Shown here piece after piece: positions 1 through 60,252 of a DNA stretch of 60,252 nt. The DNA comes from Bacteroidota bacterium (GTDB taxonomy: Bacteria; Bacteroidota; Bacteroidia; Bacteroidales; Prolixibacteraceae). Where the stretch lies: NCBI GenBank assembly GCA_024278975.1, contig JAJRSD010000079.1:1-60252 (forward strand), given 5' to 3'. Within the stretch, counting starts at the first letter, position 1. Every line of letters begins with the position of its first letter. The position numbers and the translations under genes are program-made. Below the pieces are notes generated by a model. It saw only the letters and a list, made by a program, of their open reading frames with translations, made no database searches and was not told where the DNA came from.

Positions 1-110
1 ATTTTATGAAATGAATTATTTTGGATGAGATTTTTACTTTTTGGAAATGAAGTGATGCCTGAGCATCAGTGAATTGAGAAAAATAAAAATATCGCCAAAA
101 GAAACATTTA

Positions 111-118
111 TAATTTTG
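111..118 (+). promoter_or_regulatory. Bacteroidota -7 element upstream of the CBM9-like gene
   Basis: TAATTTTG matches the Bacteroidota -7 consensus TAnnTTTG and lies about 60 bases before the ATG at 178. I see no clear -33 TTTG. Bases 53-68 upstream hold a short hairpin (TGATGC/GCATCA) that could end a previous transcript. Nothing else is recognisable in bases 1-177. Confidence 0.45.
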
Positions 119-177
119 TAGAGTTTTCTTGCTGAGACTATATATCTTTACTCACAGTATATTTAACAAAAACTAAA

Positions 178-1278
178 ATGTCGCGATTTGTATTCTTTTC
201 AGGGTTTCTCTTTTTATCCCTCTTTACATTCTCCCAAAAATTGTGGACAGGCTACGAACATTTAATGACCCCAGTACGAAACTATGTAATTTACCAGGCA
301 ATTTCGGAGATAAACATCGATGGTAAACCCGACGAAATTTCGTGGCAAAAAGCAGAGTGGTCTGAGTATTTTCAGGATATTGAAGGAGATTTAAAACCAG
401 AGCCACTTTATAAAACCCGGGTAAAAATGCTTTGGGACAATAAAAATCTATATATTTTTGCTGAATTGGAAGAGCCTCATATCTGGACTTATTATTCCGT
501 TCGCGACCAGATTGTTTTTCACGAAAATGATTTTGAAATATTTATTGACCCAACCCGAAATACACATAATTATTTCGAATTTGAGATAAATGCACAAAAT
601 ACTCTGTTCGATTTGTATATGAAAAAACCATATAGAAATGGTGGAGAAGCAATGATTACATGGAATATGAGAGGTTTTAAAAGTGCTGTTTTTGTCGATG
701 GCACTCTGAATAATCCTGATGATATTGATAAAAAGTGGACTGTCGAAATTGCTATTCCTTTTAAGTCGCTAACTGATTACAAAGAGTACGTAATGCCAAA
801 AGATGGAAGTCATTGGAAAATAAATTTTTCGAGAGTACAATGGCAAACCGATGTGTTTTATGGAAGATACAAGAGAAAAAAAGATAGTAAAACTAATAAA
901 TTATTACCTGAAAATAATTGGGTATGGAGTGCGCAAGGTGTTGTAAATATGCACTTCCCCGAACGGTGGGGATTGGTTCAATTTGCATCGAGCCCGGTTG
1001 GCGAAAGTACCGTAAGTTTTCTTTTGCCCGATGAGGAGAAGTTTGCCAAATATCTTTGGTTTGTTTATTATAAACAGCAAAGTCACAGAAAAAGAACAGG
1101 GAATTATGCGCAAACTCTTTCTGAACTTGACTTGTATCAATCAACAAAAACAGAAGGTGGCAAATATATTTTATACAGCATGAATGTTGATGGTCATGTT
1201 TTTACAATCACTCTGCAAACCGAACGAGGGTTGAAATTACAGATAAATCAGGATGGTTTTTTTGAAGTTTTAAAATAA
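178..1278 (+). CDS. Secreted carbohydrate-binding family 9-like protein
   Basis: A 366-residue exported protein. A hydrophobic signal peptide covers about residues 1-19. It is followed by a CBM9-type beta-sandwich that opens with the family's usual IDGKPDEISWQKAEW pattern (about residues 46-60) and continues to about residue 270 (WTVEIAIPFKSL is typical). The last 90 residues are an extra small domain of unknown role. CBM9-like modules bind sugars or glycan ends, and stand-alone copies are common in polysaccharide-degrading Bacteroidota. The next gene starts 11 bases downstream and encodes a glycosidase-like protein, so the two are probably co-transcribed and act on the same substrate. The substrate cannot be read from the sequence. 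Confidence 0.8.
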   Translation: MSRFVFFSGFLFLSLFTFSQKLWTGYEHLMTPVRNYVIYQAISEINIDGKPDEISWQKAEWSEYFQDIEGDLKPEPLYKTRVKMLWDNKNLYIFAELEEPHIWTYYSVRDQIVFHENDFEIFIDPTRNTHNYFEFEINAQNTLFDLYMKKPYRNGGEAMITWNMRGFKSAVFVDGTLNNPDDIDKKWTVEIAIPFKSLTDYKEYVMPKDGSHWKINFSRVQWQTDVFYGRYKRKKDSKTNKLLPENNWVWSAQGVVNMHFPERWGLVQFASSPVGESTVSFLLPDEEKFAKYLWFVYYKQQSHRKRTGNYAQTLSELDLYQSTKTEGGKYILYSMNVDGHVFTITLQTERGLKLQINQDGFFEVLK

Positions 1279-1289
1279 CAATTACTACT

Positions 1290-2363
1290 ATGAACAAACG
1301 TGAATTTATTAAATCGTCGGTGCTGGCAGGAATGGGAATGACAGTTTTAGGAACTGCATCGGCAAGTGGGAAAAGAAAAAAGAAGAAATCTACAGGGCAA
1401 AAACATTGGGTTTGGGAGAATCCGAATAAAAAAGAGAGCGACCAGACTCTGCAAAAAAAGTACGAAAGTTTTTATGATGCCGGAATTCGTGGGATGTTTT
1501 TTGAACACGACAGCGAACGCCATTTTCGAATTGCCAAAAAAGCAGGTTTGGAAGCACACCGCTGGATGTGGACAATGAATCGTGGCGAAAAAAGCCTTTT
1601 GGAAAATCATCCTGAATATTATGCAGTAAGCCGTAACGGAGATTCATGCGCAGACAAACCACCCTACGTAAATTATTACCGCTGGCTCTGCCCATCGAAA
1701 CCAGAAGTTTTAGACTACCTGAAAAAAGATGTAAAAACGATTCTCGATAAAGATTATGTCGATGGAATTCATCTCGATTATATCCGCTACTCCGACGTAA
1801 TTCTACCCGTTACTTTATGGGAAAACTATGGAATTGATCAGAGTCGCGAATTGCCCGAGTACGATTTTTGCTACTGCGAAACCTGCCGCACAAAATACAA
1901 GGCAAAAACCGGAGTTGACCCGCTCGACTTTGAATTCCCCGACCAAATTCCATCGTGGCGGACATTCCGTTATAACCAAATAAACAACATTGTAAACTCG
2001 CTTGCCAAAATTGCAAACAATCATAAAAAACCGGTAACTGCCGCCGTATTTCCAACACCCGAAATTGCCCGCCGTATTGTTCGGCAAGACTGGACAAACT
2101 GGAATCTCGACGGAGTGTGTCCAATGATTTACCATGGTTTTTATAACGAACAGGTAAGTTGGATTGGCGATGCCGTTAAAGAGGGAATCCATTTTCTAAA
2201 CGGACGTTTCCCGCTTTATGCCGGAATTTTTATCCCCAATTTTAAATCGCCTGCTGAGCTGGAAAAGGGAATAAAACTGGCACTTGCAAACGGTGCATCC
2301 GGAATTTCGTTTTTTGGAAAAGTCGATGAGGGGGTTTTGGCTGTGTTAAAGAAGATTGGGTAG
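1290..2363 (+). CDS. Exported GHL10-like (family 10-like) glycosidase
   Basis: A 357-residue protein. Its N-terminus (MNKREFIKSSVLAGMGM) looks like a Bacteroidota export signal with a hydrophobic core and a single K-R pair, and it is followed by a very basic KRKKKK stretch. The body matches the putative glycosidase GHL10/DUF187 type of TIM barrel: DGIHLDYIRYSD (about residues 157-168) holds the conserved Asp and the HLDYIRY strand, and CPMIYHGFY and LYAGIFIPN are later barrel strands. Two CxxC-like pairs near residues 200-206 (CYCETC) could bind metal or form a disulfide. It probably pairs with the CBM9-like gene upstream. The substrate is unknown. Confidence 0.72.
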   Translation: MNKREFIKSSVLAGMGMTVLGTASASGKRKKKKSTGQKHWVWENPNKKESDQTLQKKYESFYDAGIRGMFFEHDSERHFRIAKKAGLEAHRWMWTMNRGEKSLLENHPEYYAVSRNGDSCADKPPYVNYYRWLCPSKPEVLDYLKKDVKTILDKDYVDGIHLDYIRYSDVILPVTLWENYGIDQSRELPEYDFCYCETCRTKYKAKTGVDPLDFEFPDQIPSWRTFRYNQINNIVNSLAKIANNHKKPVTAAVFPTPEIARRIVRQDWTNWNLDGVCPMIYHGFYNEQVSWIGDAVKEGIHFLNGRFPLYAGIFIPNFKSPAELEKGIKLALANGASGISFFGKVDEGVLAVLKKIG

Positions 2364-2416
2364 AATGACATTGACATTCAAGAAAACGAAAGCTCAGCAT
2401 TTTTAAAAAGTTTTAA

Positions 2417-2424
2417 TACATTTG
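2417..2424 (+). promoter_or_regulatory. Bacteroidota -7 element for yhhQ
   Basis: TACATTTG fits TAnnTTTG exactly. Transcription from it would begin near 2430, giving a leader of about 60 bases that contains the preQ1-like stem-loop. Confidence 0.55.
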
Positions 2425-2450
2425 CGCCCTGAAAACAGGTATTAACTTTT

Positions 2451-2488
2451 GCAGGTTCCATCACCCTGCAATAAAAAAAATTAAAAAA
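2451..2488 (+). promoter_or_regulatory. Candidate preQ1-I-like riboswitch before yhhQ
   Basis: The stem GCAGG/CCTGC (2451-2455 with 2465-2469) encloses the loop TTCCATCAC. An A-rich single-stranded tail then runs to the ATG at 2489. The order AGGTTC, CACCCT, then a poly-A tail is that of preQ1 class I aptamers, and the gene controlled is a queuosine-precursor transporter, a known target class. Against this, the loop is about three bases shorter than in the Bacillus type and the tail lacks the C that normally pairs in the pseudoknot. A second hairpin (CCTG AAAA CAGG, 2428-2439) just upstream could compete with the stem. Confidence 0.5.
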
Positions 2489-3193
2489 ATGAATAACGAA
2501 ATTCTATGGCTGGCAATGCTGCTGGCAAATTTTCTACTTATTATTTTAGCGTATAAATTGTTTGGCAAATGGGGACTTATAATGTGGATTCCTATTTCGG
2601 TAATTGTTGCCAATATCCAGGTAATTCAAACTGTTGAGTTGTTTGGGTTGGTGGCAACACTGGGTAATATTGTTTATGCATCGTCTTTTTTAGTTACCGA
2701 TATATTGTCGGAAAACTACGGAAAAGAAGAAGCAAAAAAAGCGGTCTGGATTGGTTTTTTTAGTCTGATTGCTATGACACTTTTGATGAATCTCGCACTC
2801 GCATTTCAACCACTTGCCGGCGACGAGTTTGCCACAACAACCCACTCGGCAACCAGTACCATTTTTAGTTTGATGCCCCGTATTGCAGTTGCCAGTCTTA
2901 CTGCCTATTTCCTTTCGCAGCGCCACGATGTATGGGCATTCCATTTTTGGAAAAAACGGTTTCCAAAAAATAGTCAGCTTTGGCTGCGCAACAATCTCAG
3001 CACAATTATTTCGCAACTGATTGACAGCATTGTTTTTGTTTTAATTGCCTTTTATGGAGTTTTCGAAACGGCAGTTTTACTGGAAATTTTTATAACAACT
3101 TATATCCTGAAATTTGTAGTTGCTGCAGCCGATACACCTTTTGTTTACTGGGGAAAAGCTATTTTTAAAAAGGGTGTTTTTTGGATGAAATAA
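2489..3193 (+). CDS. yhhQ: Queuosine precursor transporter, YhhQ/VUT family
   Basis: A 234-residue inner-membrane protein with about six hydrophobic helices. It contains the family's central motif around VTDILSENYGKEEAKKA (residues 68-84), the signature of DUF165/YhhQ carriers that import queuosine precursors (preQ0/preQ1) for tRNA modification. Length and start agree with the family, and the start follows directly on the preQ1-like leader. The last 154 bases occur again at 8127-8280, so the 3' end of this gene marks one edge of a 5-kb insertion. The protein itself looks intact. Confidence 0.88.
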   Translation: MNNEILWLAMLLANFLLIILAYKLFGKWGLIMWIPISVIVANIQVIQTVELFGLVATLGNIVYASSFLVTDILSENYGKEEAKKAVWIGFFSLIAMTLLMNLALAFQPLAGDEFATTTHSATSTIFSLMPRIAVASLTAYFLSQRHDVWAFHFWKKRFPKNSQLWLRNNLSTIISQLIDSIVFVLIAFYGVFETAVLLEIFITTYILKFVVAAADTPFVYWGKAIFKKGVFWMK

Positions 3194-3198
3194 GTTTT

Positions 3199-4401
3199 CT
3201 ATTCAGTACCAACATTGGGTGTCGAAATAAAACTCAACCTATTCATTTCAGAGTATATATTACGATAGTTTACCATCTGATGTTCTTTAAAGTTCCCTTC
3301 TAAAGTTCCATCGTAGCACAGAAATGTTTTATTTGTTTTTGAAGGTAAAATTTTCCTCAGATAATTTAATCCTTTAAACATTTCGCTCGAAAAAGTCTCG
3401 CTCGATTTAATCTCAATGGCATTAAAATCAAGTATATTATTGGTTAAAATATCAACTTCGTTGTGATGGCTATCGCGAAAAAAACATAGACTTTCAATTA
3501 TTCCCTTGTTCAATATATACTTTTTGATTTCAGTAACCACCATATTTTCAAATAAATTCCCCCGATTTGGCGAAACGGATAATTGTTGCGTGGTTGTTAT
3601 TCCCTGTAAATATGTTGCTAATCCTACGTCGTAAAAATATATTTTAGGTGCTTTTATCAATCTTTTATTTATGTTGGTGTGGTAGGGGCGAAGTGTAAAA
3701 ATAATATAAGATGCTTCGAGAACTGATAGCCATGATTGAATTGTTTTTACCGAAACTCCTACTTCGTTTGCTAAAGTTGATGCCACAAATATTTGTCCTA
3801 CCCTGCCTGCACAAAGCGATAAAAATTTTTGAAATAGGTTTAAATCTTTTATTGTAATAAATTCATTCAGGTCTCTTCTAATATATGTTTCAATATAATT
3901 TGCATAAAACTTTGTCGGGTTTTGGTTGAATGTGAAAATTCTGGGAAAAAATCCATGAAGCATCATTTGGTCGGCACTTACATCTTCTTTTTTTGTGTAT
4001 GCCTCGTCAATTGTAAAAGGCAGCAGTCGCATAATTGCTGTTCTTCCTGCCAGCGATTGCGAAATTGTACGGGTTAATTCGAATTGTTGACTGCCAGAAA
4101 TAATAAACATTCCCGGGCGGTTAGCATCATCTACAATTCCCTGGATATATGAAACTAATTCCGGTACTCTTTGAATTTCATCAATTATCATTGGCTCTTC
4201 TCCATTTCCTAAAAATTTTATGGGGTCAAGTTTTGCTATATCTCTTTGATTTGGATTTTCCAATGAAGCATATTTAATCTCAGGAAAAATGTTTCGTATG
4301 GTAGTTGTTTTTCCCGATTGCCTTGGCCCGGTTAAGGTGATAACAGGATATTCTTTAAATAAAATTTGTAACTCATTTTCTAATTCCCTTCGAATATACA
4401 T
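3199..4401 (-). CDS. AAA ATPase with DUF4143 C-terminal domain
   Basis: A 400-residue protein. The N-terminal AAA_14-type ATPase has a Walker A loop GPRQSGKTT (residues 25-33), a Walker B PMIIDEIQ near residue 70, and an arginine-rich sensor part. The C-terminal DUF4143 part (from about residue 200) includes the restriction-enzyme-like core EVDILTNN...AIEIKSS (about residues 325-345). The family is abundant and often multi-copy in Bacteroidota; its cellular role is not established. The gene converges on yhhQ with only 5 bases between stops. Its promoter lies inside a 35-bp repeat. A decayed paralogue sits directly upstream. Confidence 0.85.
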   Translation of the reverse strand: MYIRRELENELQILFKEYPVITLTGPRQSGKTTTIRNIFPEIKYASLENPNQRDIAKLDPIKFLGNGEEPMIIDEIQRVPELVSYIQGIVDDANRPGMFIISGSQQFELTRTISQSLAGRTAIMRLLPFTIDEAYTKKEDVSADQMMLHGFFPRIFTFNQNPTKFYANYIETYIRRDLNEFITIKDLNLFQKFLSLCAGRVGQIFVASTLANEVGVSVKTIQSWLSVLEASYIIFTLRPYHTNINKRLIKAPKIYFYDVGLATYLQGITTTQQLSVSPNRGNLFENMVVTEIKKYILNKGIIESLCFFRDSHHNEVDILTNNILDFNAIEIKSSETFSSEMFKGLNYLRKILPSKTNKTFLCYDGTLEGNFKEHQMVNYRNIYSEMNRLSFISTPNVGTE

Positions 4402-4403
4402 AT

Positions 4404-4438
4404 TGTGTAGATTTGTAGTTCAATTCCAAAAATACACA
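4404..4438 (-). repeat. 35-bp direct repeat, copy 1, carrying the ATPase promoter
   Basis: The first of two 35-bp repeats that differ at only a few positions (partner 4466-4500). Each has inverted ends TGTGTA/TACACA. On the minus strand it contains TATTTTTG (4427-4434), an exact TAnnTTTG element. A TTTG at 4455-4458 stands 20 bases upstream of that, the usual Bacteroidota -33/-7 spacing. Transcription would start about 20 bases before the ATPase start codon at 4401. Confidence 0.75.
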
Positions 4439-4465
4439 ATATAACATACTTTACCAAACAAAACC

Positions 4466-4500
4466 TGTGTAAATTTGTAGTTCAATTCCAAACATACACA
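4466..4500 (-). repeat. 35-bp direct repeat, copy 2
   Basis: The second copy, with TGTGTA/TACACA ends and a minus-strand TATGTTTG (4489-4496) that again fits TAnnTTTG. It lies 3 bases beyond the stop of the decayed DUF4143 copy. The simplest reading is that each ATPase copy originally carried this promoter segment in front of it. A looser third copy is seen near 8293-8333. Confidence 0.75.
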
Positions 4501-4503
4501 GTT

Positions 4504-4878
4504 TTACATATTCAATATTGATGAGATATTTCTGAAATTAACCAACTCGTGCTCCAAGTATTCCAACTCGCGTTTGCCGGCATAGCACAAAATTGTACGT
4601 TTGGTTTTTTCGGGTAGAATTTTTCGAATGTACTTTAAACTTTTTAGAAGCGAATTACTAAAAGTCTCCGATGACTTAATTTCAATGGCATCGATTGTTA
4701 AAATATTGTCGAGAATTAAATCAATTTCATTTTGGTTGCTGTCTCGATAAAAGAAAAAATTATCAGACAATCCCTTGTTTTTTCTCGATTTAATTATTTC
4801 TGAAATAACCATATTTTCGAAGAGCGAACCACGTAAAGGAAATTTTTCTTTGTTCATGGAACAAGGGAAATAGTACAA
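4504..4878 (-). pseudogene. C-terminal remnant of a second DUF4143 ATPase
   Basis: A 124-residue open frame corresponding only to the last third of the intact neighbour at 3199-4401. It shares the order RGSLFENMVISEIIK, then an FYRDSNQNEIDLIL core, then AIEIKSSETFSNSLLK, then ILPEKTKRTILCYAG. The ATPase domain with Walker A and B is missing, so it cannot act as an ATPase. Its first 11 residues (MYYFPCSMNKE) do not resemble the family and are probably read-through from flanking DNA. It is most likely what remains of a tandem duplicate after an internal deletion. Confidence 0.8.
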
Positions 4879-5015
4879 ATATTAAGTCAACTTATTTCAT
4901 ACATTTAAACTGGTATTACTGCTATTTTGAAATAAGTATTCTTTAAATGCTAATTGCCTGTTATTTTCAGGTAAAAACAATAAATTGCAGAAAAATCTTA
5001 AACTCATTGTTGGTA

Positions 5016-7712
5016 ATGTATTATCATAAACTTTTTTTTCTGATTCTGTTTTTCTATATCTTAACTTTTAATTGTTATGCACAAATGGTTGATAATGAGA
5101 TGTTGAGAGTAAACGAACAAACTCGTAACCATACACCATCCGACAAACTATTTTTACAAACTGATAAAAACCTTTACAGCCCCGGTGATACAATTTATTT
5201 TCAAACGTATATTGAAAACCGCTTTACCCAGAGTTTTGAGACTTCGAGTCTTACGTCTTGGGTAATGCTTCTTGACTCGGAGGGTGAAACCATTGACAGT
5301 GCCCGGTTTAGGATTGATTATTCAATGGCTTCAGGCTGGCTGGCAATTCCAAAAGAGTGTGTGCCGGGGTGGTACCGCATTAAATCTTTTACAAGCCAAA
5401 TGCAAAATTACAATCCTGAATTTGCCTTTTCAAGTTGGATACGCGTTGATGAATTATTAAAAGAGAACCTCGTTTTTAATTATCGTTTTAACCAAAAATA
5501 CTACCATTCGAAAGACACGGTTGAATTAAGTATAGAACTTAAAAACCAGGATGGAGAACCAGTTAAAAATACCTTGTTTAGTTATAGCTCTCTTGAAAAC
5601 AACAAAACAAAATCGACTTATCGAGCCAAAACTACCCGAAAAGGAATTTCTTTGATAAGGATTTTTCTGCCCGATTCTTTGGAAAACAAAAATGTAAACC
5701 TGAATATTGCATTGGAAAAAGGGCTGGGCGAATTCCATGTAGATATTCCTGTTCTTGAGCAAAATCCTGATATCAGTTTTTTGCCCGAAGGTGGCACTTT
5801 TATTTCCGGCAATAAACAAAGGATAGCTTTTAACGGTGTAAAACCTTCCGGCGAACAACTGTTTTTAAAGGGAACAGTCAGCGATGACTTGGGTAATTTT
5901 ATAGATTCCCTCGAATCCGGCATGCTTGGTCCCGGGTTACTGGAATTTACCCCGCAAGCAGGAAGAACGTATTATGCTGAATTTCCATACTATCCGGGTA
6001 AAAAGTGGTCGTTGCCTGAAGCCACAAATTTATTCCCGGCTATTCAGGTGAATAAAGGAAATAAAGGGATTGTGGTAAATGTGTTGGGGGGAAGCAAAAA
6101 CAGACAGTATTTTTTGGCTTTATCTAAAAACCATAATCTGGTTGCATTTGCGCCCTTTACGATAAACAATCAGAAAAGGATTGTTTTCAATACAGACTCC
6201 TTACCTCCCGGAATGGCTAAGGTTATTTTATTTAACAATAAACTTCAACCTCTTGCTGAACGGGCTTTGTTCATACCGCAAAAAAATGCTCCTCATATTA
6301 ATATATCAACCGAAAGCAATGCTTTTCAGCCTGAACAGCAAACTATCCTTGGAGTGGAAATAAAAGGTAATGGCAAAAATTACAGCGGTATTTTCTCCGT
6401 TTCTGTTGTTGATTCTACAACGGCATTGTCGCCACAAATTAACTTATTAACCATAAAAGACTGTTTTCTTTTTGAAGAAGAGTTTTACAAGGGATTACCT
6501 TTACACATAAAACAGAAAGGATTATCGAATCTGCCTGCTGAGGAGTTGGATTTACTGTTTATGACTTATGGTTGGTCGAAATTTAATTTGGAGATTTCCG
6601 GTAAACAAAAAACGGAAAAACAAATAAACTACGACCAGTATAAAATTGAAATAACACAGACACATTCCTCGCGCAAAAGAAAAAAGATAAACGATAATAA
6701 AGAACCATTGCTTGCATTGTCGATAGATGAACCGGCAATACTCGGGCTGTGCTGGAAAAAGGACAATTCCTATTTGCTCAGTATCGATTCAATACCTTCG
6801 TTTGCAAACAAAGTAATGATTGTACCAAATTTTGCTTTAAAAAATAAGATACATGCAGCAAGCCTGAACCCGGTTATCAATAAGTATTATTTTGAATTTT
6901 TGAAAAATCGCAAGGAGAACAAAGAAATTTTCAACCAAGCTCCTCAAGACATAAGCAAAGAACTTGTATTTAACCTCGACAGTTTCAGGATAATAAAAGA
7001 AATAGGCGTTTATGCCAAAAGAGAACCCGCTAAAAAATTTGCTAATGAATACGAAGAACGCTATCAGGGAGTTTCAACAAGAACGATTAAAGGAATAATG
7101 CTTGAATCTGCTATGACATTGGAGGATATTCTGCGTAGGTTAGATATGGGTAGATTGGATACTCGCACAAAAAAAAAGTGGTTAACAAGAGCAGGAATGG
7201 GCTCCATGAATCCTGATGGGACTCGGGATGGATCAGCTTTATTTGTTCTTGACGGAGATCCAATAGAAAAATCATATAGTAGCTTGTTAGGTCTGTTGCC
7301 CAGTCATATACACTCCGTCACAGCCTTGAGAGGAGTATCCGGTTTTTTTATTTATGGAGAGGAAGCCCTGGGAGGCGTAATTTTTATAGAAACTAAACTA
7401 AACCATATTGGTGATAAATATGAACTGCCCCCTGAAAAAAAGATTTATAGAGGTGATTTAAGAAAGGTTATTGAACTGTTCAGGGGTAGCAAGGAATTTT
7501 ATAATCCCCCCAAAATAGAAATCCAAAACAATCCAGAGCTTTGGATAAGGCCCACTCTTTACTGGCATCCGGAGGTCTTTTATGACGGAAAAAATCCTGT
7601 GAAAATACAATATTATAATCACAGGAAGAAAGGAACAATATTTATTGTTGTAAACGGGGTGACAGAAGAAGGAGAACCAGTTTCAGGGATTCATAAATAC
7701 CAAATTAAGTAG
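5016..7712 (+). CDS. Exported MG2-domain protein with C-terminal TonB plug-like domain
   Basis: I place the start at 5016 rather than the upstream in-frame ATG at 4947, because 5016 begins a clean signal peptide (MYYHKLFFLILFFYILTFNC, then YAQ). The 898-residue product has an N-terminal macroglobulin MG2-like beta-sandwich marked by KLFLQTDKNLYSPGDTIYF, typical of large secreted Bacteroidota proteins. More beta-rich repeats follow. Near residues 690-790 there is a TonB-receptor plug-like domain (TLEDILRRL, ALFVLDGDPI, LGGVIFIETK). No barrel follows, so it is not a transporter by itself. It is probably an envelope protein that interacts with other surface proteins; the function is unknown. It lies within the insertion bounded by yhhQ copies. 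Confidence 0.7.
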   Translation: MYYHKLFFLILFFYILTFNCYAQMVDNEMLRVNEQTRNHTPSDKLFLQTDKNLYSPGDTIYFQTYIENRFTQSFETSSLTSWVMLLDSEGETIDSARFRIDYSMASGWLAIPKECVPGWYRIKSFTSQMQNYNPEFAFSSWIRVDELLKENLVFNYRFNQKYYHSKDTVELSIELKNQDGEPVKNTLFSYSSLENNKTKSTYRAKTTRKGISLIRIFLPDSLENKNVNLNIALEKGLGEFHVDIPVLEQNPDISFLPEGGTFISGNKQRIAFNGVKPSGEQLFLKGTVSDDLGNFIDSLESGMLGPGLLEFTPQAGRTYYAEFPYYPGKKWSLPEATNLFPAIQVNKGNKGIVVNVLGGSKNRQYFLALSKNHNLVAFAPFTINNQKRIVFNTDSLPPGMAKVILFNNKLQPLAERALFIPQKNAPHINISTESNAFQPEQQTILGVEIKGNGKNYSGIFSVSVVDSTTALSPQINLLTIKDCFLFEEEFYKGLPLHIKQKGLSNLPAEELDLLFMTYGWSKFNLEISGKQKTEKQINYDQYKIEITQTHSSRKRKKINDNKEPLLALSIDEPAILGLCWKKDNSYLLSIDSIPSFANKVMIVPNFALKNKIHAASLNPVINKYYFEFLKNRKENKEIFNQAPQDISKELVFNLDSFRIIKEIGVYAKREPAKKFANEYEERYQGVSTRTIKGIMLESAMTLEDILRRLDMGRLDTRTKKKWLTRAGMGSMNPDGTRDGSALFVLDGDPIEKSYSSLLGLLPSHIHSVTALRGVSGFFIYGEEALGGVIFIETKLNHIGDKYELPPEKKIYRGDLRKVIELFRGSKEFYNPPKIEIQNNPELWIRPTLYWHPEVFYDGKNPVKIQYYNHRKKGTIFIVVNGVTEEGEPVSGIHKYQIK

Positions 7713-7760
7713 TATAAATTTATTATTACAAAAACATAATATTCTTGCCGTAAAACTATC

Positions 7761-8117
7761 TCACTTACATGTGGTTATAAAAACTGACTCCAATTTTTGT
7801 TTTATTTGTTTTGAGTATTTGTCAGATACTGGTATTATCGCCTTATTTCCTAAAATAAGAGATTTGTCTTTTATGCAATACTGTCTCACTTGTAAAATAT
7901 TAACAACATAACATTTATGACATCTTACAAAGAAAAGATTAATTTTATTTTCGTCATATGCCTTCAATGGATTATGTACAATGATCGACTTGTTAGAAGA
8001 TGTTGTGAATACTAATACGTAATTTCCATTAGATTTAATGTATAGTACTTCCGAGCAAGAAATTATATCGAAGCCAATAATAGTTTTTAATATTAATCTT
8101 TCTTGCATTTTGTCCAT
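7761..8117 (-). CDS. Small LytTR DNA-binding domain protein
   Basis: A 118-residue protein that is almost entirely a LytTR domain. It opens with the strand EVLYIKSNGNYVLVFT, then has an RCHKCYVVNILQV segment (the usual place of the RxHxSyLVN motif) and ends with IIPVSDKYSKQIKQKL. It has no receiver domain or membrane part, so it would be a one-domain DNA-binding regulator or the output half of a lost response regulator. It converges on the MG2/plug gene with 48 bases between stops. The duplicated yhhQ end starts about 10 bases beyond its start codon, so its promoter would lie inside that fragment. Its targets are unknown. Confidence 0.78.
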   Translation of the reverse strand: MDKMQERLILKTIIGFDIISCSEVLYIKSNGNYVLVFTTSSNKSIIVHNPLKAYDENKINLFFVRCHKCYVVNILQVRQYCIKDKSLILGNKAIIPVSDKYSKQIKQKLESVFITTCK

Positions 8118-8126
8118 GAGTTAATA

Positions 8127-8281
8127 TTTTAATTGCCTTTTATGGAGTTTTCGAAACGGCAGTTTTACTTGAAATATTTATAACAACTTATGTTCTGAAA
8201 TTTGTAGTCGCTACAGCCGATACACCTTTTGTTTACTGGGGGAAAGCTATTTTTAAAAAGGGTGTTTTTTGGATGAAATAG
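8127..8281 (+). pseudogene. Second copy of the yhhQ 3' end (gene fragment)
   Basis: Bases 8127-8280 align without gaps to 3039-3192 with 7 mismatches in 154. The frame is conserved to a stop (TAG here, TAA in the intact gene). Five of the seven changes are at third codon positions; the only residue changes are Ile to Val and Ala to Thr. There is no start codon, and a TGA stands just upstream in frame. This is the end of a once-functional, slightly diverged yhhQ, and it marks the right edge of the inserted segment. Confidence 0.9.
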
Positions 8282-8292
8282 ACATATTCATT

Positions 8293-8333
8293 TTTGTAGT
8301 GATTTAATATACCAACTCCAAAATTGCACAGTT
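8293..8333. repeat. Degenerate third copy of the 35-bp promoter repeat
   Basis: The blocks TTTTTGTAGT and CTCCAAAATTGCACAG, followed by TTTTA, match the same parts of the repeats at 4404-4438 and 4466-4500 but are separated by about ten extra bases. It lies directly downstream of the yhhQ fragment, as the other copies lie near the left edge. Confidence 0.4.
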
Positions 8334-8345
8334 TTAAAATAGAAA

Positions 8346-8386
8346 AGAACCGTTCCCTTTTTATTGAAAATATAAGGAACGGTTCT
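8346..8386. terminator. Bidirectional terminator hairpin
   Basis: The arms AGAACCGTTCC (8346-8356) and GGAACGGTTCT (8376-8386) are perfectly complementary over 11 bases, with a 19-base loop. The hairpin lies just beyond the S9 peptidase stop at 8408 and would end that transcript. Confidence 0.7.
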
Positions 8387-8407
8387 CTCTGAGACTATAA
8401 ACTTTCT

Positions 8408-10789
8408 TTACTTCAAATTTTCCTCAAATAACTTAAATATCCGTTTATATTCATCTGTCCAACTGCTTGGTTCTACAAATCCGTGTCGTTCAACCGGATA
8501 AACTGCCAACTCCCAGTTCTCTTTTCCAAGTTCTATTAAACGTTGCGTCAGGCGCACAATATCCTGAAACTGAACATTATCGTCAACCATTCCGTGGCAC
8601 ATTAACAACGCACCCTCCAAACCTTCGGCAAAATATATTGGCGAACTGCGAACATAAGCCAGACTGTCTTCAACCGGGGTATTTAAAATATTTGCTGTGT
8701 AACCGTGATTGTAGTGTGCCCAGTCGGTAACCGAGCGAAGTGCAGCACCTGCAACAAAAGTTTCGGAGTTTTTAAATAGCGCCATCAACGTAATAAACCC
8801 ACCATACGAACCGCCGTACAATCCTATTTTTTCAGGAGAGATATTGTATTTATCAACTAAATATTTTGCGCCATCAACATTATCCGACAAATCTTTACCT
8901 CCCATATTTCTATAAATTCCGGTACGCCAATCGCGTCCGTAACCGGCACTGCCACGATAATCCATATCTAAAACAGTGTATCCGTTATCAACCAAAAAGT
9001 TATGAAACTGGTATTCGTGAAAATAGCTGCTCCACCATTTGTGTGCATTTTGCAAATACCCGGCACCGTGTACAAAAATAACTGCCGGCCCGTTTTTCTC
9101 AGGCGAATCAGGTCGGTATAAACGTGCATAAACGGTTGCGTTGTCGCTTGCTTTAAATGTTATAAACTCCGGCATTCGCCAGTTGTATTTATTAAATTCA
9201 TCGGTTGTTGAATGAGTAATTTGTGTTGCTTTTGCGCCCTTTTTATTTTGCTGAATATACAGTTCCCAGGGTTTGTTGGCAGGAGAATATCGGATTGCCA
9301 ACTGTTTCTCATCGGGTGAAAGTGTAACTTCACAGCTTCCTTCCATCGATGTAATCTGTGTAAGTTTTCCACCCAAAACCGGCATTCTGTAAAAGTGTTT
9401 TACACCGGGATGAACTTTATTAGCAGTGAAATAAAAATAGTTTTTATCGTTTGAAATTGAGGCATTCGATATTTCAAACTTCCCGCTTGTTAATGCAGTT
9501 CTATTTTTAGTATCAATATTTACAGCATATAAATGTGAGTATCCCGATTCTTCAGAATGAAACCAAACAGATTTCCCATCTGGCATCCAGCCAATTTCTC
9601 CGGGTGAAAAACCCCAGCCACCAATTCCGGGTCCGCCAATCCACGCTTCGTCTCGCTGGCGGTCGAGCAAATCTAATTCACCGGTTGCCGGGTCGAGCAA
9701 CAAAATCCAACGGTCTTTATTATCTGCCGAAAGTGCTACAACAATCGCCAAATCTTCGGTTTCGTTCCAAACCGGACCCAATAAATTTATCGTTCTGTCT
9801 TTTATTTCAGAACTGTCTTTCGGCATCTTATCTGGGTAATCTTTCAAATAATCGGGCAGGTCTTTAAGTCCGGGTATTTTATCGGTTGTAATTTTTACAA
9901 CTTTATTACTGTCAACCGAAAAAATTGCCATCTCCACTTTTGTTTGTGCACTGCCAACTTTTGTACGAGCTTTCTGCTCATCGGTGTAACCCGACTTTGT
10001 AATGTGATGAGTTACCGAAGTAGATTTTGTCCCCTGCGGACTTTTATATGTCGAGTAAATTACAAATTTTCCGGTGGGACTTAGTGAGATTTCTCCCAAC
10101 CGTTTTTTGCCCAGATATATTTTTTCTGGCTGCTCAACCTTCTCTTTTTTACGCTGGTTTTTTCGGGCTTTACTCATCGCTTCTCTTTTGTTTAAAACAT
10201 CGAAAAGCTCTTTTTGCTGCTCTTCCAACCATTTTGCCTGTCCTTTACTTTTATGTTCTGTATTCTCTTCTCCCGAAACAATATTTGTGATTTGTTTAAT
10301 TAGCCGCGTTTTGGGGTCGATTAAAAACAGATTTTTATCTTTTGTGAATGAGATTTGCGAATCGCCTAAAACAAACTTTGGTGAAGATGCTCGTTCGAGC
10401 CAGTCGGTCAACTGTTTTTCAGCTTCATTTTTAATATCTAAAATAAAAATATTCCCATTTCGTGTATAAACTTTATGAGTCTTTTCTGAATTGTAATCTC
10501 CGTATTTACCGGGCAAATTTATTTTCTTTTCCAAAGAAACCTTCTCAATACTTTTAGTTTTGTATGAATAAGAGTAGAGCGACGAAAGTGTATCGTACTC
10601 CGGATTCCAGTTAAAATAAATTTTTTCAGTGCTTTCATCCCAAAAAATACCCGCCGGCGAAGTACCAATCCATTTATCGGGATTTTGCATTATTTGCTCG
10701 ATGGTTAATGAGCTTTTATTGTTTTTCTGAATCTGCGAAAATCCTGTGAATACACAGAATACGAATAAAATTACAAGTAAATTCTTCAT
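8408..10789 (-). CDS. S9 family prolyl oligopeptidase
   Basis: A 793-residue serine peptidase with a signal peptide (MKNLLVILFVFCVFTGFSQ). An N-terminal beta-propeller region (about 25-560) contains WD40/DPP-type repeats such as TRNGNIFILD and WMPDGKSVWFHSEESGYSHLYA. A C-terminal alpha/beta hydrolase domain carries the triad Ser661 in GGSYGGF, Asp736 in MVDDNV and His769 in ERHGF. The family cleaves oligopeptides, often after proline; the signal peptide places this one in the periplasm or on the surface. It is a single gene between a terminator and a 297-base intergenic region. Confidence 0.92.
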   Translation of the reverse strand: MKNLLVILFVFCVFTGFSQIQKNNKSSLTIEQIMQNPDKWIGTSPAGIFWDESTEKIYFNWNPEYDTLSSLYSYSYKTKSIEKVSLEKKINLPGKYGDYNSEKTHKVYTRNGNIFILDIKNEAEKQLTDWLERASSPKFVLGDSQISFTKDKNLFLIDPKTRLIKQITNIVSGEENTEHKSKGQAKWLEEQQKELFDVLNKREAMSKARKNQRKKEKVEQPEKIYLGKKRLGEISLSPTGKFVIYSTYKSPQGTKSTSVTHHITKSGYTDEQKARTKVGSAQTKVEMAIFSVDSNKVVKITTDKIPGLKDLPDYLKDYPDKMPKDSSEIKDRTINLLGPVWNETEDLAIVVALSADNKDRWILLLDPATGELDLLDRQRDEAWIGGPGIGGWGFSPGEIGWMPDGKSVWFHSEESGYSHLYAVNIDTKNRTALTSGKFEISNASISNDKNYFYFTANKVHPGVKHFYRMPVLGGKLTQITSMEGSCEVTLSPDEKQLAIRYSPANKPWELYIQQNKKGAKATQITHSTTDEFNKYNWRMPEFITFKASDNATVYARLYRPDSPEKNGPAVIFVHGAGYLQNAHKWWSSYFHEYQFHNFLVDNGYTVLDMDYRGSAGYGRDWRTGIYRNMGGKDLSDNVDGAKYLVDKYNISPEKIGLYGGSYGGFITLMALFKNSETFVAGAALRSVTDWAHYNHGYTANILNTPVEDSLAYVRSSPIYFAEGLEGALLMCHGMVDDNVQFQDIVRLTQRLIELGKENWELAVYPVERHGFVEPSSWTDEYKRIFKLFEENLK

Positions 10790-11086
10790 AGTTTTAATTA
10801 TTATTTAGACAGGCATCTAAAATAGTATTTTTTTTGAAGCCGAATGGTTTTACTTGTAAAGCTAAAATTCGTTCCCTTTAACTTTTAATATCTTCAGTTT
10901 AAAGAATTATTCTAAATAAACGGTTTTGCATTAATTTACGCAACCAGTTAAGTCACTAAATATTAGCAATATAAAACAGTCCCGCTCTTCAGTTGTTATA
11001 AAATTGTTTTTTATAACATAAAAAAAATTAGCCTCTTTTTTGGAAATTTTCTTTCCTTTGTTAAATACTACAAACAAGTAGCATTT
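10790..11086. other. Intergenic region between divergent S9 peptidase and Rrf2 genes
   Basis: About 297 AT-rich bases that must hold both divergent promoters. Just before the Rrf2 gene there is a short inverted repeat, CTAC-N6-GTAG (11068-11081), a possible autoregulatory site but too short to be sure of. I see no RNA structure or ORF. Confidence 0.3.
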
Positions 11087-11500
11087 ATGAACCTAAGTAA
11101 AACAACAAAGTACGCATTTCGCATTTTGGGGCACATGGCAAAAGACGAGAAAGTATTGTATTCTGCCCAGCAACTTCATAAAGATATTGATATTCCGGAA
11201 AGATATTTACGCCGGTTACTTACCGACTTATCAAAAAGTGGGTTTATAAAAAGTATTCAGGGCAGACAGGGCGGATTCACATTTGCCCGCGATACTTCAA
11301 AAATTACTCTCATGGAAATTGTGGATTCCATTGATGGAAAAGATTCTATTGATGGCTGTATTTTAGGTTACGATGTGTGTGTATTCAACTATTCGTGCCC
11401 AATGCACAATGTTTGGGAAGAGACGAAACAAAAGACAATTGATACTTTAACAAAAACTTCGTTGAAAGATATTAATAATCATCCACACGATGTATTTTAA
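11087..11500 (+). CDS. Rrf2 family regulator with three cluster-type cysteines
   Basis: A 137-residue regulator. The N-terminal winged helix (LSKTTKYAFRILGHMA, then IPERYLRRLLTDL, then IQGRQGGFTFAR) is that of Rrf2/NsrR/IscR proteins. Three cysteines, Cys91, Cys98 and Cys104, are spaced C-x6-C-x5-C, close to the iron-sulfur ligand set of NsrR and IscR, so the protein can plausibly sense nitric oxide, oxygen or cluster status. It stands 66 bases before a two-gene heme-copper enzyme operon in the same direction and is its likely regulator. Given the NOR-like features of that enzyme, NO sensing is my preferred but unproven role. Confidence 0.85.
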   Translation: MNLSKTTKYAFRILGHMAKDEKVLYSAQQLHKDIDIPERYLRRLLTDLSKSGFIKSIQGRQGGFTFARDTSKITLMEIVDSIDGKDSIDGCILGYDVCVFNYSCPMHNVWEETKQKTIDTLTKTSLKDINNHPHDVF

Positions 11501-11566
11501 GATTAGGAAAAAATATGAAACACTATTATATTTATAAATTATTCATTTAAACTAAAAAGTAAAATT

Positions 11567-12121
11567 ATGGTTGATTCGTCGGTTGTTCTTGCAGGACAAA
11601 CACTTGCGTACACTTTTTACACATCGGTTATCATTTTATTGATGCTGTGGTTTGGAATAAAAGTTACGTCAAAAGGAAAAAGCACTAAAGTAAAACCGGG
11701 TGCGTTTTACGCTTTTGTAATCTTTCTGACTGTGTTGGGAGTTTCCCTTCACATTGTCACACTTAACACAATTCCCTGGACATCTCTTGATGTGAACATG
11801 AAAAACATTACGCCTGATCGTACTTTTGATATTACGGTTGAGGATCACGAGTTTAAACTACCATCTAAAACATTAAAAATGGAGGTTGGTGAGATTGTAA
11901 TGTTCAGTGTTGAATCGAAGGACTTGACATACGGATTTGGGTTGTTTCGAAAAGACAACACAATGGTAATGCAAATGCAGGTGGTTCCTGGTCACAGAAA
12001 TGATATTCTTTGGAAATTTGAAAAACCGGGGGTTTACACCATTCGGTCAACCGAGTACTCGGGGCCCAAAGGAATTGGTATGATTCTTAAAGATGCAGTT
12101 GAAGTTGTCGAAAAATTATAA
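11567..12121 (+). CDS. Heme-copper oxidase subunit II-like cupredoxin lacking the CuA site
   Basis: A 184-residue membrane-anchored protein with two hydrophobic segments (about 10-30 and 46-66) and a C-terminal cupredoxin domain facing the periplasm. It aligns with cytochrome oxidase subunit II (FDITVEDHEFKLPSK, VPGHRNDILWKFEKPGVY), but the CuA ligands are gone. The His after SKD is Tyr122, the two Cys of C-x3-C are Ser161 and Ser165, and the following His is Gly169; only Met172 remains. Such subunits cannot take electrons from cytochrome c through CuA. Quinol-oxidising members of the superfamily lost CuA in a similar way. It starts 29 bases before subunit I and is clearly its partner. Confidence 0.8.
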   Translation: MVDSSVVLAGQTLAYTFYTSVIILLMLWFGIKVTSKGKSTKVKPGAFYAFVIFLTVLGVSLHIVTLNTIPWTSLDVNMKNITPDRTFDITVEDHEFKLPSKTLKMEVGEIVMFSVESKDLTYGFGLFRKDNTMVMQMQVVPGHRNDILWKFEKPGVYTIRSTEYSGPKGIGMILKDAVEVVEKL

Positions 12122-12149
12122 TTATTGTAAACCTTAAAAAGAAAAAATC

Positions 12150-13769
12150 ATGAGTTTTATACAAACATTAATTTCAGGCGAACAAAAATTATTTAAGTCT
12201 GACAGTCTCACGCAAATGCAAAAAATCACGCTCCGTTTTGTTGTAATGGGGTTGGTTTTCTACGGGTTTGTTGTTATCGAAGGAATGATAATGCGAATCT
12301 ATCAGGTAAAGGTAATTGCAGCAATTGGCGCCGACCAATACTTTGCAATTTTAACGGCCCACCCACTTGTGGGAATATTTGGTTCCACCTATTTAATCGT
12401 ATTTGGGGCATTCCTTTTCCTCGTTCCATTTTTAATGAAAAAACCTATCTGGAGTGTAAAAATGGCCAACTGGACATTTCTCTTAATTTCCATCGGAACA
12501 TTTACTTTCTGGGCTGCCGGATTTATCTCTCACTACGCTCCTCTTTATACATTATACTGGCCACTCCCGGCTGATTTTAGCCAATTCAGTGCAATTGGCG
12601 GAGCAGTATTTATTACCGGCATTGCAGTGGTAATGGTTGGAACCTTTCTTTTTGTAATCAATATTTTCAAAACAATAATGTACACTCCCGAAGGCTGGGA
12701 CAAACAACCTTCCGGAAAGCTTTTGAAATCGGCACTCGGAATTGACGGGTTTACCAATATGTTTGCAAAAAAGGACAAGGAACATCTTGTTTCGTTACCG
12801 GTTGCAGCCATCGCCCGTGGAACAGTTGATGTTGCATTAAATGCGATAATTATACTTTTCACAGGCGTTTTAATTTTGGTTTACATGCTTGGAGAAATTT
12901 TTGGAGTTAGCCTGGAAAAAACGGCTGTTGACGCCTTGCTGTACAAAAACTGGTTTTGGTGGGGACTCGATTTAGTTGCCGATGGACTGGTTCTGGTATT
13001 TGTTGCCGGTACATGGTATCTGCTTGCCACCTTAATTACGGGTAAAAAATTGTTTATGCAAAATATTGCCCGCGCCGCACTTTTGGTCGAATTAATTGTT
13101 TCGTGGACAGTTTGGTCGCACCACTTGCTGGCCGACCAGTCGCAGCCGGTATTCCTGAAAATTGTTTCGGGCGAAATGGTTACTGCTTTCGAGTTAATTA
13201 CACAAGGACTGGCATTTTTTATTGTGCTTGTTACACTCTGGAGTGCCCGTCCATTGAAAATGACTCCTCCTCTGAAATTTTTACTGGGTGGTTTATTAGG
13301 ATTTGCTCTGGCAGTACCTGCCGGAATTATGCAAGCCGACATGGGCTTAAACCGTGTTTTGCATAACACGCAATGGATTATTGGGCCACACGTTCATGTG
13401 GCAATTCTAATCGGTTTATCAATGACACTCTATTCTGCCATCTACTTTTTGTTCCCCATTCTTACAAACGGAGCAAAATTGTACAGCAATAAATTAACCA
13501 ATTTCCATTTCTGGACTCACCTTATTGGAGGTATCGGAATGGGCGCATTTATGGGAATGGCTGGACTAAAAGGTATGTTACGCCGCACGCTCTATTTTGA
13601 TGGAGAATATAGCTTGTATATGATTTTAGCTGCCATTTGCGGAGCATTCTTACTTGTCTCGTTCCTTGCCTTTTTCTTCAACATTGTAATGAGTGTTGGG
13701 CTAAAAGGAGTTATTGGAATATTTACAGGTGCTAAAGAGAAAAAAGAGTTATTGCCTGCTGCTGAATAA
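12150..13769 (+). CDS. Atypical heme-copper oxidase subunit I, probable nitric oxide reductase
   Basis: A 539-residue integral membrane protein of 12 or more helices with the heme-copper oxidase fold. Visible ligands are His71 (TAHPLVGIFG, low-spin heme), the His324-His325 pair (VWSHHLL, second-metal site), and His414 and His416 (GPHVHVAIL, high-spin and low-spin hemes). The helix VI position, normally His in HPEVY of oxidases or HLWVEG of NorB, reads GLDLVADG, so Asp274 replaces the metal-binding His and Asp278 stands where NorB has its catalytic Glu. The oxidase crosslinked Tyr is absent. This is not an ordinary oxygen reductase. An atypical NO reductase of the kind proposed within this superfamily (eNOR/sNOR/gNOR/nNOR) is the best guess; I cannot assign which. 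Confidence 0.75.
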   Translation: MSFIQTLISGEQKLFKSDSLTQMQKITLRFVVMGLVFYGFVVIEGMIMRIYQVKVIAAIGADQYFAILTAHPLVGIFGSTYLIVFGAFLFLVPFLMKKPIWSVKMANWTFLLISIGTFTFWAAGFISHYAPLYTLYWPLPADFSQFSAIGGAVFITGIAVVMVGTFLFVINIFKTIMYTPEGWDKQPSGKLLKSALGIDGFTNMFAKKDKEHLVSLPVAAIARGTVDVALNAIIILFTGVLILVYMLGEIFGVSLEKTAVDALLYKNWFWWGLDLVADGLVLVFVAGTWYLLATLITGKKLFMQNIARAALLVELIVSWTVWSHHLLADQSQPVFLKIVSGEMVTAFELITQGLAFFIVLVTLWSARPLKMTPPLKFLLGGLLGFALAVPAGIMQADMGLNRVLHNTQWIIGPHVHVAILIGLSMTLYSAIYFLFPILTNGAKLYSNKLTNFHFWTHLIGGIGMGAFMGMAGLKGMLRRTLYFDGEYSLYMILAAICGAFLLVSFLAFFFNIVMSVGLKGVIGIFTGAKEKKELLPAAE

Positions 13770-13793
13770 AACAAAAAAGTTTAGTTGACTATT

Positions 13794-13833
13794 GCCCCGT
13801 CATATTTTTAAAATTTGACGGGGCTCTTTTTTT
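13794..13833 (+). terminator. Rho-independent terminator after the heme-copper operon
   Basis: The stem GCCCCGTCA (13794-13802) pairs with TGACGGGGC (13816-13824), and a long T run follows. It is a strong intrinsic terminator 25 bases after the subunit I stop. Confidence 0.9.
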
Positions 13834-13838
13834 CTTTT

Positions 13839-13874
13839 GAACTTTAAACTCTAAACCTGAAACTTTGAACTCTG
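13839..13874. repeat. Low-complexity intergenic heptamer-like repeat
   Basis: Degenerate units of the AACTTTAAACTCTAAAC type. Similar stretches occur at 46007-46068, 56775-56830 and 57255-57285, always between genes. Confidence 0.5.
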
Positions 13875-13880
13875 CCCCCC

Positions 13881-15190
13881 CTACTTCTGTCTAAAATAAA
13901 TTTGAATAGGCACACCGGTAAAATCGAAATTATCGCGTATCTGATTTTCGATATACCGTCGGTAAGGTTCTTTAATGTATTGCGGTAAATTAGCAAACAG
14001 TGCAAATGCCGGAGTTCGCGATGGCAACTGTGTTACATATTTAATTTTTATGTATTTCCCCTTAACCGAAGGTGGCGCGTATCTTTCAACAGCCTCTAAA
14101 AGAACTTCATTTAATTCTGAAGTTTTAATTCTGCGCTTACGACTTTCGTGAACATCGATTGCAGTTTCCAAAGCTTTGTGTACTCGTTGTTTTGTTAATG
14201 CCGAAATAAATAAAATTGGCACATCGCTAAACGGAGCCAGTCGGTTCTGAATCTCTTCTGATATTTTTTTGTTGTGTGCGTATCTTTATCAACCAAATCC
14301 CACTTATTTACCAAAATAACAACTCCCTTTTTATTCCTTACAATAAGATTAAAGATAGTTACATCCTGCGCCTCGATACCGCGGGTAGCATCTATTAACA
14401 GCAGACAAACATCAGAGTTTTCGATTGTACGTACCGAGCGTAAAACGGAGTAAAATTCAACATCCTCGTTTACCTTTGCTTTTTTACGTAACCCGGCAGT
14501 ATCAACAATCATAAAGTCGTGACCAAATTTATTATAGTGGGTATGAATCGAGTCGCGTGTAGTTCCGGCAACATCAGTTACAATATTTCTGTCCTCGCCA
14601 ATCAGCGCATTTATAAACGACGATTTACCAACATTTGGCCGACCAACAACCGATAGATGCGGAAGTACAGCATCCACAGCGTCCTCTTCAATATTTGGAA
14701 AACTTTTTACCATTTGGTCGAGCATTTCGCCGGTTCCGCTTCCTGTCATTGACGAGATACAAAATATCTCACCCAACCCAAGTCCGTAAAACTCCTGAGC
14801 ATCAACAATTCTTGCGTTATTATCCACTTTGTTTACAGCAACAACAACATCTTTATTACTTTTTCGCAGTAGTGTTGCAATTGCATCATCCAAATCGGTT
14901 GTGCCTGCTTCAACATCAACAACAAATATTATAACATCGGCCTCGTCGATTGCCAAATGTACCTGTTTGTTAATCTCCGACTCAAACACATCCTCCGAGT
15001 TTACAACGTAACCACCAGTGTCGATAACCGAAAATTCAACACCGTTCCACTCGCCTTTTCCGTAATTCCGGTCGCGGGTAACTCCGGCTGTTTCGTTAAC
15101 AATTGCCTTCCGCTGTTCTATTAATCTGTTAAACAGTGTCGATTTTCCAACATTTGGTCGTCCTACTATTGCTACTATTCTGCTGCTCAT
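13881..15190 (-). CDS. der: Ribosome biogenesis GTPase Der, interrupted by a one-base frameshift
   Basis: Two adjacent frames together encode a complete Der/EngA of about 436 residues. There are two GTPase domains, each with a GRPNVGKS P-loop (residues 10-17 and near 184), NKVD and NKWD base-recognition motifs, and a C-terminal KH-like domain ending in [10 protein letters not shown]. Der is needed for 50S subunit assembly. The frame breaks at seven A on the coding strand (14264-14270 on +). One extra A, or a -1 slip on the in-frame heptamer A AAA AAA, restores ...[16 protein letters not shown]. The total length is exactly one base short. Because the gene is normally essential, a sequencing error, a polymerase or ribosome slip, or a second copy elsewhere must be assumed. 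Confidence 0.9.
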
Positions 15191-15199
15191 TTCTAATTC

Positions 15200-15381
15200 A
15201 TTTTAAAAATTAAGGGTTAAAACCCTTTGTTTGTGGAACCTTTTCAATCCCCGACCTGAAGGTCAGGGCAAAGGATAATCTCCCTCATTTTTCTTTGTAC
15301 TAACTACTCAATACTAATTACTCAGTACTTCCATAAACTCTTTCTTTACTAACTACTTTGTACTAATTACTCAGTACTTCC
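15200..15381. repeat. Short direct repeats between der and era
   Basis: The intergenic region repeats TACTAATTACTCAGTACTTCC-like units: a full match near 15312-15332 and again at 15360-15381, with partial forms ACTAACTACT between them. The spacing is irregular and there are only two full copies, so this is filler-type repetition and not a CRISPR. I see no promoter or hairpin that I would trust. Confidence 0.5.
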
Positions 15382-16266
15382 TCACATCGCATCGTATCCG
15401 AATTTCTTTAACTGGTTATCTTGCGACCGCCACTCTTTTGCCACCTTTACAAACAGGTCTAAAAATATCTTTTTATCAAAAAATTCCTCTGCATCTTTTC
15501 TGGCTTCGGTTCCCACTCTTTTAATCATTTTCCCCTGATGCCCGATAATTATTCCTTTTTGGCTATCGCGCGACACATAAATAATGGCACGTATTTTAAT
15601 AATTCGCGGTTCCTCTTTAAACTCCTCAACCTCAACTTCAACCGAATATGGTATCTCCTTTTGGTAGTGCAATAAAATCTTTTCCCTGATTATCTCCTGC
15701 ATAAAAAAACGTTCGTTTTTATCTGTCAGTTCATCTTTAGGAAAAAATGGCGGAGCCTCCGGAAGTAACTCTAAAATACGGTCGAAAATAGGTTCGATAT
15801 TAAATCTTTCGAGTGCCGAAATCGGATAAACATTTGCACCCGGAAAAACTTCAGTCCAGTAATCAAACATTTTTGTAACCTCCTCCTGGTTCGATAAATC
15901 TATTTTGTTAATCAGCACAATTACCGGCATATTCGACTTTCGAACCTTCTCAATATAATCTGGATTTTTATCTGCTTTTTCAATTACATCAGTTACAAAT
16001 AAAATTACATCGGCATCTACCAGCGCCGAGTCCACAAATTTCATCATCGACTCTTGCAACTTATAATTCGGTTTCAAAATCCCGGGCGTGTCCGAATATA
16101 CAATCTGAAAATCCTCACCACTTACAATTCCTTTAATCCGGTGTCGTGTGGTTTGCATTTTCTTGGTAATTATCGACAATTTTTCGCCAACCAGCGCATT
16201 CATAATTGTCGATTTCCCAACATTCGGGTTCCCAATAATATTTACAAAACCTGCTCTATGTGCCAT
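15382..16266 (-). CDS. era: GTPase Era
   Basis: A 294-residue GTPase from the start at 16266 (MAHRAGFVNIIGNPN). An in-frame ATG ten codons upstream would add an atypical tail. The N-terminal GTPase domain has GNPNVGKST (P-loop), a QTTRHR switch I, DTPG, and NKID near residue 125. The C-terminal KH domain has IIIGHQGKMIKRVG and ends KEWRSQDNQLKKFGYD, typical of Era. Era binds the 3' end of 16S rRNA and assists 30S maturation. It lies upstream of der in the same direction, so two ribosome-assembly GTPases are neighbours here, separated by 191 bases of repeats. Confidence 0.95.
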   Translation of the reverse strand: MAHRAGFVNIIGNPNVGKSTIMNALVGEKLSIITKKMQTTRHRIKGIVSGEDFQIVYSDTPGILKPNYKLQESMMKFVDSALVDADVILFVTDVIEKADKNPDYIEKVRKSNMPVIVLINKIDLSNQEEVTKMFDYWTEVFPGANVYPISALERFNIEPIFDRILELLPEAPPFFPKDELTDKNERFFMQEIIREKILLHYQKEIPYSVEVEVEEFKEEPRIIKIRAIIYVSRDSQKGIIIGHQGKMIKRVGTEARKDAEEFFDKKIFLDLFVKVAKEWRSQDNQLKKFGYDAM

Positions 16267-16488
16267 AATCTTTACTTTCAAGGTGTTCCTTTCCATCTCT
16301 GGAAATTCATTAATATAATTTATTCATCTTCCTATTTTAACGAAAAACGAAACTCATTGTTTAAATCTCTAAAAATCAGCGCAAAGATAAGGGATTTGAT
16401 TTATGATTAGTGATTTATTAATTTTCATTCAGAAACCTTTACAATTCAGAAATATTATAATCTAAACCAGATAATCAATCAAATTTGT

Positions 16489-16781
16489 AACTTTATGCAA
16501 TAAGCGAAAATTTGTTTCATTGGCAGTCACAAAATGCCACAAGTTCTACAGGAGGGAAAGGTCTCACTTATATTAATCAGCAAAGTTTAGGAAAAACAAT
16601 ACTCCTTTTTGTAAGGGAAAGAAACCGAGATGAGTATAATAATACAATGTCGTATGTTTTTCTTGGGGATGGAAGTTTTATTGAATCTCAGGGTTCGAAA
16701 CCTATGAGTATTAAATGGAAACTAGAAGAGCCAATTCCTCCGTATCTGTGGAAATATTCAGCAAAGATGGCTGTTGGTTAA
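16489..16781 (+). pseudogene. Remnant of a DUF3427-type DEAD/DEAH helicase C-terminus
   Basis: The frame reads LYAISENLFHWQSQNATSS, then a GKGLTYINQ segment, ILLFVRERNRDEYNNTMSY and SKPMSIKWKLEEPIPPYLWK. This is the end of the DUF3427 domain found at the C-terminus of large superfamily II helicases of defence or repair type. Everything upstream, including the helicase motifs, is missing, and a stop stands just before the homology. It sits alone between era and a regulatory operon. It is likely the leftover of a deleted mobile or defence locus; it is probably not expressed. Confidence 0.75.
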
Positions 16782-16825
16782 GTTCATTTAAAAGATTATA
16801 CGTTAGAAATTTAAAGTGGCAATAA

Positions 16826-17878
16826 TTATTTCGGATTGGCATTTCTTGAAGGAATGGAAAATGCTAGCAATCGCGAGTTATATTTATATTCTGTTATTTT
16901 ACCCTCTTCATTGGTTTCATATTTAAACTTCTCTTTCGAAATATTAGAAACCAGATTTAAACCTGCTTTTGTAATTGTATTAAATTTGAATTTATCCAAT
17001 CCGGTTTTTTCCTTTACAACATCAACAAGTAATCTCTCTTCAAAATAATCTGCCGGATTCGGTGGAATTTTAATATACATAGTTGCCATTCTTGCAGCAG
17101 GTATTTCAATAACCAACGATGCCGTAATTGATTTCATTTCAACAGGAATCTCAACGGGAATTCGCTGTATTACAACATCTTCGTGTGTTAATCTTCCTTT
17201 TGTATCTTCGCGCAAACTTTTACGTTTTGGTTTTGGCGCAGCATTTTTAATTGTTGGTTTTACTGCATCCTTTTTAATTTTTACTGGGTCTTCTTTTTGT
17301 GTTTTAACAGGTAATTGTTTTAATTCCGGGGTGTCTGCTTTTTTATCATCCACCTTTACAACTTTATTCTCAGAAATTAATTTGGTGGCTGGTTTCTCTA
17401 TCAAAGTAAAAAATGCAAATGCTATAATTAAAATTGCGGCAACCCGAGCACTCCACATTAAAAATACTTTCTGTTTTGAACGGCGGTAAAGTATTTTCTT
17501 TTTGTTGAATACAATTGTTTCGTCGGGTTGAAGTTTTGTTTTACCAAATAGAGCAACTTCTCTATTTTTTTCGGGATGCTCAGCTATATAACTCTCAAAC
17601 TCCTGTTTATCAGAAATTGATATATCGCCTTCTAAATGTGCAATTGCAGCTTTATCAAACTCTTTTTCCGAGTCTAATTTTCGTTTAAACAGATTCTCTT
17701 TTTTGCCGAATAAAATATTTTCAGGCTCAACAGAAACAGTTCCTAAAAGAGATAGTTCCTCTTTCAGATAAGGATTTAGCTGAAGGAATTCAATAAAATC
17801 ATCAACAAACCTTCTATCCAGATTTCCCTCCAGATAATCGATAAAATATGCTTCGTAATTATTTTTGTTGATTTTCAT
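16826..17878 (-). CDS. Putative membrane anti-sigma factor
   Basis: About 350 residues from the start at 17878 (MKINKNNYEAYFIDYLEGNL). The longer frame from 17938 would read through a GC-rich repeat and is unlikely. The N-terminal cytoplasmic part has two short helical segments of the type YFIDYLEGNL and AAIAHLEGDIS, which resemble anti-sigma sensing regions. One membrane helix (about residues 139-160, ARVAAILIIAFAFFTLI) follows, then a Lys/Pro-rich linker and a periplasmic C-terminal domain. It lies directly downstream of an ECF sigma factor gene in the same direction, with 60 bases between, and probably holds that sigma factor inactive at the membrane. Confidence 0.65.
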   Translation of the reverse strand: MKINKNNYEAYFIDYLEGNLDRRFVDDFIEFLQLNPYLKEELSLLGTVSVEPENILFGKKENLFKRKLDSEKEFDKAAIAHLEGDISISDKQEFESYIAEHPEKNREVALFGKTKLQPDETIVFNKKKILYRRSKQKVFLMWSARVAAILIIAFAFFTLIEKPATKLISENKVVKVDDKKADTPELKQLPVKTQKEDPVKIKKDAVKPTIKNAAPKPKRKSLREDTKGRLTHEDVVIQRIPVEIPVEMKSITASLVIEIPAARMATMYIKIPPNPADYFEERLLVDVVKEKTGLDKFKFNTITKAGLNLVSNISKEKFKYETNEEGKITEYKYNSRLLAFSIPSRNANPK

Positions 17879-17905
17879 TTCTAATCTTTTTCTCTTCTTT
17901 CTTCT

Positions 17906-17936
17906 CCTCTCCCTTTTGGGGAGGTCGGGAGGGGGC
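17906..17936. repeat. GC-rich inverted repeat of the CTCCCTTTTGGGGAGG type
   Basis: A short palindromic segment (CCCTTTTGGGG, then AGGTCGGGAGGGGG) in the gap between the sigma and anti-sigma genes. A close copy is at 18603-18635. It is much richer in G+C than its surroundings and is probably a dispersed intergenic repeat. Confidence 0.5.
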
Positions 17937-17938
17937 AT

Positions 17939-18424
17939 CTATACCAAAACTTCAATTTTCCCAATGTATTTTTTTAAAAATACCCTCGCCCTGTAAATAT
18001 AAACTTTCACTTGCGATTCGCTCAATTTCACCATCTCTCCAATCTCTTTATACGAATATCCTTCGTAGTCGCGCAGCAATAAAACAGTGCGTTGCAGTTC
18101 CGGTAATTGTTCAATTGCTTCATCCAAAATTTCCTTTAAATCAGAATAATTGTTTTCATGGCCTTGTTCTTTCAAGTTTAAATCTTCTGAAAAAGAGGAG
18201 CGTTTTTCTTTACGAATTCTGTCAATCATTGTGTGATACGCGGTTGTAAAAAGATACGATTTTACCTTTTCAAAATTCACATTCTCCACATTTTTCCAGA
18301 GTTTCTCGTAACTGTCTTGTACAATATCTTCAGCTTTATGAATATCTCTGATATTCTTCAATACAAACCTGTATAAACCGTCTGAAAAATTATTAACTGC
18401 CTGATTGTACTCGTTTAATGTCAT
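17939..18424 (-). CDS. ECF-type RNA polymerase sigma factor
   Basis: A 161-residue sigma-70 family protein with region 2 (NIRDIHKAEDIVQDSYEKLW, then FTTAYHTMIDRIRKEKR) and region 4 (LPELQRTVLLLRDYEGYSYK, then EIGEMVKLSESQVKVYIYRA). It directs RNA polymerase to a small set of promoters. The gene after it encodes a membrane protein that is probably its anti-sigma factor. It is not adjacent to a SusCD pair, so it is probably not a nutrient-type sigma of that class. The inducing signal is unknown. Confidence 0.9.
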   Translation of the reverse strand: MTLNEYNQAVNNFSDGLYRFVLKNIRDIHKAEDIVQDSYEKLWKNVENVNFEKVKSYLFTTAYHTMIDRIRKEKRSSFSEDLNLKEQGHENNYSDLKEILDEAIEQLPELQRTVLLLRDYEGYSYKEIGEMVKLSESQVKVYIYRARVFLKKYIGKIEVLV

Positions 18425-18544
18425 TAGCTACTTTGAACACTGTTCGTAAAATAAGACGAACAAGATAGATATTTGTTACAGAGGAAGAGAAATTTTATAG
18501 AAGAAGGCAAGAAATATCGGACTTTGGAAAGTTAGCCTCCCAAT

Positions 18545-18573
18545 AAAAAAGCCCCGGAATTTCCAAGGCTTTC
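18545..18573 (-). terminator. Terminator downstream of ilvE
   Basis: On the minus strand AAAGCC pairs with GGCTTT, with a smaller GGAA/TTCC pairing inside, and a T run follows. It stands about 65 bases past the ilvE stop. Confidence 0.65.
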
Positions 18574-18602
18574 AATATTTATAATCAAATTATTTATTCT
18601 TA

Positions 18603-18635
18603 ACTCCTCCCCCCTTTGGGGAGGCAGGGAGGGCT
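18603..18635. repeat. GC-rich inverted repeat directly after ilvE
   Basis: CCTCCCCCCTTTGGGGAGG, then CAGGGAGGG. It is the same type of element as 17906-17936 and folds into a stable hairpin two bases beyond the ilvE stop codon. Confidence 0.55.
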
Positions 18636-18636
18636 T

Positions 18637-19647
18637 CTAAATCACTTCCACCCAACCATAAATATCAGGCTCATCGCCATACTGAATTGCGCGTAATTTA
18701 TTATACAATTTAGTTGACCACTCGCCAGGTTTTTCGCCATATTTAAACCACTTATCATTATCGGCATCATAAACACCTTTAATTGGCGAAATAACTGCTG
18801 CTGTTCCGCAAGCACCAACTTCGTTGAATTCTGCTAACTCTTCGTATGGAACCTGACGACGCTCAACATTCAATCCCATCTCTTCTGCCAAAACCATTAA
18901 ACTTTTATTGGTAATTGACGGAAGTATTGAATCGGATTTTGGAGTGATGTAAGTATTATTCTTTATTCCGAAGAAGTTAGCCGGACCACATTCGTCGATA
19001 TATTTTTTCTCTTTGCTATCTAAATAAAGAACTGCCGAAAAACCACCTTTTTTTGCCTTTTTACCTTCGTACATACTGGCGGCATAATTTCCGCCTACTT
19101 TGTATTTTCCGGTTCCTTGCGGTGCTGCACGGTCGAACTGGCGCATAATTACCAGGTCGGTTGGCGTAAAACCTTCGGGGAAATATGGACCCACCGGCAT
19201 CACGAAAATCAGAAAAAGATATTCGTCGGCCGGACTTACTCCAATTTGAGGTCCGGTTCCAATTAGCAACGGACGAATGTACAATGCCGCTCCCGAATCG
19301 TAAGGAGGAACAAAACGTTCATTCATTTTTACTGCCAATCTAACTGCTTCCTGAAACTTATCAACCGGGAATTTTTCCATTAAAATACCGTTGGCTGAAT
19401 TTTGCATGCGTTTTGCATTTTCGTCCATGCGAAAAACACGAATTTTACCGTCTTTGCCTTTAAATGCTTTTAATCCTTCAAACGCTTCCTGTCCGTAATG
19501 CAACGAAGTGGCAGCCATGTGAATGTTAATTTGGTTCGAAGAACTTGTCTCCAACTCTCCCCATTCGCCATTTCGGTAGTAACAACGTACGTTGTAATCT
19601 GCATCGAGGTATCCAAACCCAAGATTCTTCCAGTCTATATTTTCCAT
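18637..19647 (-). CDS. ilvE: Branched-chain amino acid aminotransferase
   Basis: A 336-residue fold-type IV PLP enzyme that exchanges amino groups between branched-chain amino acids and 2-oxoglutarate. Seen motifs are HYGQEAFEGLKAF near residue 50, a YIRPLLIGTGPQ segment, the PLP lysine within GTGKYKVGGNYA (about residue 183), the DECGPANFFGI cofactor loop and GTAAVISPI. Length and motifs are normal for the family. It stands alone between a terminator and an intergenic region, so it is likely transcribed by itself. Confidence 0.95.
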   Translation of the reverse strand: MENIDWKNLGFGYLDADYNVRCYYRNGEWGELETSSSNQINIHMAATSLHYGQEAFEGLKAFKGKDGKIRVFRMDENAKRMQNSANGILMEKFPVDKFQEAVRLAVKMNERFVPPYDSGAALYIRPLLIGTGPQIGVSPADEYLFLIFVMPVGPYFPEGFTPTDLVIMRQFDRAAPQGTGKYKVGGNYAASMYEGKKAKKGGFSAVLYLDSKEKKYIDECGPANFFGIKNNTYITPKSDSILPSITNKSLMVLAEEMGLNVERRQVPYEELAEFNEVGACGTAAVISPIKGVYDADNDKWFKYGEKPGEWSTKLYNKLRAIQYGDEPDIYGWVEVI

Positions 19648-19809
19648 TATTGCTTATTTATTTTTTTTAAACGAATCGACAATTGCACCTCAATTCGAGC
19701 AGCTAAAATTAATGAATTTTTATTTGATAAATGCAAGAGATTAGTCACGTAAATACTTAATCATAATAGTTCGAAGAAAATAATTTATAGTTTCTCCTCT
19801 TAGGGAAGA

Positions 19810-20610
19810 TTAAGAGGGGCTTTCAATCTGTAAAAAATACCCGCCATGTTTTCTGATATTCAGAACTGTATCGTTTTCGAAAATCAGATATTGCCCTTTA
19901 ATTCCTTTTAAAACGCCTTCAATTGTTGGTGTTTTATCGAACCCTACACTTTTTATTTTTTGTGGAAATTGTTGAACCGGGTATTCAATTATAGTAGTTT
20001 TATTATCAGTACTAACATATTTCTGAAGCTCGGCAGGAAGTAAATCAATAGCTTTTTGCTTTTCAATCTCAAGATTGACATTTTGTGCAACTTCATTTTT
20101 TAACATTGCGCGCCAGTTGGTTTTATCGGTAAAATGTTTTTTTAGAAAAACTTCTATAACACCGGCAATGTGGCGATTTGGTGTGGTTGCAAGTTTTATT
20201 GCATAACTTGCTCCCTGATCAATCCAGCGGGTTGGAATTTGACTAATACGTGTAACTCCAACTTTAATTTTGCTCGAAACTGCAAGGTAAACAATATGGT
20301 CGGCGAGGTCGTGTATTTTTGCCCACTCCATATCGCGGGCAATCCCAAACTGCGATTTCGAAAGCTCGGGCCGGATAACTGTTTCGCTGGCTTCGGGAGC
20401 AGTTTGCAGACAGTTGTAACAAAATCCCTGATTAAATGAAGTCTTGGTTCTCTTCCCACATTTTATACAATTTATTTGCCCGGTAAAATTCAACCTAATT
20501 TCTTTACCAATCAGGTTGTTCATTTCTATCTCATTTTCGCCAATCGTCAAAAAATACTTTACCGGGTTTGCCAGTTCGGTTCGCATTTTAAATATGTTTC
20601 CTTCTGTTTG
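19810..20610 (-). CDS. DUF2797 family protein
   Basis: About 266 residues from ATG 20610 (MQTEGNIFKMRTEL). A start nine codons further upstream is possible but less typical. The conserved pieces are a zinc-binding pattern CIKCGKRT...GFCYNC (about residues 47-68), then YLAVSSKIKVGVTR and TRWIDQGA, which define DUF2797. The latter motif group is reminiscent of GIY-YIG-like folds in which KVGVTR carries catalytic-type residues, but no activity is established. The gene ends near the M28 peptidase gene, in the same direction. Confidence 0.82.
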   Translation of the reverse strand, partial: QTEGNIFKMRTELANPVKYFLTIGENEIEMNNLIGKEIRLNFTGQINCIKCGKRTKTSFNQGFCYNCLQTAPEASETVIRPELSKSQFGIARDMEWAKIHDLADHIVYLAVSSKIKVGVTRISQIPTRWIDQGASYAIKLATTPNRHIAGVIEVFLKKHFTDKTNWRAMLKNEVAQNVNLEIEKQKAIDLLPAELQKYVSTDNKTTIIEYPVQQFPQKIKSVGFDKTPTIEGVLKGIKGQYLIFENDTVLNIRKHGGYFLQIESPS

Positions 20611-20724
20611 CATAAGTTTATTAATGTGTTTAAACAATAGTATTCTTTTTAAATATCAGTTGATAAAAATAGGACAGAATGTTTATGATACACTCTTTGT
20701 CTTACTAATATTTAAGCTGTCAAT

Positions 20725-22200
20725 TTACAACCCTTCATCATCAGCCACGCCCAAAATGCTAAGATAAAGCAACTTTGCAGCATCTTCCATTATTTCGGGA
20801 GTGAGTACATTAGTTTTATCCATGGGGTGGTGGTAATAAACTGGATAGACGGAGTTGTGGGTATAAAAGCTAAATGTTTTTATACCGGCATTTTCGAAAT
20901 TGGAAGCGTCGGAGCGGGGGCGGCCATAGTTTTTACGGGTTTTGGATGCATCCATTGTTCGGTGAATGTACTTGTCGTTTGCCGTATTGAAGTGGCTAAA
21001 AAGTTTGGGATAGCTTTTTCCTCCCGAAACATAAAAACTGGTTCCGTTTCCAACCATATCGAGGTTTATCATCATTGCGGTTTTTTCAATTGGGAAGAGT
21101 GGATATTCAGCATAAAACTTGCTGCCGTATAAACCGCACTCTTCGCCACCCAGAAGTATAAAAAGAATGGAGCGTTTTGGTTTTATTTCTGAAGTTGCAA
21201 ATGCTTTGGCAGCCGCCAAAATATCCGAAACTCCCGATGCATTATCAAGCGCTCCCGGGAAAACGGTCTCGCCCATTTTCCCTTGTCCGTCGAGATGGCC
21301 GCCAATTATAATTACTTCATCTTTTAAAACCGGGTCGGTTCCTTCAATCAACCCAACTACGTTACACGATTTCGCATCGGGGAAATATTTTGTTTTGGCC
21401 GTGATAGTTATTTTTTGCTGAGGATTTAATGCAAACGATGGTATTTCCATATTTTTTAGCGACTGCCTTGTCTCTTTGAAATCTTTTCCGGCATCGGCAA
21501 AAATCTGCACGGCAACTTCGTTACTAACGTGGGCATAAATAAAACCATCCAGATTTACGGTATTCGGATTAGCAATTTTACTCACGTAAATCATACCGGC
21601 AGCCCCGTGTTTTACTGCATTCCTAAATTTATACCGGTGGTAAGCATACGGAGTCCATTTTTGCAATGTTGTGTCGTTTTTTGTGTATGGAGTTCCAGAT
21701 TCTAATATGATAATTTTTCCTTCTACGTTCACGTTTTGGTAGTCGTCGTAATTTAGTTCGGGTGCCGAAATTCCGTAACCCACGTAAACCATTTCGCAGG
21801 TAACCGTGCCCGATGCCGAATTTGAGCCGGGCAGATAATCGTCGGGAAAGCTATAATTTATCGTTTTGTTTTTTTGTGGTGAATAGGTTAATTTCCCGAT
21901 TGAAAAAACTTCGCTGTATTCGTTTGGGAAGTATTGAAAATAGCTGCCGTTGTTAGCCGGTTGAACTCCCCACTCCTCAAATTTATTGGCACACCATTTT
22001 GCCGCATCCAAATATTCCGGCGAGCCCGAAAGTCTGCCTTTGTATTTATCGGAACTTAATTCTTCTGCAAACCTGAGAATTTCGTTACTCGAAATGGAGT
22101 GGAAGGTTTCGAGGATTTTATCGTGCTTGTTTTCTTGTGCAATTCCAGAAAATAACAAGGTAGAAAACAATAAAAGAAAAGTTGCTTTTTTGATATTCAT
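20725..22200 (-). CDS. Secreted M28 family zinc aminopeptidase
   Basis: A 491-residue metallopeptidase. I choose ATG 22200 because it begins the signal peptide MNIKKATFLLLFSTLLFSG; the frame is open ten codons further. A PA-type insert (about 130-260) precedes the catalytic domain. Zinc ligands are visible as GGHLDG (His), GALDNASG (Asp), LLGGEECG (Glu-Glu), NLDMVGNG (Asp) and a late His in YYHHPMDK. Members remove N-terminal amino acids from peptides in the periplasm. It is transcribed towards the DUF2797 gene and divergent from the sulfatase. Confidence 0.92.
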   Translation of the reverse strand: MNIKKATFLLLFSTLLFSGIAQENKHDKILETFHSISSNEILRFAEELSSDKYKGRLSGSPEYLDAAKWCANKFEEWGVQPANNGSYFQYFPNEYSEVFSIGKLTYSPQKNKTINYSFPDDYLPGSNSASGTVTCEMVYVGYGISAPELNYDDYQNVNVEGKIIILESGTPYTKNDTTLQKWTPYAYHRYKFRNAVKHGAAGMIYVSKIANPNTVNLDGFIYAHVSNEVAVQIFADAGKDFKETRQSLKNMEIPSFALNPQQKITITAKTKYFPDAKSCNVVGLIEGTDPVLKDEVIIIGGHLDGQGKMGETVFPGALDNASGVSDILAAAKAFATSEIKPKRSILFILLGGEECGLYGSKFYAEYPLFPIEKTAMMINLDMVGNGTSFYVSGGKSYPKLFSHFNTANDKYIHRTMDASKTRKNYGRPRSDASNFENAGIKTFSFYTHNSVYPVYYHHPMDKTNVLTPEIMEDAAKLLYLSILGVADDEGL

Positions 22201-22329
22201 TTTAGAATTTTTAGAATGACAAAAATACAATTTTTTATTTGCTATTTTTAAGGTAAAATAAAAGTGTATCGATAGTTTTTTATAAGCCGGAGGAAAGGTA
22301 AATTCGTAAAATTCTTTAAAAGTATTAAT

Positions 22330-23673
22330 ATGAAGGTTCTTGTAAAATCATTGATTATTTTAATTTTCCTCGGAGTTGGATTTATAGGTTATTCACAACA
22401 AAAACCCAACGTAATAATTATTTACACCGACGATCAGGGCGCAATCGACTTAAATTGTTTTGGTGCCACCGATTTGGTAACTCCCAATATGGATAAGTTG
22501 GTTAAAAGTGGTATTAAATTCACGATGTTTTATGGGGCTCCGGTTTGTTCACCATCTCGGGCCGGGTTAATGACCGGAAAAACGCCACAACGTGCCGGCG
22601 TGCCAGGGAATGTAAGTTCAACTAACCCTAAAAGTGGAATGCCGGGGAGTGAATATACCATGGCCGAAATGTTTAAAGATGCAGGTTACCGAACAGCACA
22701 CATTGGGAAATGGCATTTGGGACATCCTGTTGATAGACAACCCAGCGCACAGGGTTTCGACTATTCGTTTGGGCATTTGGTGGGGTGTATCGATAATTAC
22801 TCGCACTTTTTTTATTGGAATGGACCCAACCGTCACGATTTGTATCGAAACGGAAAAGAGGTGTTTTATCCCGGGCAGTATTTCCCCGATTTAATGGTGA
22901 AAGAAGCTTCACAATTTCTCGATAAAAATAATCCTAAAAAAACAGGCGAACCGGTTTTCATTTATTATGCCATGAATACACCGCACTACCCATACCAGGG
23001 AACGCCGGAATGGTTGAAATATTATCAGGAAAAGGGAGTGGCTTATCCGCGCGATTTATATGCCGCCTTTATTTCGACTATGGACGAAAAAATAGGATTG
23101 ATTTTACGGAAAATTGACGAACTGGGATTAACCGAGAATACTATTATTGTTTTTCAATCGGACAATGGTTATTCTACTGAAGAACGTGCACATTTTGGAG
23201 GCGGCAACGCAGGTATTTTACGTGGTTCGAAAGCCAGTTTGTTTGAAGGGGGAATCAGAGTGCCGGCAGCCATTTGCTGGCCCGGGAAAATAAAAGCAGG
23301 TGAAGTTCGAAATCAATTTGCGGTAAATGCCGACTGGATGCCAACACTGGCTGATTTATGTGGAATTAATCTGGATACTAAAGAGTTGGATGGTAAAAGT
23401 TTGAAGCCAATTATTAATAGCAAAGCTGCACAATCTGTTCACCAAGATATTTGGTGTTGGCAACTGGGCAAACAGTGGGCAGCACGAAATGGCGATTGGA
23501 AATTATTGGGAAACCCCTCCGTTCATTTCGAAAAATTTGCTGAGAAAGATTCACTGTTTTTAGTGAGTTTAAAAAATGATCCGGGAGAAATGACAAACAT
23601 TGCTCCTGAAAATCCGGGGAAAGTTAAAGAATTAAAAAAGCAATTCGAAGTGTGGTTAGAGAAAAACCGTTAG
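22330..23673 (+). CDS. Secreted S1-type sulfatase
   Basis: A 447-residue sulfatase with a signal peptide (MKVLVKSLIILIFLGVGFIG). Metal ligands are Asp34-Asp35 in IYTDDQG. The sulfatase signature CSPSRAGLMTG begins at Cys73, which is normally converted to formylglycine. GKWHLGH and QSDNG supply further active-site residues. Arylsulfatase A-like S1 enzymes remove sulfate esters from glycans or small molecules; sulfated algal or mucin glycans are the usual substrates in this phylum. No maturase or SusCD pair lies next to it, so the substrate cannot be inferred from context. Confidence 0.93.
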   Translation: MKVLVKSLIILIFLGVGFIGYSQQKPNVIIIYTDDQGAIDLNCFGATDLVTPNMDKLVKSGIKFTMFYGAPVCSPSRAGLMTGKTPQRAGVPGNVSSTNPKSGMPGSEYTMAEMFKDAGYRTAHIGKWHLGHPVDRQPSAQGFDYSFGHLVGCIDNYSHFFYWNGPNRHDLYRNGKEVFYPGQYFPDLMVKEASQFLDKNNPKKTGEPVFIYYAMNTPHYPYQGTPEWLKYYQEKGVAYPRDLYAAFISTMDEKIGLILRKIDELGLTENTIIVFQSDNGYSTEERAHFGGGNAGILRGSKASLFEGGIRVPAAICWPGKIKAGEVRNQFAVNADWMPTLADLCGINLDTKELDGKSLKPIINSKAAQSVHQDIWCWQLGKQWAARNGDWKLLGNPSVHFEKFAEKDSLFLVSLKNDPGEMTNIAPENPGKVKELKKQFEVWLEKNR

Positions 23674-23725
23674 GGAATCGGAGTTTCTAAACTCCGATTT
23701 GTTTGAGTTGGAAACTCAAACTCCC
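23673..23725. terminator. Double hairpin between convergent sulfatase and activase genes
   Basis: Two perfect hairpins side by side: AATCGGAGTTT/AAACTCCGATT (23676-23699) and GTTTGAGTT/AACTCAAAC (23701-23721). GGGA (23673-23676) can close them with TCCC (23722-23725) into a three-way junction. No T run follows on +. It begins at the last base of the sulfatase stop and probably terminates or protects both transcripts. Confidence 0.6.
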
Positions 23726-23742
23726 TGAATAAAACCCCGAAA

Positions 23743-24647
23743 CTACCCGCCAATTTCAACATCAATTCCAAAAGTTTGGAATATTTTAACTGCACGAGTT
23801 TGTTCAGCTTCCGGTGCTTCTGCCATATCGAATTCGTTATAAACCTCCCCAAGTTTATTGTATTTGTTTTTGGCGATATTGTGGTAAGGAAGCAGATTTA
23901 CTGCCTGTTCCCCGGGAAGTTCCGAAATAAACTCAGCCATTTTTGTAAGCTCATTTTCATCGGAATTTACGTTTTTTATTAGCGGAATGCGGATATTAAT
24001 ATTTGCTTCGATTTCTGCCAAAACCTTTAAATTTTTTAGAATAAGTTGATTGCTGACTCCTGTCCACTTTTTATGTTTTTCGTTATCCAATAATTTTAAA
24101 TCGTATAAAAAAAGGTCAGTATGTTCTGCAACCTCAAGAACAATTTCAGTATCGGCAAAACCTGAAGTATCAACAGTTCGGTGTAAATTTTTATTGCCGC
24201 ACTCTTTAAGCAAATCTATTAAATAATTGTGGTACATTAATGGTTCACCTCCCGAAAAAGTTACTCCACCACCCGAATGTTCAAAATGAACTTTTTCGCG
24301 TTCGATAATTTTCAATATCTCATCAATATCATACAATCTCCCCGACATTTCAATTGCTTTTGTTGGGCAGGCTTCGGCACATTTTCCACATAGTTTACAC
24401 AAATCAAAATCGGTAATAATTCCTTTTTTTGTAAGTGTTAGCGCGTGATTCGGGCAAACCTCAATACAATCTTGCGCACCAATACATTTCGATGCCGTAT
24501 ATAATTTTTGTACCGCCGGAGATTGACTTTCGGGATTGTGGCACCATTTACACGACAACGGACACCCCTTTAAAAAATGGTAATCCGAATTCCGGGACCG
24601 TCGTTTATTGCGTAGCGTTTTATATCGAAAATAAGTGGTTGTTTCAT
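23743..24647 (-). CDS. Radical SAM glycyl-radical-enzyme activase, with a one-base frameshift
   Basis: The complete gene starts at 24647 (MKQPLIFDIKRYAINDGPGI) and runs about 301 residues. After IRITIF the frame hits TAA. One missing T in a run of six (24572-24577 on +) would restore LKGCPLSCKWCHNPES with the radical-SAM C-x3-C-x2-C motif. Downstream come a two-cluster ferredoxin insert (CIGAQDCIEVC, then CKLCGKCAEAC), GGGVTFSGGEP and the SAM barrel, typical of PFL-activase-like enzymes. It would install the glycyl radical on the enzyme encoded at 24859-27318, upstream in the same direction. The length is one base short of a multiple of three. Confidence 0.9.
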
Positions 24648-24725
24648 TGTTTATTTAATAAGCTGTCATTCCTAATTTATCTGTTAAAGGATACAATTTT
24701 TATTAATTGACTTTTGTTTTTAAGA

Positions 24726-24802
24726 CCCTGAAATAAATTCAGGGTGACGTTCTAAATATTACTAAACAATGAGAAGAACGTCATGCTGAATTTATTTCAG
24801 CA
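24726..24802. repeat. Pair of REP-like palindromes in inverted orientation
   Basis: Two small palindromes, ACCCTGAA-N5-TTCAGGGT and TGCTGAA-N5-TTCAGCA, lie head to head with flanking TGACGTTCT and AGAACGTCA. As a whole they form a 26-base inverted repeat (24728-24753 with 24775-24800) around 21 bases. This layout is that of paired REP elements. It sits between the glycyl radical enzyme and its activase and may limit read-through. Confidence 0.7.
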
Positions 24803-24858
24803 TCTCATTGTTATCTATTTATGTGCCCAATAAAATTGAAAATTTTTCGCACCAACAT

Positions 24859-27318
24859 TTAAAATTCTTCATTCTCTGTTCTATCAATTACTTCTTGTTG
24901 CAGGTCGGCGTTCATATCGTTAAAATAGTCGCTGTAACCTGCCATTCGAACCAGTAAATCTTTATAATCTTCGGGGCAGTTTTGCGCTGCCAGAAGTGTT
25001 GCAGTATCAACAATGTTAAATTGAATGTGATGCCCGCCCAAAGTAAAATAACTACGAATTAAGTGTCCAAGTTTTTCAATATCTTTTTCGCGTTTTACAA
25101 GGCTTGGCACAAAACGTAAGTTCAGCAGAGTGCCGCCCGATTTTGTCTGGTCGAGTTTACCCAGCGAGCGAATTACATTTGTAGGTCCGTAAATATCGCA
25201 ACCGTGCGATGGCGAAGTTCCATCGGAAATCGATTTACCGGCAAATCGTCCGTTTGGCATTGCTCCCAACACTTTCCCAAAATAAACATGGCAGGTTGTC
25301 GAAAGCATATTCAGGTGAAACGATTCGCCTTTTGTATTTGGTTTTCCGTCGATGGCAGCAAGTAAATCGTTGTAAACTCGAATTGCAATTTTGTCTGCAT
25401 ATTCATCGTCGTTTCCAAAAAACGGGGTACGATTTATTATTCTCTGTCTCAGTTTTTCGTCTCCTTCAAAATTATTATAAACCGCATTCAGCAAAGTTTC
25501 CATATCTATAGTTTTATCTTCGAAAACATGCTTTTTTAATGCCGAAAGACTGTCGGTAACCGTTCCCAGTCCGGTGCATTGAATGTAATTTGTATTGTAA
25601 CGCGGGCCACCATTATAATAATCTTTTCCCTCAGAAATACAATCGTCTATAACCACAGAAAGGAAAGGTGCAGGCGCATATTTTGCAAACATTTTATCGA
25701 TATAATTACTCACGCTCACTTTCAACTCTACAACATAATTTAGCTGTTTTAAAAATGCTGAATACAGCTCCTCGAAGGTTTTAAGATTTCGCGGATTACC
25801 GGTATCTATTCCTGCTACTTTTCCGGTTAGCGGGTCGATCCCACTGTTCAAAGTTATTTCAAGTATTTTAGGAACATTAAGATATCCGGTCAGTAAATAC
25901 GCCTCCTTTCCAAAAGCTCCAACTTCGATGCAACCGCTGCAACCACCTTCGCGAGCATCTTGCAACAATTTCCCTTGTCGCAGCATTTCCTCGATATAAA
26001 TATCAGGGTTAAAAACCGACGGATAACCGTGCCCCTGCCGAATAACTTTTACAGCTGCATTTAAAAATTTATCCGGAGTTTTTGTGCTGATATGAACAGA
26101 ATTCCCGGGTTGTAAAATGTGCAGCTCTTCAATTATTTCTAAAATTATATAAGAGACTTCACTCACTCCATCAGAACCATCGGATTTTAATCCGCCAATA
26201 TTAATGTTTGTGAAATCGTTAAAAGTACCACTTTCGCGGGCTGTAATTCCAACTTTTGGCGGTGCAGGATGGTTATTAACTTTAATCCAAAAACAGCTTA
26301 TTAACTCTTTTGCTTGGTTGCGGGTTAAAGTTCCGGCGGCAATCTCTTGTTCGTAGAAAGGAGTTAAGTGCTGGTCGAAATGCCCGGGGTTCATTGCATC
26401 CCAACCGTTAAGTTCGGTAATAGTTCCGAGGTGAACAAACCAGTACATCTGAATTGCTTCCCACAAATTTCGGGGGGCGTTTGCAGGAACCCTGCGACAC
26501 ACTTCTGCAATACGATTCAGCTCTTTTATGCGCTGCGTGTTTGTTTCGGAAGCAGCCATTTTTAAAGCTAAATCGGCGTGGCGTTCAGCAAAAACAATAA
26601 CTGCATCGCACGAAATATCCATAGCTTTTAGCTGCTCCAGTTTTTCGGTTGCTTCGGGGTCGTTCAAAAAGTCAAGACTCTTAATATGGTTGTTAATCTC
26701 TTTTTTGAAATCGAGCATTCCTTTTTGATATATTTTTCCGTCGAGGGCAGTGTGTCCTGGAGCACGCTGTTCCATAAATTCTGTAAAAACACCGGCTTCG
26801 TATGCAGCTTGCCACTCTTTCGGAACGTGGCTGAAAATCCGTTCGCGCATGGTTCTGCCGCTCCAATACGGAATTACTTCGCGTTCGTAAATATCAATAT
26901 CTTTTTGCGAAATTGTATATTGTTGCTGGTCGCGTGTGTTTAAAACGTGGAAATCTTCGACACTGTGGCAAGTTAATTCGGGGAAAGTAGGAATCGATTT
27001 TGGAGCTGGACCGCGCTCGCCAACAATCAACTCACCGCTACCAATGTAAATTGTTTTCTGGTTGCAAATTTCCAGAAAATTGAGAGCTCGCATAACCGAC
27101 TCCGAATATTTGCCATAGTTTTCTTTGTAAAATTTCGTGGTTATTAACGCTCTCTCAATCGAAAGTGATTCTTGAGTTTCGACACTTTGTTTGCGTAAAA
27201 GTTGAATGCGTTTATTCATGCCCGGGCCAATGGTTTTTTTAGGAGATTTGTAAAAATTACCCTCGGCGCCGGCTGCTCTTTCGGGAGTTATTGTTGATTG
27301 TATTTCAGCAAAAGTCAT
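24859..27318 (-). CDS. Glycyl radical enzyme, trans-4-hydroxy-L-proline dehydratase-like
   Basis: An 819-residue glycyl radical enzyme. The thiyl cysteine is Cys463 in GGCSGCIEVGAFGKEAY with the base Glu465. The radical glycine is Gly794 in RMAGYSDYF. The region after the active site (LTGYLNVPKILEITLNSG, DPLTGK, GNPRN) resembles hydroxyproline dehydratase (HypD) more than pyruvate formate-lyase, so dehydration of hydroxyproline or a related C-OH substrate is my first choice. An unusual extra Cys460 stands where HypD has Thr. A later start at 27219 (MNKRIQLLRK) would match family N-termini better. It requires anaerobic conditions and the adjacent activase. I see no P5C reductase (proC) next to it. 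Confidence 0.85.
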   Translation of the reverse strand: MTFAEIQSTITPERAAGAEGNFYKSPKKTIGPGMNKRIQLLRKQSVETQESLSIERALITTKFYKENYGKYSESVMRALNFLEICNQKTIYIGSGELIVGERGPAPKSIPTFPELTCHSVEDFHVLNTRDQQQYTISQKDIDIYEREVIPYWSGRTMRERIFSHVPKEWQAAYEAGVFTEFMEQRAPGHTALDGKIYQKGMLDFKKEINNHIKSLDFLNDPEATEKLEQLKAMDISCDAVIVFAERHADLALKMAASETNTQRIKELNRIAEVCRRVPANAPRNLWEAIQMYWFVHLGTITELNGWDAMNPGHFDQHLTPFYEQEIAAGTLTRNQAKELISCFWIKVNNHPAPPKVGITARESGTFNDFTNINIGGLKSDGSDGVSEVSYIILEIIEELHILQPGNSVHISTKTPDKFLNAAVKVIRQGHGYPSVFNPDIYIEEMLRQGKLLQDAREGGCSGCIEVGAFGKEAYLLTGYLNVPKILEITLNSGIDPLTGKVAGIDTGNPRNLKTFEELYSAFLKQLNYVVELKVSVSNYIDKMFAKYAPAPFLSVVIDDCISEGKDYYNGGPRYNTNYIQCTGLGTVTDSLSALKKHVFEDKTIDMETLLNAVYNNFEGDEKLRQRIINRTPFFGNDDEYADKIAIRVYNDLLAAIDGKPNTKGESFHLNMLSTTCHVYFGKVLGAMPNGRFAGKSISDGTSPSHGCDIYGPTNVIRSLGKLDQTKSGGTLLNLRFVPSLVKREKDIEKLGHLIRSYFTLGGHHIQFNIVDTATLLAAQNCPEDYKDLLVRMAGYSDYFNDMNADLQQEVIDRTENEEF

Positions 27319-27534
27319 ATAAATATTTTTATTGATGGAAATAAAATTAAACTAAAGTGTGGAAATTATTGTTTGAGGGAAAGACTATGCATATAAAATC
27401 CAACACTCGAACAGACATCTGTACGATGCTAAAAGGTTGGAATTATGCTGTTTTATAGTCATTTGATAAATAAAATTAATGATGTAAATTTACGCAAATA
27501 AAAATATTTTCAAAATAAAATAAAATTACACACC

Positions 27535-28617
27535 ATGAGCGACTCAAAGTTACCAAACAAATTTGTACTAAAAAGTATTGAATTTTATGTAAAAACAGCA
27601 TTGGTATTCCTTATTATCTATACCAGTTTTATAATTTTTAAACCCTTTTTACTTCCCTTTATCTGGGGTATAATTATAGCAGTTGCTTTGTATCCGTTAC
27701 ATAAAAAACTTACCCGATTGTTAAAAAACAAAAGTGGGTTATCAGCAACAATAATTACTTTGGTTTTGCTGGCTGTTTTATTGGCTCCATCGGCATCATT
27801 TACCAGTTCGCTGGTTGATAGTATAAGAGAGTTAAAAACTGGTGTAGAGGATGGCACTTTAGTTATACCCTCGCCAACCGATGATGTTGCAGATTGGCCA
27901 ATAATTGGGAAAAGAGTGCATGCCGCCTGGCAATCGTTTTCTGATAATATTACCGTTGGGATTGTGAAACATAAGGAACAGTTAAAAATTGTTGGAGGGA
28001 AATTTATTTCATTACTTTCAGGCTTTGTGGGAAGTATGCTAACATTTGTTATTGCAATAATTATTGCCGGGATATTTTTGGGGCAATCATCCAAGGGATA
28101 TCAATATGTTAATACTGTTTTTACTGCATTGGCTGGCAATAAAGGAGATGAAATGGTTGAAAATTCGAGAGCAACAATTAGCAGTGTTGTTTTTGGTATT
28201 TTAGGAACTGCAATAATTCAGACAATAATAATAGCAAGTGCCTTTTTTGTTTTTGATGTACCCGGTGCTCCAATTTTAACTATAATTGTTCTGTTTTTTG
28301 CCATTGCACAAATACCAGCTATCCTTGTAGTTTTGCCTGTCATGATTTTTATGTTCTCACATTTATCGGGTGGTGCATCAGCTATATTTGCTATTTGGGC
28401 GATTCTTGGAGCTATAAGCGACAATTTTCTTAAACCAATGCTTTTAGGACGTGGAATGCAAATTCCTATGTTGGTCATTCTTATTGGTTCAATTGGCGGA
28501 ATGATGATAATGGGGATTATCGGGCTGTTTATCGGAGCTGTAATTTTTGCAATGGCATACCAGTTATTTCACATGTGGATTGATGACACTCAGGAGGAGA
28601 TAGAAAAAAAAATGTAA
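27535..28617 (+). CDS. AI-2E family transporter
   Basis: A 360-residue inner-membrane protein of the AI-2E/PerM/TqsA family with about eight helices. It has the paired N-terminal helices (LVFLIIYTSFIIFKPFLLPF), the central soluble stretch and the C-terminal block GAISDNFLKPMLLGRG typical of the family. Family members export autoinducer-2, ions or other small molecules, and the name does not prove the substrate. It is divergent from the glycyl radical enzyme across 216 bases in which I see no clear operator. The C-terminus is acidic and ends in KKM. Confidence 0.85.
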   Translation: MSDSKLPNKFVLKSIEFYVKTALVFLIIYTSFIIFKPFLLPFIWGIIIAVALYPLHKKLTRLLKNKSGLSATIITLVLLAVLLAPSASFTSSLVDSIRELKTGVEDGTLVIPSPTDDVADWPIIGKRVHAAWQSFSDNITVGIVKHKEQLKIVGGKFISLLSGFVGSMLTFVIAIIIAGIFLGQSSKGYQYVNTVFTALAGNKGDEMVENSRATISSVVFGILGTAIIQTIIIASAFFVFDVPGAPILTIIVLFFAIAQIPAILVVLPVMIFMFSHLSGGASAIFAIWAILGAISDNFLKPMLLGRGMQIPMLVILIGSIGGMMIMGIIGLFIGAVIFAMAYQLFHMWIDDTQEEIEKKM

Positions 28618-28787
28618 AAAATATTTTTCTGACGCAACCAATTTATTATTTCTATCGTCAATAGAAGATATCTACTGAATTTATGTATCAATATTTGAAT
28701 TTTTATATTTATTTTGTAGAACATTTTCAGATTAGTAATGTTATTGAATTGAAACAATTAATATTTTAAACAATTAAAATTTATGTT

Positions 28788-29495
28788 ATGAGAAAACTAT
28801 TTAAATTATTAGTTTTTGTAATACCAATTTCGGCAATGTTAGCTTCCTGTTATCCGGGATTCGACGCAACTGTTGAAGAGTTGGATATTGCAATTACAAA
28901 GTACGATTCTACTCAGGATTTTACAAAACTATCGACATTCTATTTATACGATACAATCGTGTATATTGGAGATGAAGAAGATGAAGATATTGACGGGACT
29001 TTCGATGATCTTATTTTACAAGAGGTACAACAGAACCTTCAGAACTTGGGTTGGACTGAAGTAACTGATACAACGGGAGAATCTGATATTGATGTATCGA
29101 TTATGATTTCTGCTTTAAGAACAGATATTAGTTATTACTACTACTACTGGTGGGATTACTGGTATTGGTATCCTTGGTATCCTTATAGTATTAAGAGTGC
29201 AGAAACTACTAACTACTACTATCCTGGTTATCCAATGTATCCTTGGTATCCAGGAGGAGGTTATACAAGCTATTCGTATACTGTTGGTTCTGTATTAATC
29301 GATATGGTTAATAATAAGAATATAGAATTCCCTAAAGATCCAGATTCTCCATCAGGAAGAATTCCGATTATATGGACAGGTGGTCTAAATGGAATTTTGT
29401 CCGGTTCGGATGCAAATATTGCAGCCAGGTTAGAAAAACAGATTGGGCAAGTGTTTAAGCAAAGTACTTATTTAAGCAAAAAAGAACCTAAGTAA
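28788..29495 (+). CDS. DUF4136 lipoprotein with a Tyr/Trp-rich segment
   Basis: A 235-residue lipoprotein: signal sequence ending LASC, lipidated at Cys21. It has a DUF4136-like fold (FTKLSTFYLYD at the start, VGSVLIDMVN and IWTGGLNGIL later). Residues about 116-165 are strikingly rich in Tyr, Trp and Pro, including YYYYYWWDYWYWYPW. The codon string is repetitive (tac/tat, tgg) but not a perfect repeat. It probably sits in the outer membrane, facing the periplasm or the surface. The next gene starts at the overlapping TAATG, so the two are translationally coupled. Function unknown. Confidence 0.8.
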   Translation: MRKLFKLLVFVIPISAMLASCYPGFDATVEELDIAITKYDSTQDFTKLSTFYLYDTIVYIGDEEDEDIDGTFDDLILQEVQQNLQNLGWTEVTDTTGESDIDVSIMISALRTDISYYYYYWWDYWYWYPWYPYSIKSAETTNYYYPGYPMYPWYPGGGYTSYSYTVGSVLIDMVNNKNIEFPKDPDSPSGRIPIIWTGGLNGILSGSDANIAARLEKQIGQVFKQSTYLSKKEPK

Positions 29496-30079
29496 TGAAT
29501 AAATATATAGCAATAATAGTATTAAGTCTGGCTTCTTTCGTTGTAAAGGGGCAGGGCGAGACCGTGATAATTGTAAATTATTTACCGGCCGTAAGTTTAG
29601 GAGAAACAGCAGATTTTACCAATAATTTGAGCCCGAGAGGAGTTGATTTTGAGGTAAATTATTTTGTAAGCGAAGATATCTCGCTTGGATTTGTTACAAG
29701 TTGGAATGTTTTTAGAGAGAAAATTATTGGCGAATCGTTTGAATATGGTGATATGCTAATTACCGGAACACAATTCAGATATACCAATGTTGTTCCTTTA
29801 AATATTAACGCGAAAAAATACTTTACCGGAAATTCAACAACACCTTATTTAGGTGTTGGAGTTGGTACTTCGTATGCAAAACAACAGAACGAAATAGGTG
29901 TGTTTGTATTAAGCCAGGATAAATGGCTATTTAATGTAGCACCAGAAGTTGGAATATTATACGATATGAACAGAACCACTGTACTATCTTTTAAAGTGAA
30001 GTACAATTACAGTCCGAAAGCGGGAGATTTCCCAAGTCAGTCGTACGTTAGTTTCGGTATAGGTATTGGAATGAGATAA
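29495..30079 (+). CDS. Small outer membrane beta-barrel protein
   Basis: A 194-residue exported protein with signal peptide MNKYIAIIVLSLASFVVKGQ. Alternating hydrophobic strands (ISLGFVTSWNVF, TPYLGVGVGTSYA, YVSFGIGIGMR at the C-terminus) are typical of an 8-strand OmpA/OmpW-like barrel. The start codon overlaps the stop of the DUF4136 lipoprotein gene, so the lipoprotein and barrel probably work together in the outer membrane. A terminator follows 21 bases after the stop. No substrate can be inferred. Confidence 0.78.
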   Translation: MNKYIAIIVLSLASFVVKGQGETVIIVNYLPAVSLGETADFTNNLSPRGVDFEVNYFVSEDISLGFVTSWNVFREKIIGESFEYGDMLITGTQFRYTNVVPLNINAKKYFTGNSTTPYLGVGVGTSYAKQQNEIGVFVLSQDKWLFNVAPEVGILYDMNRTTVLSFKVKYNYSPKAGDFPSQSYVSFGIGIGMR

Positions 30080-30100
30080 TATAAATTTCCACTATATAAT

Positions 30101-30135
30101 AAAAAAGGTTCAGCAATTATGTTGAACCTTTTTTA
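30101..30135 (+). terminator. Intrinsic terminator after the lipoprotein-barrel operon
   Basis: AAAAAAGGTTCA (30101-30112) pairs with TGAACCTTTTTT (30123-30134). It works in both directions and ends the operon. Confidence 0.88.
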
Positions 30136-30320
30136 TTGAGTGAGTGTCAAGTCAAATATAAACTTGTTCAAAAAAGAAAGTTGGAGACAGTAATAAAATT
30201 TGTTATTGCAGTTATTTCATCTCCAAATACGTTCAGAAGAAAGATAATTGATTTAGAACAATAGATTATTGTTCCCAAATATTTCAATTTATAATTTCGG
30301 CAATAAATCAAAATGATTGT

Positions 30321-30328
30321 TATATTTG
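30321..30328 (+). promoter_or_regulatory. Bacteroidota -7 element for the nuclease-nup operon
   Basis: TATATTTG fits TAnnTTTG and lies 29 bases before ATG 30358. An ATG at 30313 lies upstream of this element, so the element supports 30358 as the real start. Confidence 0.6.
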
Positions 30329-30357
30329 TTTTCACAGAAAAACAGACTTATTTTAGT

Positions 30358-30948
30358 ATGCGTAAAATTCAACTGAATATTTTGGGACTCTCTGTAAGTC
30401 AGACACAATCGGGTGCTTACGCACTTGTTTTAGCAGAAGAAAATGGCGACCGCAGAATTCCAATTATTATTGGTCCGGTTGAGGCACAGGCAATTGCAAT
30501 TCAGTTGGAGGGGTTAAAACCACCACGTCCACTTACTCACGACTTAATAAAAAATATTGCTCTGGCATTCGATATTGTATTGTTGGAAGTTACAATTTAT
30601 AAGCTTGAAGAGGGTATTTTTTATTCTGAATTACTTTGCGAGATGGATGGTAAGGAGGTAATTATTGATTCGCGCACTTCGGATGCAGTGGCTTTGGCGT
30701 TACGTTTTAAATGCCCCATTTTTACTACCGAACAGATTCTAACAAAATCGGGAATTGTATTGAATTCGGAAAACGATTTCCCCACCGGCAACTCTTTTAT
30801 GGGTGCAGAGAAAGAACCTGAAAATTCTCCTTTTACAAATTATTCGGCACAGGAGTTGGAAGAGATGCTGAATGAAGCTATTCAAAATGAGGATTATGAA
30901 AAAGCATCGATACTCAGAGATGAAATTGATAATAGAAAGAAAAACTAA
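30358..30948 (+). CDS. Bifunctional nuclease family protein
   Basis: A 196-residue protein. I use ATG 30358 (MRKIQLNILGLSVSQTQSGA), since the promoter element lies between it and the earlier ATG at 30313. The N-terminal DUF151/BFN domain includes RRIPIIIGPVEAQAIA, RPLTHDL and SRTSDAVALALR. A C-terminal UVR motif (LEEMLNEAIQNEDYEKASIL) is common in the Bacteroidota form. Family members have been reported to have RNase and DNase activity. It is followed after 7 bases by a nucleoside transporter, which suggests nucleic-acid salvage. Confidence 0.9.
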   Translation: MRKIQLNILGLSVSQTQSGAYALVLAEENGDRRIPIIIGPVEAQAIAIQLEGLKPPRPLTHDLIKNIALAFDIVLLEVTIYKLEEGIFYSELLCEMDGKEVIIDSRTSDAVALALRFKCPIFTTEQILTKSGIVLNSENDFPTGNSFMGAEKEPENSPFTNYSAQELEEMLNEAIQNEDYEKASILRDEIDNRKKN

Positions 30949-30955
30949 ATAACTT

Positions 30956-32416
30956 ATGAAACATATTTTAGTATTGCTGACTTTTTTGGTCGGCATTTTA
31001 TTTTTTCAGCCAGCATTTGCACAAGATGCAGATACTACGCAACAACAATCGGAACAATCGACACAATTAGAAGAGAGTGTTGATAATTCAGTTATACTTT
31101 TGTCGAATAAGCGCGAAAACCCATTTTCGATTGTAACTCTGCTGCGTGGTTTGCTCGGTATGGCAGTACTTATTTTTATTGGTTATGCACTTAGTTCAAA
31201 CCGAAAAGCAATTCCATGGCGAACGGTAATAATTGGATTAATCATACAGATTGTGCTTGCTGTCGGGGTTTTATACGTTCCGTTTGTACGTTCCGGTTTT
31301 GAATTTTTAGGGCATATTTTTGTAAAAATCCTCGACTTTACAAAAGCCGGCAGCGAGTTTCTGATGGGCGATTTAATGAATGTAGAAACCTACGGGTTTA
31401 TATTTATGTTTCAGGTTTTACCCACAATTATTTTCTTTTCGGCATTAACAAGTCTGCTTTTTTACTGGGGAATAATTCAGAAAGTAGTTTATGCGCTGGC
31501 GTGGGTTTTTACAAAAGCACTTCGTATTTCGGGCGCTGAAGCTTTGTCGGTGGCAGGTAATATTTTTCTGGGGCAAACAGAGTCGCCGCTGTTAATAAAA
31601 GCTTACCTCGACAAAATGAGTAAATCGGAAATGCTACTTGTGATGACCGGAGGTATGGCAACTCTTGCGGGCGGGGTGCTGGCTGCATACATTGCACTAC
31701 TTGGAGGTAACGATCCAGTACTCAGACTGGAATTTGCAAAACACCTTTTGGCGGCCTCAATTATGGCAGCTCCGGCAGCAATTATCTTTTCTAAAATGCT
31801 AATTCCTCCCACCGATGAAATTGATAAAGAGATTGAAGTTACGCGCGAAAAAATTGGGAATAACACTTTAGATGCAATTGCAAACGGAACCAGTCAGGGT
31901 GTAAAGCTGGCAGTAAACGTGGCGGCAATGTTACTGGCGTTTATCGCTTTTATTGCCATGTTTAATTTTATTATTGGCAAAATTGGGCAGTGGACAACTT
32001 TAAACGAAATTATAGCCACAGGAACAGATGGCAGATACGACGGACTTTCGCTGCAATTTATTTTGGGTTACACTTTTGCTCCATTAATGTGGTTAATTGG
32101 CGTTGCTCCTGCCGACATGGTTACAGTTGGAAGATTGCTGGGTGAAAAACTAATACTGACCGAGTTTATCGGATATATTAGTCTGGCCGATTTAAAAGCC
32201 AGTGGCGCGTTTACCGATCCCAAATCGATAATTATGGCAACCTATATTTTGTGTGGTTTTGCCAATATTTCATCCATCGGAATTCAGATTGGAGGAATTG
32301 GCGCGCTGGCGCCAAAACGCCGTGTTTTACTGTCTAAGCTGGGCGTAAAAGCTCTAATTGCCGGCACACTCGCATCGTTAATGAGTGCTACTATTATTGG
32401 TGCGATAATGGGGTAA
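30956..32416 (+). CDS. Concentrative nucleoside transporter with an N-terminal secreted extension
   Basis: A 486-residue CNT/NupC-type sodium- or proton-coupled nucleoside importer. The core shows GQTESPLLIKAYLDKMSKSE and the later GFANISSIGIQIGGIGAL, the two signature blocks of CNT carriers. It begins with a cleavable-looking signal peptide (MKHILVLLTFLVGILFFQPAFAQ, written in parts in the track but continuous), then a Gln/Glu-rich periplasmic stretch before the first carrier helix near residue 60. It is cotranscribed with the nuclease upstream. Together they would break down nucleic acids or nucleotides and take up nucleosides. Confidence 0.92.
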   Translation: MKHILVLLTFLVGILFFQPAFAQDADTTQQQSEQSTQLEESVDNSVILLSNKRENPFSIVTLLRGLLGMAVLIFIGYALSSNRKAIPWRTVIIGLIIQIVLAVGVLYVPFVRSGFEFLGHIFVKILDFTKAGSEFLMGDLMNVETYGFIFMFQVLPTIIFFSALTSLLFYWGIIQKVVYALAWVFTKALRISGAEALSVAGNIFLGQTESPLLIKAYLDKMSKSEMLLVMTGGMATLAGGVLAAYIALLGGNDPVLRLEFAKHLLAASIMAAPAAIIFSKMLIPPTDEIDKEIEVTREKIGNNTLDAIANGTSQGVKLAVNVAAMLLAFIAFIAMFNFIIGKIGQWTTLNEIIATGTDGRYDGLSLQFILGYTFAPLMWLIGVAPADMVTVGRLLGEKLILTEFIGYISLADLKASGAFTDPKSIIMATYILCGFANISSIGIQIGGIGALAPKRRVLLSKLGVKALIAGTLASLMSATIIGAIMG

Positions 32417-32502
32417 TTTTAAATCTGAACTTTTTAATTGAAAAAATTGAAAAATAAATACTAAAAGTAGAAGTTAAATTATCTATTTGAGATTACAATT
32501 TA

Positions 32503-32510
32503 TATTTTTG
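32503..32510 (+). promoter_or_regulatory. Bacteroidota -7 element for the DUF5916 gene
   Basis: TATTTTTG fits TAnnTTTG and would start transcription near 32517, about 80 bases before the signal-peptide coding region. The rest of 32417-32598 is AT-rich with no other recognisable element. Confidence 0.45.
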
Positions 32511-32598
32511 ATGAAATAATATTTTTAAATTTGGGTCGCATCTTTCCAAAATATTAAAGATTAAGATATACATTTTACTAAACCTAACTAATTTCAAC

Positions 32599-34965
32599 AT
32601 CCTAAAAATTGTCAAAATATTTATTTTATTTTTTGCTGGAATTTCATTTTTCCCCGGCAACTATGTTTATAGTCAAAGGGAAGTGGAGTTTAGTAAATTT
32701 TCATCTGCCTATTTTGATTCTGTCAGAACGATAGTATATGATACAACCAACGCAAACTTTAGTATTAGAGCTTACCATTTAACGACCAAAGATAAGATAA
32801 ACATCGATGGCGTGTTAAATGAATCAGCGTGGCAAAATGCCGAGCGCAGAGGTAAATTATTAGAAAAAGAACCTTACCCCTTAATTCCCATGAGCGAAAA
32901 AACCGAATTCGCAATTTTGTATGACAATGAAAATCTCTATATCGGAGTTTGGTGCTGGGACTCTGAACCGGATAAAATTATTCAACGACTTTCGCCTCGG
33001 GGAACTTACGGACCTGATAACATAATGCTATTTATCGATAGTTATAATGATAAACGAACGGGATATAAATTCGGAATTTCTCCAACAGGAGTACAGGTTG
33101 ACGAGCTTCGTTATGATGACGTAAAACGTGATAATAACTGGAACGGGATATGGTATTCTGAAGGTTCGGTTGACAAAAAAGGCTGGTATGCCGAAGTTAA
33201 AATTCCCTTTTTCAATTTAAGATATTCAAGTAAAGAACAGCAAGTTTGGGGATTTAATATCATGAGATCCATTTCGAGAGAAACTGCACGCGGGCAATGG
33301 AAACCTCATTTGCCGGAATGGGATAATACAACCCGAATGTCTCAGTTAGGAAAAATTACAAATATTAATAATATAAGTTCCGGCAGAACCTTCGAGATTA
33401 GACCTTATGGAACAGTGAGCTCAACAAAAACTATGAATATTAATCCTTACCGAAGTTTTAATCTTGGAGGAGATATTCGTTATAGTCCATCGCCAAATAT
33501 TACTGCTGATTTTACTTTTAATCCCGATTTTGCACAGGTCGATGCAGATGTATTTGAAATTAATCTGAGCCGGTTTCCTACCCGTTTCAAAGAACTTCGC
33601 CCTTTTTTTACTGAACGTATTAATGTTTTCAATACACCCCTGGAGTTGTTTTATAGCAGGAGAATAGGAGCTAAGAGTGATATTCTTGGAGGGGCAAAAG
33701 TAACAGGCAAACTAAATCATGGTTTCGAGTTTGGTGTTATAGGAACCCTCACCGGAGAATCTATTTTTTCAAGTACCGAGCAAAATGTAGAGAAGGCCAC
33801 TTATGGGATCGTGAGAGTTAAAAAAGATATTTTAGGGTCCAGTAGTATTGGGCTGTTAGCCGCAACAAAAGAACAAGCCAAATATTACAACAGAGTTCTT
33901 GGTGTGGATGGTAATTTTTTGCTTAATGATAATGATATAATTAATTTTCAGATTGCCACCGGGCAAACCGAAATGGATTACGATGAAAATATGTCATATA
34001 TTTTATCATACATCCGCACCGGCGATTTATGGGGAATGAAATTTAATATGGAGCGAGTTGAACCAGCTTTTGAAATTAACAGAATTGGATATATTCAAAA
34101 AGAACCTGATCGTGGCTGGAATAAAGGAATTGGTATTCTTAGATATAGTCCTCGGATTAATAAGAATAACATTCGTCGGGTAACAACAAATCTGGAGTTT
34201 GAATATAGTAAAGATTTATTTACATCTCGGTACATTAACCGGTGGCTGGATATTTCGCCCAACCTTATTCCTGATAAAATGTTTGGTAATATTACTCAAA
34301 ACGATATTGGTGAGCGAGAAACAGAAGGTGCGCAAATTGAAGCAAATAACTTTAAAACAGGAGGAGACTTAAAGATTGAGATGATGAATGAGATGCTGTT
34401 TTCAGCAGAGTATAAATATTTTACTGCCACTGAATTAACAGGAAGTTATAGCGGGAACTTTTTAGGAATAAACTATTTAACCAGACCACTTGGGAAGGGT
34501 GCACAATTTGCCGGAATATTCAATGCATCAGCTGGAACATATTACAATTTTAAACAAAAATATGTTGGAACTCAAAGAAGTATTGCATTGGATGGACAAG
34601 GTCGTTTGAGTTATAATCTTCTGACCAAACTACAAGGAGGTTTTACAAAAACATACAATCCTGAGAGTAAAAAAGATGGGCAGTACTTTAAAATATCGTC
34701 TAATTCAACGTGGATGTTTACTAAAGACTTTTATATTCGTTTACATGCTCAGGGAATTTTTGGGACAACTTTTTACAATCAGGAAGAAGTTTATAACGAA
34801 TACCTGCTTAGTCTTTTACTTAGCTGGGAATATCGCCCCGGAAGTTTTATTTATTTAGCCTATAACGAAAGCCGTTTCGATACAACAGATGCAGTAAACT
34901 CAAGTTATATGTTATTAAAAAATCGCACACTGATTTTTAAAATATCCTATTTCTTTAGTTTGTAG
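32599..34965 (+). CDS. DUF5916 outer membrane protein with CBM9-like N-terminus; start codon unclear
   Basis: The coding frame clearly extends upstream of the first usable start (GTG 32683). Bases 32599-32676 encode ILKIVKIFILFFAGISFF and then PGNYVYSQ, a good signal peptide, yet there is no ATG, GTG or TTG in that frame back to a stop at 32512. ATC 32599 or ATT 32608 would have to serve, or a mutation or error removed an ATG. The mature protein has a CBM9-like domain (INIDGVLNESAWQNAE) and a long DUF5916 beta-barrel ending FKISYFFSL, with an aromatic C-terminus as in outer membrane barrels. Function unknown; substrate binding or export at the outer membrane is plausible. Confidence 0.8.
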   Translation: MLKIVKIFILFFAGISFFPGNYVYSQREVEFSKFSSAYFDSVRTIVYDTTNANFSIRAYHLTTKDKINIDGVLNESAWQNAERRGKLLEKEPYPLIPMSEKTEFAILYDNENLYIGVWCWDSEPDKIIQRLSPRGTYGPDNIMLFIDSYNDKRTGYKFGISPTGVQVDELRYDDVKRDNNWNGIWYSEGSVDKKGWYAEVKIPFFNLRYSSKEQQVWGFNIMRSISRETARGQWKPHLPEWDNTTRMSQLGKITNINNISSGRTFEIRPYGTVSSTKTMNINPYRSFNLGGDIRYSPSPNITADFTFNPDFAQVDADVFEINLSRFPTRFKELRPFFTERINVFNTPLELFYSRRIGAKSDILGGAKVTGKLNHGFEFGVIGTLTGESIFSSTEQNVEKATYGIVRVKKDILGSSSIGLLAATKEQAKYYNRVLGVDGNFLLNDNDIINFQIATGQTEMDYDENMSYILSYIRTGDLWGMKFNMERVEPAFEINRIGYIQKEPDRGWNKGIGILRYSPRINKNNIRRVTTNLEFEYSKDLFTSRYINRWLDISPNLIPDKMFGNITQNDIGERETEGAQIEANNFKTGGDLKIEMMNEMLFSAEYKYFTATELTGSYSGNFLGINYLTRPLGKGAQFAGIFNASAGTYYNFKQKYVGTQRSIALDGQGRLSYNLLTKLQGGFTKTYNPESKKDGQYFKISSNSTWMFTKDFYIRLHAQGIFGTTFYNQEEVYNEYLLSLLLSWEYRPGSFIYLAYNESRFDTTDAVNSSYMLLKNRTLIFKISYFFSL

Positions 34966-34975
34966 TACTTAATAT

Positions 34976-37048
34976 TTATGTTCTTCGGTTTCCGTCAATC
35001 TCTTCAAAATAAACTTTATATTTTTTATTATCCGACAAGATAATATCAGCACCCAACGATGATGAAACAGGTGTTACATCCATAATTTTAATACTCTTAA
35101 CTGGCGATAACTCTTCCTCTGTCCACTCCTCATTATCCATTTTATGAAGCATTACCGTAATCATCAGTTCCATTGCCGGATTTCTTGCCATTCGCTTTTT
35201 ATAGGCGTAAATTACGGTACTCTCATCAGCCTCCGCATTACGATTATTGTGAACTAAACTATCCAGCTTATCCCAGCCATTATAACTAATCAGTGCAATT
35301 TGTCTGCCCTCAATCGAAGCAGTCATAACTTTTTTATTTCCATCCTCGGAATAATTTATTTTTGCTTTTTCGCCATTTAAATGGGGCAATCCAAAATGCC
35401 CAAATGTTAGTTCGTGTTCGAAAGCCAGCCGCGAGCGATCTACCCGAATTACTCCCCCGGGAATAATAATATCTGCGAGGTCAATAATATAACCCACTCC
35501 GTTATTGGGCGGTTTTCGCATAATTGCCTGCCTGTATATTACATCATCTTTTACACCGTTGTAAACCATGTTTTGCGATGTTGAGTAGGCTCTGTTTTTA
35601 TCCGAGCTATTACTAAGTGTAATACCGGTGAGATAGAAATTTATATCTTCTCCCCTTACATCGCGCGGGTCTAAACTCCGAAAACTATATTCCATCGATG
35701 TTCCCCCCGCCGGGTTTTGATCTTCCCACGGAAAGTGTGTATTGTAAATTAGTTTCGAATAGTTTGGATCATCATAATATACTTTGCCCGGTATTATTTC
35801 TGATGTGCCCGTTTTACCGTGATTAGCCAATACCAACCCGGGATTATCGAGCACAAGTTTTCTGGATTTGTTGCCCAATCCTTCCCAAAAACCTTCATTT
35901 TCAGTGGATGTCCAAAAGGGTGAATCATCGGGAAGTGCGAGACAAATAAAAGGCAAAAACATTAGAAACGGACTGGCAGCACAACTATAATTCTGAACCA
36001 TATATTCTTTTTGGCCGTAGAAACCCAGGCTAGGAATTTCATTGTAAAAAAACTCTTCGCGGGTAACAAATTGCAACAACGAACCCGAACAGAGTCGGCG
36101 TGCCAAACCCGGGTCGAGCAATGTTTTGTCATTCAACATAAAAGCAACCGGAAAGGCACCGGAAACCCAGGTGCGGTAACAAATACTCCTCGACCACATA
36201 TTAATATAGCCGTCGCGGGCAAAAAATCCGGTAATCGACTCCATTAATTTCTGCGCCGATTTCTCAATAACCGCAGCAATTTCAGGATAATATTCATCGC
36301 CAAAAGTGCGGTTCCAAATGGTTGTATAAACAATAAAAAGACTAATTGAATAGTAGTTGTACGTTTGCTCGAGATACCAACCGTTTCCCGAATGGTACGA
36401 TGCTACCCACAACAAATGATTTTTCAATAACTCGTCGTCAATTTCGTAGCCATATTTTTTTAGGAACGAGAGGGTGATAATATTGAAAATGCGCCAGTTA
36501 TTCTGCGTAGTTCTGTGATGTGCCCATTTTGATATTGATATGACCATCTCATTTTTTTGTTTCTCGGAATAGTGAGACCAAAGTGTTTCGGGCATCAATA
36601 ACAGCGTTTTAAATAGCCCGCCAAATTCGCAGGTAAACTGGTAGGTTGAATCGGGCAAATCTTCGGGCAGCGGCAATGAATTTACATGCCCCGGAGTGAG
36701 TGCATTGTATAAATGCAAGCTATAATAATCGCGTAAATTAATCCCGTTTATTTCAGTTTTCGCATCGATATGAATCAACGGTCCTGCCAAAGTAAATGTC
36801 CTCTCCAGTGCTTCAAATTCCAACGAGCGATATCGCCAGTCGGGTGCATCAGGTTGCGGATAGGTTTTCCCGGAAACGGTGGGAAAAGTTAACGGATCGT
36901 CAATTGAATTTATGTGCGTAAATGCCCCCTCTAACAGGTATTTTGCCATTTCAATGTAGTGCTGTTTAGTCATCCCCGAATAGGGGCTTTTTTCGAAGTC
37001 GGGATTTATCACCTCAAATGCTCGTTTCATATCAGTTTTATTTACCAC
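34976..37048 (-). CDS. DUF2264 family protein
   Basis: A 690-residue protein without a clear signal peptide. It has an N-terminal alpha/alpha-barrel-like DUF2264 domain (about 15-380) with YHSGNGWYLEQTYNYYS, MWSRSICYRTWVSGAFPVAF and NNWRIFNIITLSF, and a beta-rich C-terminal part. Some DUF2264 proteins have been assigned to a glycoside hydrolase family with glucuronidase activity, so a carbohydrate-active role is likely but the activity here is not shown. It converges on the DUF5916 gene with 10 bases between stops. The 286 bases upstream to 37334 hold no recognisable feature. Confidence 0.8.
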   Translation of the reverse strand: MVNKTDMKRAFEVINPDFEKSPYSGMTKQHYIEMAKYLLEGAFTHINSIDDPLTFPTVSGKTYPQPDAPDWRYRSLEFEALERTFTLAGPLIHIDAKTEINGINLRDYYSLHLYNALTPGHVNSLPLPEDLPDSTYQFTCEFGGLFKTLLLMPETLWSHYSEKQKNEMVISISKWAHHRTTQNNWRIFNIITLSFLKKYGYEIDDELLKNHLLWVASYHSGNGWYLEQTYNYYSISLFIVYTTIWNRTFGDEYYPEIAAVIEKSAQKLMESITGFFARDGYINMWSRSICYRTWVSGAFPVAFMLNDKTLLDPGLARRLCSGSLLQFVTREEFFYNEIPSLGFYGQKEYMVQNYSCAASPFLMFLPFICLALPDDSPFWTSTENEGFWEGLGNKSRKLVLDNPGLVLANHGKTGTSEIIPGKVYYDDPNYSKLIYNTHFPWEDQNPAGGTSMEYSFRSLDPRDVRGEDINFYLTGITLSNSSDKNRAYSTSQNMVYNGVKDDVIYRQAIMRKPPNNGVGYIIDLADIIIPGGVIRVDRSRLAFEHELTFGHFGLPHLNGEKAKINYSEDGNKKVMTASIEGRQIALISYNGWDKLDSLVHNNRNAEADESTVIYAYKKRMARNPAMELMITVMLHKMDNEEWTEEELSPVKSIKIMDVTPVSSSLGADIILSDNKKYKVYFEEIDGNRRT

Positions 37049-37334
37049 AAATATTATAAAAAGTTTGCAGTTTTTTTTGAATGATTTTTGCAGTTGCTTG
37101 TACTATTTTAACAAGAATTATTTTTTATTCGATGAAGATGTCAAATAATACTGAGACACAAAGTATGAAAAATAGAATCGGGTAGTTTGTTTTTTATGAA
37201 CTTCACTTCCTGATTTTTTTATTCCATATCCGACATTTTACCCAAAATAATTTGTGAATAAGGCAGGATAGTAAAAACTACAATCAAACTAAATTATTAT
37301 TGATTTGTATTCAATTATCATAAAATAAAAATTT

Positions 37335-38225
37335 TCAGCAAATGGTTTTACATTTTTCTCCATTCCCTATATCCTCGATCTGAAGAGTAGTGTGGTCGAT
37401 GCCAAAATTATGTTTCAATTTTTCCTGTAGATTTGGCATAAACTGATTTTCGTAACTTTGCTGCATTACCAAATGGGCAGTTAAAGCAACCTGAGTAGTA
37501 CTCATTGCCCAAATGTGTAAATCATGAATATCTTCAACTCCATTCTGCGATAAAAGAAATGTTCGCACATTTTCAAGTTTTATATTTTTGGGTACTGCAT
37601 CTAATGCTAAATCTATTGAATCGGTAAATAACCGCCATGTTCCCCACAGAATTACAAGGATTATTAAAAGGCTCATTGCCGGGTCAATCCATTGAATTTC
37701 GGTAATGTTAATTAATAATCCGGCAATAACAACGCCCAGCGAAACTCCCGCGTCGGCAGCCATATGCAGGAACGCCCCTTTAATATTCAGGTCGTGTTTT
37801 TGCCCTTTCATAAAAAGTAAGGCTGTGATAGTATTTATTATTACACCTATTCCGGCAACAATCATTACCTGAGTACCTGCAACCGGTTCGGGGTTTTTGA
37901 ATTTCCCGATGGCATTCCATGCAATTGCGGCAACTGCTCCAAAAAGTAAAAGTGCATTCAAAATTGAAACGAGAATTGTTGTTTTACGCAGACCGTAAGT
38001 ATATTTCCCTTTTGGCTTTTTTGTTGCCAGCCAAATTGCCATCCATGCAAATATTAAACTCAATACATCGCTTGCATTATGTCCGGCATCTGCTAAAAGT
38101 GCCGAAGAATTTGCCATCAGTCCATAAAAAATTTCAACTGCAACAAAGAGAATATTTAACCCGATACCAATAGAAAATGCTTTTCCATAGGTGTTTAGGT
38201 TTGTATGTTCATGCGAATGAGCCAT
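37335..38225 (-). CDS. CDF family zinc exporter
   Basis: A 296-residue cation diffusion facilitator with six helices. It has a His-rich N-terminus (AHSHEHTN). The transport-site residues are seen in helix 2 as LLADAGHNASD and in helix 5 as HMAADAG, the H/D set of zinc-specific CDF carriers (CzcD/ZitB type). The C-terminal cytoplasmic domain has DLHIWAMS and HTTLQIED. It would move zinc out to the periplasm, where the CzcABC system in this cluster can take over. It is the last gene of the metal locus, 12 bases after the CDF-like gene before it. Confidence 0.9.
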   Translation of the reverse strand: MAHSHEHTNLNTYGKAFSIGIGLNILFVAVEIFYGLMANSSALLADAGHNASDVLSLIFAWMAIWLATKKPKGKYTYGLRKTTILVSILNALLLFGAVAAIAWNAIGKFKNPEPVAGTQVMIVAGIGVIINTITALLFMKGQKHDLNIKGAFLHMAADAGVSLGVVIAGLLINITEIQWIDPAMSLLIILVILWGTWRLFTDSIDLALDAVPKNIKLENVRTFLLSQNGVEDIHDLHIWAMSTTQVALTAHLVMQQSYENQFMPNLQEKLKHNFGIDHTTLQIEDIGNGEKCKTIC

Positions 38226-38237
38226 AATAATTATAAT

Positions 38238-39032
38238 TTATTTTCCCAATTTTAATATTCTGAAAGCACCTCTTACGACAATTAAAAATACAACTGTTCC
38301 AACAATTAAATCGGGGTATTTCGATTGGGTTAGCCAAACAAGTATCCCTGCAACAATAACTCCCGAGTTTATAATTACATCGTTCGATGTAAATATCATA
38401 CTGGCTTTCATGTGCGCCTCGTTGCTTTTCGATTGAAGCATTAAATAAAGACAAACCGAGTTTGCGATTAATGCCAGCACCGATACAATTATCATTGTCC
38501 TGAAATCAGGTACTTCCTGAAAACTGATAAACCTGCGTACTACTTCAATAAGTCCAATAAATGCCAGAGCAAGTTGAAAATAGCCGCTTAATCTTGCCAC
38601 TTTTTTCTTCCGAAATACGGTTGAACCAACTGCCCAAAGACTAAGCCCGTAAACCAACGAATCGGCAAGCATGTCCAACGAATCAGCAACCAGTCCCATT
38701 GATTTTGAAATAATACCGGTGGTGATTTCAATAATAAAAAATGCATAATTGATAATCAATACTGTCCAAAGTAGCTTCGATTGCACAGAACTGTTATCCT
38801 TAAAATCTTTCTGTTCAACAATTTCTGTTGACTGATATTCTGCACCTAAATTTAACTCTTTCAGTCGCTTTTCAATCTCCCGGTTTTTATCGGTATGAAA
38901 AACTGTAAGTTTACGATTTTCGATATCGAAATCAAGTTTTTTAATAATGGAAAGCCCGTCGAGCTTTAACCTGATAAGGTTTTCCTCTGAAGGACAATCC
39001 ATTTTCGATACTATAAAACCGGTTTTATACAT
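38238..39032 (-). CDS. CDF-like cation transporter with N-terminal HMA-like domain
   Basis: A 264-residue protein. Residues 1-75 resemble a heavy-metal-associated domain, but with a single Cys (KMDCPSEENLI) where GMxCxxC is usual. Six helices of the CDF type follow, with VADSLDMLADSLVYG in helix 2 and FTSNDVIINSG in helix 5, so the second site differs from the zinc-type HxxxD of its neighbour. It has no C-terminal cytoplasmic domain. It lies between DUF302 and the zinc CDF gene in one run of minus-strand genes. The metal specificity is probably different from its neighbour's. Confidence 0.8.
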   Translation of the reverse strand: MYKTGFIVSKMDCPSEENLIRLKLDGLSIIKKLDFDIENRKLTVFHTDKNREIEKRLKELNLGAEYQSTEIVEQKDFKDNSSVQSKLLWTVLIINYAFFIIEITTGIISKSMGLVADSLDMLADSLVYGLSLWAVGSTVFRKKKVARLSGYFQLALAFIGLIEVVRRFISFQEVPDFRTMIIVSVLALIANSVCLYLMLQSKSNEAHMKASMIFTSNDVIINSGVIVAGILVWLTQSKYPDLIVGTVVFLIVVRGAFRILKLGK

Positions 39033-39040
39033 TTTGAAAA

Positions 39041-39502
39041 CTAAATATTTTCAAGAGCAAGAATAAATTTGTCAGTAACCTTTTGTGCAACTTTATCGAG
39101 TTCGCTGTTACCGAGCATTTTCATCAACACTGTTGGGTTTACCATTACAATTTCAATGTTGCCATCTCCTTTGTCTTTTACCAACACTTTGCAAGGTAGA
39201 AAAAGCCCAATATTCTCTTCAACCTGTATGGTTTCGTACGCATATTTCGGACTGCAAACGCCCAATATTTTATAAGGGCGCAAATCTACATTGTCTAACT
39301 TCTCTTTGAGTTTTGCATCCATATCAATTTCGGTAATTACACCGAAACCCTGTTTTTTTAACTCGTCTTTTGTTTTTTGAGTAACCTCTTCGAACGAACC
39401 TTTAACGGTTTTGCCAAAGTAATATTCTACACTCTTTTGCGCTGATAATGTTTGAATTGAAATTAAGATTATCAGAATTGAAATTAATTTTACTTTTTTC
39501 AT
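39041..39502 (-). CDS. Secreted DUF302 protein
   Basis: A 153-residue protein with a signal peptide (MKKVKLISILIILISIQTLSA). The DUF302 domain includes TKDELKKQGFGVITEIDM, LGVCSPKYAYETIQ, FLPCKVLV and NPTVLMKML. Two cysteines, one in GVCSP and one in FLPCKV, are placed as in most family members. Role unknown; these proteins often lie near thiol- or metal-stress genes, which fits the cluster. It starts 188 bases after the czcB stop, and the gap contains nothing I recognise. Confidence 0.85.
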   Translation of the reverse strand: MKKVKLISILIILISIQTLSAQKSVEYYFGKTVKGSFEEVTQKTKDELKKQGFGVITEIDMDAKLKEKLDNVDLRPYKILGVCSPKYAYETIQVEENIGLFLPCKVLVKDKGDGNIEIVMVNPTVLMKMLGNSELDKVAQKVTDKFILALENI

Positions 39503-39689
39503 TTTATTTTACTTTTAAATTATACTCTGTTTATTGAAGTTGTTTTAAACGGCAAGTTGTCTAATCTGCCATCTATTTTAAGAATTATATTCTTTGACAT
39601 CAGAACCCGTTTTTACACGAATTGCCTGATTAATATCTGATATATATTATCCCGTCTTCAGGATTTAATGTCATTCCATATTACTGTTT

Positions 39690-41006
39690 TTAATGTTCGT
39701 GCTCGGTCTCTTCTTTCTTCATATCAGCCAATAAGTAATAGGCTGCATTCATCACTATTTGCGTACTCTCAGGTAATGGATTTATCAGCTTAATCTCGGT
39801 ATAACCATCGTCAATACTACCGGTAATTACTTCTACCATACGAAATCCCATATCTGTGTTGTCATTGTGCCCTTCATCATTATCATGTCCGGCATTTTCT
39901 TTATGGTTTTCTCCAGCATCATGATTATGACCGGCTTCTTCTTCATGATGGTTTTCTTCAGCACCGTGGTCATGTACGGCTTCTTCTCCGTGATTGTGCT
40001 CCTCAACTACCTCATTGTCAACAATAAAAATAAAAGATTTTGTCCCCTCTTTAACCAGAGCACCGTTGGGTAATGCGCGGGTATAGTTTTCGTCGGTATG
40101 AATATGCCCCGAGATATACATTCCTGCAATTAAACCGGAGATTTTTTCATTTATTTTTGCGTGAATATGCACAGCCCTTGAGTTTTTCTCAAACTCTTTT
40201 CCTATGGCAAATATTGTTGCTGTTAACTCTTTCTCAGGAATATTTGATACGTTAAAATGAATTTTTTGACCCTCTTTAATAAGGTGAACATCTTGCTCGT
40301 AAACCATAAAATCGGCATGAATTGCACTGTTGTCAGTAATTCCAAAGAGAATATCTTTGGAATCGACGTAAGTTCCAACTTTAATATTTACCTCATTAAT
40401 AAAACCACCGATGGGAGATTTAATGGCAATTGAGTTTGAAATCTCCCCATTTTCAACCTTATCGGGCGATAAATTTAACAACAGCAACCGCGATTTTAAT
40501 CCTTCGTATTTGGCTCTGATTGTATTACGTTCCGATTTTATTTGTTGAAAATCTCTTCCGGCACCCACGTTATTTTCGTACAACTCCTTTTGGCGTTCAT
40601 ACTCTTTTTCTATAAACTCTTGCTGGCTCGAAATTTCAGCAAAATCTTCCTGTAAAGTTATGTAATCGGGATGTTCGAGTATAGCGAGCAACTGGCCTTT
40701 ACTAACTTTATCGCCATGAAATACATTAATCGATTTTACATTACCGCCAATAATCGCCGTAACTTCGGCGCTGCTCGATGGTGGCACTTCTAATTGTCCG
40801 TTTGATTTAACCGCTGTAGTTAAATTCCGCATTTGGAAAACACCCAGTTTTAATTTAAGCGCATCGCGTTGATTTTTATTTAATACCACAACTCCTTCCG
40901 GGCCGTGCTCTTCATGTCCCTCCCCTTCGTTACTATCTTTTTTCTCTGAATTACACGATAACAATGTTGCTACCATGATAAGTGCTAAAAATATTTTTGA
41001 TTTCAT
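39690..41006 (-). CDS. czcB: RND efflux periplasmic adaptor, CzcB/CusB type, with His-rich insert
   Basis: A 438-residue membrane fusion protein. It has a lipoprotein-like signal (ending LLSC), lipoyl/barrel-sandwich halves (GGNVKSINVFHGDKVSKGQ; IAIKSPIGGFINEVNIKVG), a coiled-coil hairpin between them (about 125-170) and a beta-barrel region. Residues about 330-390 are a His/Glu/Asp-rich stretch with many H-x-H and HNHGEE units, likely a metal-buffering loop. It links the CzcA pump to its outer membrane channel. The czcA gene lies 18 bases upstream, so they share an operon. Confidence 0.92.
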   Translation of the reverse strand: MKSKIFLALIMVATLLSCNSEKKDSNEGEGHEEHGPEGVVVLNKNQRDALKLKLGVFQMRNLTTAVKSNGQLEVPPSSSAEVTAIIGGNVKSINVFHGDKVSKGQLLAILEHPDYITLQEDFAEISSQQEFIEKEYERQKELYENNVGAGRDFQQIKSERNTIRAKYEGLKSRLLLLNLSPDKVENGEISNSIAIKSPIGGFINEVNIKVGTYVDSKDILFGITDNSAIHADFMVYEQDVHLIKEGQKIHFNVSNIPEKELTATIFAIGKEFEKNSRAVHIHAKINEKISGLIAGMYISGHIHTDENYTRALPNGALVKEGTKSFIFIVDNEVVEEHNHGEEAVHDHGAEENHHEEEAGHNHDAGENHKENAGHDNDEGHNDNTDMGFRMVEVITGSIDDGYTEIKLINPLPESTQIVMNAAYYLLADMKKEETEHEH

Positions 41007-41024
41007 TTTAATATGATTTTTTGA

Positions 41025-44000
41025 TTATTTACCTGTTAAGTATTTTAATTGAGCCGACAGTTCGAGATATGTGGCCTGCTGAATAAGAAATTTTTGGTTT
41101 ACTTTAATGGCAACATCCATGTTTTGTATAAACTGAACATAGTCGATGCTGCCGAGTTTATAAGCAATATTCGATGCCTGAATTTGTTCGGTGGCAAGTG
41201 GCAAAGCCTCTTTCCGGTAATAGTCTATTACCTCTTTTAAAATAAGGTATCGGCTAAACAACTGGTTGAATTCCGCATTTATCTCCAGCTTTTTTTGTTT
41301 ATACTTCTGTTCGGCAATTGCATATTCAAATTTCGATGATTTTGCCCTGCCCGATTGAGGAAAGAATAACAACGGGATTTTTATTCCTGCTTGCCAGCTA
41401 TTAAAACCCGATACACCATCAACAGCCTGCACCGCATATCCAACATCTATTTTAGGCCAAAAATTTGCACGCTGTGCTTTCCACGATGATTCAGCAACAA
41501 TGGTCTGGCTTGAATAATAATCCAGCACAGGACTCTCCGAAAACGAATCGTTTACCGATATCGTTGAAAAAAGACTCTGTTCAGGAACATTGGCATCGAT
41601 ATCGAATTCGACCGGCGATAACAGGTATTGATTAAGTGTTTGTAATGCAGCAAAATAGTTGCTTTTAGCCATCTTAATATTTACCTCCAACTCTTTGTAC
41701 TGAGTTGATGCAGACAAATATTCGATTTTAGATGTTGCCTGTGTTTTTAGTCTTATTTCTGCTGCTTTCTGGAAATTCGCATAAACACTATCGAGTTGCT
41801 GAAAAAGCTGCCACATTTGCTTTGCATAAGTTGCTCTGTAAAAAGCAACACTTACATCGCGCACCAGCGAATATTCCGTTAAACGCTGCCCCGATATTGC
41901 TTTTTCGGTACGGGCATTTGTAAGGTTGTTTTTTGCAGGTATCCCAAACAAATCAATATCTTCCTGCACAAAACCTATTTTGTTTTGAATGCCTTTCAGT
42001 CCGTTGCCAACTTCTTCTGTACCCGTATAAACCGAGGTAGTTCCAAAATCGTAAGCAACACCTTTTAATGCTTTTTGTTTTTCAATTTCGAATTCTGCTG
42101 CTTTAATTGAAGGGTAATTTTGTTTTGCACTATCGATGGCTTGTTGCAACGTTATCAAATTTTCCTGAGCGTTACTTTTTCCTGAGATTGCAACACCTCC
42201 AACAATTAACAAAACAGATAAAACGGCAGTGGTTAATTTTGGTGTTTTAATTCTCTTTTTACCCAATTCAACCCATCGGTACAATATTGGCAGAACCACT
42301 AATGTGAGCAGAGTGGAAGTTAACATACCGCCAATTACCACAGTTGCCAGCGGACGTTGAACCTCTGCACCGGCCGAAGCAGAAACGGCCATTGGCAGGA
42401 ATCCTAAAATATCGGTTGATGCTGTTAATAATATAGGTCGTATTCGCCTGATTGACCCTTTTTTAATAATATCGTCAATGTGTAGTTTGCCTTCAGCTTT
42501 CATCTCATTAAATCCGGAAATGAGAACCAATCCATTTAACACTGCAACACCAAATAAAACTATAAATCCAACTCCTGCCGAAATACTAAACGGCATGTCA
42601 CGCAAATATAAAGAGAACACTCCACCAACAGCGGCGAAAGGTACGGCAACATAAATCATTAGTGTTTGCTTAAACGATTTTACTGCAAAAAATACCAGCA
42701 TAAAAATCAAAGCCAGGGCAAGTGGCACCACCAGCGACAATCGTTTCGATGCCCTTTCAAGATTTTCGAAAGCACCGCCATATCTGATGTAGTAGCCTGT
42801 TGGTAACTCCAGTTTTTTATCTAAAGTTGCCTGTATTTCATTTACGAGCGATTTTACGTCTCTGCCTTCAACATTAATACCCACATAAGTACGGCGGTTG
42901 GTATTGTCGCGGCTAATTTGCATAGGACCCGGCTGGTAGCTTATATTGGCAACTTCTTTTAATGGTATTTGACTACCATCGGGCAGGTAAACAAATAAGT
43001 TGCGTATGTCGTCGATACTTGTACGGTGCTGCTCGTCTAACCTTACAACAAGGTCGAACATTTTTTCACCTTCGTAAATAACTCCTGCAACACCACCACT
43101 AAAAGCAGTTTCGATTATGGTATTAAGTTCTTTTATATTTAAACCATACCGGCCTAATTTATTTCGGTTATAATGAACCGTTATTTGTGGTAATCCGCGT
43201 GTGGCTTCGGCTTTTACACCTGCAATACCATCAATACCTACTATCAATCCGGCAATTTCTTCAGCTTTATTTGCCAGAATATCTAAATCGTCGCCATAGA
43301 GTTTAACCGCCACATCTTCGCGGATACCTGTTAAAAGTTCATTAAAACGCATCTCGATAGGCTGCGTAAATTCGAAATTGATACCGGGTAAAACAGCAAC
43401 TTTTGCTCTCACCTGATTTATCAAATCTTCTTTCGATTCAGCTTTTGTCCATTGGTCTTGCGGGGTTAATATCACAAAAATATCGGCAATATCAATTGGC
43501 ATTGGGTCTGTTGGCAAATCGGCAACTCCAATTCTACTTTGAATACTTTCTATTTCATCAGGAAAGTTCTCAATTACTATTTGTTCCAGGCGAGTTGAGG
43601 CATTTTTCACTTCCGTCAATGAGGTTCCAGGTTTTAAAAATGCCTGAAACGCAAAATCGCCTTCGTCAAGTTGTGGAATGAATTCGGCTCCCATACGGGA
43701 AAATATAAAACCGCCTGATAGTAATAGTATCAAAGCAATTGCAATAACAATCCGTCCTCTTTTTATCGACCAGATTATTACAGGTTCGTAAACTCTTTCC
43801 AATGCAACGATTACCTTGTCGCCCCAACTTTTTTTAGCAGTTTTTGGTGGTTGAAGAAATGTGGAAACCATCATTGGAATATAGGTGAGACAAAGTATTA
43901 ACACACCTAAAACCGCAAAACCAAATGTCATTGCCATTGGTATAAACATTTTTCCTTCAACGCCTTGCAGAGCCAAAACAGGAATAAATACTATAAGTAT

Positions 44001-45365
44001 AATTACCTGCCCAAAAAAGGCAGAATTCATCATTTTACTCGATGCAGTGTAAGCCAGTTCGTTTCGTTTTTGGGTATTGAGTTTTGTGCCAATAAGATTT
44101 TTACTGTGTAGGTAAAAAATCATACTCTCAACTATAATTACTGCCCCATCAACTAATATTCCAAAGTCGATTGCACCCAGGCTCATTAGATTTGCCCAAA
44201 CGCCAAAAAATCTCATCATAATAAAAGCAAAGAGCAGTGCCAAAGGAATTGTTGAAGCCACAATTAAGCCACCTCTCAGATTTCCAAGAAAAATAACTAA
44301 AATGAAAATTACAATTAAAGCTCCCAACGAAAGGTTTTCGGCAACTGTTGATGTGGTGCTTTTTATGAGTTTGCTACGGTCGAGAAACGGTTTTATTTTT
44401 ACACCTTCGGGTAACGATTTTTCGATTAAAGCCATTCGCTCTTTAACCAGTTTTATTACGTCGTTGGAATTTTCGCCTTTTAACATCATCACTATTCCAC
44501 CAACAGCATCGCCCTTCCCGTTTTTTGTAAATGCGCCATATTGTACAAAACTCCCAAATTTAACTTCAGCAACATCTCTTATAAAAACCGGCTGACCGTC
44601 GATATTGGCAACATGGGTGTTTTTAATATCATCGATAGAACGCATTAAACCTTCGCCACGAATAAAATTAGCCTGATAATTTTTCTCGATGTAAGCACCT
44701 CCCGTATTCTGATTATTCTCTTCGAGAGCATCAAAAACATTAGTTATGGTAAGTCCCATACTCCTGAGCCTGTCGGGATTTACAGCAACTTCGTACTGCT
44801 TGCCTCTGCCACCAAAAGTATTAACCTCAACAACACCGGGAAGCATCGCCATTTGGCGTTTTACAATCCAGTCTTGCATGGTGCGAAGTTCCATGTCGTT
44901 GTACACCGTGTCGTAACCGGGCTGAACTTCGAGAGTATATTGGTAAATCTCGCCCAAACCTGTACTGATTGGAGCCATAAATGGTTCGCCAAATCCTTTC
45001 GGGATTTTTTCTTTTATCTCTACCAAGGCTTCGCTTACCAACTGCCGGGGGAGATATGTTCCCGCACTCTCTTTGAAAACAATGGTTACTACCGAAAGAC
45101 CAAACCGCGAAACACTTCTTATTTCGGTAACATCGGGGAGATTTGCAACGGCAAGTTCTACCTGATAAGTTACAAATTGCTCAATGTCTTCGGTACCCAA
45201 ATTGGGTGCGGTTGTAATTACTAATACCTGATTGTTTGTAATATCGGGTAGTGCATCGAGTGGCACTTTGGTCATGGAATATATTCCGCCAATAATCAAG
45301 CCTATTGTCATAAGCCAAATCAGTGCCTTGTTTTTTATTGAAAAAGATATAATACTGTTAATCAT
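41025..45365 (-). CDS. czcA: CzcA RND heavy-metal pump fused to a CzcC/TolC-type channel
   Basis: A 1446-residue fusion. Residues 1 to about 1040 form a complete HME-type RND pump with 12 helices. It has the CzcA-type proton relay DFGILVDGAVIIVE in helix 4 (around residue 400), PMAMTFGFAVLGVLILCLTY and the large porter domains. Near residue 1050 a hydrophobic segment ending in SNAQ precedes an outer membrane factor domain (about 1070-1446, with TolC-like helices TEKAISGQRLTEYSLVRDV and a SQAL-type end). Such fusions are known from Bacteroidota metal pumps. The helix 4 residues are of the divalent (zinc/cobalt/cadmium) type rather than the copper type. Confidence 0.9.
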   Translation of the reverse strand: MINSIISFSIKNKALIWLMTIGLIIGGIYSMTKVPLDALPDITNNQVLVITTAPNLGTEDIEQFVTYQVELAVANLPDVTEIRSVSRFGLSVVTIVFKESAGTYLPRQLVSEALVEIKEKIPKGFGEPFMAPISTGLGEIYQYTLEVQPGYDTVYNDMELRTMQDWIVKRQMAMLPGVVEVNTFGGRGKQYEVAVNPDRLRSMGLTITNVFDALEENNQNTGGAYIEKNYQANFIRGEGLMRSIDDIKNTHVANIDGQPVFIRDVAEVKFGSFVQYGAFTKNGKGDAVGGIVMMLKGENSNDVIKLVKERMALIEKSLPEGVKIKPFLDRSKLIKSTTSTVAENLSLGALIVIFILVIFLGNLRGGLIVASTIPLALLFAFIMMRFFGVWANLMSLGAIDFGILVDGAVIIVESMIFYLHSKNLIGTKLNTQKRNELAYTASSKMMNSAFFGQVIILIVFIPVLALQGVEGKMFIPMAMTFGFAVLGVLILCLTYIPMMVSTFLQPPKTAKKSWGDKVIVALERVYEPVIIWSIKRGRIVIAIALILLLSGGFIFSRMGAEFIPQLDEGDFAFQAFLKPGTSLTEVKNASTRLEQIVIENFPDEIESIQSRIGVADLPTDPMPIDIADIFVILTPQDQWTKAESKEDLINQVRAKVAVLPGINFEFTQPIEMRFNELLTGIREDVAVKLYGDDLDILANKAEEIAGLIVGIDGIAGVKAEATRGLPQITVHYNRNKLGRYGLNIKELNTIIETAFSGGVAGVIYEGEKMFDLVVRLDEQHRTSIDDIRNLFVYLPDGSQIPLKEVANISYQPGPMQISRDNTNRRTYVGINVEGRDVKSLVNEIQATLDKKLELPTGYYIRYGGAFENLERASKRLSLVVPLALALIFMLVFFAVKSFKQTLMIYVAVPFAAVGGVFSLYLRDMPFSISAGVGFIVLFGVAVLNGLVLISGFNEMKAEGKLHIDDIIKKGSIRRIRPILLTASTDILGFLPMAVSASAGAEVQRPLATVVIGGMLTSTLLTLVVLPILYRWVELGKKRIKTPKLTTAVLSVLLIVGGVAISGKSNAQENLITLQQAIDSAKQNYPSIKAAEFEIEKQKALKGVAYDFGTTSVYTGTEEVGNGLKGIQNKIGFVQEDIDLFGIPAKNNLTNARTEKAISGQRLTEYSLVRDVSVAFYRATYAKQMWQLFQQLDSVYANFQKAAEIRLKTQATSKIEYLSASTQYKELEVNIKMAKSNYFAALQTLNQYLLSPVEFDIDANVPEQSLFSTISVNDSFSESPVLDYYSSQTIVAESSWKAQRANFWPKIDVGYAVQAVDGVSGFNSWQAGIKIPLLFFPQSGRAKSSKFEYAIAEQKYKQKKLEINAEFNQLFSRYLILKEVIDYYRKEALPLATEQIQASNIAYKLGSIDYVQFIQNMDVAIKVNQKFLIQQATYLELSAQLKYLTGK

Positions 45366-45377
45366 TTATTGTTGATT

Positions 45378-45869
45378 TTATCTGTTTGAAATTCTGTTAT
45401 TTTTACCCCCTTTTTGATAGTATTTTTCGAAATTTGAATAACTCCTAAAATAGACTACTTCGGGGCTTCCTCTTTTTTTTAGCCCAATTAGCGCGTCGGC
45501 TTTCCAAATTGTATCGCCCGAATAGGCATCGACAGAAAGTGCAAGCTCTTTAAAATGTTTTGTGAGATGACCCGAGCATTCATCGCTACAAAAAAAGTAA
45601 GACTTATCCTTGAGGATTACCTCAGTGCTTTCATGGTGCAATAAGATATCCCCGTCCATACAAATCAAACTATCGGGTATTATTTTACCGTATAAAGCAA
45701 TTTTCCTAAAAGTGTATTTCGAGTCGGTCCAATACGTATAGAAAACTAAAACTGAAACAATTAGTAGCAGTAGCAGACTGAAACTCATCTGTATTATCCG
45801 ATTGAATTTACGATTTTCAGCATGAAGTTTTTCCTGTACCTCCTTTTTTGTTATTTTTCTTTTGTTCAT
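45378..45869 (-). CDS. Membrane-anchored protein with TRASH/YHS-like metal-binding motif
   Basis: About 163 residues from ATG 45869 (MNKRKITKKEVQEKL); the upstream in-frame ATG would add a poorly coding tail. It has one membrane helix (about 28-48). In the exported part the stretch SYFFCSDECSGHLTKHFKEL matches the core of TRASH/YHS domains (fCSxxCxxxF), which bind copper or other metal ions. It lies 12 bases before czcA in the same direction and probably delivers or senses the metal for the pump. I do not recognise the rest of the protein. Confidence 0.65.
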   Translation of the reverse strand: MNKRKITKKEVQEKLHAENRKFNRIIQMSFSLLLLLIVSVLVFYTYWTDSKYTFRKIALYGKIIPDSLICMDGDILLHHESTEVILKDKSYFFCSDECSGHLTKHFKELALSVDAYSGDTIWKADALIGLKKRGSPEVVYFRSYSNFEKYYQKGGKNNRISNR

Positions 45870-45905
45870 CAAAAAAAAGAATTTAGTGTAAATTTTCCGG
45901 TACAT

Positions 45906-46188
45906 TAACCGGAAGAAGAAAAATCAATCACCGCCCTTTAATAAGGTGGTTTGTCGTACGCCAAAAGGCAAAACCCCTTCTCGCACATTCTAACCCACTC
46001 TTCCTTAAGTTTAGAGTTCAGAGTTTCGGTTTTTTTGAACCTGTAACTTGAAACCTGTAACCTGTAACATTACATTATTGGTAATACCAAAGACGTCTAA
46101 ACCCCATTATTTCTACACAGGGGAATCATAGTACGTTTTACAATTCAATGCGAGTTGTAAAATACAATTGGTAGAAGAGCTAAAGAAA
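45906..46188. other. Intergenic region inside the metal locus
   Basis: About 280 bases. They contain a heptamer-like low-complexity repeat (46007-46068, CCTGTAACTTGAAACCTG type) and an inverted repeat TTTTACAA/TTGTAAAA (46136-46143 with 46155-46162) that may be a terminator or operator. No gene is seen. Confidence 0.4.
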
Positions 46189-46572
46189 TCAGATAAACAG
46201 AGGGGGACCTCTGAACGAGAGTTTTGTTGAAAAATATTGTTTGGGAGGGACAATATTATATGAAATAAAAGCAGCATTTACTGCCCTGTTTTCTGTTAGA
46301 ATTATTTTAAAATGTGGGAAAGCAACAAAAATACAAGTTGCTGCCTGTAAGCTAAAATTTAGTGAACTGACTTTTTCGGCAACCACGTCGTTAAAAGCTT
46401 GGCAATGAGCAGGAATACCATTGTCAGAAGATTCGTGCGAATTGCATTCACTCGACTTTGTTTTGAGATGTGTACCTGAATCGTGGTGGTGAGGAATAGT
46501 GGAATGTAATAATATTACCAGCCCTGCCAGCAATAAAAACAGATTTCCCATATTTCTCATCAATCGAATCAT
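46189..46572 (-). CDS. Small His-rich membrane-anchored protein of the metal locus
   Basis: About 127 residues from ATG 46572 (MIRLMRNMGNLFLLLAGLVI). The longer frame to 46671 overlaps the fur gene and is unlikely. One N-terminal hydrophobic segment precedes an exported part that begins with the metal-binding-looking STIPHHHDSGTH and ends with a hydrophobic, RGPPLFI-type tail. It resembles small proteins found beside Bacteroidota metal pumps, whose role is not known. It stands between fur and the czc genes in the same direction. Confidence 0.6.
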   Translation of the reverse strand: MIRLMRNMGNLFLLLAGLVILLHSTIPHHHDSGTHLKTKSSECNSHESSDNGIPAHCQAFNDVVAEKVSSLNFSLQAATCIFVAFPHFKIILTENRAVNAAFISYNIVPPKQYFSTKLSFRGPPLFI

Positions 46573-46651
46573 AAAAATTGTACTAATGAAATTGTATCCT
46601 TTAATTTTCGCTGCAAATGTAATAAAATGTTTTTGCAACCGGGTTGCAAAG

Positions 46652-47065
46652 TTAATTTTTGCAATTTGCACAAATACCTTTCACAACCATATTTACATTT
46701 TCAAGGGTAAAACCAACCGGCAATTTAATTTGGGGAACAGGAATTTCATTCAAGCAAAATGTCTTTTCGCATTTAGTACAACGAAAATGAACGTGCAAAT
46801 CGCTGGGGTTGCAGTCGCAACTGTCGTGACAAACCGCATATTTTACCGAGCCGGAGCCATCTTCTATACTGTGAATTACATTCTTTTCCTCGAATGTTTT
46901 TAACGTTCTGAAAAGGGTGGATTTATCGACCTGAGTAAACTTGCTCTCCAGCTCTTTTAAACTGATAGCCGTTTTTTGCTCAAGTAGTATTTCCATTACC
47001 AATCCGCGCATTGCAGTGGGTTTTACATCTCGGTATTGTAATTTTTTATCGAGTTTCTCATTCAT
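46652..47065 (-). CDS. Fur family metal-responsive repressor
   Basis: A 137-residue Fur family regulator. The N-terminal winged helix (MRGLVMEILLEQKTAIS, then KSTLFRTLKTFEEKNVI) is followed by the dimerisation domain with two CxxC zinc sites (FRCTKCEKTFC and GICANC at the end) and a metal-sensing DLHVHFRC segment. There is an unusual Cys-rich HDSCDCNPS between the domains. It is the first gene of the minus-strand metal locus, so it probably controls the pump genes in response to zinc or a related ion. A Zur-like role is the likeliest, unproven. Confidence 0.88.
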   Translation of the reverse strand: MNEKLDKKLQYRDVKPTAMRGLVMEILLEQKTAISLKELESKFTQVDKSTLFRTLKTFEEKNVIHSIEDGSGSVKYAVCHDSCDCNPSDLHVHFRCTKCEKTFCLNEIPVPQIKLPVGFTLENVNMVVKGICANCKN

Positions 47066-47213
47066 TATACGGTTTTAATACAAGTTAATTTTGCTAAACG
47101 AGCGAGCAAGTTACTGAACCAAACGAACAAATTATACAATAATTGCCAATAATTTTGCTGTGATTTTAAAAAACTACTTTTCAGAGAAGGCTCAAACCCA
47201 AAACTAACAACTC

Positions 47214-47612
47214 CTACACTTTCCAAGGCCACTTTACACAATCTTTTATTTCGGGGAAAAGAACAAAATCAGCTTTGCCTTTCATGGCGAGAGTTTTTAC
47301 GTCGAGTCCTTTTAATTGTTCCAGAGCAGTATTCATTGTTTTGCCCGAAACAGAAACGTCGTCAACCAATAAAATTCGTTTCCCTTTAAGATTCCACTCC
47401 GGTTTTTGCAGCACTTTTGGTGTTTTATAAAGTGGATTATTTTCTTCATCACGGTAATTTAGTGTCATCACCTGCAAATCGGTATTCAGATAAAAAGCCA
47501 CAAAAGTTGCGGGTGGAATTCCTCCTGAACCAATGCCAATTACAAGATCAACTTCCGGTAAATTTAGTTGTTTTAATCTCTCCGAAATTTGTTTAAACGA
47601 TAGCGGAATCAT
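47214..47612 (-). CDS. Phosphoribosyltransferase domain protein
   Basis: A 132-residue type I phosphoribosyltransferase fold. It has an early GIGSGGIPPATF loop and the PRPP-binding motif RILLVDDVSVSGKT (about residues 83-96). It is shorter than named purine or pyrimidine enzymes and lacks a recognisable base-specific hood, so the substrate is not known; xanthine/guanine-like salvage enzymes are the nearest relatives by motif. It stands between fur and the sensor kinase, with 56 bases to the kinase stop. Confidence 0.8.
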   Translation of the reverse strand: MIPLSFKQISERLKQLNLPEVDLVIGIGSGGIPPATFVAFYLNTDLQVMTLNYRDEENNPLYKTPKVLQKPEWNLKGKRILLVDDVSVSGKTMNTALEQLKGLDVKTLAMKGKADFVLFPEIKDCVKWPWKV

Positions 47613-47668
47613 ATTTTTAAAATTATATTTTTGAAAGATGTAAAGGAATTAAAATTGACGTAAATAAT

Positions 47669-50600
47669 TTACAATTCTTCCTCTTTTTTATAAATAGGGA
47701 TTTCAAGAAAGAAAGTTGTTCCTTTGCCAAGTTCGGTTTCGAACCATATTCGCCCTGCAAAATTTTCGACCAGATTTTTTACTATTGCTAATCCAAGTCC
47801 CATTCCGCTGGTTTTAGTTGTAAAACTGGGACTAAATAATTTGTCGCGTAATTCAACGGGGATTCCCGAACCATTGTCTTTAACAGCAATAATTGCCTTA
47901 TTTTTTTTCTTTTCGAGCCAAATCTTAATCTCTCCCATTTGATCGTCGGGGACAGATTGAATTCCATTCCTGATTAGATTTATCACCGCCCTAAATAGTT
48001 GCTCACGGTCGGCATTAACTTCTATCTTTTTTAGTTTGTTTGCACTAAATTCAATATTTGCCCGATTGTGGGTTTCGTATAAATCTATTACTTTTTGTAA
48101 ATGTTCAGCCAAATTAAATACCTGATTACGTGCCTTTGGTATTTTTGCGAAATTTGAGAACTCCGTTGCAATATTCGACAAACTATCTATTTGCTCAATC
48201 AAAGTTCCGGTTACACGTTCCAGATATTTATTATATACTTCATCTTTCCCTTTGCACGTTGCAAATGCTGAATGCTTAGCTTCATTGGAGTGAGAGGGTT
48301 TTTTATTTCGTGCGCTACTTGTTTTGCCATTTCGCGCCACGCCGACTCTCGTTCCGATCGGGCGAGCAAATCAGTACTCACTGCCAATTCATCTACCTTT
48401 TTATTGTACTCTTTTACCAGACTGCCAATTTCGTCGTTACGGTTATAATGAATGGGATCGTTGTGTTTTCCCAACTCTATTTTCTGAAGATTTTCCTGAA
48501 TAGCAACCAGTGGCCTCGTAATTGAATTGGCAATAAAAACAGCCGCAATAATACTTACTAAAAACAGCAAAACATATAAATTAATAAATGCCACTACAAA
48601 TGTTGTAATCTCCTGGCTGTAATTGTCTTGGTTGATGAAATATGGTAGATTTATAAAACCCAGATAATCGCTATAATTATTTATAATTGGTTTATATGCT
48701 GATAAATACGACAACTGTCCGATCTCCTCGGTTTCGGAATAACTTGTCTGAAAATTTTGAAAAATTTCGCTGTACGCACGGGCATTCATTCGCGTAGAGA
48801 TTAACCCGGCCTCAAAAATCTCGCCTCTCGATGAGGCTATTAAATTGCCGTTTGCACCGTAAATATTTATATCTGTCCGGAATATATTCGAAAGTTTAGA
48901 GAGTTCGCGGTGCAGCCAATTTTTTAGCGAGTCGGTAATTTCAACCTTATCTTCCAACCGCATATCAATCTCCTCGGTTATCGACTTCATTTTTTCGTTT
49001 AAGTCGTTTTCGTGTTTTAAACGGTAGTCTTCAACATTATACGTAATGGTTACCAAAGCAACACCCAGTAACGAAATAAAAACAATGGAAATTATTGCTG
49101 CCTGAATTTTAAATTTCAAATCGAAGATTAGCTTGCGGGCGCGAATTGTACGACTACCAATAAGAAGCAAAATAATTACACTTATAAAGTAGAACACAAA
49201 CAGGTACGGAAACGAAATTAAATACTCGGTGAGAGTAAATAACGATCGCGAAACAATTATATAATTATGCTCGCGTGTGTGATAAATAAGATGCTCGCGA
49301 CCGTGCCATTTTTTGTATGTAAATTCTCTGTTTTCGTATTTCGCATTTACGTCAGCACTTAAATAGGTATCTATATGAAAATTGTAATCGTAATCGCCAA
49401 ACTTATCGGTTAATTCTCCACCATAATATTTAGCGTAATCAAACTTTTTATAATTCTCCGAACGGGCAATCGATTTATCAATTAGAAGTTCGGGAAACCC
49501 AATTCCATCAAAAAGCAAATCAGAATCTAAGTCGATATAAATGGTTACGCCGCCACTATTCTGGAAAAATGGGAAACTGATTTTTCCGGTGTACGATATC
49601 CGTCCATTCATATTATCCATAAAATAGAAATCGGTTCCCGGTATTCTATCTCCCTGAGAACTAATTAACTCATCCATAAATGGCATGCAGGAAACGTTCC
49701 TTCCTTCAGGTTCGTAAAACAGGCTGTCAGTTTTTTCGCAAACGTAAACTTTAATAAGGTATTTTCTGAAATAGCCATTGAAATAGACCTTTTCGATGTA
49801 CTCTTCAATATCTTCCTCTTGTAGCAGTAAACTATAAATTGCCGCGTCGTTACTTAATTGATATTGAATGTTCGTTAAAAATTCTTCGGCTGCCGGGTCG
49901 CGTTCGGTTACCAGATTTAACGCCAGCAATTTCTGAACACCCCTCTCTTTCACACTAATTGTGCTGTAAAAAACTGCCAGCGAATAAACAGAAGCAATGG
50001 AAACAAAAACTATAAGGTAACTTAAAGTGAAATTTTGTAAATATTTTCTACTTAATATGCAGCCAAATATTGCAGCAAAAACAAACAATATCAGAACTGA
50101 GATTGATATTTTACCGATGGCAATAAATTGCACCACTCCAAAAAACAGTGCAATAGAAACAATCACACCCAATAATTGAAGGAAACTAAAATCGTGGCGT
50201 GCCTCTTCAGTTATACGGGTTGTAAAATATAGTATTGAAAATAGAATCAGCCCCACAGAAAAAATGGCAAATGCACTTTGAACCGTAATTTCGATAATTT
50301 TATTTAACGAAAACGATATTGTTGAATTTAAAATAAGCTGCTCGATAAAATAGTTTGCCAGCAGGTAAAGGCTTGCACTAAATAGCAGCAACAAAACCGC
50401 AACTATTTTTCGGGGGAGTTTTGAGTTTTCGTGAAGTTGTTTAATATTTAAACTTACACCAAAGTTATAAACCCAAAACAGGAAAAACAGTGTTAACAAA
50501 AAGAAATCGCCCAACGATGGCAACCAATTATTTATTGCAAAATAGTCGGGGCTAAAAACCCGTAAAAAGAAAAATAACCTCGGAATATTAAAAATCAGAT

Positions 50601-51369
50601 GCAGCCAGTAAACAATAAAAAGTGCCGTGGCAAGTGCCAGAAGTTTCAAAATGAAGGGTGCTTTCGATTCAGTAAATTCTTTTCTGAAATAAAATAGCAG
50701 AATCAGTAATCCTAAAAAATAGATAATTCCCGGGAAATAAAGCTGGTCTTTGGTACATAAAAATTGTCCGTTTGGAACCAATGTAAATAGAAATTCGCCG
50801 TTGATGTTTTTCACCTGAAAATCTTTCGACTCGTCAGTTTTTGTCTCGCTAATTTCAAATTCATCAGGCAAGTCATAACCTTCAAAAAATACATTCCGGA
50901 GGTATTTATTTTCGAAATTGTAGTTGCTTTTCAACAAGTGTAATCCTAAAATTACAAACTCATTTTTCACAACTTTATCGGCAAGATAATATCCGTTTGG
51001 AAGCAGTACCAAACCGTGTGTATCTTCTATTTCGTCAGTAGTATTAAAAAACGCAACCGAGCGGTTCGACCAGTAAACTAATTCGCCATTTTGAAATACT
51101 AAATATCCGAAACCCGGTTCGCTTAAATGTAAACCCGACTCATTTATTGCTTCACTAATATTTTCATTATCAGTAGATTTAATAACTTCTAAAATGTTGT
51201 TTAAATGAGTTATTAATACTTTTTCGTTATTAATTAATTCTGTTTCAAAATTTTCTACAAGATGAGTTTCGGGATGTTTTTTTAGAAGCCCATTTTCGAT
51301 AACAGCCGCAACAACAATAAAACATATTGCAATAATCAGGTAACTATATTTGTTAAATTTTAGTAACAT
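47669..51369 (-). CDS. Large NtrY-like sensor histidine kinase, with a one-base frameshift
   Basis: Two frames together encode about 1233 residues. The N-terminal part has many hydrophobic segments (about 8-25, 215-500 and 735-790) and two extracytoplasmic regions. A HAMP segment (NSITRPLVAIQENL) comes near residue 950, then the H-box VAHEIKNPLTP with the phosphoryl-accepting His, the N-box NLIRNGIQSV, DNGSGIP and GMGLGLAIV. The frame breaks at RAKGK: the coding strand reads G GGA AAG (CTTTCCC at 48244-48250 on +). A -1 shift gives KGKDEVYNKYLERV, the correct HisKA helix. As sequenced, the first frame stops before the ATPase domain. It starts 3 bases after rlmH, so the two are an operon. Confidence 0.88.
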
Positions 51370-51372
51370 ATT

Positions 51373-51846
51373 TTAATCGTGATGATAAGGCTCTCCCTTT
51401 AATATTGTAAACGCCCTGTAAATTTGTTCGGTGCACAAAAGCCGCACCATTTGATGTGAAAATGTTAACCGCGACAGAGATATTTTTGATGATGCGTTTT
51501 TATACACTTCATCAGAAAAACCATACGGACCACCAATAACAAAAACCAACTCTTTTAATCCGCTTAACATCTTTTTTTCTATAAACTTAGCCAGCTCGCG
51601 CGACGAAAATGTTTTGCCTTTTTCATCAAAAAGATGAATCTCTTTTCCGCTCTTTTTTTTCGATAATATCAGTTCTCCTTCGCGCTTTTTCTGATTTTCA
51701 ACTCCCATATTTTTAGCTTTCTTAATGTCGGGAATTACCTCAATTTCAAAGTTCACATAGTGCTTTAACCGCTTCAAATATTCGTTTAATCCCTCTTTTA
51801 AATAGGTAGCATCTGTTTTCCCAATCACCAATAAAGTAATCTTCAT
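51373..51846 (-). CDS. rlmH: 23S rRNA pseudouridine1915-N3-methyltransferase RlmH
   Basis: A 157-residue SPOUT methyltransferase. The C-terminal knot region shows VFVIGGPYGFSDEVY and LSLSRLTFSHQMVRLLCTEQ-like motifs, ending YHHD as in RlmH. It methylates a pseudouridine in helix 69 of 23S rRNA. Length and ends are normal for the family. The next gene, the sensor kinase, begins 3 bases after its stop. Confidence 0.95.
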   Translation of the reverse strand: MKITLLVIGKTDATYLKEGLNEYLKRLKHYVNFEIEVIPDIKKAKNMGVENQKKREGELILSKKKSGKEIHLFDEKGKTFSSRELAKFIEKKMLSGLKELVFVIGGPYGFSDEVYKNASSKISLSRLTFSHQMVRLLCTEQIYRAFTILKGEPYHHD

Positions 51847-51947
51847 TCTACTTATGAATTATAATTTTATAAATTTACACTAAAATTGAAGGTATAAAAG
51901 TGTTTTTGCACAGTTTTTGAATTGTTTTAAACATCGCCTTAAAAATA

Positions 51948-52352
51948 ATGAATATGTCAGTAGTAAAAAAAATATCATTTTTTCTAATTTTTGTTCCCAT
52001 ATTTTTGTGTGCTTCGCTAAATTCGAGTGCTCAAATACCCGACGAAATTATTTTAAGCCTGCAAACAGGTAACGCAAAAGTACTATCGGATTACTTTAAC
52101 GACAATGTTGAACTTGTTGTTTTAGACAACGATAATGTTTATAGTAAATCGCAGGCAAAGCAGATTGTGAGTAATTTCTTTAGCAATTTTACTCCCGAAA
52201 GTTTTAGTGTAATTCATCAAGGCGGGAAAGAGGACTCGAAATATGTAATTGGCAACCTGAAAACAAACAATGGTAGTTTCAGAATATATTTTTTATTGAA
52301 AAGTAATAACGGTAAAGATTATATTCATCAACTACGGATTGAAAAAAAATAA
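51948..52352 (+). CDS. Secreted DUF4783 protein
   Basis: A 134-residue protein with a signal peptide (SVVKKISFFLIFVPIFLCAS). A second ATG two codons downstream (51954) is an equally possible start. The mature part is an NTF2-like alpha+beta domain of the DUF4783 type (SLQTGNAKVLSDYFNDNVEL, then QAKQIVSNFFSNF, GNLKTNNGSFRIYFLL). Found almost only in Bacteroidota; role unknown. It is translationally close to the next gene, which starts 3 bases after its stop. Confidence 0.85.
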   Translation: MNMSVVKKISFFLIFVPIFLCASLNSSAQIPDEIILSLQTGNAKVLSDYFNDNVELVVLDNDNVYSKSQAKQIVSNFFSNFTPESFSVIHQGGKEDSKYVIGNLKTNNGSFRIYFLLKSNNGKDYIHQLRIEKK

Positions 52353-52355
52353 CCA

Positions 52356-53327
52356 ATGAGCGAGGGGCAAATTAGTTACAATAGATTTAAAAAAATAGGG
52401 GAGAAAATTGCGAAACGCGCAGAAAAAATGTCTCTCCCTTTTTTCGATGGAGTCCCGCTTTACGATGTGGCAATGTTTTTTTGGAGAAGTATTGTTGATG
52501 GTGCAATTACAACACGTGCATCGGCAATCGCTTTTTCGTTTTTCATTGCTTTTTTCCCGAGCTTAATCTTTATTTTTACTTTAATACCATACATTCCTAT
52601 CGATAATTTTCAGCAAGAGTTATTACTAATAATCGAACAAATTGTACCGGAAAGTACATATAACACAATCGACGAAACTGTAACAGATATTATTACTCAA
52701 CCCCGAAGCGGACTTTTATCGCTTGGTTTTTTTCTTGCGCTTATTTTTGCAACCAATGGGCTGGCATCGATGATGAGCGCTTTTGATGCTACAATTCATA
52801 GTATCTATCGCCGAACTTGGGTAAGTCAGAGACTGACGGCAATTCTGTTATTGTTTATTTTATTGATTTTACTTACTGTTGCAATTGCTCTTTTAACAGG
52901 TGGGCAGGTATTTATTAATTACCTCGATACGTTCGATTTTATACGCGACAAGTTTATATTGCATTTGCTTGTTGTTGTGAAGTGGATAATTACAGTTGCA
53001 ATGTTTTTATTTGCTTATGCATTTTTGTATTATATGGCTCCGGCGAAAAAAACACAATGGAGATTTATCTCTGCCGGTGGTACTCTCGCAACTATTTTAA
53101 GTATTATAACTTTAATCGCATTTACTTATTACATCAATAATTTCGGACAGTATAATAAACTATACGGTTCAATTGGTACTCTGTTAATTATTCTTTTACT
53201 GATGTATATTATGTCGTTAATTCTGTTGGTTGGGTTCGAATTGAATGCCAGTATCTATCAGGCACACACCACTCCACGTCATAAAAGCACCTTTGATAAA
53301 TGGTTAAAAGGCGAGTTTAAATATTAA
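52356..53327 (+). CDS. YihY/BrkB family membrane protein
   Basis: A 323-residue inner-membrane protein with six hydrophobic segments. It has the family block RASAIAFSFFIAFFPSLIF in the first helix and FELNASIYQAH at the end. The family was once called RNase BN by mistake; the function remains unclear, with roles in envelope stability or transport proposed. It is co-transcribed with the DUF4783 gene. Confidence 0.9.
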   Translation: MSEGQISYNRFKKIGEKIAKRAEKMSLPFFDGVPLYDVAMFFWRSIVDGAITTRASAIAFSFFIAFFPSLIFIFTLIPYIPIDNFQQELLLIIEQIVPESTYNTIDETVTDIITQPRSGLLSLGFFLALIFATNGLASMMSAFDATIHSIYRRTWVSQRLTAILLLFILLILLTVAIALLTGGQVFINYLDTFDFIRDKFILHLLVVVKWIITVAMFLFAYAFLYYMAPAKKTQWRFISAGGTLATILSIITLIAFTYYINNFGQYNKLYGSIGTLLIILLLMYIMSLILLVGFELNASIYQAHTTPRHKSTFDKWLKGEFKY

Positions 53328-53450
53328 ACAATTTAATCCTCTCCGAAAAATAAATAAATGGACTTTTAGTCATCTGATGAATTTGCACCCAACTGATTGC
53401 CGGGGTTGAATCTCCTGTGCTTTTTGCTAAATGATTCATCTGATAACTTT

Positions 53451-54344
53451 TCAGATAGGTGCAGATTGCTTCAAAAAGAACTCAACAAAATTAATTCCTG
53501 AATCATCAACAATACCAATTTCAGGAGCATAAATAACAGCTTCAACTCCAACTTCCTCTGCTTTCTCTTTTAAAGCTTTTGCATGTAACGGATGATGATT
53601 TAGCTGGTCTTCACTTAACGGAAATCCTCCGGGTTGTTTATTAAAAACAAAAAATGGTGATGAGTTTTTATTCATCTGATTCAAAAAATCCAGTTCTACC
53701 CTTATTTTAGTCTCCTTGATAAGATCAATATTTTCAGCCGATTTAAACCCAAATGCACGGGCAATTTCAAACTTCTCCCTTTCTGTTTGTTTTTTTGGAA
53801 ACCCCAATAATTCACTCCACCTGCAAATATCGTAAGTTGATTGCGTCGCAAAAGCACCTGCACAAGTTAATCGTGTAGATTCGCGTAAAACGTGATCATC
53901 ATTTTCCGGCTCAGCCATATTATTGTTAAAAGCCAGCCACAACGAAGTTCCTGCACCGGCAGAACCTCCCGAGCACGCAATTCTATTTTTATCAATATTA
54001 TATTTTTTTGAATTATAACGAATATACTGAAGACAGCGTTTTGAATCGTTCATACTCGCCATAATCCCATAAGGAGTTTCGTTCATAAACCGGTAATTAA
54101 TTACTGCCACCGAAACACCGGCATCTAAAAACCGCACTAAATCTTTCGAGTCGTAATACTTCGATTTATCGCCACCAACAAAACCTCCGCCGTGAATATA
54201 AATTACCAAAGGTGTTGGCACATCAGATTTTGCCTGCCAGATATCGAAATTATTACGTTCGTGCTCGCCATACTTTTCGTTAATAAAAGTTGCACTGTCG
54301 CCTCTATTATTTATTGGTCTATTCTCTTTTAAATCTAAACTCAT
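53451..54344 (-). CDS. Alpha/beta hydrolase, HSL/BD-FAE-like esterase
   Basis: A 297-residue cytoplasmic hydrolase with no signal peptide. The oxyanion loop is YIHGGGFVGGD (residues 49-59), and the nucleophile is Ser128 in CSGGSAGAG. The last part has NHHPLHAKALKEKAEE, where one of the histidines may be the catalytic one. The hormone-sensitive-lipase-like HGGG group cleaves short acyl or aryl esters such as acetyl groups on sugars. It is a single gene converging with YihY; the 123 bases between hold no clear terminator. Confidence 0.85.
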   Translation of the reverse strand: MSLDLKENRPINNRGDSATFINEKYGEHERNNFDIWQAKSDVPTPLVIYIHGGGFVGGDKSKYYDSKDLVRFLDAGVSVAVINYRFMNETPYGIMASMNDSKRCLQYIRYNSKKYNIDKNRIACSGGSAGAGTSLWLAFNNNMAEPENDDHVLRESTRLTCAGAFATQSTYDICRWSELLGFPKKQTEREKFEIARAFGFKSAENIDLIKETKIRVELDFLNQMNKNSSPFFVFNKQPGGFPLSEDQLNHHPLHAKALKEKAEEVGVEAVIYAPEIGIVDDSGINFVEFFLKQSAPI

Positions 54345-54622
54345 TGCCTATTACTATTCTGTGTGACAATTATTAATATAAATGGGCTATCCGGTCAACA
54401 CCCGTTAAGCATCCCTTGGTGCAGCGCACCGCAACATATCTTGCCTCTTTGTTACGGTGCGCTGCACCTTATAGTTTGTCTATGCTTTTTATCTTCGCAG
54501 CTCTGCTGCTATTTAAAAATAAATTTTAAACAAATTAATCACGGGCAATGATCGGATACCCCGTTTTAATATATTAAAAGTAAATAAAAAACCGAGACTG
54601 ATAGTATTTTTCAAAATGAAAA
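54345..54622. other. Intergenic region with one hairpin
   Basis: About 278 bases between the esterase start and the GntR gene end. Apart from the 18-base inverted repeat at 54417-54467 I see no gene, promoter match or RNA. Confidence 0.4.
54417..54467. repeat. REP-like GC-rich inverted repeat
   Basis: GGTGCAGCGCACCGCAAC (54417-54434) pairs with GTTACGGTGCGCTGCACC (54450-54467), with one mismatch in 18. Each arm is itself nearly palindromic (GGTGCAGCGCACC). It is far more G+C-rich than its surroundings and looks like a dispersed REP-type element. Confidence 0.7.
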
Positions 54623-55330
54623 CTAAAAACTTCCAAAAATAGAGTGCTTCTCCGAGTTAAAATAGATAGTAGAATAGATATTGAAATTTTCGCGGTTGGT
54701 AGTTAGTTTACGTTCGATATGTAAAACCGGCTGCCCGACTTTCAACTTTAAAAGTTGTTTAATATGCTTGTCAGGTCGTACAGCTTTTAGTTTTTGCTCA
54801 CCACCCAAAATTTCAATTTGGTAATTTTTACGAAGTATTTCAAATAGTGATTTATTTTCGAACGAGCGACTGGTAATACGAGGCAAGTGAATATTTGGCA
54901 AATGGTTTATATCGTAAAAAACAGGCTCGTCATCAACAAAACGTCACCTTTTTATATATATACAACCCGACTCTTTTTCAAGTTCCGAAAGCTCGAAAGG
55001 AAACAATTCAGGCCATTTTTTTATTATTGGTTTTTGTAAAATATCAGTTTTTAAGTAACGAACTCCCACTGCCGATGCCGTACCGGAAATTGATAAAATA
55101 CCAATATTCTGCGGCGGTTTACGAACAATACTCCCTTTCCCCTGCTTTTTTAAAATCAACCCGTCCTTCACCAATGTTTCCAAAGCATGGCGAACAGTTG
55201 GGCGGGTCATCTCGTAAACTGCACAAAGCTCATTCTCCGAAGGTAACAAACTTCCCTCATCGTAAACACCTGTTACAATGTGTTTCCGAAGCAATTCATA
55301 CAATTTTCTATATCGAGGAATATTCTCCAT
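54623..55330 (-). pseudogene. GntR/UTRA family regulator with an in-frame TGA
   Basis: The frame from ATG 55330 to 54623 is continuous except for one TGA at codon 129 (54944-54946 on +). Before it lies the winged helix (YDEGSLLPSENELCAVYEM, then TRPTVRHALETLVKDGLI) and after it the rest of the UTRA ligand domain (RFVDDEPVFYDINHLPNI, then RKLTTNRENFNIYSTIYF). No frameshift is present; a CGA-to-TGA change would explain it. As sequenced, only a DNA-binding fragment of 128 residues is made, which might still bind DNA without a ligand. It is divergent from the E2/E1 operon, with two palindromic sites between, so it should be that operon's regulator. Confidence 0.8.
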
Positions 55331-55370
55331 TATGCCGGCAAAGTTAAAAAAAAATTAAAACATTCAACAC

Positions 55371-55388
55371 AACTTGTAAATACAAGTT
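55371..55388. promoter_or_regulatory. GntR-type operator 1 (perfect palindrome)
   Basis: AACTTGTA-AA-TACAAGTT is perfectly palindromic over 8+8 bases. It stands 41 bases before the GntR start codon and resembles sites of the HutC/YvoA-type GntR subfamily, which fits autoregulation. Confidence 0.75.
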
Positions 55389-55472
55389 AAATAATCTATT
55401 TTTACAATCTGAAAAGACTAATTATTTTAAACGTTTCGTTTTCAATAGTTTAGCTTTTTACAGCAAAATAAT

Positions 55473-55484
55473 TTGTATTTACAA
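55473..55484. promoter_or_regulatory. GntR-type operator 2 before the E2 gene
   Basis: TTGTA-TT-TACAA, extended on one side by GTT, shares its core with operator 1. It lies 30 bases before the E2 start codon, where a bound regulator would block the promoter. Confidence 0.7.
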
Positions 55485-55514
55485 GTTGATTATAAACTAT
55501 AAAATTAATATAAT

Positions 55515-56777
55515 ATGGCAATACCTGTTTTAATGCCTCGACAAGGACAATCTGTTGAATCTTGCATTTTGGGGCAGTGGTATAAATCGGTTGGAGATGA
55601 AGTTAGCGAAGGCGATATTCTTTTCTCTTACGAAACCGACAAAGCCTCTTTTGAAGAGGAAGCGAAAGAAGATGGAATTCTTCTCGCTACTTTTTTTGAA
55701 GAGGGCGACGAAGTACCCGTTTTAGTAAATGTAGCGGCACTTGGGAAAGAGGGAGAATCGTTCGATGAATTTAAACCCGGTGGCGAAACTACAATAGAAG
55801 TTGCACCTGCAGAAACTATTGAAGAAACGCCAAAAGTAGTTGAATTCGAAGTTGAAGACAATTCGCCAAATAAAAGAATCAGAATTTCTCCGTTAGCTAA
55901 AAACATGGCAAAGAAACTTGGTGTCGATACTCAGGCACTAAAAGGTTCCGGCCCGCACGGAAGAATTATTGCTCGCGATGTTGAAACTGCAACCACTGAA
56001 AAACCTGCAGCACAACCCGTTGTTAGTGCAGCTCCGAAAACAGTTGCAGCACCTGCACCTTCGGTAGTTTTAGAAGAGGGCGATGACTACGAAATCAATT
56101 CAATTTCAAATATCAGGAAACTGATTGCCAATGCAATGTTTCAATCGTTGCAGAACTCGGCTCAGCTCACACATCACATGAGTGCCGATGCACGAAAAAT
56201 GATGAAACTGCGTAAAAAATTCAAAAAAGAGTTTGCAGAAGGAAATATTTCACAAAATGTAACTATTAACGATTTGGTATGTTTTGCCGTTATTCGTGCA
56301 TTGGAGAAATATCCACAGGCAAACACGCACTACCACGGCGATAAAATGAAATGGTTTAAAAAAGTACACCTCGGACTTGCTGTTGACACCGACCGCGGCT
56401 TAATGGTTCCGGCACTTAAAAATGCCGACGACCTTTCGATTACCGGAATTTCAAGTCAGCTTAAACAACTGTCAACCGCAGCAAGAAATGGAAATATTAA
56501 TCCCGATTTGTTAAATCCTGCAGAAGCTACATTCACAGTTTCTAACCTCGGAAATTATGGAGTTGAAATGTTTACTCCGGTAATTAATTTGCCACAAACA
56601 GCTATTCTCGGAGTTTGTACAATTGTTCCGCGCCCAAAAGAGATTGAAGACGGAGTTTATGGTTTTGTACCAATGATTGGACTTTCGCTAACATATAATC
56701 ATCAGGCACTCGATGGTGGCGAAGCAACTCTCTTCTTAGCAGAAATTAAAAGTCAGATAGAGAACTTAGCGGTTTAG
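55515..56777 (+). CDS. 2-oxo acid dehydrogenase E2 (dihydrolipoamide acyltransferase)
   Basis: A 420-residue E2 chain with one lipoyl domain (lipoyl Lys43 in YETDKASFE), an acidic/Pro-Ala linker, an E3-binding domain (RISPLAKNMAKKLGV to GRIIARDVE, about 122-158) and a catalytic domain from about 195 with His396 in NHQALDGG. It transfers the acyl group from E1 to CoA in a pyruvate dehydrogenase-type complex. The E1 gene lies 515 bases downstream. It is transcribed away from a GntR regulator with two operators in the spacer. Whether pyruvate or a branched-chain 2-oxo acid is the substrate is not decided by the sequence; pyruvate is more likely with a fused E1 of this form. Confidence 0.9.
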   Translation: MAIPVLMPRQGQSVESCILGQWYKSVGDEVSEGDILFSYETDKASFEEEAKEDGILLATFFEEGDEVPVLVNVAALGKEGESFDEFKPGGETTIEVAPAETIEETPKVVEFEVEDNSPNKRIRISPLAKNMAKKLGVDTQALKGSGPHGRIIARDVETATTEKPAAQPVVSAAPKTVAAPAPSVVLEEGDDYEINSISNIRKLIANAMFQSLQNSAQLTHHMSADARKMMKLRKKFKKEFAEGNISQNVTINDLVCFAVIRALEKYPQANTHYHGDKMKWFKKVHLGLAVDTDRGLMVPALKNADDLSITGISSQLKQLSTAARNGNINPDLLNPAEATFTVSNLGNYGVEMFTPVINLPQTAILGVCTIVPRPKEIEDGVYGFVPMIGLSLTYNHQALDGGEATLFLAEIKSQIENLAV

Positions 56778-56830
56778 AGTTTCGGGTTCAGAGTTTAAAG
56801 TTTAAGGTTTAAGGTTCAAAGTTTAAAGAA
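56775..56830. repeat. Low-complexity heptamer-like repeat after E2
   Basis: About 56 bases of GTTTAAAG/GTTTAAGG units, starting at the E2 stop codon and ending just before the next start. It is the same class as 13839-13874 and 46007-46068. Confidence 0.55.
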
Positions 56831-56836
56831 AATAAA

Positions 56837-57226
56837 ATGGCAACAATTAGCAGATTTGAAGATATTGTGGCTTGGCAAAAAGCCAGAGTACTTTGTAAAT
56901 TAATTAATGGCTATACTTTAAAAGAACTTTTTTCGAGAGATTTTAAACTGACCGGACAAATAAAAGGCTCTTCCGGTTCAGCAATGGACAATATTGCAGA
57001 AGGTTTTGAAAGAGGCGGGAACAAGGAATTTATCCAGTTTCTGTTTGTTTCAAAAGGCTCAGCAGGTGAAACTCGTTCTCAACTTTACAGGGCTTTAGAC
57101 AATAATTACATTTCCGAGGATGAATTTAAAGAAGCTCATCAAATGGCAGAACAAGTCAGTAAATTAGTAGGCGGATTTATAAATCACTTAAAATCAAGTG
57201 ATATTAAAGGAACTGAATACAAATAA
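56837..57226 (+). CDS. Four-helix bundle protein (S23-like)
   Basis: A 129-residue all-helical protein of the S23/four-helix-bundle family (FEDIVAWQKARVLCKLI, FKLTGQIKGSSGSAMDNIAE, GFERGGNKEFIQFLFVSKGS-like block with GETRSQLYRALD). Such proteins are often coded in rRNA intervening sequences or as stray single genes; the role is unknown. Here it sits inside the E2/E1 operon and has repeats on both sides (56775-56830 and 57255-57285), so it is probably a later insertion that leaves the operon reading through. Confidence 0.85.
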   Translation: MATISRFEDIVAWQKARVLCKLINGYTLKELFSRDFKLTGQIKGSSGSAMDNIAEGFERGGNKEFIQFLFVSKGSAGETRSQLYRALDNNYISEDEFKEAHQMAEQVSKLVGGFINHLKSSDIKGTEYK

Positions 57227-57254
57227 TAGAATAGTGCAGTAATATTTAAGCACA

Positions 57255-57285
57255 ACTTTAAACATTAAATTTTAAACATTAAACT
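57255..57285. repeat. Low-complexity TTTAAACATTAAA repeat before E1
   Basis: Repeated CTTTAAACATTAAA / TTTTAAACATTAAAC units in the 66-base gap before the E1 gene, of the same style as the other heptamer-like repeats. Confidence 0.5.
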
Positions 57286-57292
57286 CAAAATA

Positions 57293-59761
57293 ATGCCAAA
57301 GAATCAATACATCAACCCGGACGAAGTTAGAAAACCGGGACAGATAGAATTTACCCCAATTCCTGTAAACCAGTACAGCAAAACGATTGAAGAGGAGAAA
57401 GTAAATTTCTCGAACGAAGATTTAGTAAGAATTTATCACGACATGGTAGTTATTCGCGAATTCGAAACCATGTTGAATTTGATAAAAACCCGTAACGAAT
57501 ATAACGGAGTTGAATACAATCACCCGGGACCTGCTCACCTTTCAATCGGGCAGGAAGCAGCGGCAGTCGGAATGGCTTACACTCTGGGAGTTGAAGATTT
57601 TATCTTCGGTTCGCACCGTAGTCACGGCGAAATTCTTGCCAAAGGTTTGTCGGCAATCGACAAATTAACCGATGAGCAGTTAACAGAAATAATGGACACC
57701 CATTTTGATGGAATTACATTAGCTCCTGTAAAAGCCGGACACACCGGAACAACCAAAGAGTTGGCAATTAAATTTCTGATTTATGGAACGCTTGCTGAAG
57801 TTTTTGCACGCGAAACCGGGTTCAACAAAGGACTGGGTGGCTCGATGCACGCATTTTTTACACCATTCGGAGTTTATCCAAATAACGCAATTGTTGGTGG
57901 ATCGGGCGATATTTCAGTTGGAGCTGCACTCTATAAAAAAGTAAATCGTAAAAAAGGAATCGTGGTTGCCAATATTGGAGACGCATCAATGGCTTGCGGT
58001 CCGGTTTGGGAAGGACTTGCTTTTGCCACTATGGACCAGTTTAACGAATTGTGGGAAGGCGATATGAAAGGTGGATTACCTTTGATTATCAATATAATGA
58101 ATAACCAATACGGAATGGGCGGACAAACCTGTGGCGAAACCATGGGTTACGATATTGCTGCAAGAATTGGCGCCGGTGTTAACGCCGACCAGATGCACGC
58201 CGAGCGTGTTGACGGTTACAATCCACTTGCCGTAATCGATGCTTACAAGCGTAAACGCAAAATTATTGAAGATAAACGCGGCCCTGTTTTACTCGACGTT
58301 TTAACTTATCGTTACAGCGGACACTCTCCTTCCGACGCATCGTCGTACCGGAGCAAAGAGGAAGTTGAAGCTTGGGAAGCACAAGATTCGATTATCTGGT
58401 TCGGAAAAGAGCTGGTTAAAGCAGGAGTTGCTACCGAAACTGAATTGGAAGCAATAAAAGCAGGTACTACCGATTTAATGACCAGCTCGATGAAACTTGC
58501 AATCGACGATGAAGTTTCGCCACACATGGATATTGAAAAGCAGCCAAATTTAATTGGCGAAATGATGTTTAGTAACCAGTCGATTGATAAAATGGAAGAT
58601 CGCGAACCGGAAGTAAATCATCCGATGGAAGAGAATCCACGTGTTAAACAGTTGAAAAATAAAGAGCGGTTTATGTTTGATGAAAACGGAAAACCATTCT
58701 CAAAAATAAAAACTTACGGTCTGCGCGACGGACTTTTCGAAGCAATTGTTGACCGCTTTTATAAAGACCCGACTCTGATTGCTTATGGCGAAGAGAACCG
58801 CGATTGGGGTGGAGCATTTGCAGTTTATCGCGGACTGACAGAAGCACTTCCGTACAACAGACTTTTTAATTCTCCTATTTCGGAAGCATCAATTATCGGA
58901 ACTGCAATTGGTTATGCAATGTGCGGTGGACGCGTAATTCCTGAAATTATGTATGCCGATTTCCTCGGTCGTGCCGGCGACGAAGTTTTTATCCAACTTC
59001 CAAAATGGCAGGCAATGAGTGGAAACGTGCTGAAAATGCCGGTGGTAATTCGTATCTCTGTTGGCTCGAAATACGGAGCGCAACACTCGCAAGACTGGAC
59101 AGCTTTGGCAGCTCACATTCCGGGACTGAAAGTTGTTTTTCCGGTTACTCCGTACGATGCAAAAGGTTTAATGAACACCGCACTGCAAGGAACCGACCCG
59201 GTAATTTTCTTCGAAAGTCAACGACTTTATGATATTGGTGAGCAGTTCCACGAAGGTGGAGTTCCCGAAGGTTATTACGAACTTCCGTTTGGCGAACCTG
59301 ATATTAAAAGAGAAGGAAGCGATGTTACCATTTTAACAATCGGCGCAACACTTTACCGTGCATTGGATGCAGCGAAAACATTGGAAGAGAAATACAATCT
59401 TTCGGCTGAAGTTATCGATTCGCGTACACTGGTTCCGTTTAATTACGAACCTGTAATCGAGTCTATCAAGAAAACAGGGCGTATTATTATTTCGGGCGAT
59501 GCTTCGGCACGTGGATCGTTCCTGCGAGATTTAGCTTCGAATATTACTGAATTGGCTTTCGATTATCTTGATGCTCCTCCAATAGTAGTTGGTTCGCGAA
59601 ACTGGATTACTCCGGCACACGAACTTGAAGATTATTTCTTCCCACAACCCGAATGGTTTATCGATGCAATTAACGAAAGAATTCTTCCGTTGGAAGGACA
59701 TGTTAACGAAAACGATTTTACTGAGGCTGAACAGTTAGACAGAAACGCACGAGGAATTTAG
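57293..59761 (+). CDS. 2-oxo acid dehydrogenase E1, alpha-beta fusion
   Basis: An 822-residue fusion. The alpha half (about 40-400) has the thiamine-diphosphate motif GDASMACGPVWEG to NNQYGM, HPGPAHLSIGQEAAA and the phosphorylation-loop-like YRYSGHSPSDASSYR. The beta half (about 465-822) has TLIAYGEENRDWGGAF, RLFNSPISEASIIGTAIGYA, RISVGSKYGAQHSQDW and SRTLVPFNYE. It decarboxylates a 2-oxo acid and passes the acyl group to E2. It is the last gene of the GntR-controlled operon; E3 (dihydrolipoamide dehydrogenase) is not in the window. Confidence 0.92.
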   Translation: MPKNQYINPDEVRKPGQIEFTPIPVNQYSKTIEEEKVNFSNEDLVRIYHDMVVIREFETMLNLIKTRNEYNGVEYNHPGPAHLSIGQEAAAVGMAYTLGVEDFIFGSHRSHGEILAKGLSAIDKLTDEQLTEIMDTHFDGITLAPVKAGHTGTTKELAIKFLIYGTLAEVFARETGFNKGLGGSMHAFFTPFGVYPNNAIVGGSGDISVGAALYKKVNRKKGIVVANIGDASMACGPVWEGLAFATMDQFNELWEGDMKGGLPLIINIMNNQYGMGGQTCGETMGYDIAARIGAGVNADQMHAERVDGYNPLAVIDAYKRKRKIIEDKRGPVLLDVLTYRYSGHSPSDASSYRSKEEVEAWEAQDSIIWFGKELVKAGVATETELEAIKAGTTDLMTSSMKLAIDDEVSPHMDIEKQPNLIGEMMFSNQSIDKMEDREPEVNHPMEENPRVKQLKNKERFMFDENGKPFSKIKTYGLRDGLFEAIVDRFYKDPTLIAYGEENRDWGGAFAVYRGLTEALPYNRLFNSPISEASIIGTAIGYAMCGGRVIPEIMYADFLGRAGDEVFIQLPKWQAMSGNVLKMPVVIRISVGSKYGAQHSQDWTALAAHIPGLKVVFPVTPYDAKGLMNTALQGTDPVIFFESQRLYDIGEQFHEGGVPEGYYELPFGEPDIKREGSDVTILTIGATLYRALDAAKTLEEKYNLSAEVIDSRTLVPFNYEPVIESIKKTGRIIISGDASARGSFLRDLASNITELAFDYLDAPPIVVGSRNWITPAHELEDYFFPQPEWFIDAINERILPLEGHVNENDFTEAEQLDRNARGI

Positions 59762-59766
59762 AACAA

Positions 59767-59797
59767 TGCGCAAAGCGGTTCGGAATCGCTTTGCGCA
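59767..59797 (+). terminator. Strong hairpin after the E1 gene
   Basis: TGCGCAAAGCG (59767-59777) pairs perfectly with CGCTTTGCGCA (59787-59797). It begins 6 bases after the E1 stop. A T run is missing, so the following hairpin at 59817-59846 may do the actual terminating. Confidence 0.65.
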
Positions 59798-59816
59798 TAA
59801 CTACTCGCTGAAAATA

Positions 59817-59846
59817 TTTAATCCGGTCTCTTTTGAGGTCGGATTT
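59817..59846 (+). terminator. Second terminator with T run
   Basis: AATCCGGTCTC pairs imperfectly with GAGGTCGGATT around TTTT, and a run of six T follows. It looks like a standard intrinsic terminator of the operon. Confidence 0.65.
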
Positions 59847-59904
59847 TTTATTGACATTGCAATTCCCGTAATTGCAATATTTAAATATTTTTGTAAATTT
59901 ACTT

Positions 59905-60165
59905 ATGGATTTCAAATTCTCAAATCATGCTTTAGCCCGAATGGATAGCCGAGGAATTTCAAAAGATACTGTTCTCGATATTATTGAGCAACCAGACGAA
60001 GTTGCAATCGAAGATGAATCAATCACGATATACTCAAAACTTGTTGAAGAAAATTCAAAACCTTATCTTTACAGAGTTTTTGTTAATAAATTGAAAAATC
60101 CACGGTTGATAATAACTGCGTATAAAACTTCAAAAATCAGAAAATATGGTAATAAAATACGATAA
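59905..60165 (+). CDS. DUF4258 domain protein
   Basis: An 86-residue protein from ATG 59905 (MDFKFSNHALARMDSRGIS); an upstream in-frame ATG at 59872 overlaps an unlikely coding tail. The DUF4258 fold is marked by SNHALARMDSRGISKDTV at the start and RLIITAYKTSKIRKYG at the end, and resembles RelE/BrnT-type toxins. It overlaps by 20 bases a DUF2283 gene. Pairs of these families are widespread and toxin-antitoxin-like, but the activity is not proven. Confidence 0.8.
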   Translation: MDFKFSNHALARMDSRGISKDTVLDIIEQPDEVAIEDESITIYSKLVEENSKPYLYRVFVNKLKNPRLIITAYKTSKIRKYGNKIR

Positions 60166-60252
60166 AGAGAGCGATATAATCTACATTCAATTCTCAGAAA
60201 ATAAAATTATTGAGAGCGAAGAAGATAAACCGGGTGTTATACTTGACTACGG
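60146..60252 (+). CDS. DUF2283 protein, cut by the window end
   Basis: The frame starts at ATG 60146 inside the end of the DUF4258 gene and reads MVIKYDKESDIIYIQFSENK, then IIESEEDKPGVILDY up to the last base. This is the usual DUF2283 start with its short acidic strand-turn-strand. The overlap implies translational coupling to the DUF4258 gene. The rest lies outside the window. Confidence 0.8.
   Translation, partial: MVIKYDKESDIIYIQFSENKIIESEEDKPGVILDY

Follow-up and report, generated by a model that had tools for sequence, protein, structure and literature searches.

In gNOR, a proposed class of heme–copper NO reductases, the metal at the active site is held by two histidines and one aspartate. 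Published surveys describe the wider setting of this class. Table A4 of PMC8756737 gives gNOR an aspartate as active-site residue and no proton channels (0); the same source lists the class in Sulfurimonas, Sulfurovum and Persephonella and predicts a cupredoxin second subunit for such NO reductases. gNOR is described as quinone-oxidizing and non-electrogenic (PMC8906906), and is named in Methylomirabilis (PMC6094997). By a count of 2024, cNOR, qNOR, bNOR and eNOR are characterized, and sNOR, gNOR and nNOR are proposed and related to the B type (PMC11388526). A limited literature search found no statement on the gNOR active site beyond Table A4 of PMC8756737. Here, we report a gene pair that, with reasonable confidence, encodes a putative gNOR-type NO reductase bound to the membrane.

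The window, that is, the whole 60,252-nucleotide stretch of DNA analyzed, belongs to a 4.65-Mb genome in 115 contigs (99.6% complete). Three plus-strand genes lie head to tail in it and encode an Rrf2-type regulator, subunit II and subunit I (Table 1). The reading frame of subunit I and the residues assigned to it in the initial annotation were confirmed, and the protein covers the PF00115 profile almost from end to end (positions 1–435 of 436). Its nearest relatives come from MAGs labelled Draconibacterium and Prolixibacteraceae and are 86–94% identical.

Table 1. Positions in the window of the three genes and of the codons for the active-site residues
Feature	Positions	Strand	Basis
Rrf2-family regulator, 137 aa	11087..11500	+	PF02082, 9.4e-30; C91, C98 and C104 are candidate Fe–S cluster ligands
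Subunit II, cupredoxin domain and two long N-terminal helices (likely transmembrane)	11567..12121	+	Model, alignment
Subunit I, heme–copper superfamily catalytic subunit, 539 aa	12150..13769	+	PF00115, 1.7e-52
Asp274 codon, likeliest substitute for the lost helix VI metal ligand	12969..12971	+	Conservation, spacing, alignments
Asp278 codon, position of oxidase Tyr or NorB Glu provided that Asp274 aligns with the His	12981..12983	+	Conservation, alignment
His324–His325 codons, helix VII metal ligands	13119..13124	+	Conservation, alignment
His414–Val–His416 codons, helix X heme ligands	13389..13397	+	Conservation, alignment

Elsewhere in the contig, several minus-strand loci were read by eye. 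A Der/EngA-like GTPase gene is divided between two overlapping frames (13881–14222 and 14195–15190) in a frameshift-like manner; such a gene is usually essential, and the split suggests an assembly indel. A sensor histidine kinase, apparently also in two overlapping frames (47669–48340 and 48211–51369), provides a second sign of an indel. The region 37335–45365 carries a metal efflux cluster: a CzcB-like protein is accompanied by two CDF-like transporters and by a 1446-aa frame in which a CusA-like RND pump seems to be joined to a TolC-like outer membrane protein, and a glycyl radical enzyme adjoins its probable activating enzyme at 23743–27318.

Residues 268–279 of subunit I read WFWWGLDLVADG, and H71, the HH pair at 324–325, H414 and H416 are present. 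Five of the six usual heme–copper histidines are kept, with none in helix VI. Conservation was assessed in 81 sequences, comprising subunit I of the window and the best 80 of 203 relatives in genome contigs, which are 75–94% identical to it; no pair in the set falls below 73% identity, so the conservation seen is that of a close family. H71, D274, D278, H324, H325, H405, H414, H416 and H453 are all invariant in 81/81 sequences, consistent with the initial description of the other ligand sites (H71, H324–H325, H414 and H416) as intact. No histidine occurs at aligned positions 258–323 in any of the 81 sequences, and between positions 214 and 323 histidine is found only at 249, 253 and 257 (16, 9 and 15 sequences, respectively). 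Judged from these sequences, the helix VI histidine has for certain been lost in the subunit I family, and, because none of the 81 has a histidine at 258–323, this loss is independent of the exact alignment. The three-histidine CuB site of the A-, B- and C-type oxygen reductases is not found in subunit I, its third histidine being missing. In oxidases, the cross-link tyrosine lies in helix VI in the A and B types and in helix VII in the C type. Neither position has a tyrosine here, the residues that we take to be equivalent being D278 in helix VI and, for the C-type position in helix VII, S318 (MAFFT localpair). The structure model of subunit I adopts the heme–copper superfamily fold but is weak at the site itself, where the pLDDT is 56–61 throughout helix VI and drops to 51 for the HH pair. 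The invariance of the site residues, together with the missing helix VI histidine and the missing cross-link tyrosine, argues for the gNOR-type reading.

Which residue takes the place of the lost histidine depends on the alignment. With MAFFT, D274 falls in the histidine column of 59/59 references in two of three modes, and L273 does so in the third. Scoring without gaps in the helix VI region, the histidine column being omitted, favored D274 against the qNOR references (12/12) and against most A/B-type references (15/21, with L273 in 6/21); against the C-type references it favored L273 in 19/26, D274 in 5/26 and A277 in 2/26. Hhalign places D278 opposite the A/B histidine by way of a gap, and D274 or L273, according to mode, opposite that of the C type. 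Of the 59 references, 21 have a spacing of 49 between the helix VI histidine and the HH pair, 26 a spacing of 50 and 12 a spacing of 51; counted to H324, D274 gives 50, L273 would give 51 and D278 would give 46. Since leucine cannot bind a metal, D274 is the best candidate, and these comparisons make Asp274 the likely metal ligand in place of the helix VI histidine. If D274 stands at the histidine, D278 would be taken as the counterpart of the oxidase tyrosine and the NorB glutamate; lying four residues beyond D274, it is aligned by MAFFT with the qNOR glutamate in two of three modes and with the A/B tyrosine in one of three. The proposal of the initial annotation that Asp274 replaces the metal-binding histidine holds in that the histidine is gone and D274 is the best candidate, but the alignments lie one residue apart and the model has low confidence in this part. 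The lack of a unanimous register, seen in the L273 preference of most C-type references and of one MAFFT mode and in the hhalign pairing of D278 with the A/B types, weakens the gNOR-type reading.

Specific features of the second subunit bear on the electron donor. Subunit II is found in 79/80 related loci, in two of which it is cut by a contig end; in the only exception (L024), the contig end leaves 40 bases ahead of subunit I. The subunit II model (pLDDT 82) pairs two long helices with a cupredoxin domain, and its best Foldseek matches are chain B of ubiquinol oxidase from E. coli and the CuA domain from Thermus; the CoxB profile match is far under its cut-off. Subunit II was aligned with 12 subunits II picked for an intact CuA motif, all from loci of references grouped as B type. 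In this alignment, Y122 and G169 occupy positions of the histidine ligands and S161 and S165 those of the cysteine ligands, and these four residues are near invariant among the subunit II relatives; E163 and M172 are kept. The earlier statement that CuA is absent is therefore borne out against these 12 proteins. On this alignment, subunit II is of the B-type kind with its CuA ligands replaced, as in quinol oxidases. CyoA, subunit II of E. coli cytochrome bo3, likewise lacks the CuA ligands and has a cupredoxin domain, whereas subunit II here is shorter (184 aa compared with about 260 in the listed chains) and the subunit I partner of CyoA belongs to another branch. The missing CuA ligands argue against cytochrome c as the direct donor and would favor quinol. 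Loss of CuA and of one metal ligand might also be expected of a heme protein that is catalytically dead or has a sensory role, but the remaining heme and metal histidines and both aspartates are invariant in 81/81 sequences and the gene pair is kept in 79/80 loci, which makes such a protein very improbable.

The kinship of the family was examined in a quick 62-row maximum-likelihood tree, which omitted 9 of the 26 C-type rows; one short sequence (L152) was left out of the alignments, and no reference ORF was obtained from L098 or L126. The family forms a single clade (SH-aLRT 100) outside the A-, B- and C-type oxidases and qNOR. It groups with the A and B types at 93, under the program's mark of 95, with the order among the three unsettled, and its stem has 1.7 changes per column, long branches making its exact place unsure. 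Hhalign scores of the family are 221.7 against A, 191.9 against B and 186.3 against C (A against B gives 255.3 for scale), and no significant match to qNOR was found (prob 13.7). Among library profiles, subunit I matches COX1; its matches to CtaD, ccoN and two further oxidase models are far under their cut-offs. Given these COX1, CtaD and ccoN matches, annotation may label subunit I a cytochrome oxidase. The only other PF00115 protein found in the source genome is of the cbb3 type and falls in the C-type clade of the tree. Loci L102–L111, L113 and L114 encode short C-type-like proteins (about 461–476 aa) in which a tyrosine precedes HH by six residues and helix X contains GHVHMGTMGW. That oxygen reductases give the closest profiles and that the superfamily fold is shared would suit a divergent oxygen reductase; this is improbable, as the third histidine ligand, the cross-link tyrosine at both positions and the CuA ligands are all missing and the family lies outside the A, B and C clades. 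The initial view of a non-canonical heme–copper enzyme is upheld in that, by the quick tree, the family is in none of the branches of oxygen reductases compared.

The family is carried by 10 of 296 genomes sampled from the phylum, the source genome included, with eight nearly full-length copies, one divided between two contigs and one a fragment; the next match among the candidates scored in this sample reaches 60 bits. Two other carriers (G298 and G297) served as seeds for samples of 149 and 151 genomes; in each sample only the seed genome carries the family, the next best matches reaching 67 and 66 bits. Over these 296 + 149 + 151 genomes, whole copies score 1012–1087 bits, one copy is split over two contigs, one is a fragment of 138 bits and the others listed reach at most 67 bits, so that the subunit I family looks like a discrete one. 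This sharp gap, with no intermediate to a named class in the sampled genomes, and the stem of the family in the tree could indicate a distinct, unnamed heme–copper family other than gNOR that reduces NO or other small nitrogen or oxygen species at a carboxylate-rich metal site. We regard this as unlikely, since the residues and subunit make-up fit the published gNOR traits, and the gap rests on samples drawn without aiming at the phyla reported for gNOR and, among the 296 genomes, on the candidates that were scored.

Comparison with the described classes favors gNOR. The aspartate active-site residue in helix VI is found as D278 in 81/81 sequences, a match that rests on the register with D274 at the histidine, and the cupredoxin-fold second subunit of the B-type kind is found in the subunit II model and its Foldseek matches; quinol rather than cytochrome c as donor would be a further likeness, read here from the loss of CuA. 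By contrast, the host phylum is absent from the taxon list in Table A4 of PMC8756737. A B-type-kind subunit II without CuA ligands, a clade of its own and agreement with the published traits all argue for the gNOR-type reading, and membership in gNOR is probable on these traits. With the A- and B-type oxygen reductases (aa3, ba3), the pair shares the fold, the heme ligands, two metal histidines and the kind of subunit II, but lacks the third histidine, the cross-link tyrosine and the CuA ligands. With cNOR and qNOR (NorB), it shares a carboxylate at +4 of helix VI, yet the qNORs compared retain the helix VI histidine and HLWVE, and subunit I is distant from qNOR in tree and profile. Three other identities were rejected: cNOR or qNOR, as helix VI has no HLWVE (present in 12 qNORs) and the cytochrome c-like domain of qNOR NorB is missing; eNOR, for which a glutamine active-site residue is expected (PMC8756737) and D278 is found; and sNOR, for which Table A4 of the same source gives asparagine where D278 is found. 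Putative NO dismutases also lose one metal histidine (to Asn) and the glutamate (to Gln), but are described as relatives of qNOR (PMC3413370), to which subunit I has no significant match and from which it lies far in the tree; an enzyme of this kind is hardly to be expected here. The gNOR class is already in print, so the class is not new, and the gene pair is most likely an ordinary member of a class that has seen little testing. The overall interpretation first given to the locus is partly supported and comes close to the one favored here: it stands as to a non-canonical enzyme with no CuA and gNOR-like features, and a metal-binding Asp274, a quinol donor and NO as substrate are putative.

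The gene order extends to the regulator, a relative of which is found upstream in 50/80 loci, 3–130 bases before subunit II, with some loci ending short upstream. C91, C98, C104 and H107 are present in 51/51 regulator sequences. The regulator had been called NsrR-like, a label that fits only loosely; it is of the Rrf2 type with three invariant cysteines, but scores 41.7 bits against the cut-off of 182 of the NCBIfam NsrR model (PRK11014). Clustering of frames of at least 90 aa revealed no other recurrent flanking gene in more than 11/80 loci. A small same-strand membrane protein lies near subunit II in 4/80 loci (in L059 at 346–801, 152 aa, and in three others); by eye, the L059 protein resembles the first helices of a heme–copper subunit I.

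Nitrogen-cycle genes were compared between 40 carrier handles (9 of the 10 phylum-sample carriers and 31 of the 80 loci) and a set of 40 other genomes taken from the 296; G082 and L034 are the same genome, leaving 39 carriers, and G263, with a 94-residue fragment, was excluded. NrfA-type PF02335 is found in 15/39 carriers compared with 4/40 comparison genomes (Fisher p=0.004) and NosZ over its cut-off in 4/39 compared with 16/40 (p=0.004), contrasts that may reflect ancestry or gaps, the comparison genomes being unmatched for kinship and many carriers being MAGs of unstated completeness. In the same unmatched sets, a cNOR or qNOR domain over cut-off occurs in 12/39 carriers and 5/40 comparison genomes (p=0.06), leaving 27/39 carriers that show none; NirK occurs in 1/39 and 4/40 (p=0.36), and Hcp in 6/39 and 6/40 (p=1.0). 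The source genome has an NrfA match, and none of NosZ, NirK, cNOR, qNOR and Hcp exceeds its cut-off there. The NrfA match, the cbb3-type protein as the only other heme–copper protein found and the commoner NrfA among carriers argue for the gNOR-type reading; the rarity of NosZ and NirK and the cNOR/qNOR-type domain in 12/39 carriers weaken it. With NosZ and NirK rarer in carriers, the family does not travel with denitrification genes. Together with the NrfA matches, this points to nitrite ammonifiers that remove NO rather than complete denitrifiers. Nitrate-respiring Prolixibacter strains are described as forming ammonium, with NO named as a possible further product (PMC8368055).

For the gNOR-type enzyme, we infer the donor, metal, substrate and role as follows. 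From general knowledge of the superfamily, we take H71 and H416 to hold the low-spin heme, H414 the high-spin heme, and H324 and H325 the metal. Quinol would give electrons, without a CuA center, to the low-spin heme, from which they would pass on to the high-spin heme. A non-heme metal, perhaps iron, would lie beside the latter, held by the two histidines and a carboxylate, most likely that of Asp274. At this heme–metal site, two NO molecules would be joined to N2O, with Asp278 acting like the NorB glutamate. The adjoining regulator probably senses NO or redox stress via an Fe–S cluster, and the enzyme would probably serve NO removal during nitrite ammonification rather than full denitrification.

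The gene pair might instead represent a class separate from gNOR, with the metal on two histidines and one aspartate and a second aspartate beside it, that removes NO in nitrite-ammonifying anaerobes and releases N2O, a reading that we consider doubtful. If it were true, N2O release would be overlooked by gene surveys, most carriers (27/39) having no cNOR or qNOR domain. For the gNOR-type enzyme that we favor, gNOR was still proposed and not characterized in 2024 (PMC11388526). Small and conserved, and carried by a genome that has NrfA and in which no cNOR or qNOR was found, the gene pair offers a clean place to test N2O formation by such enzymes, and it also bears on whether a carboxylate can replace histidine on the second metal.
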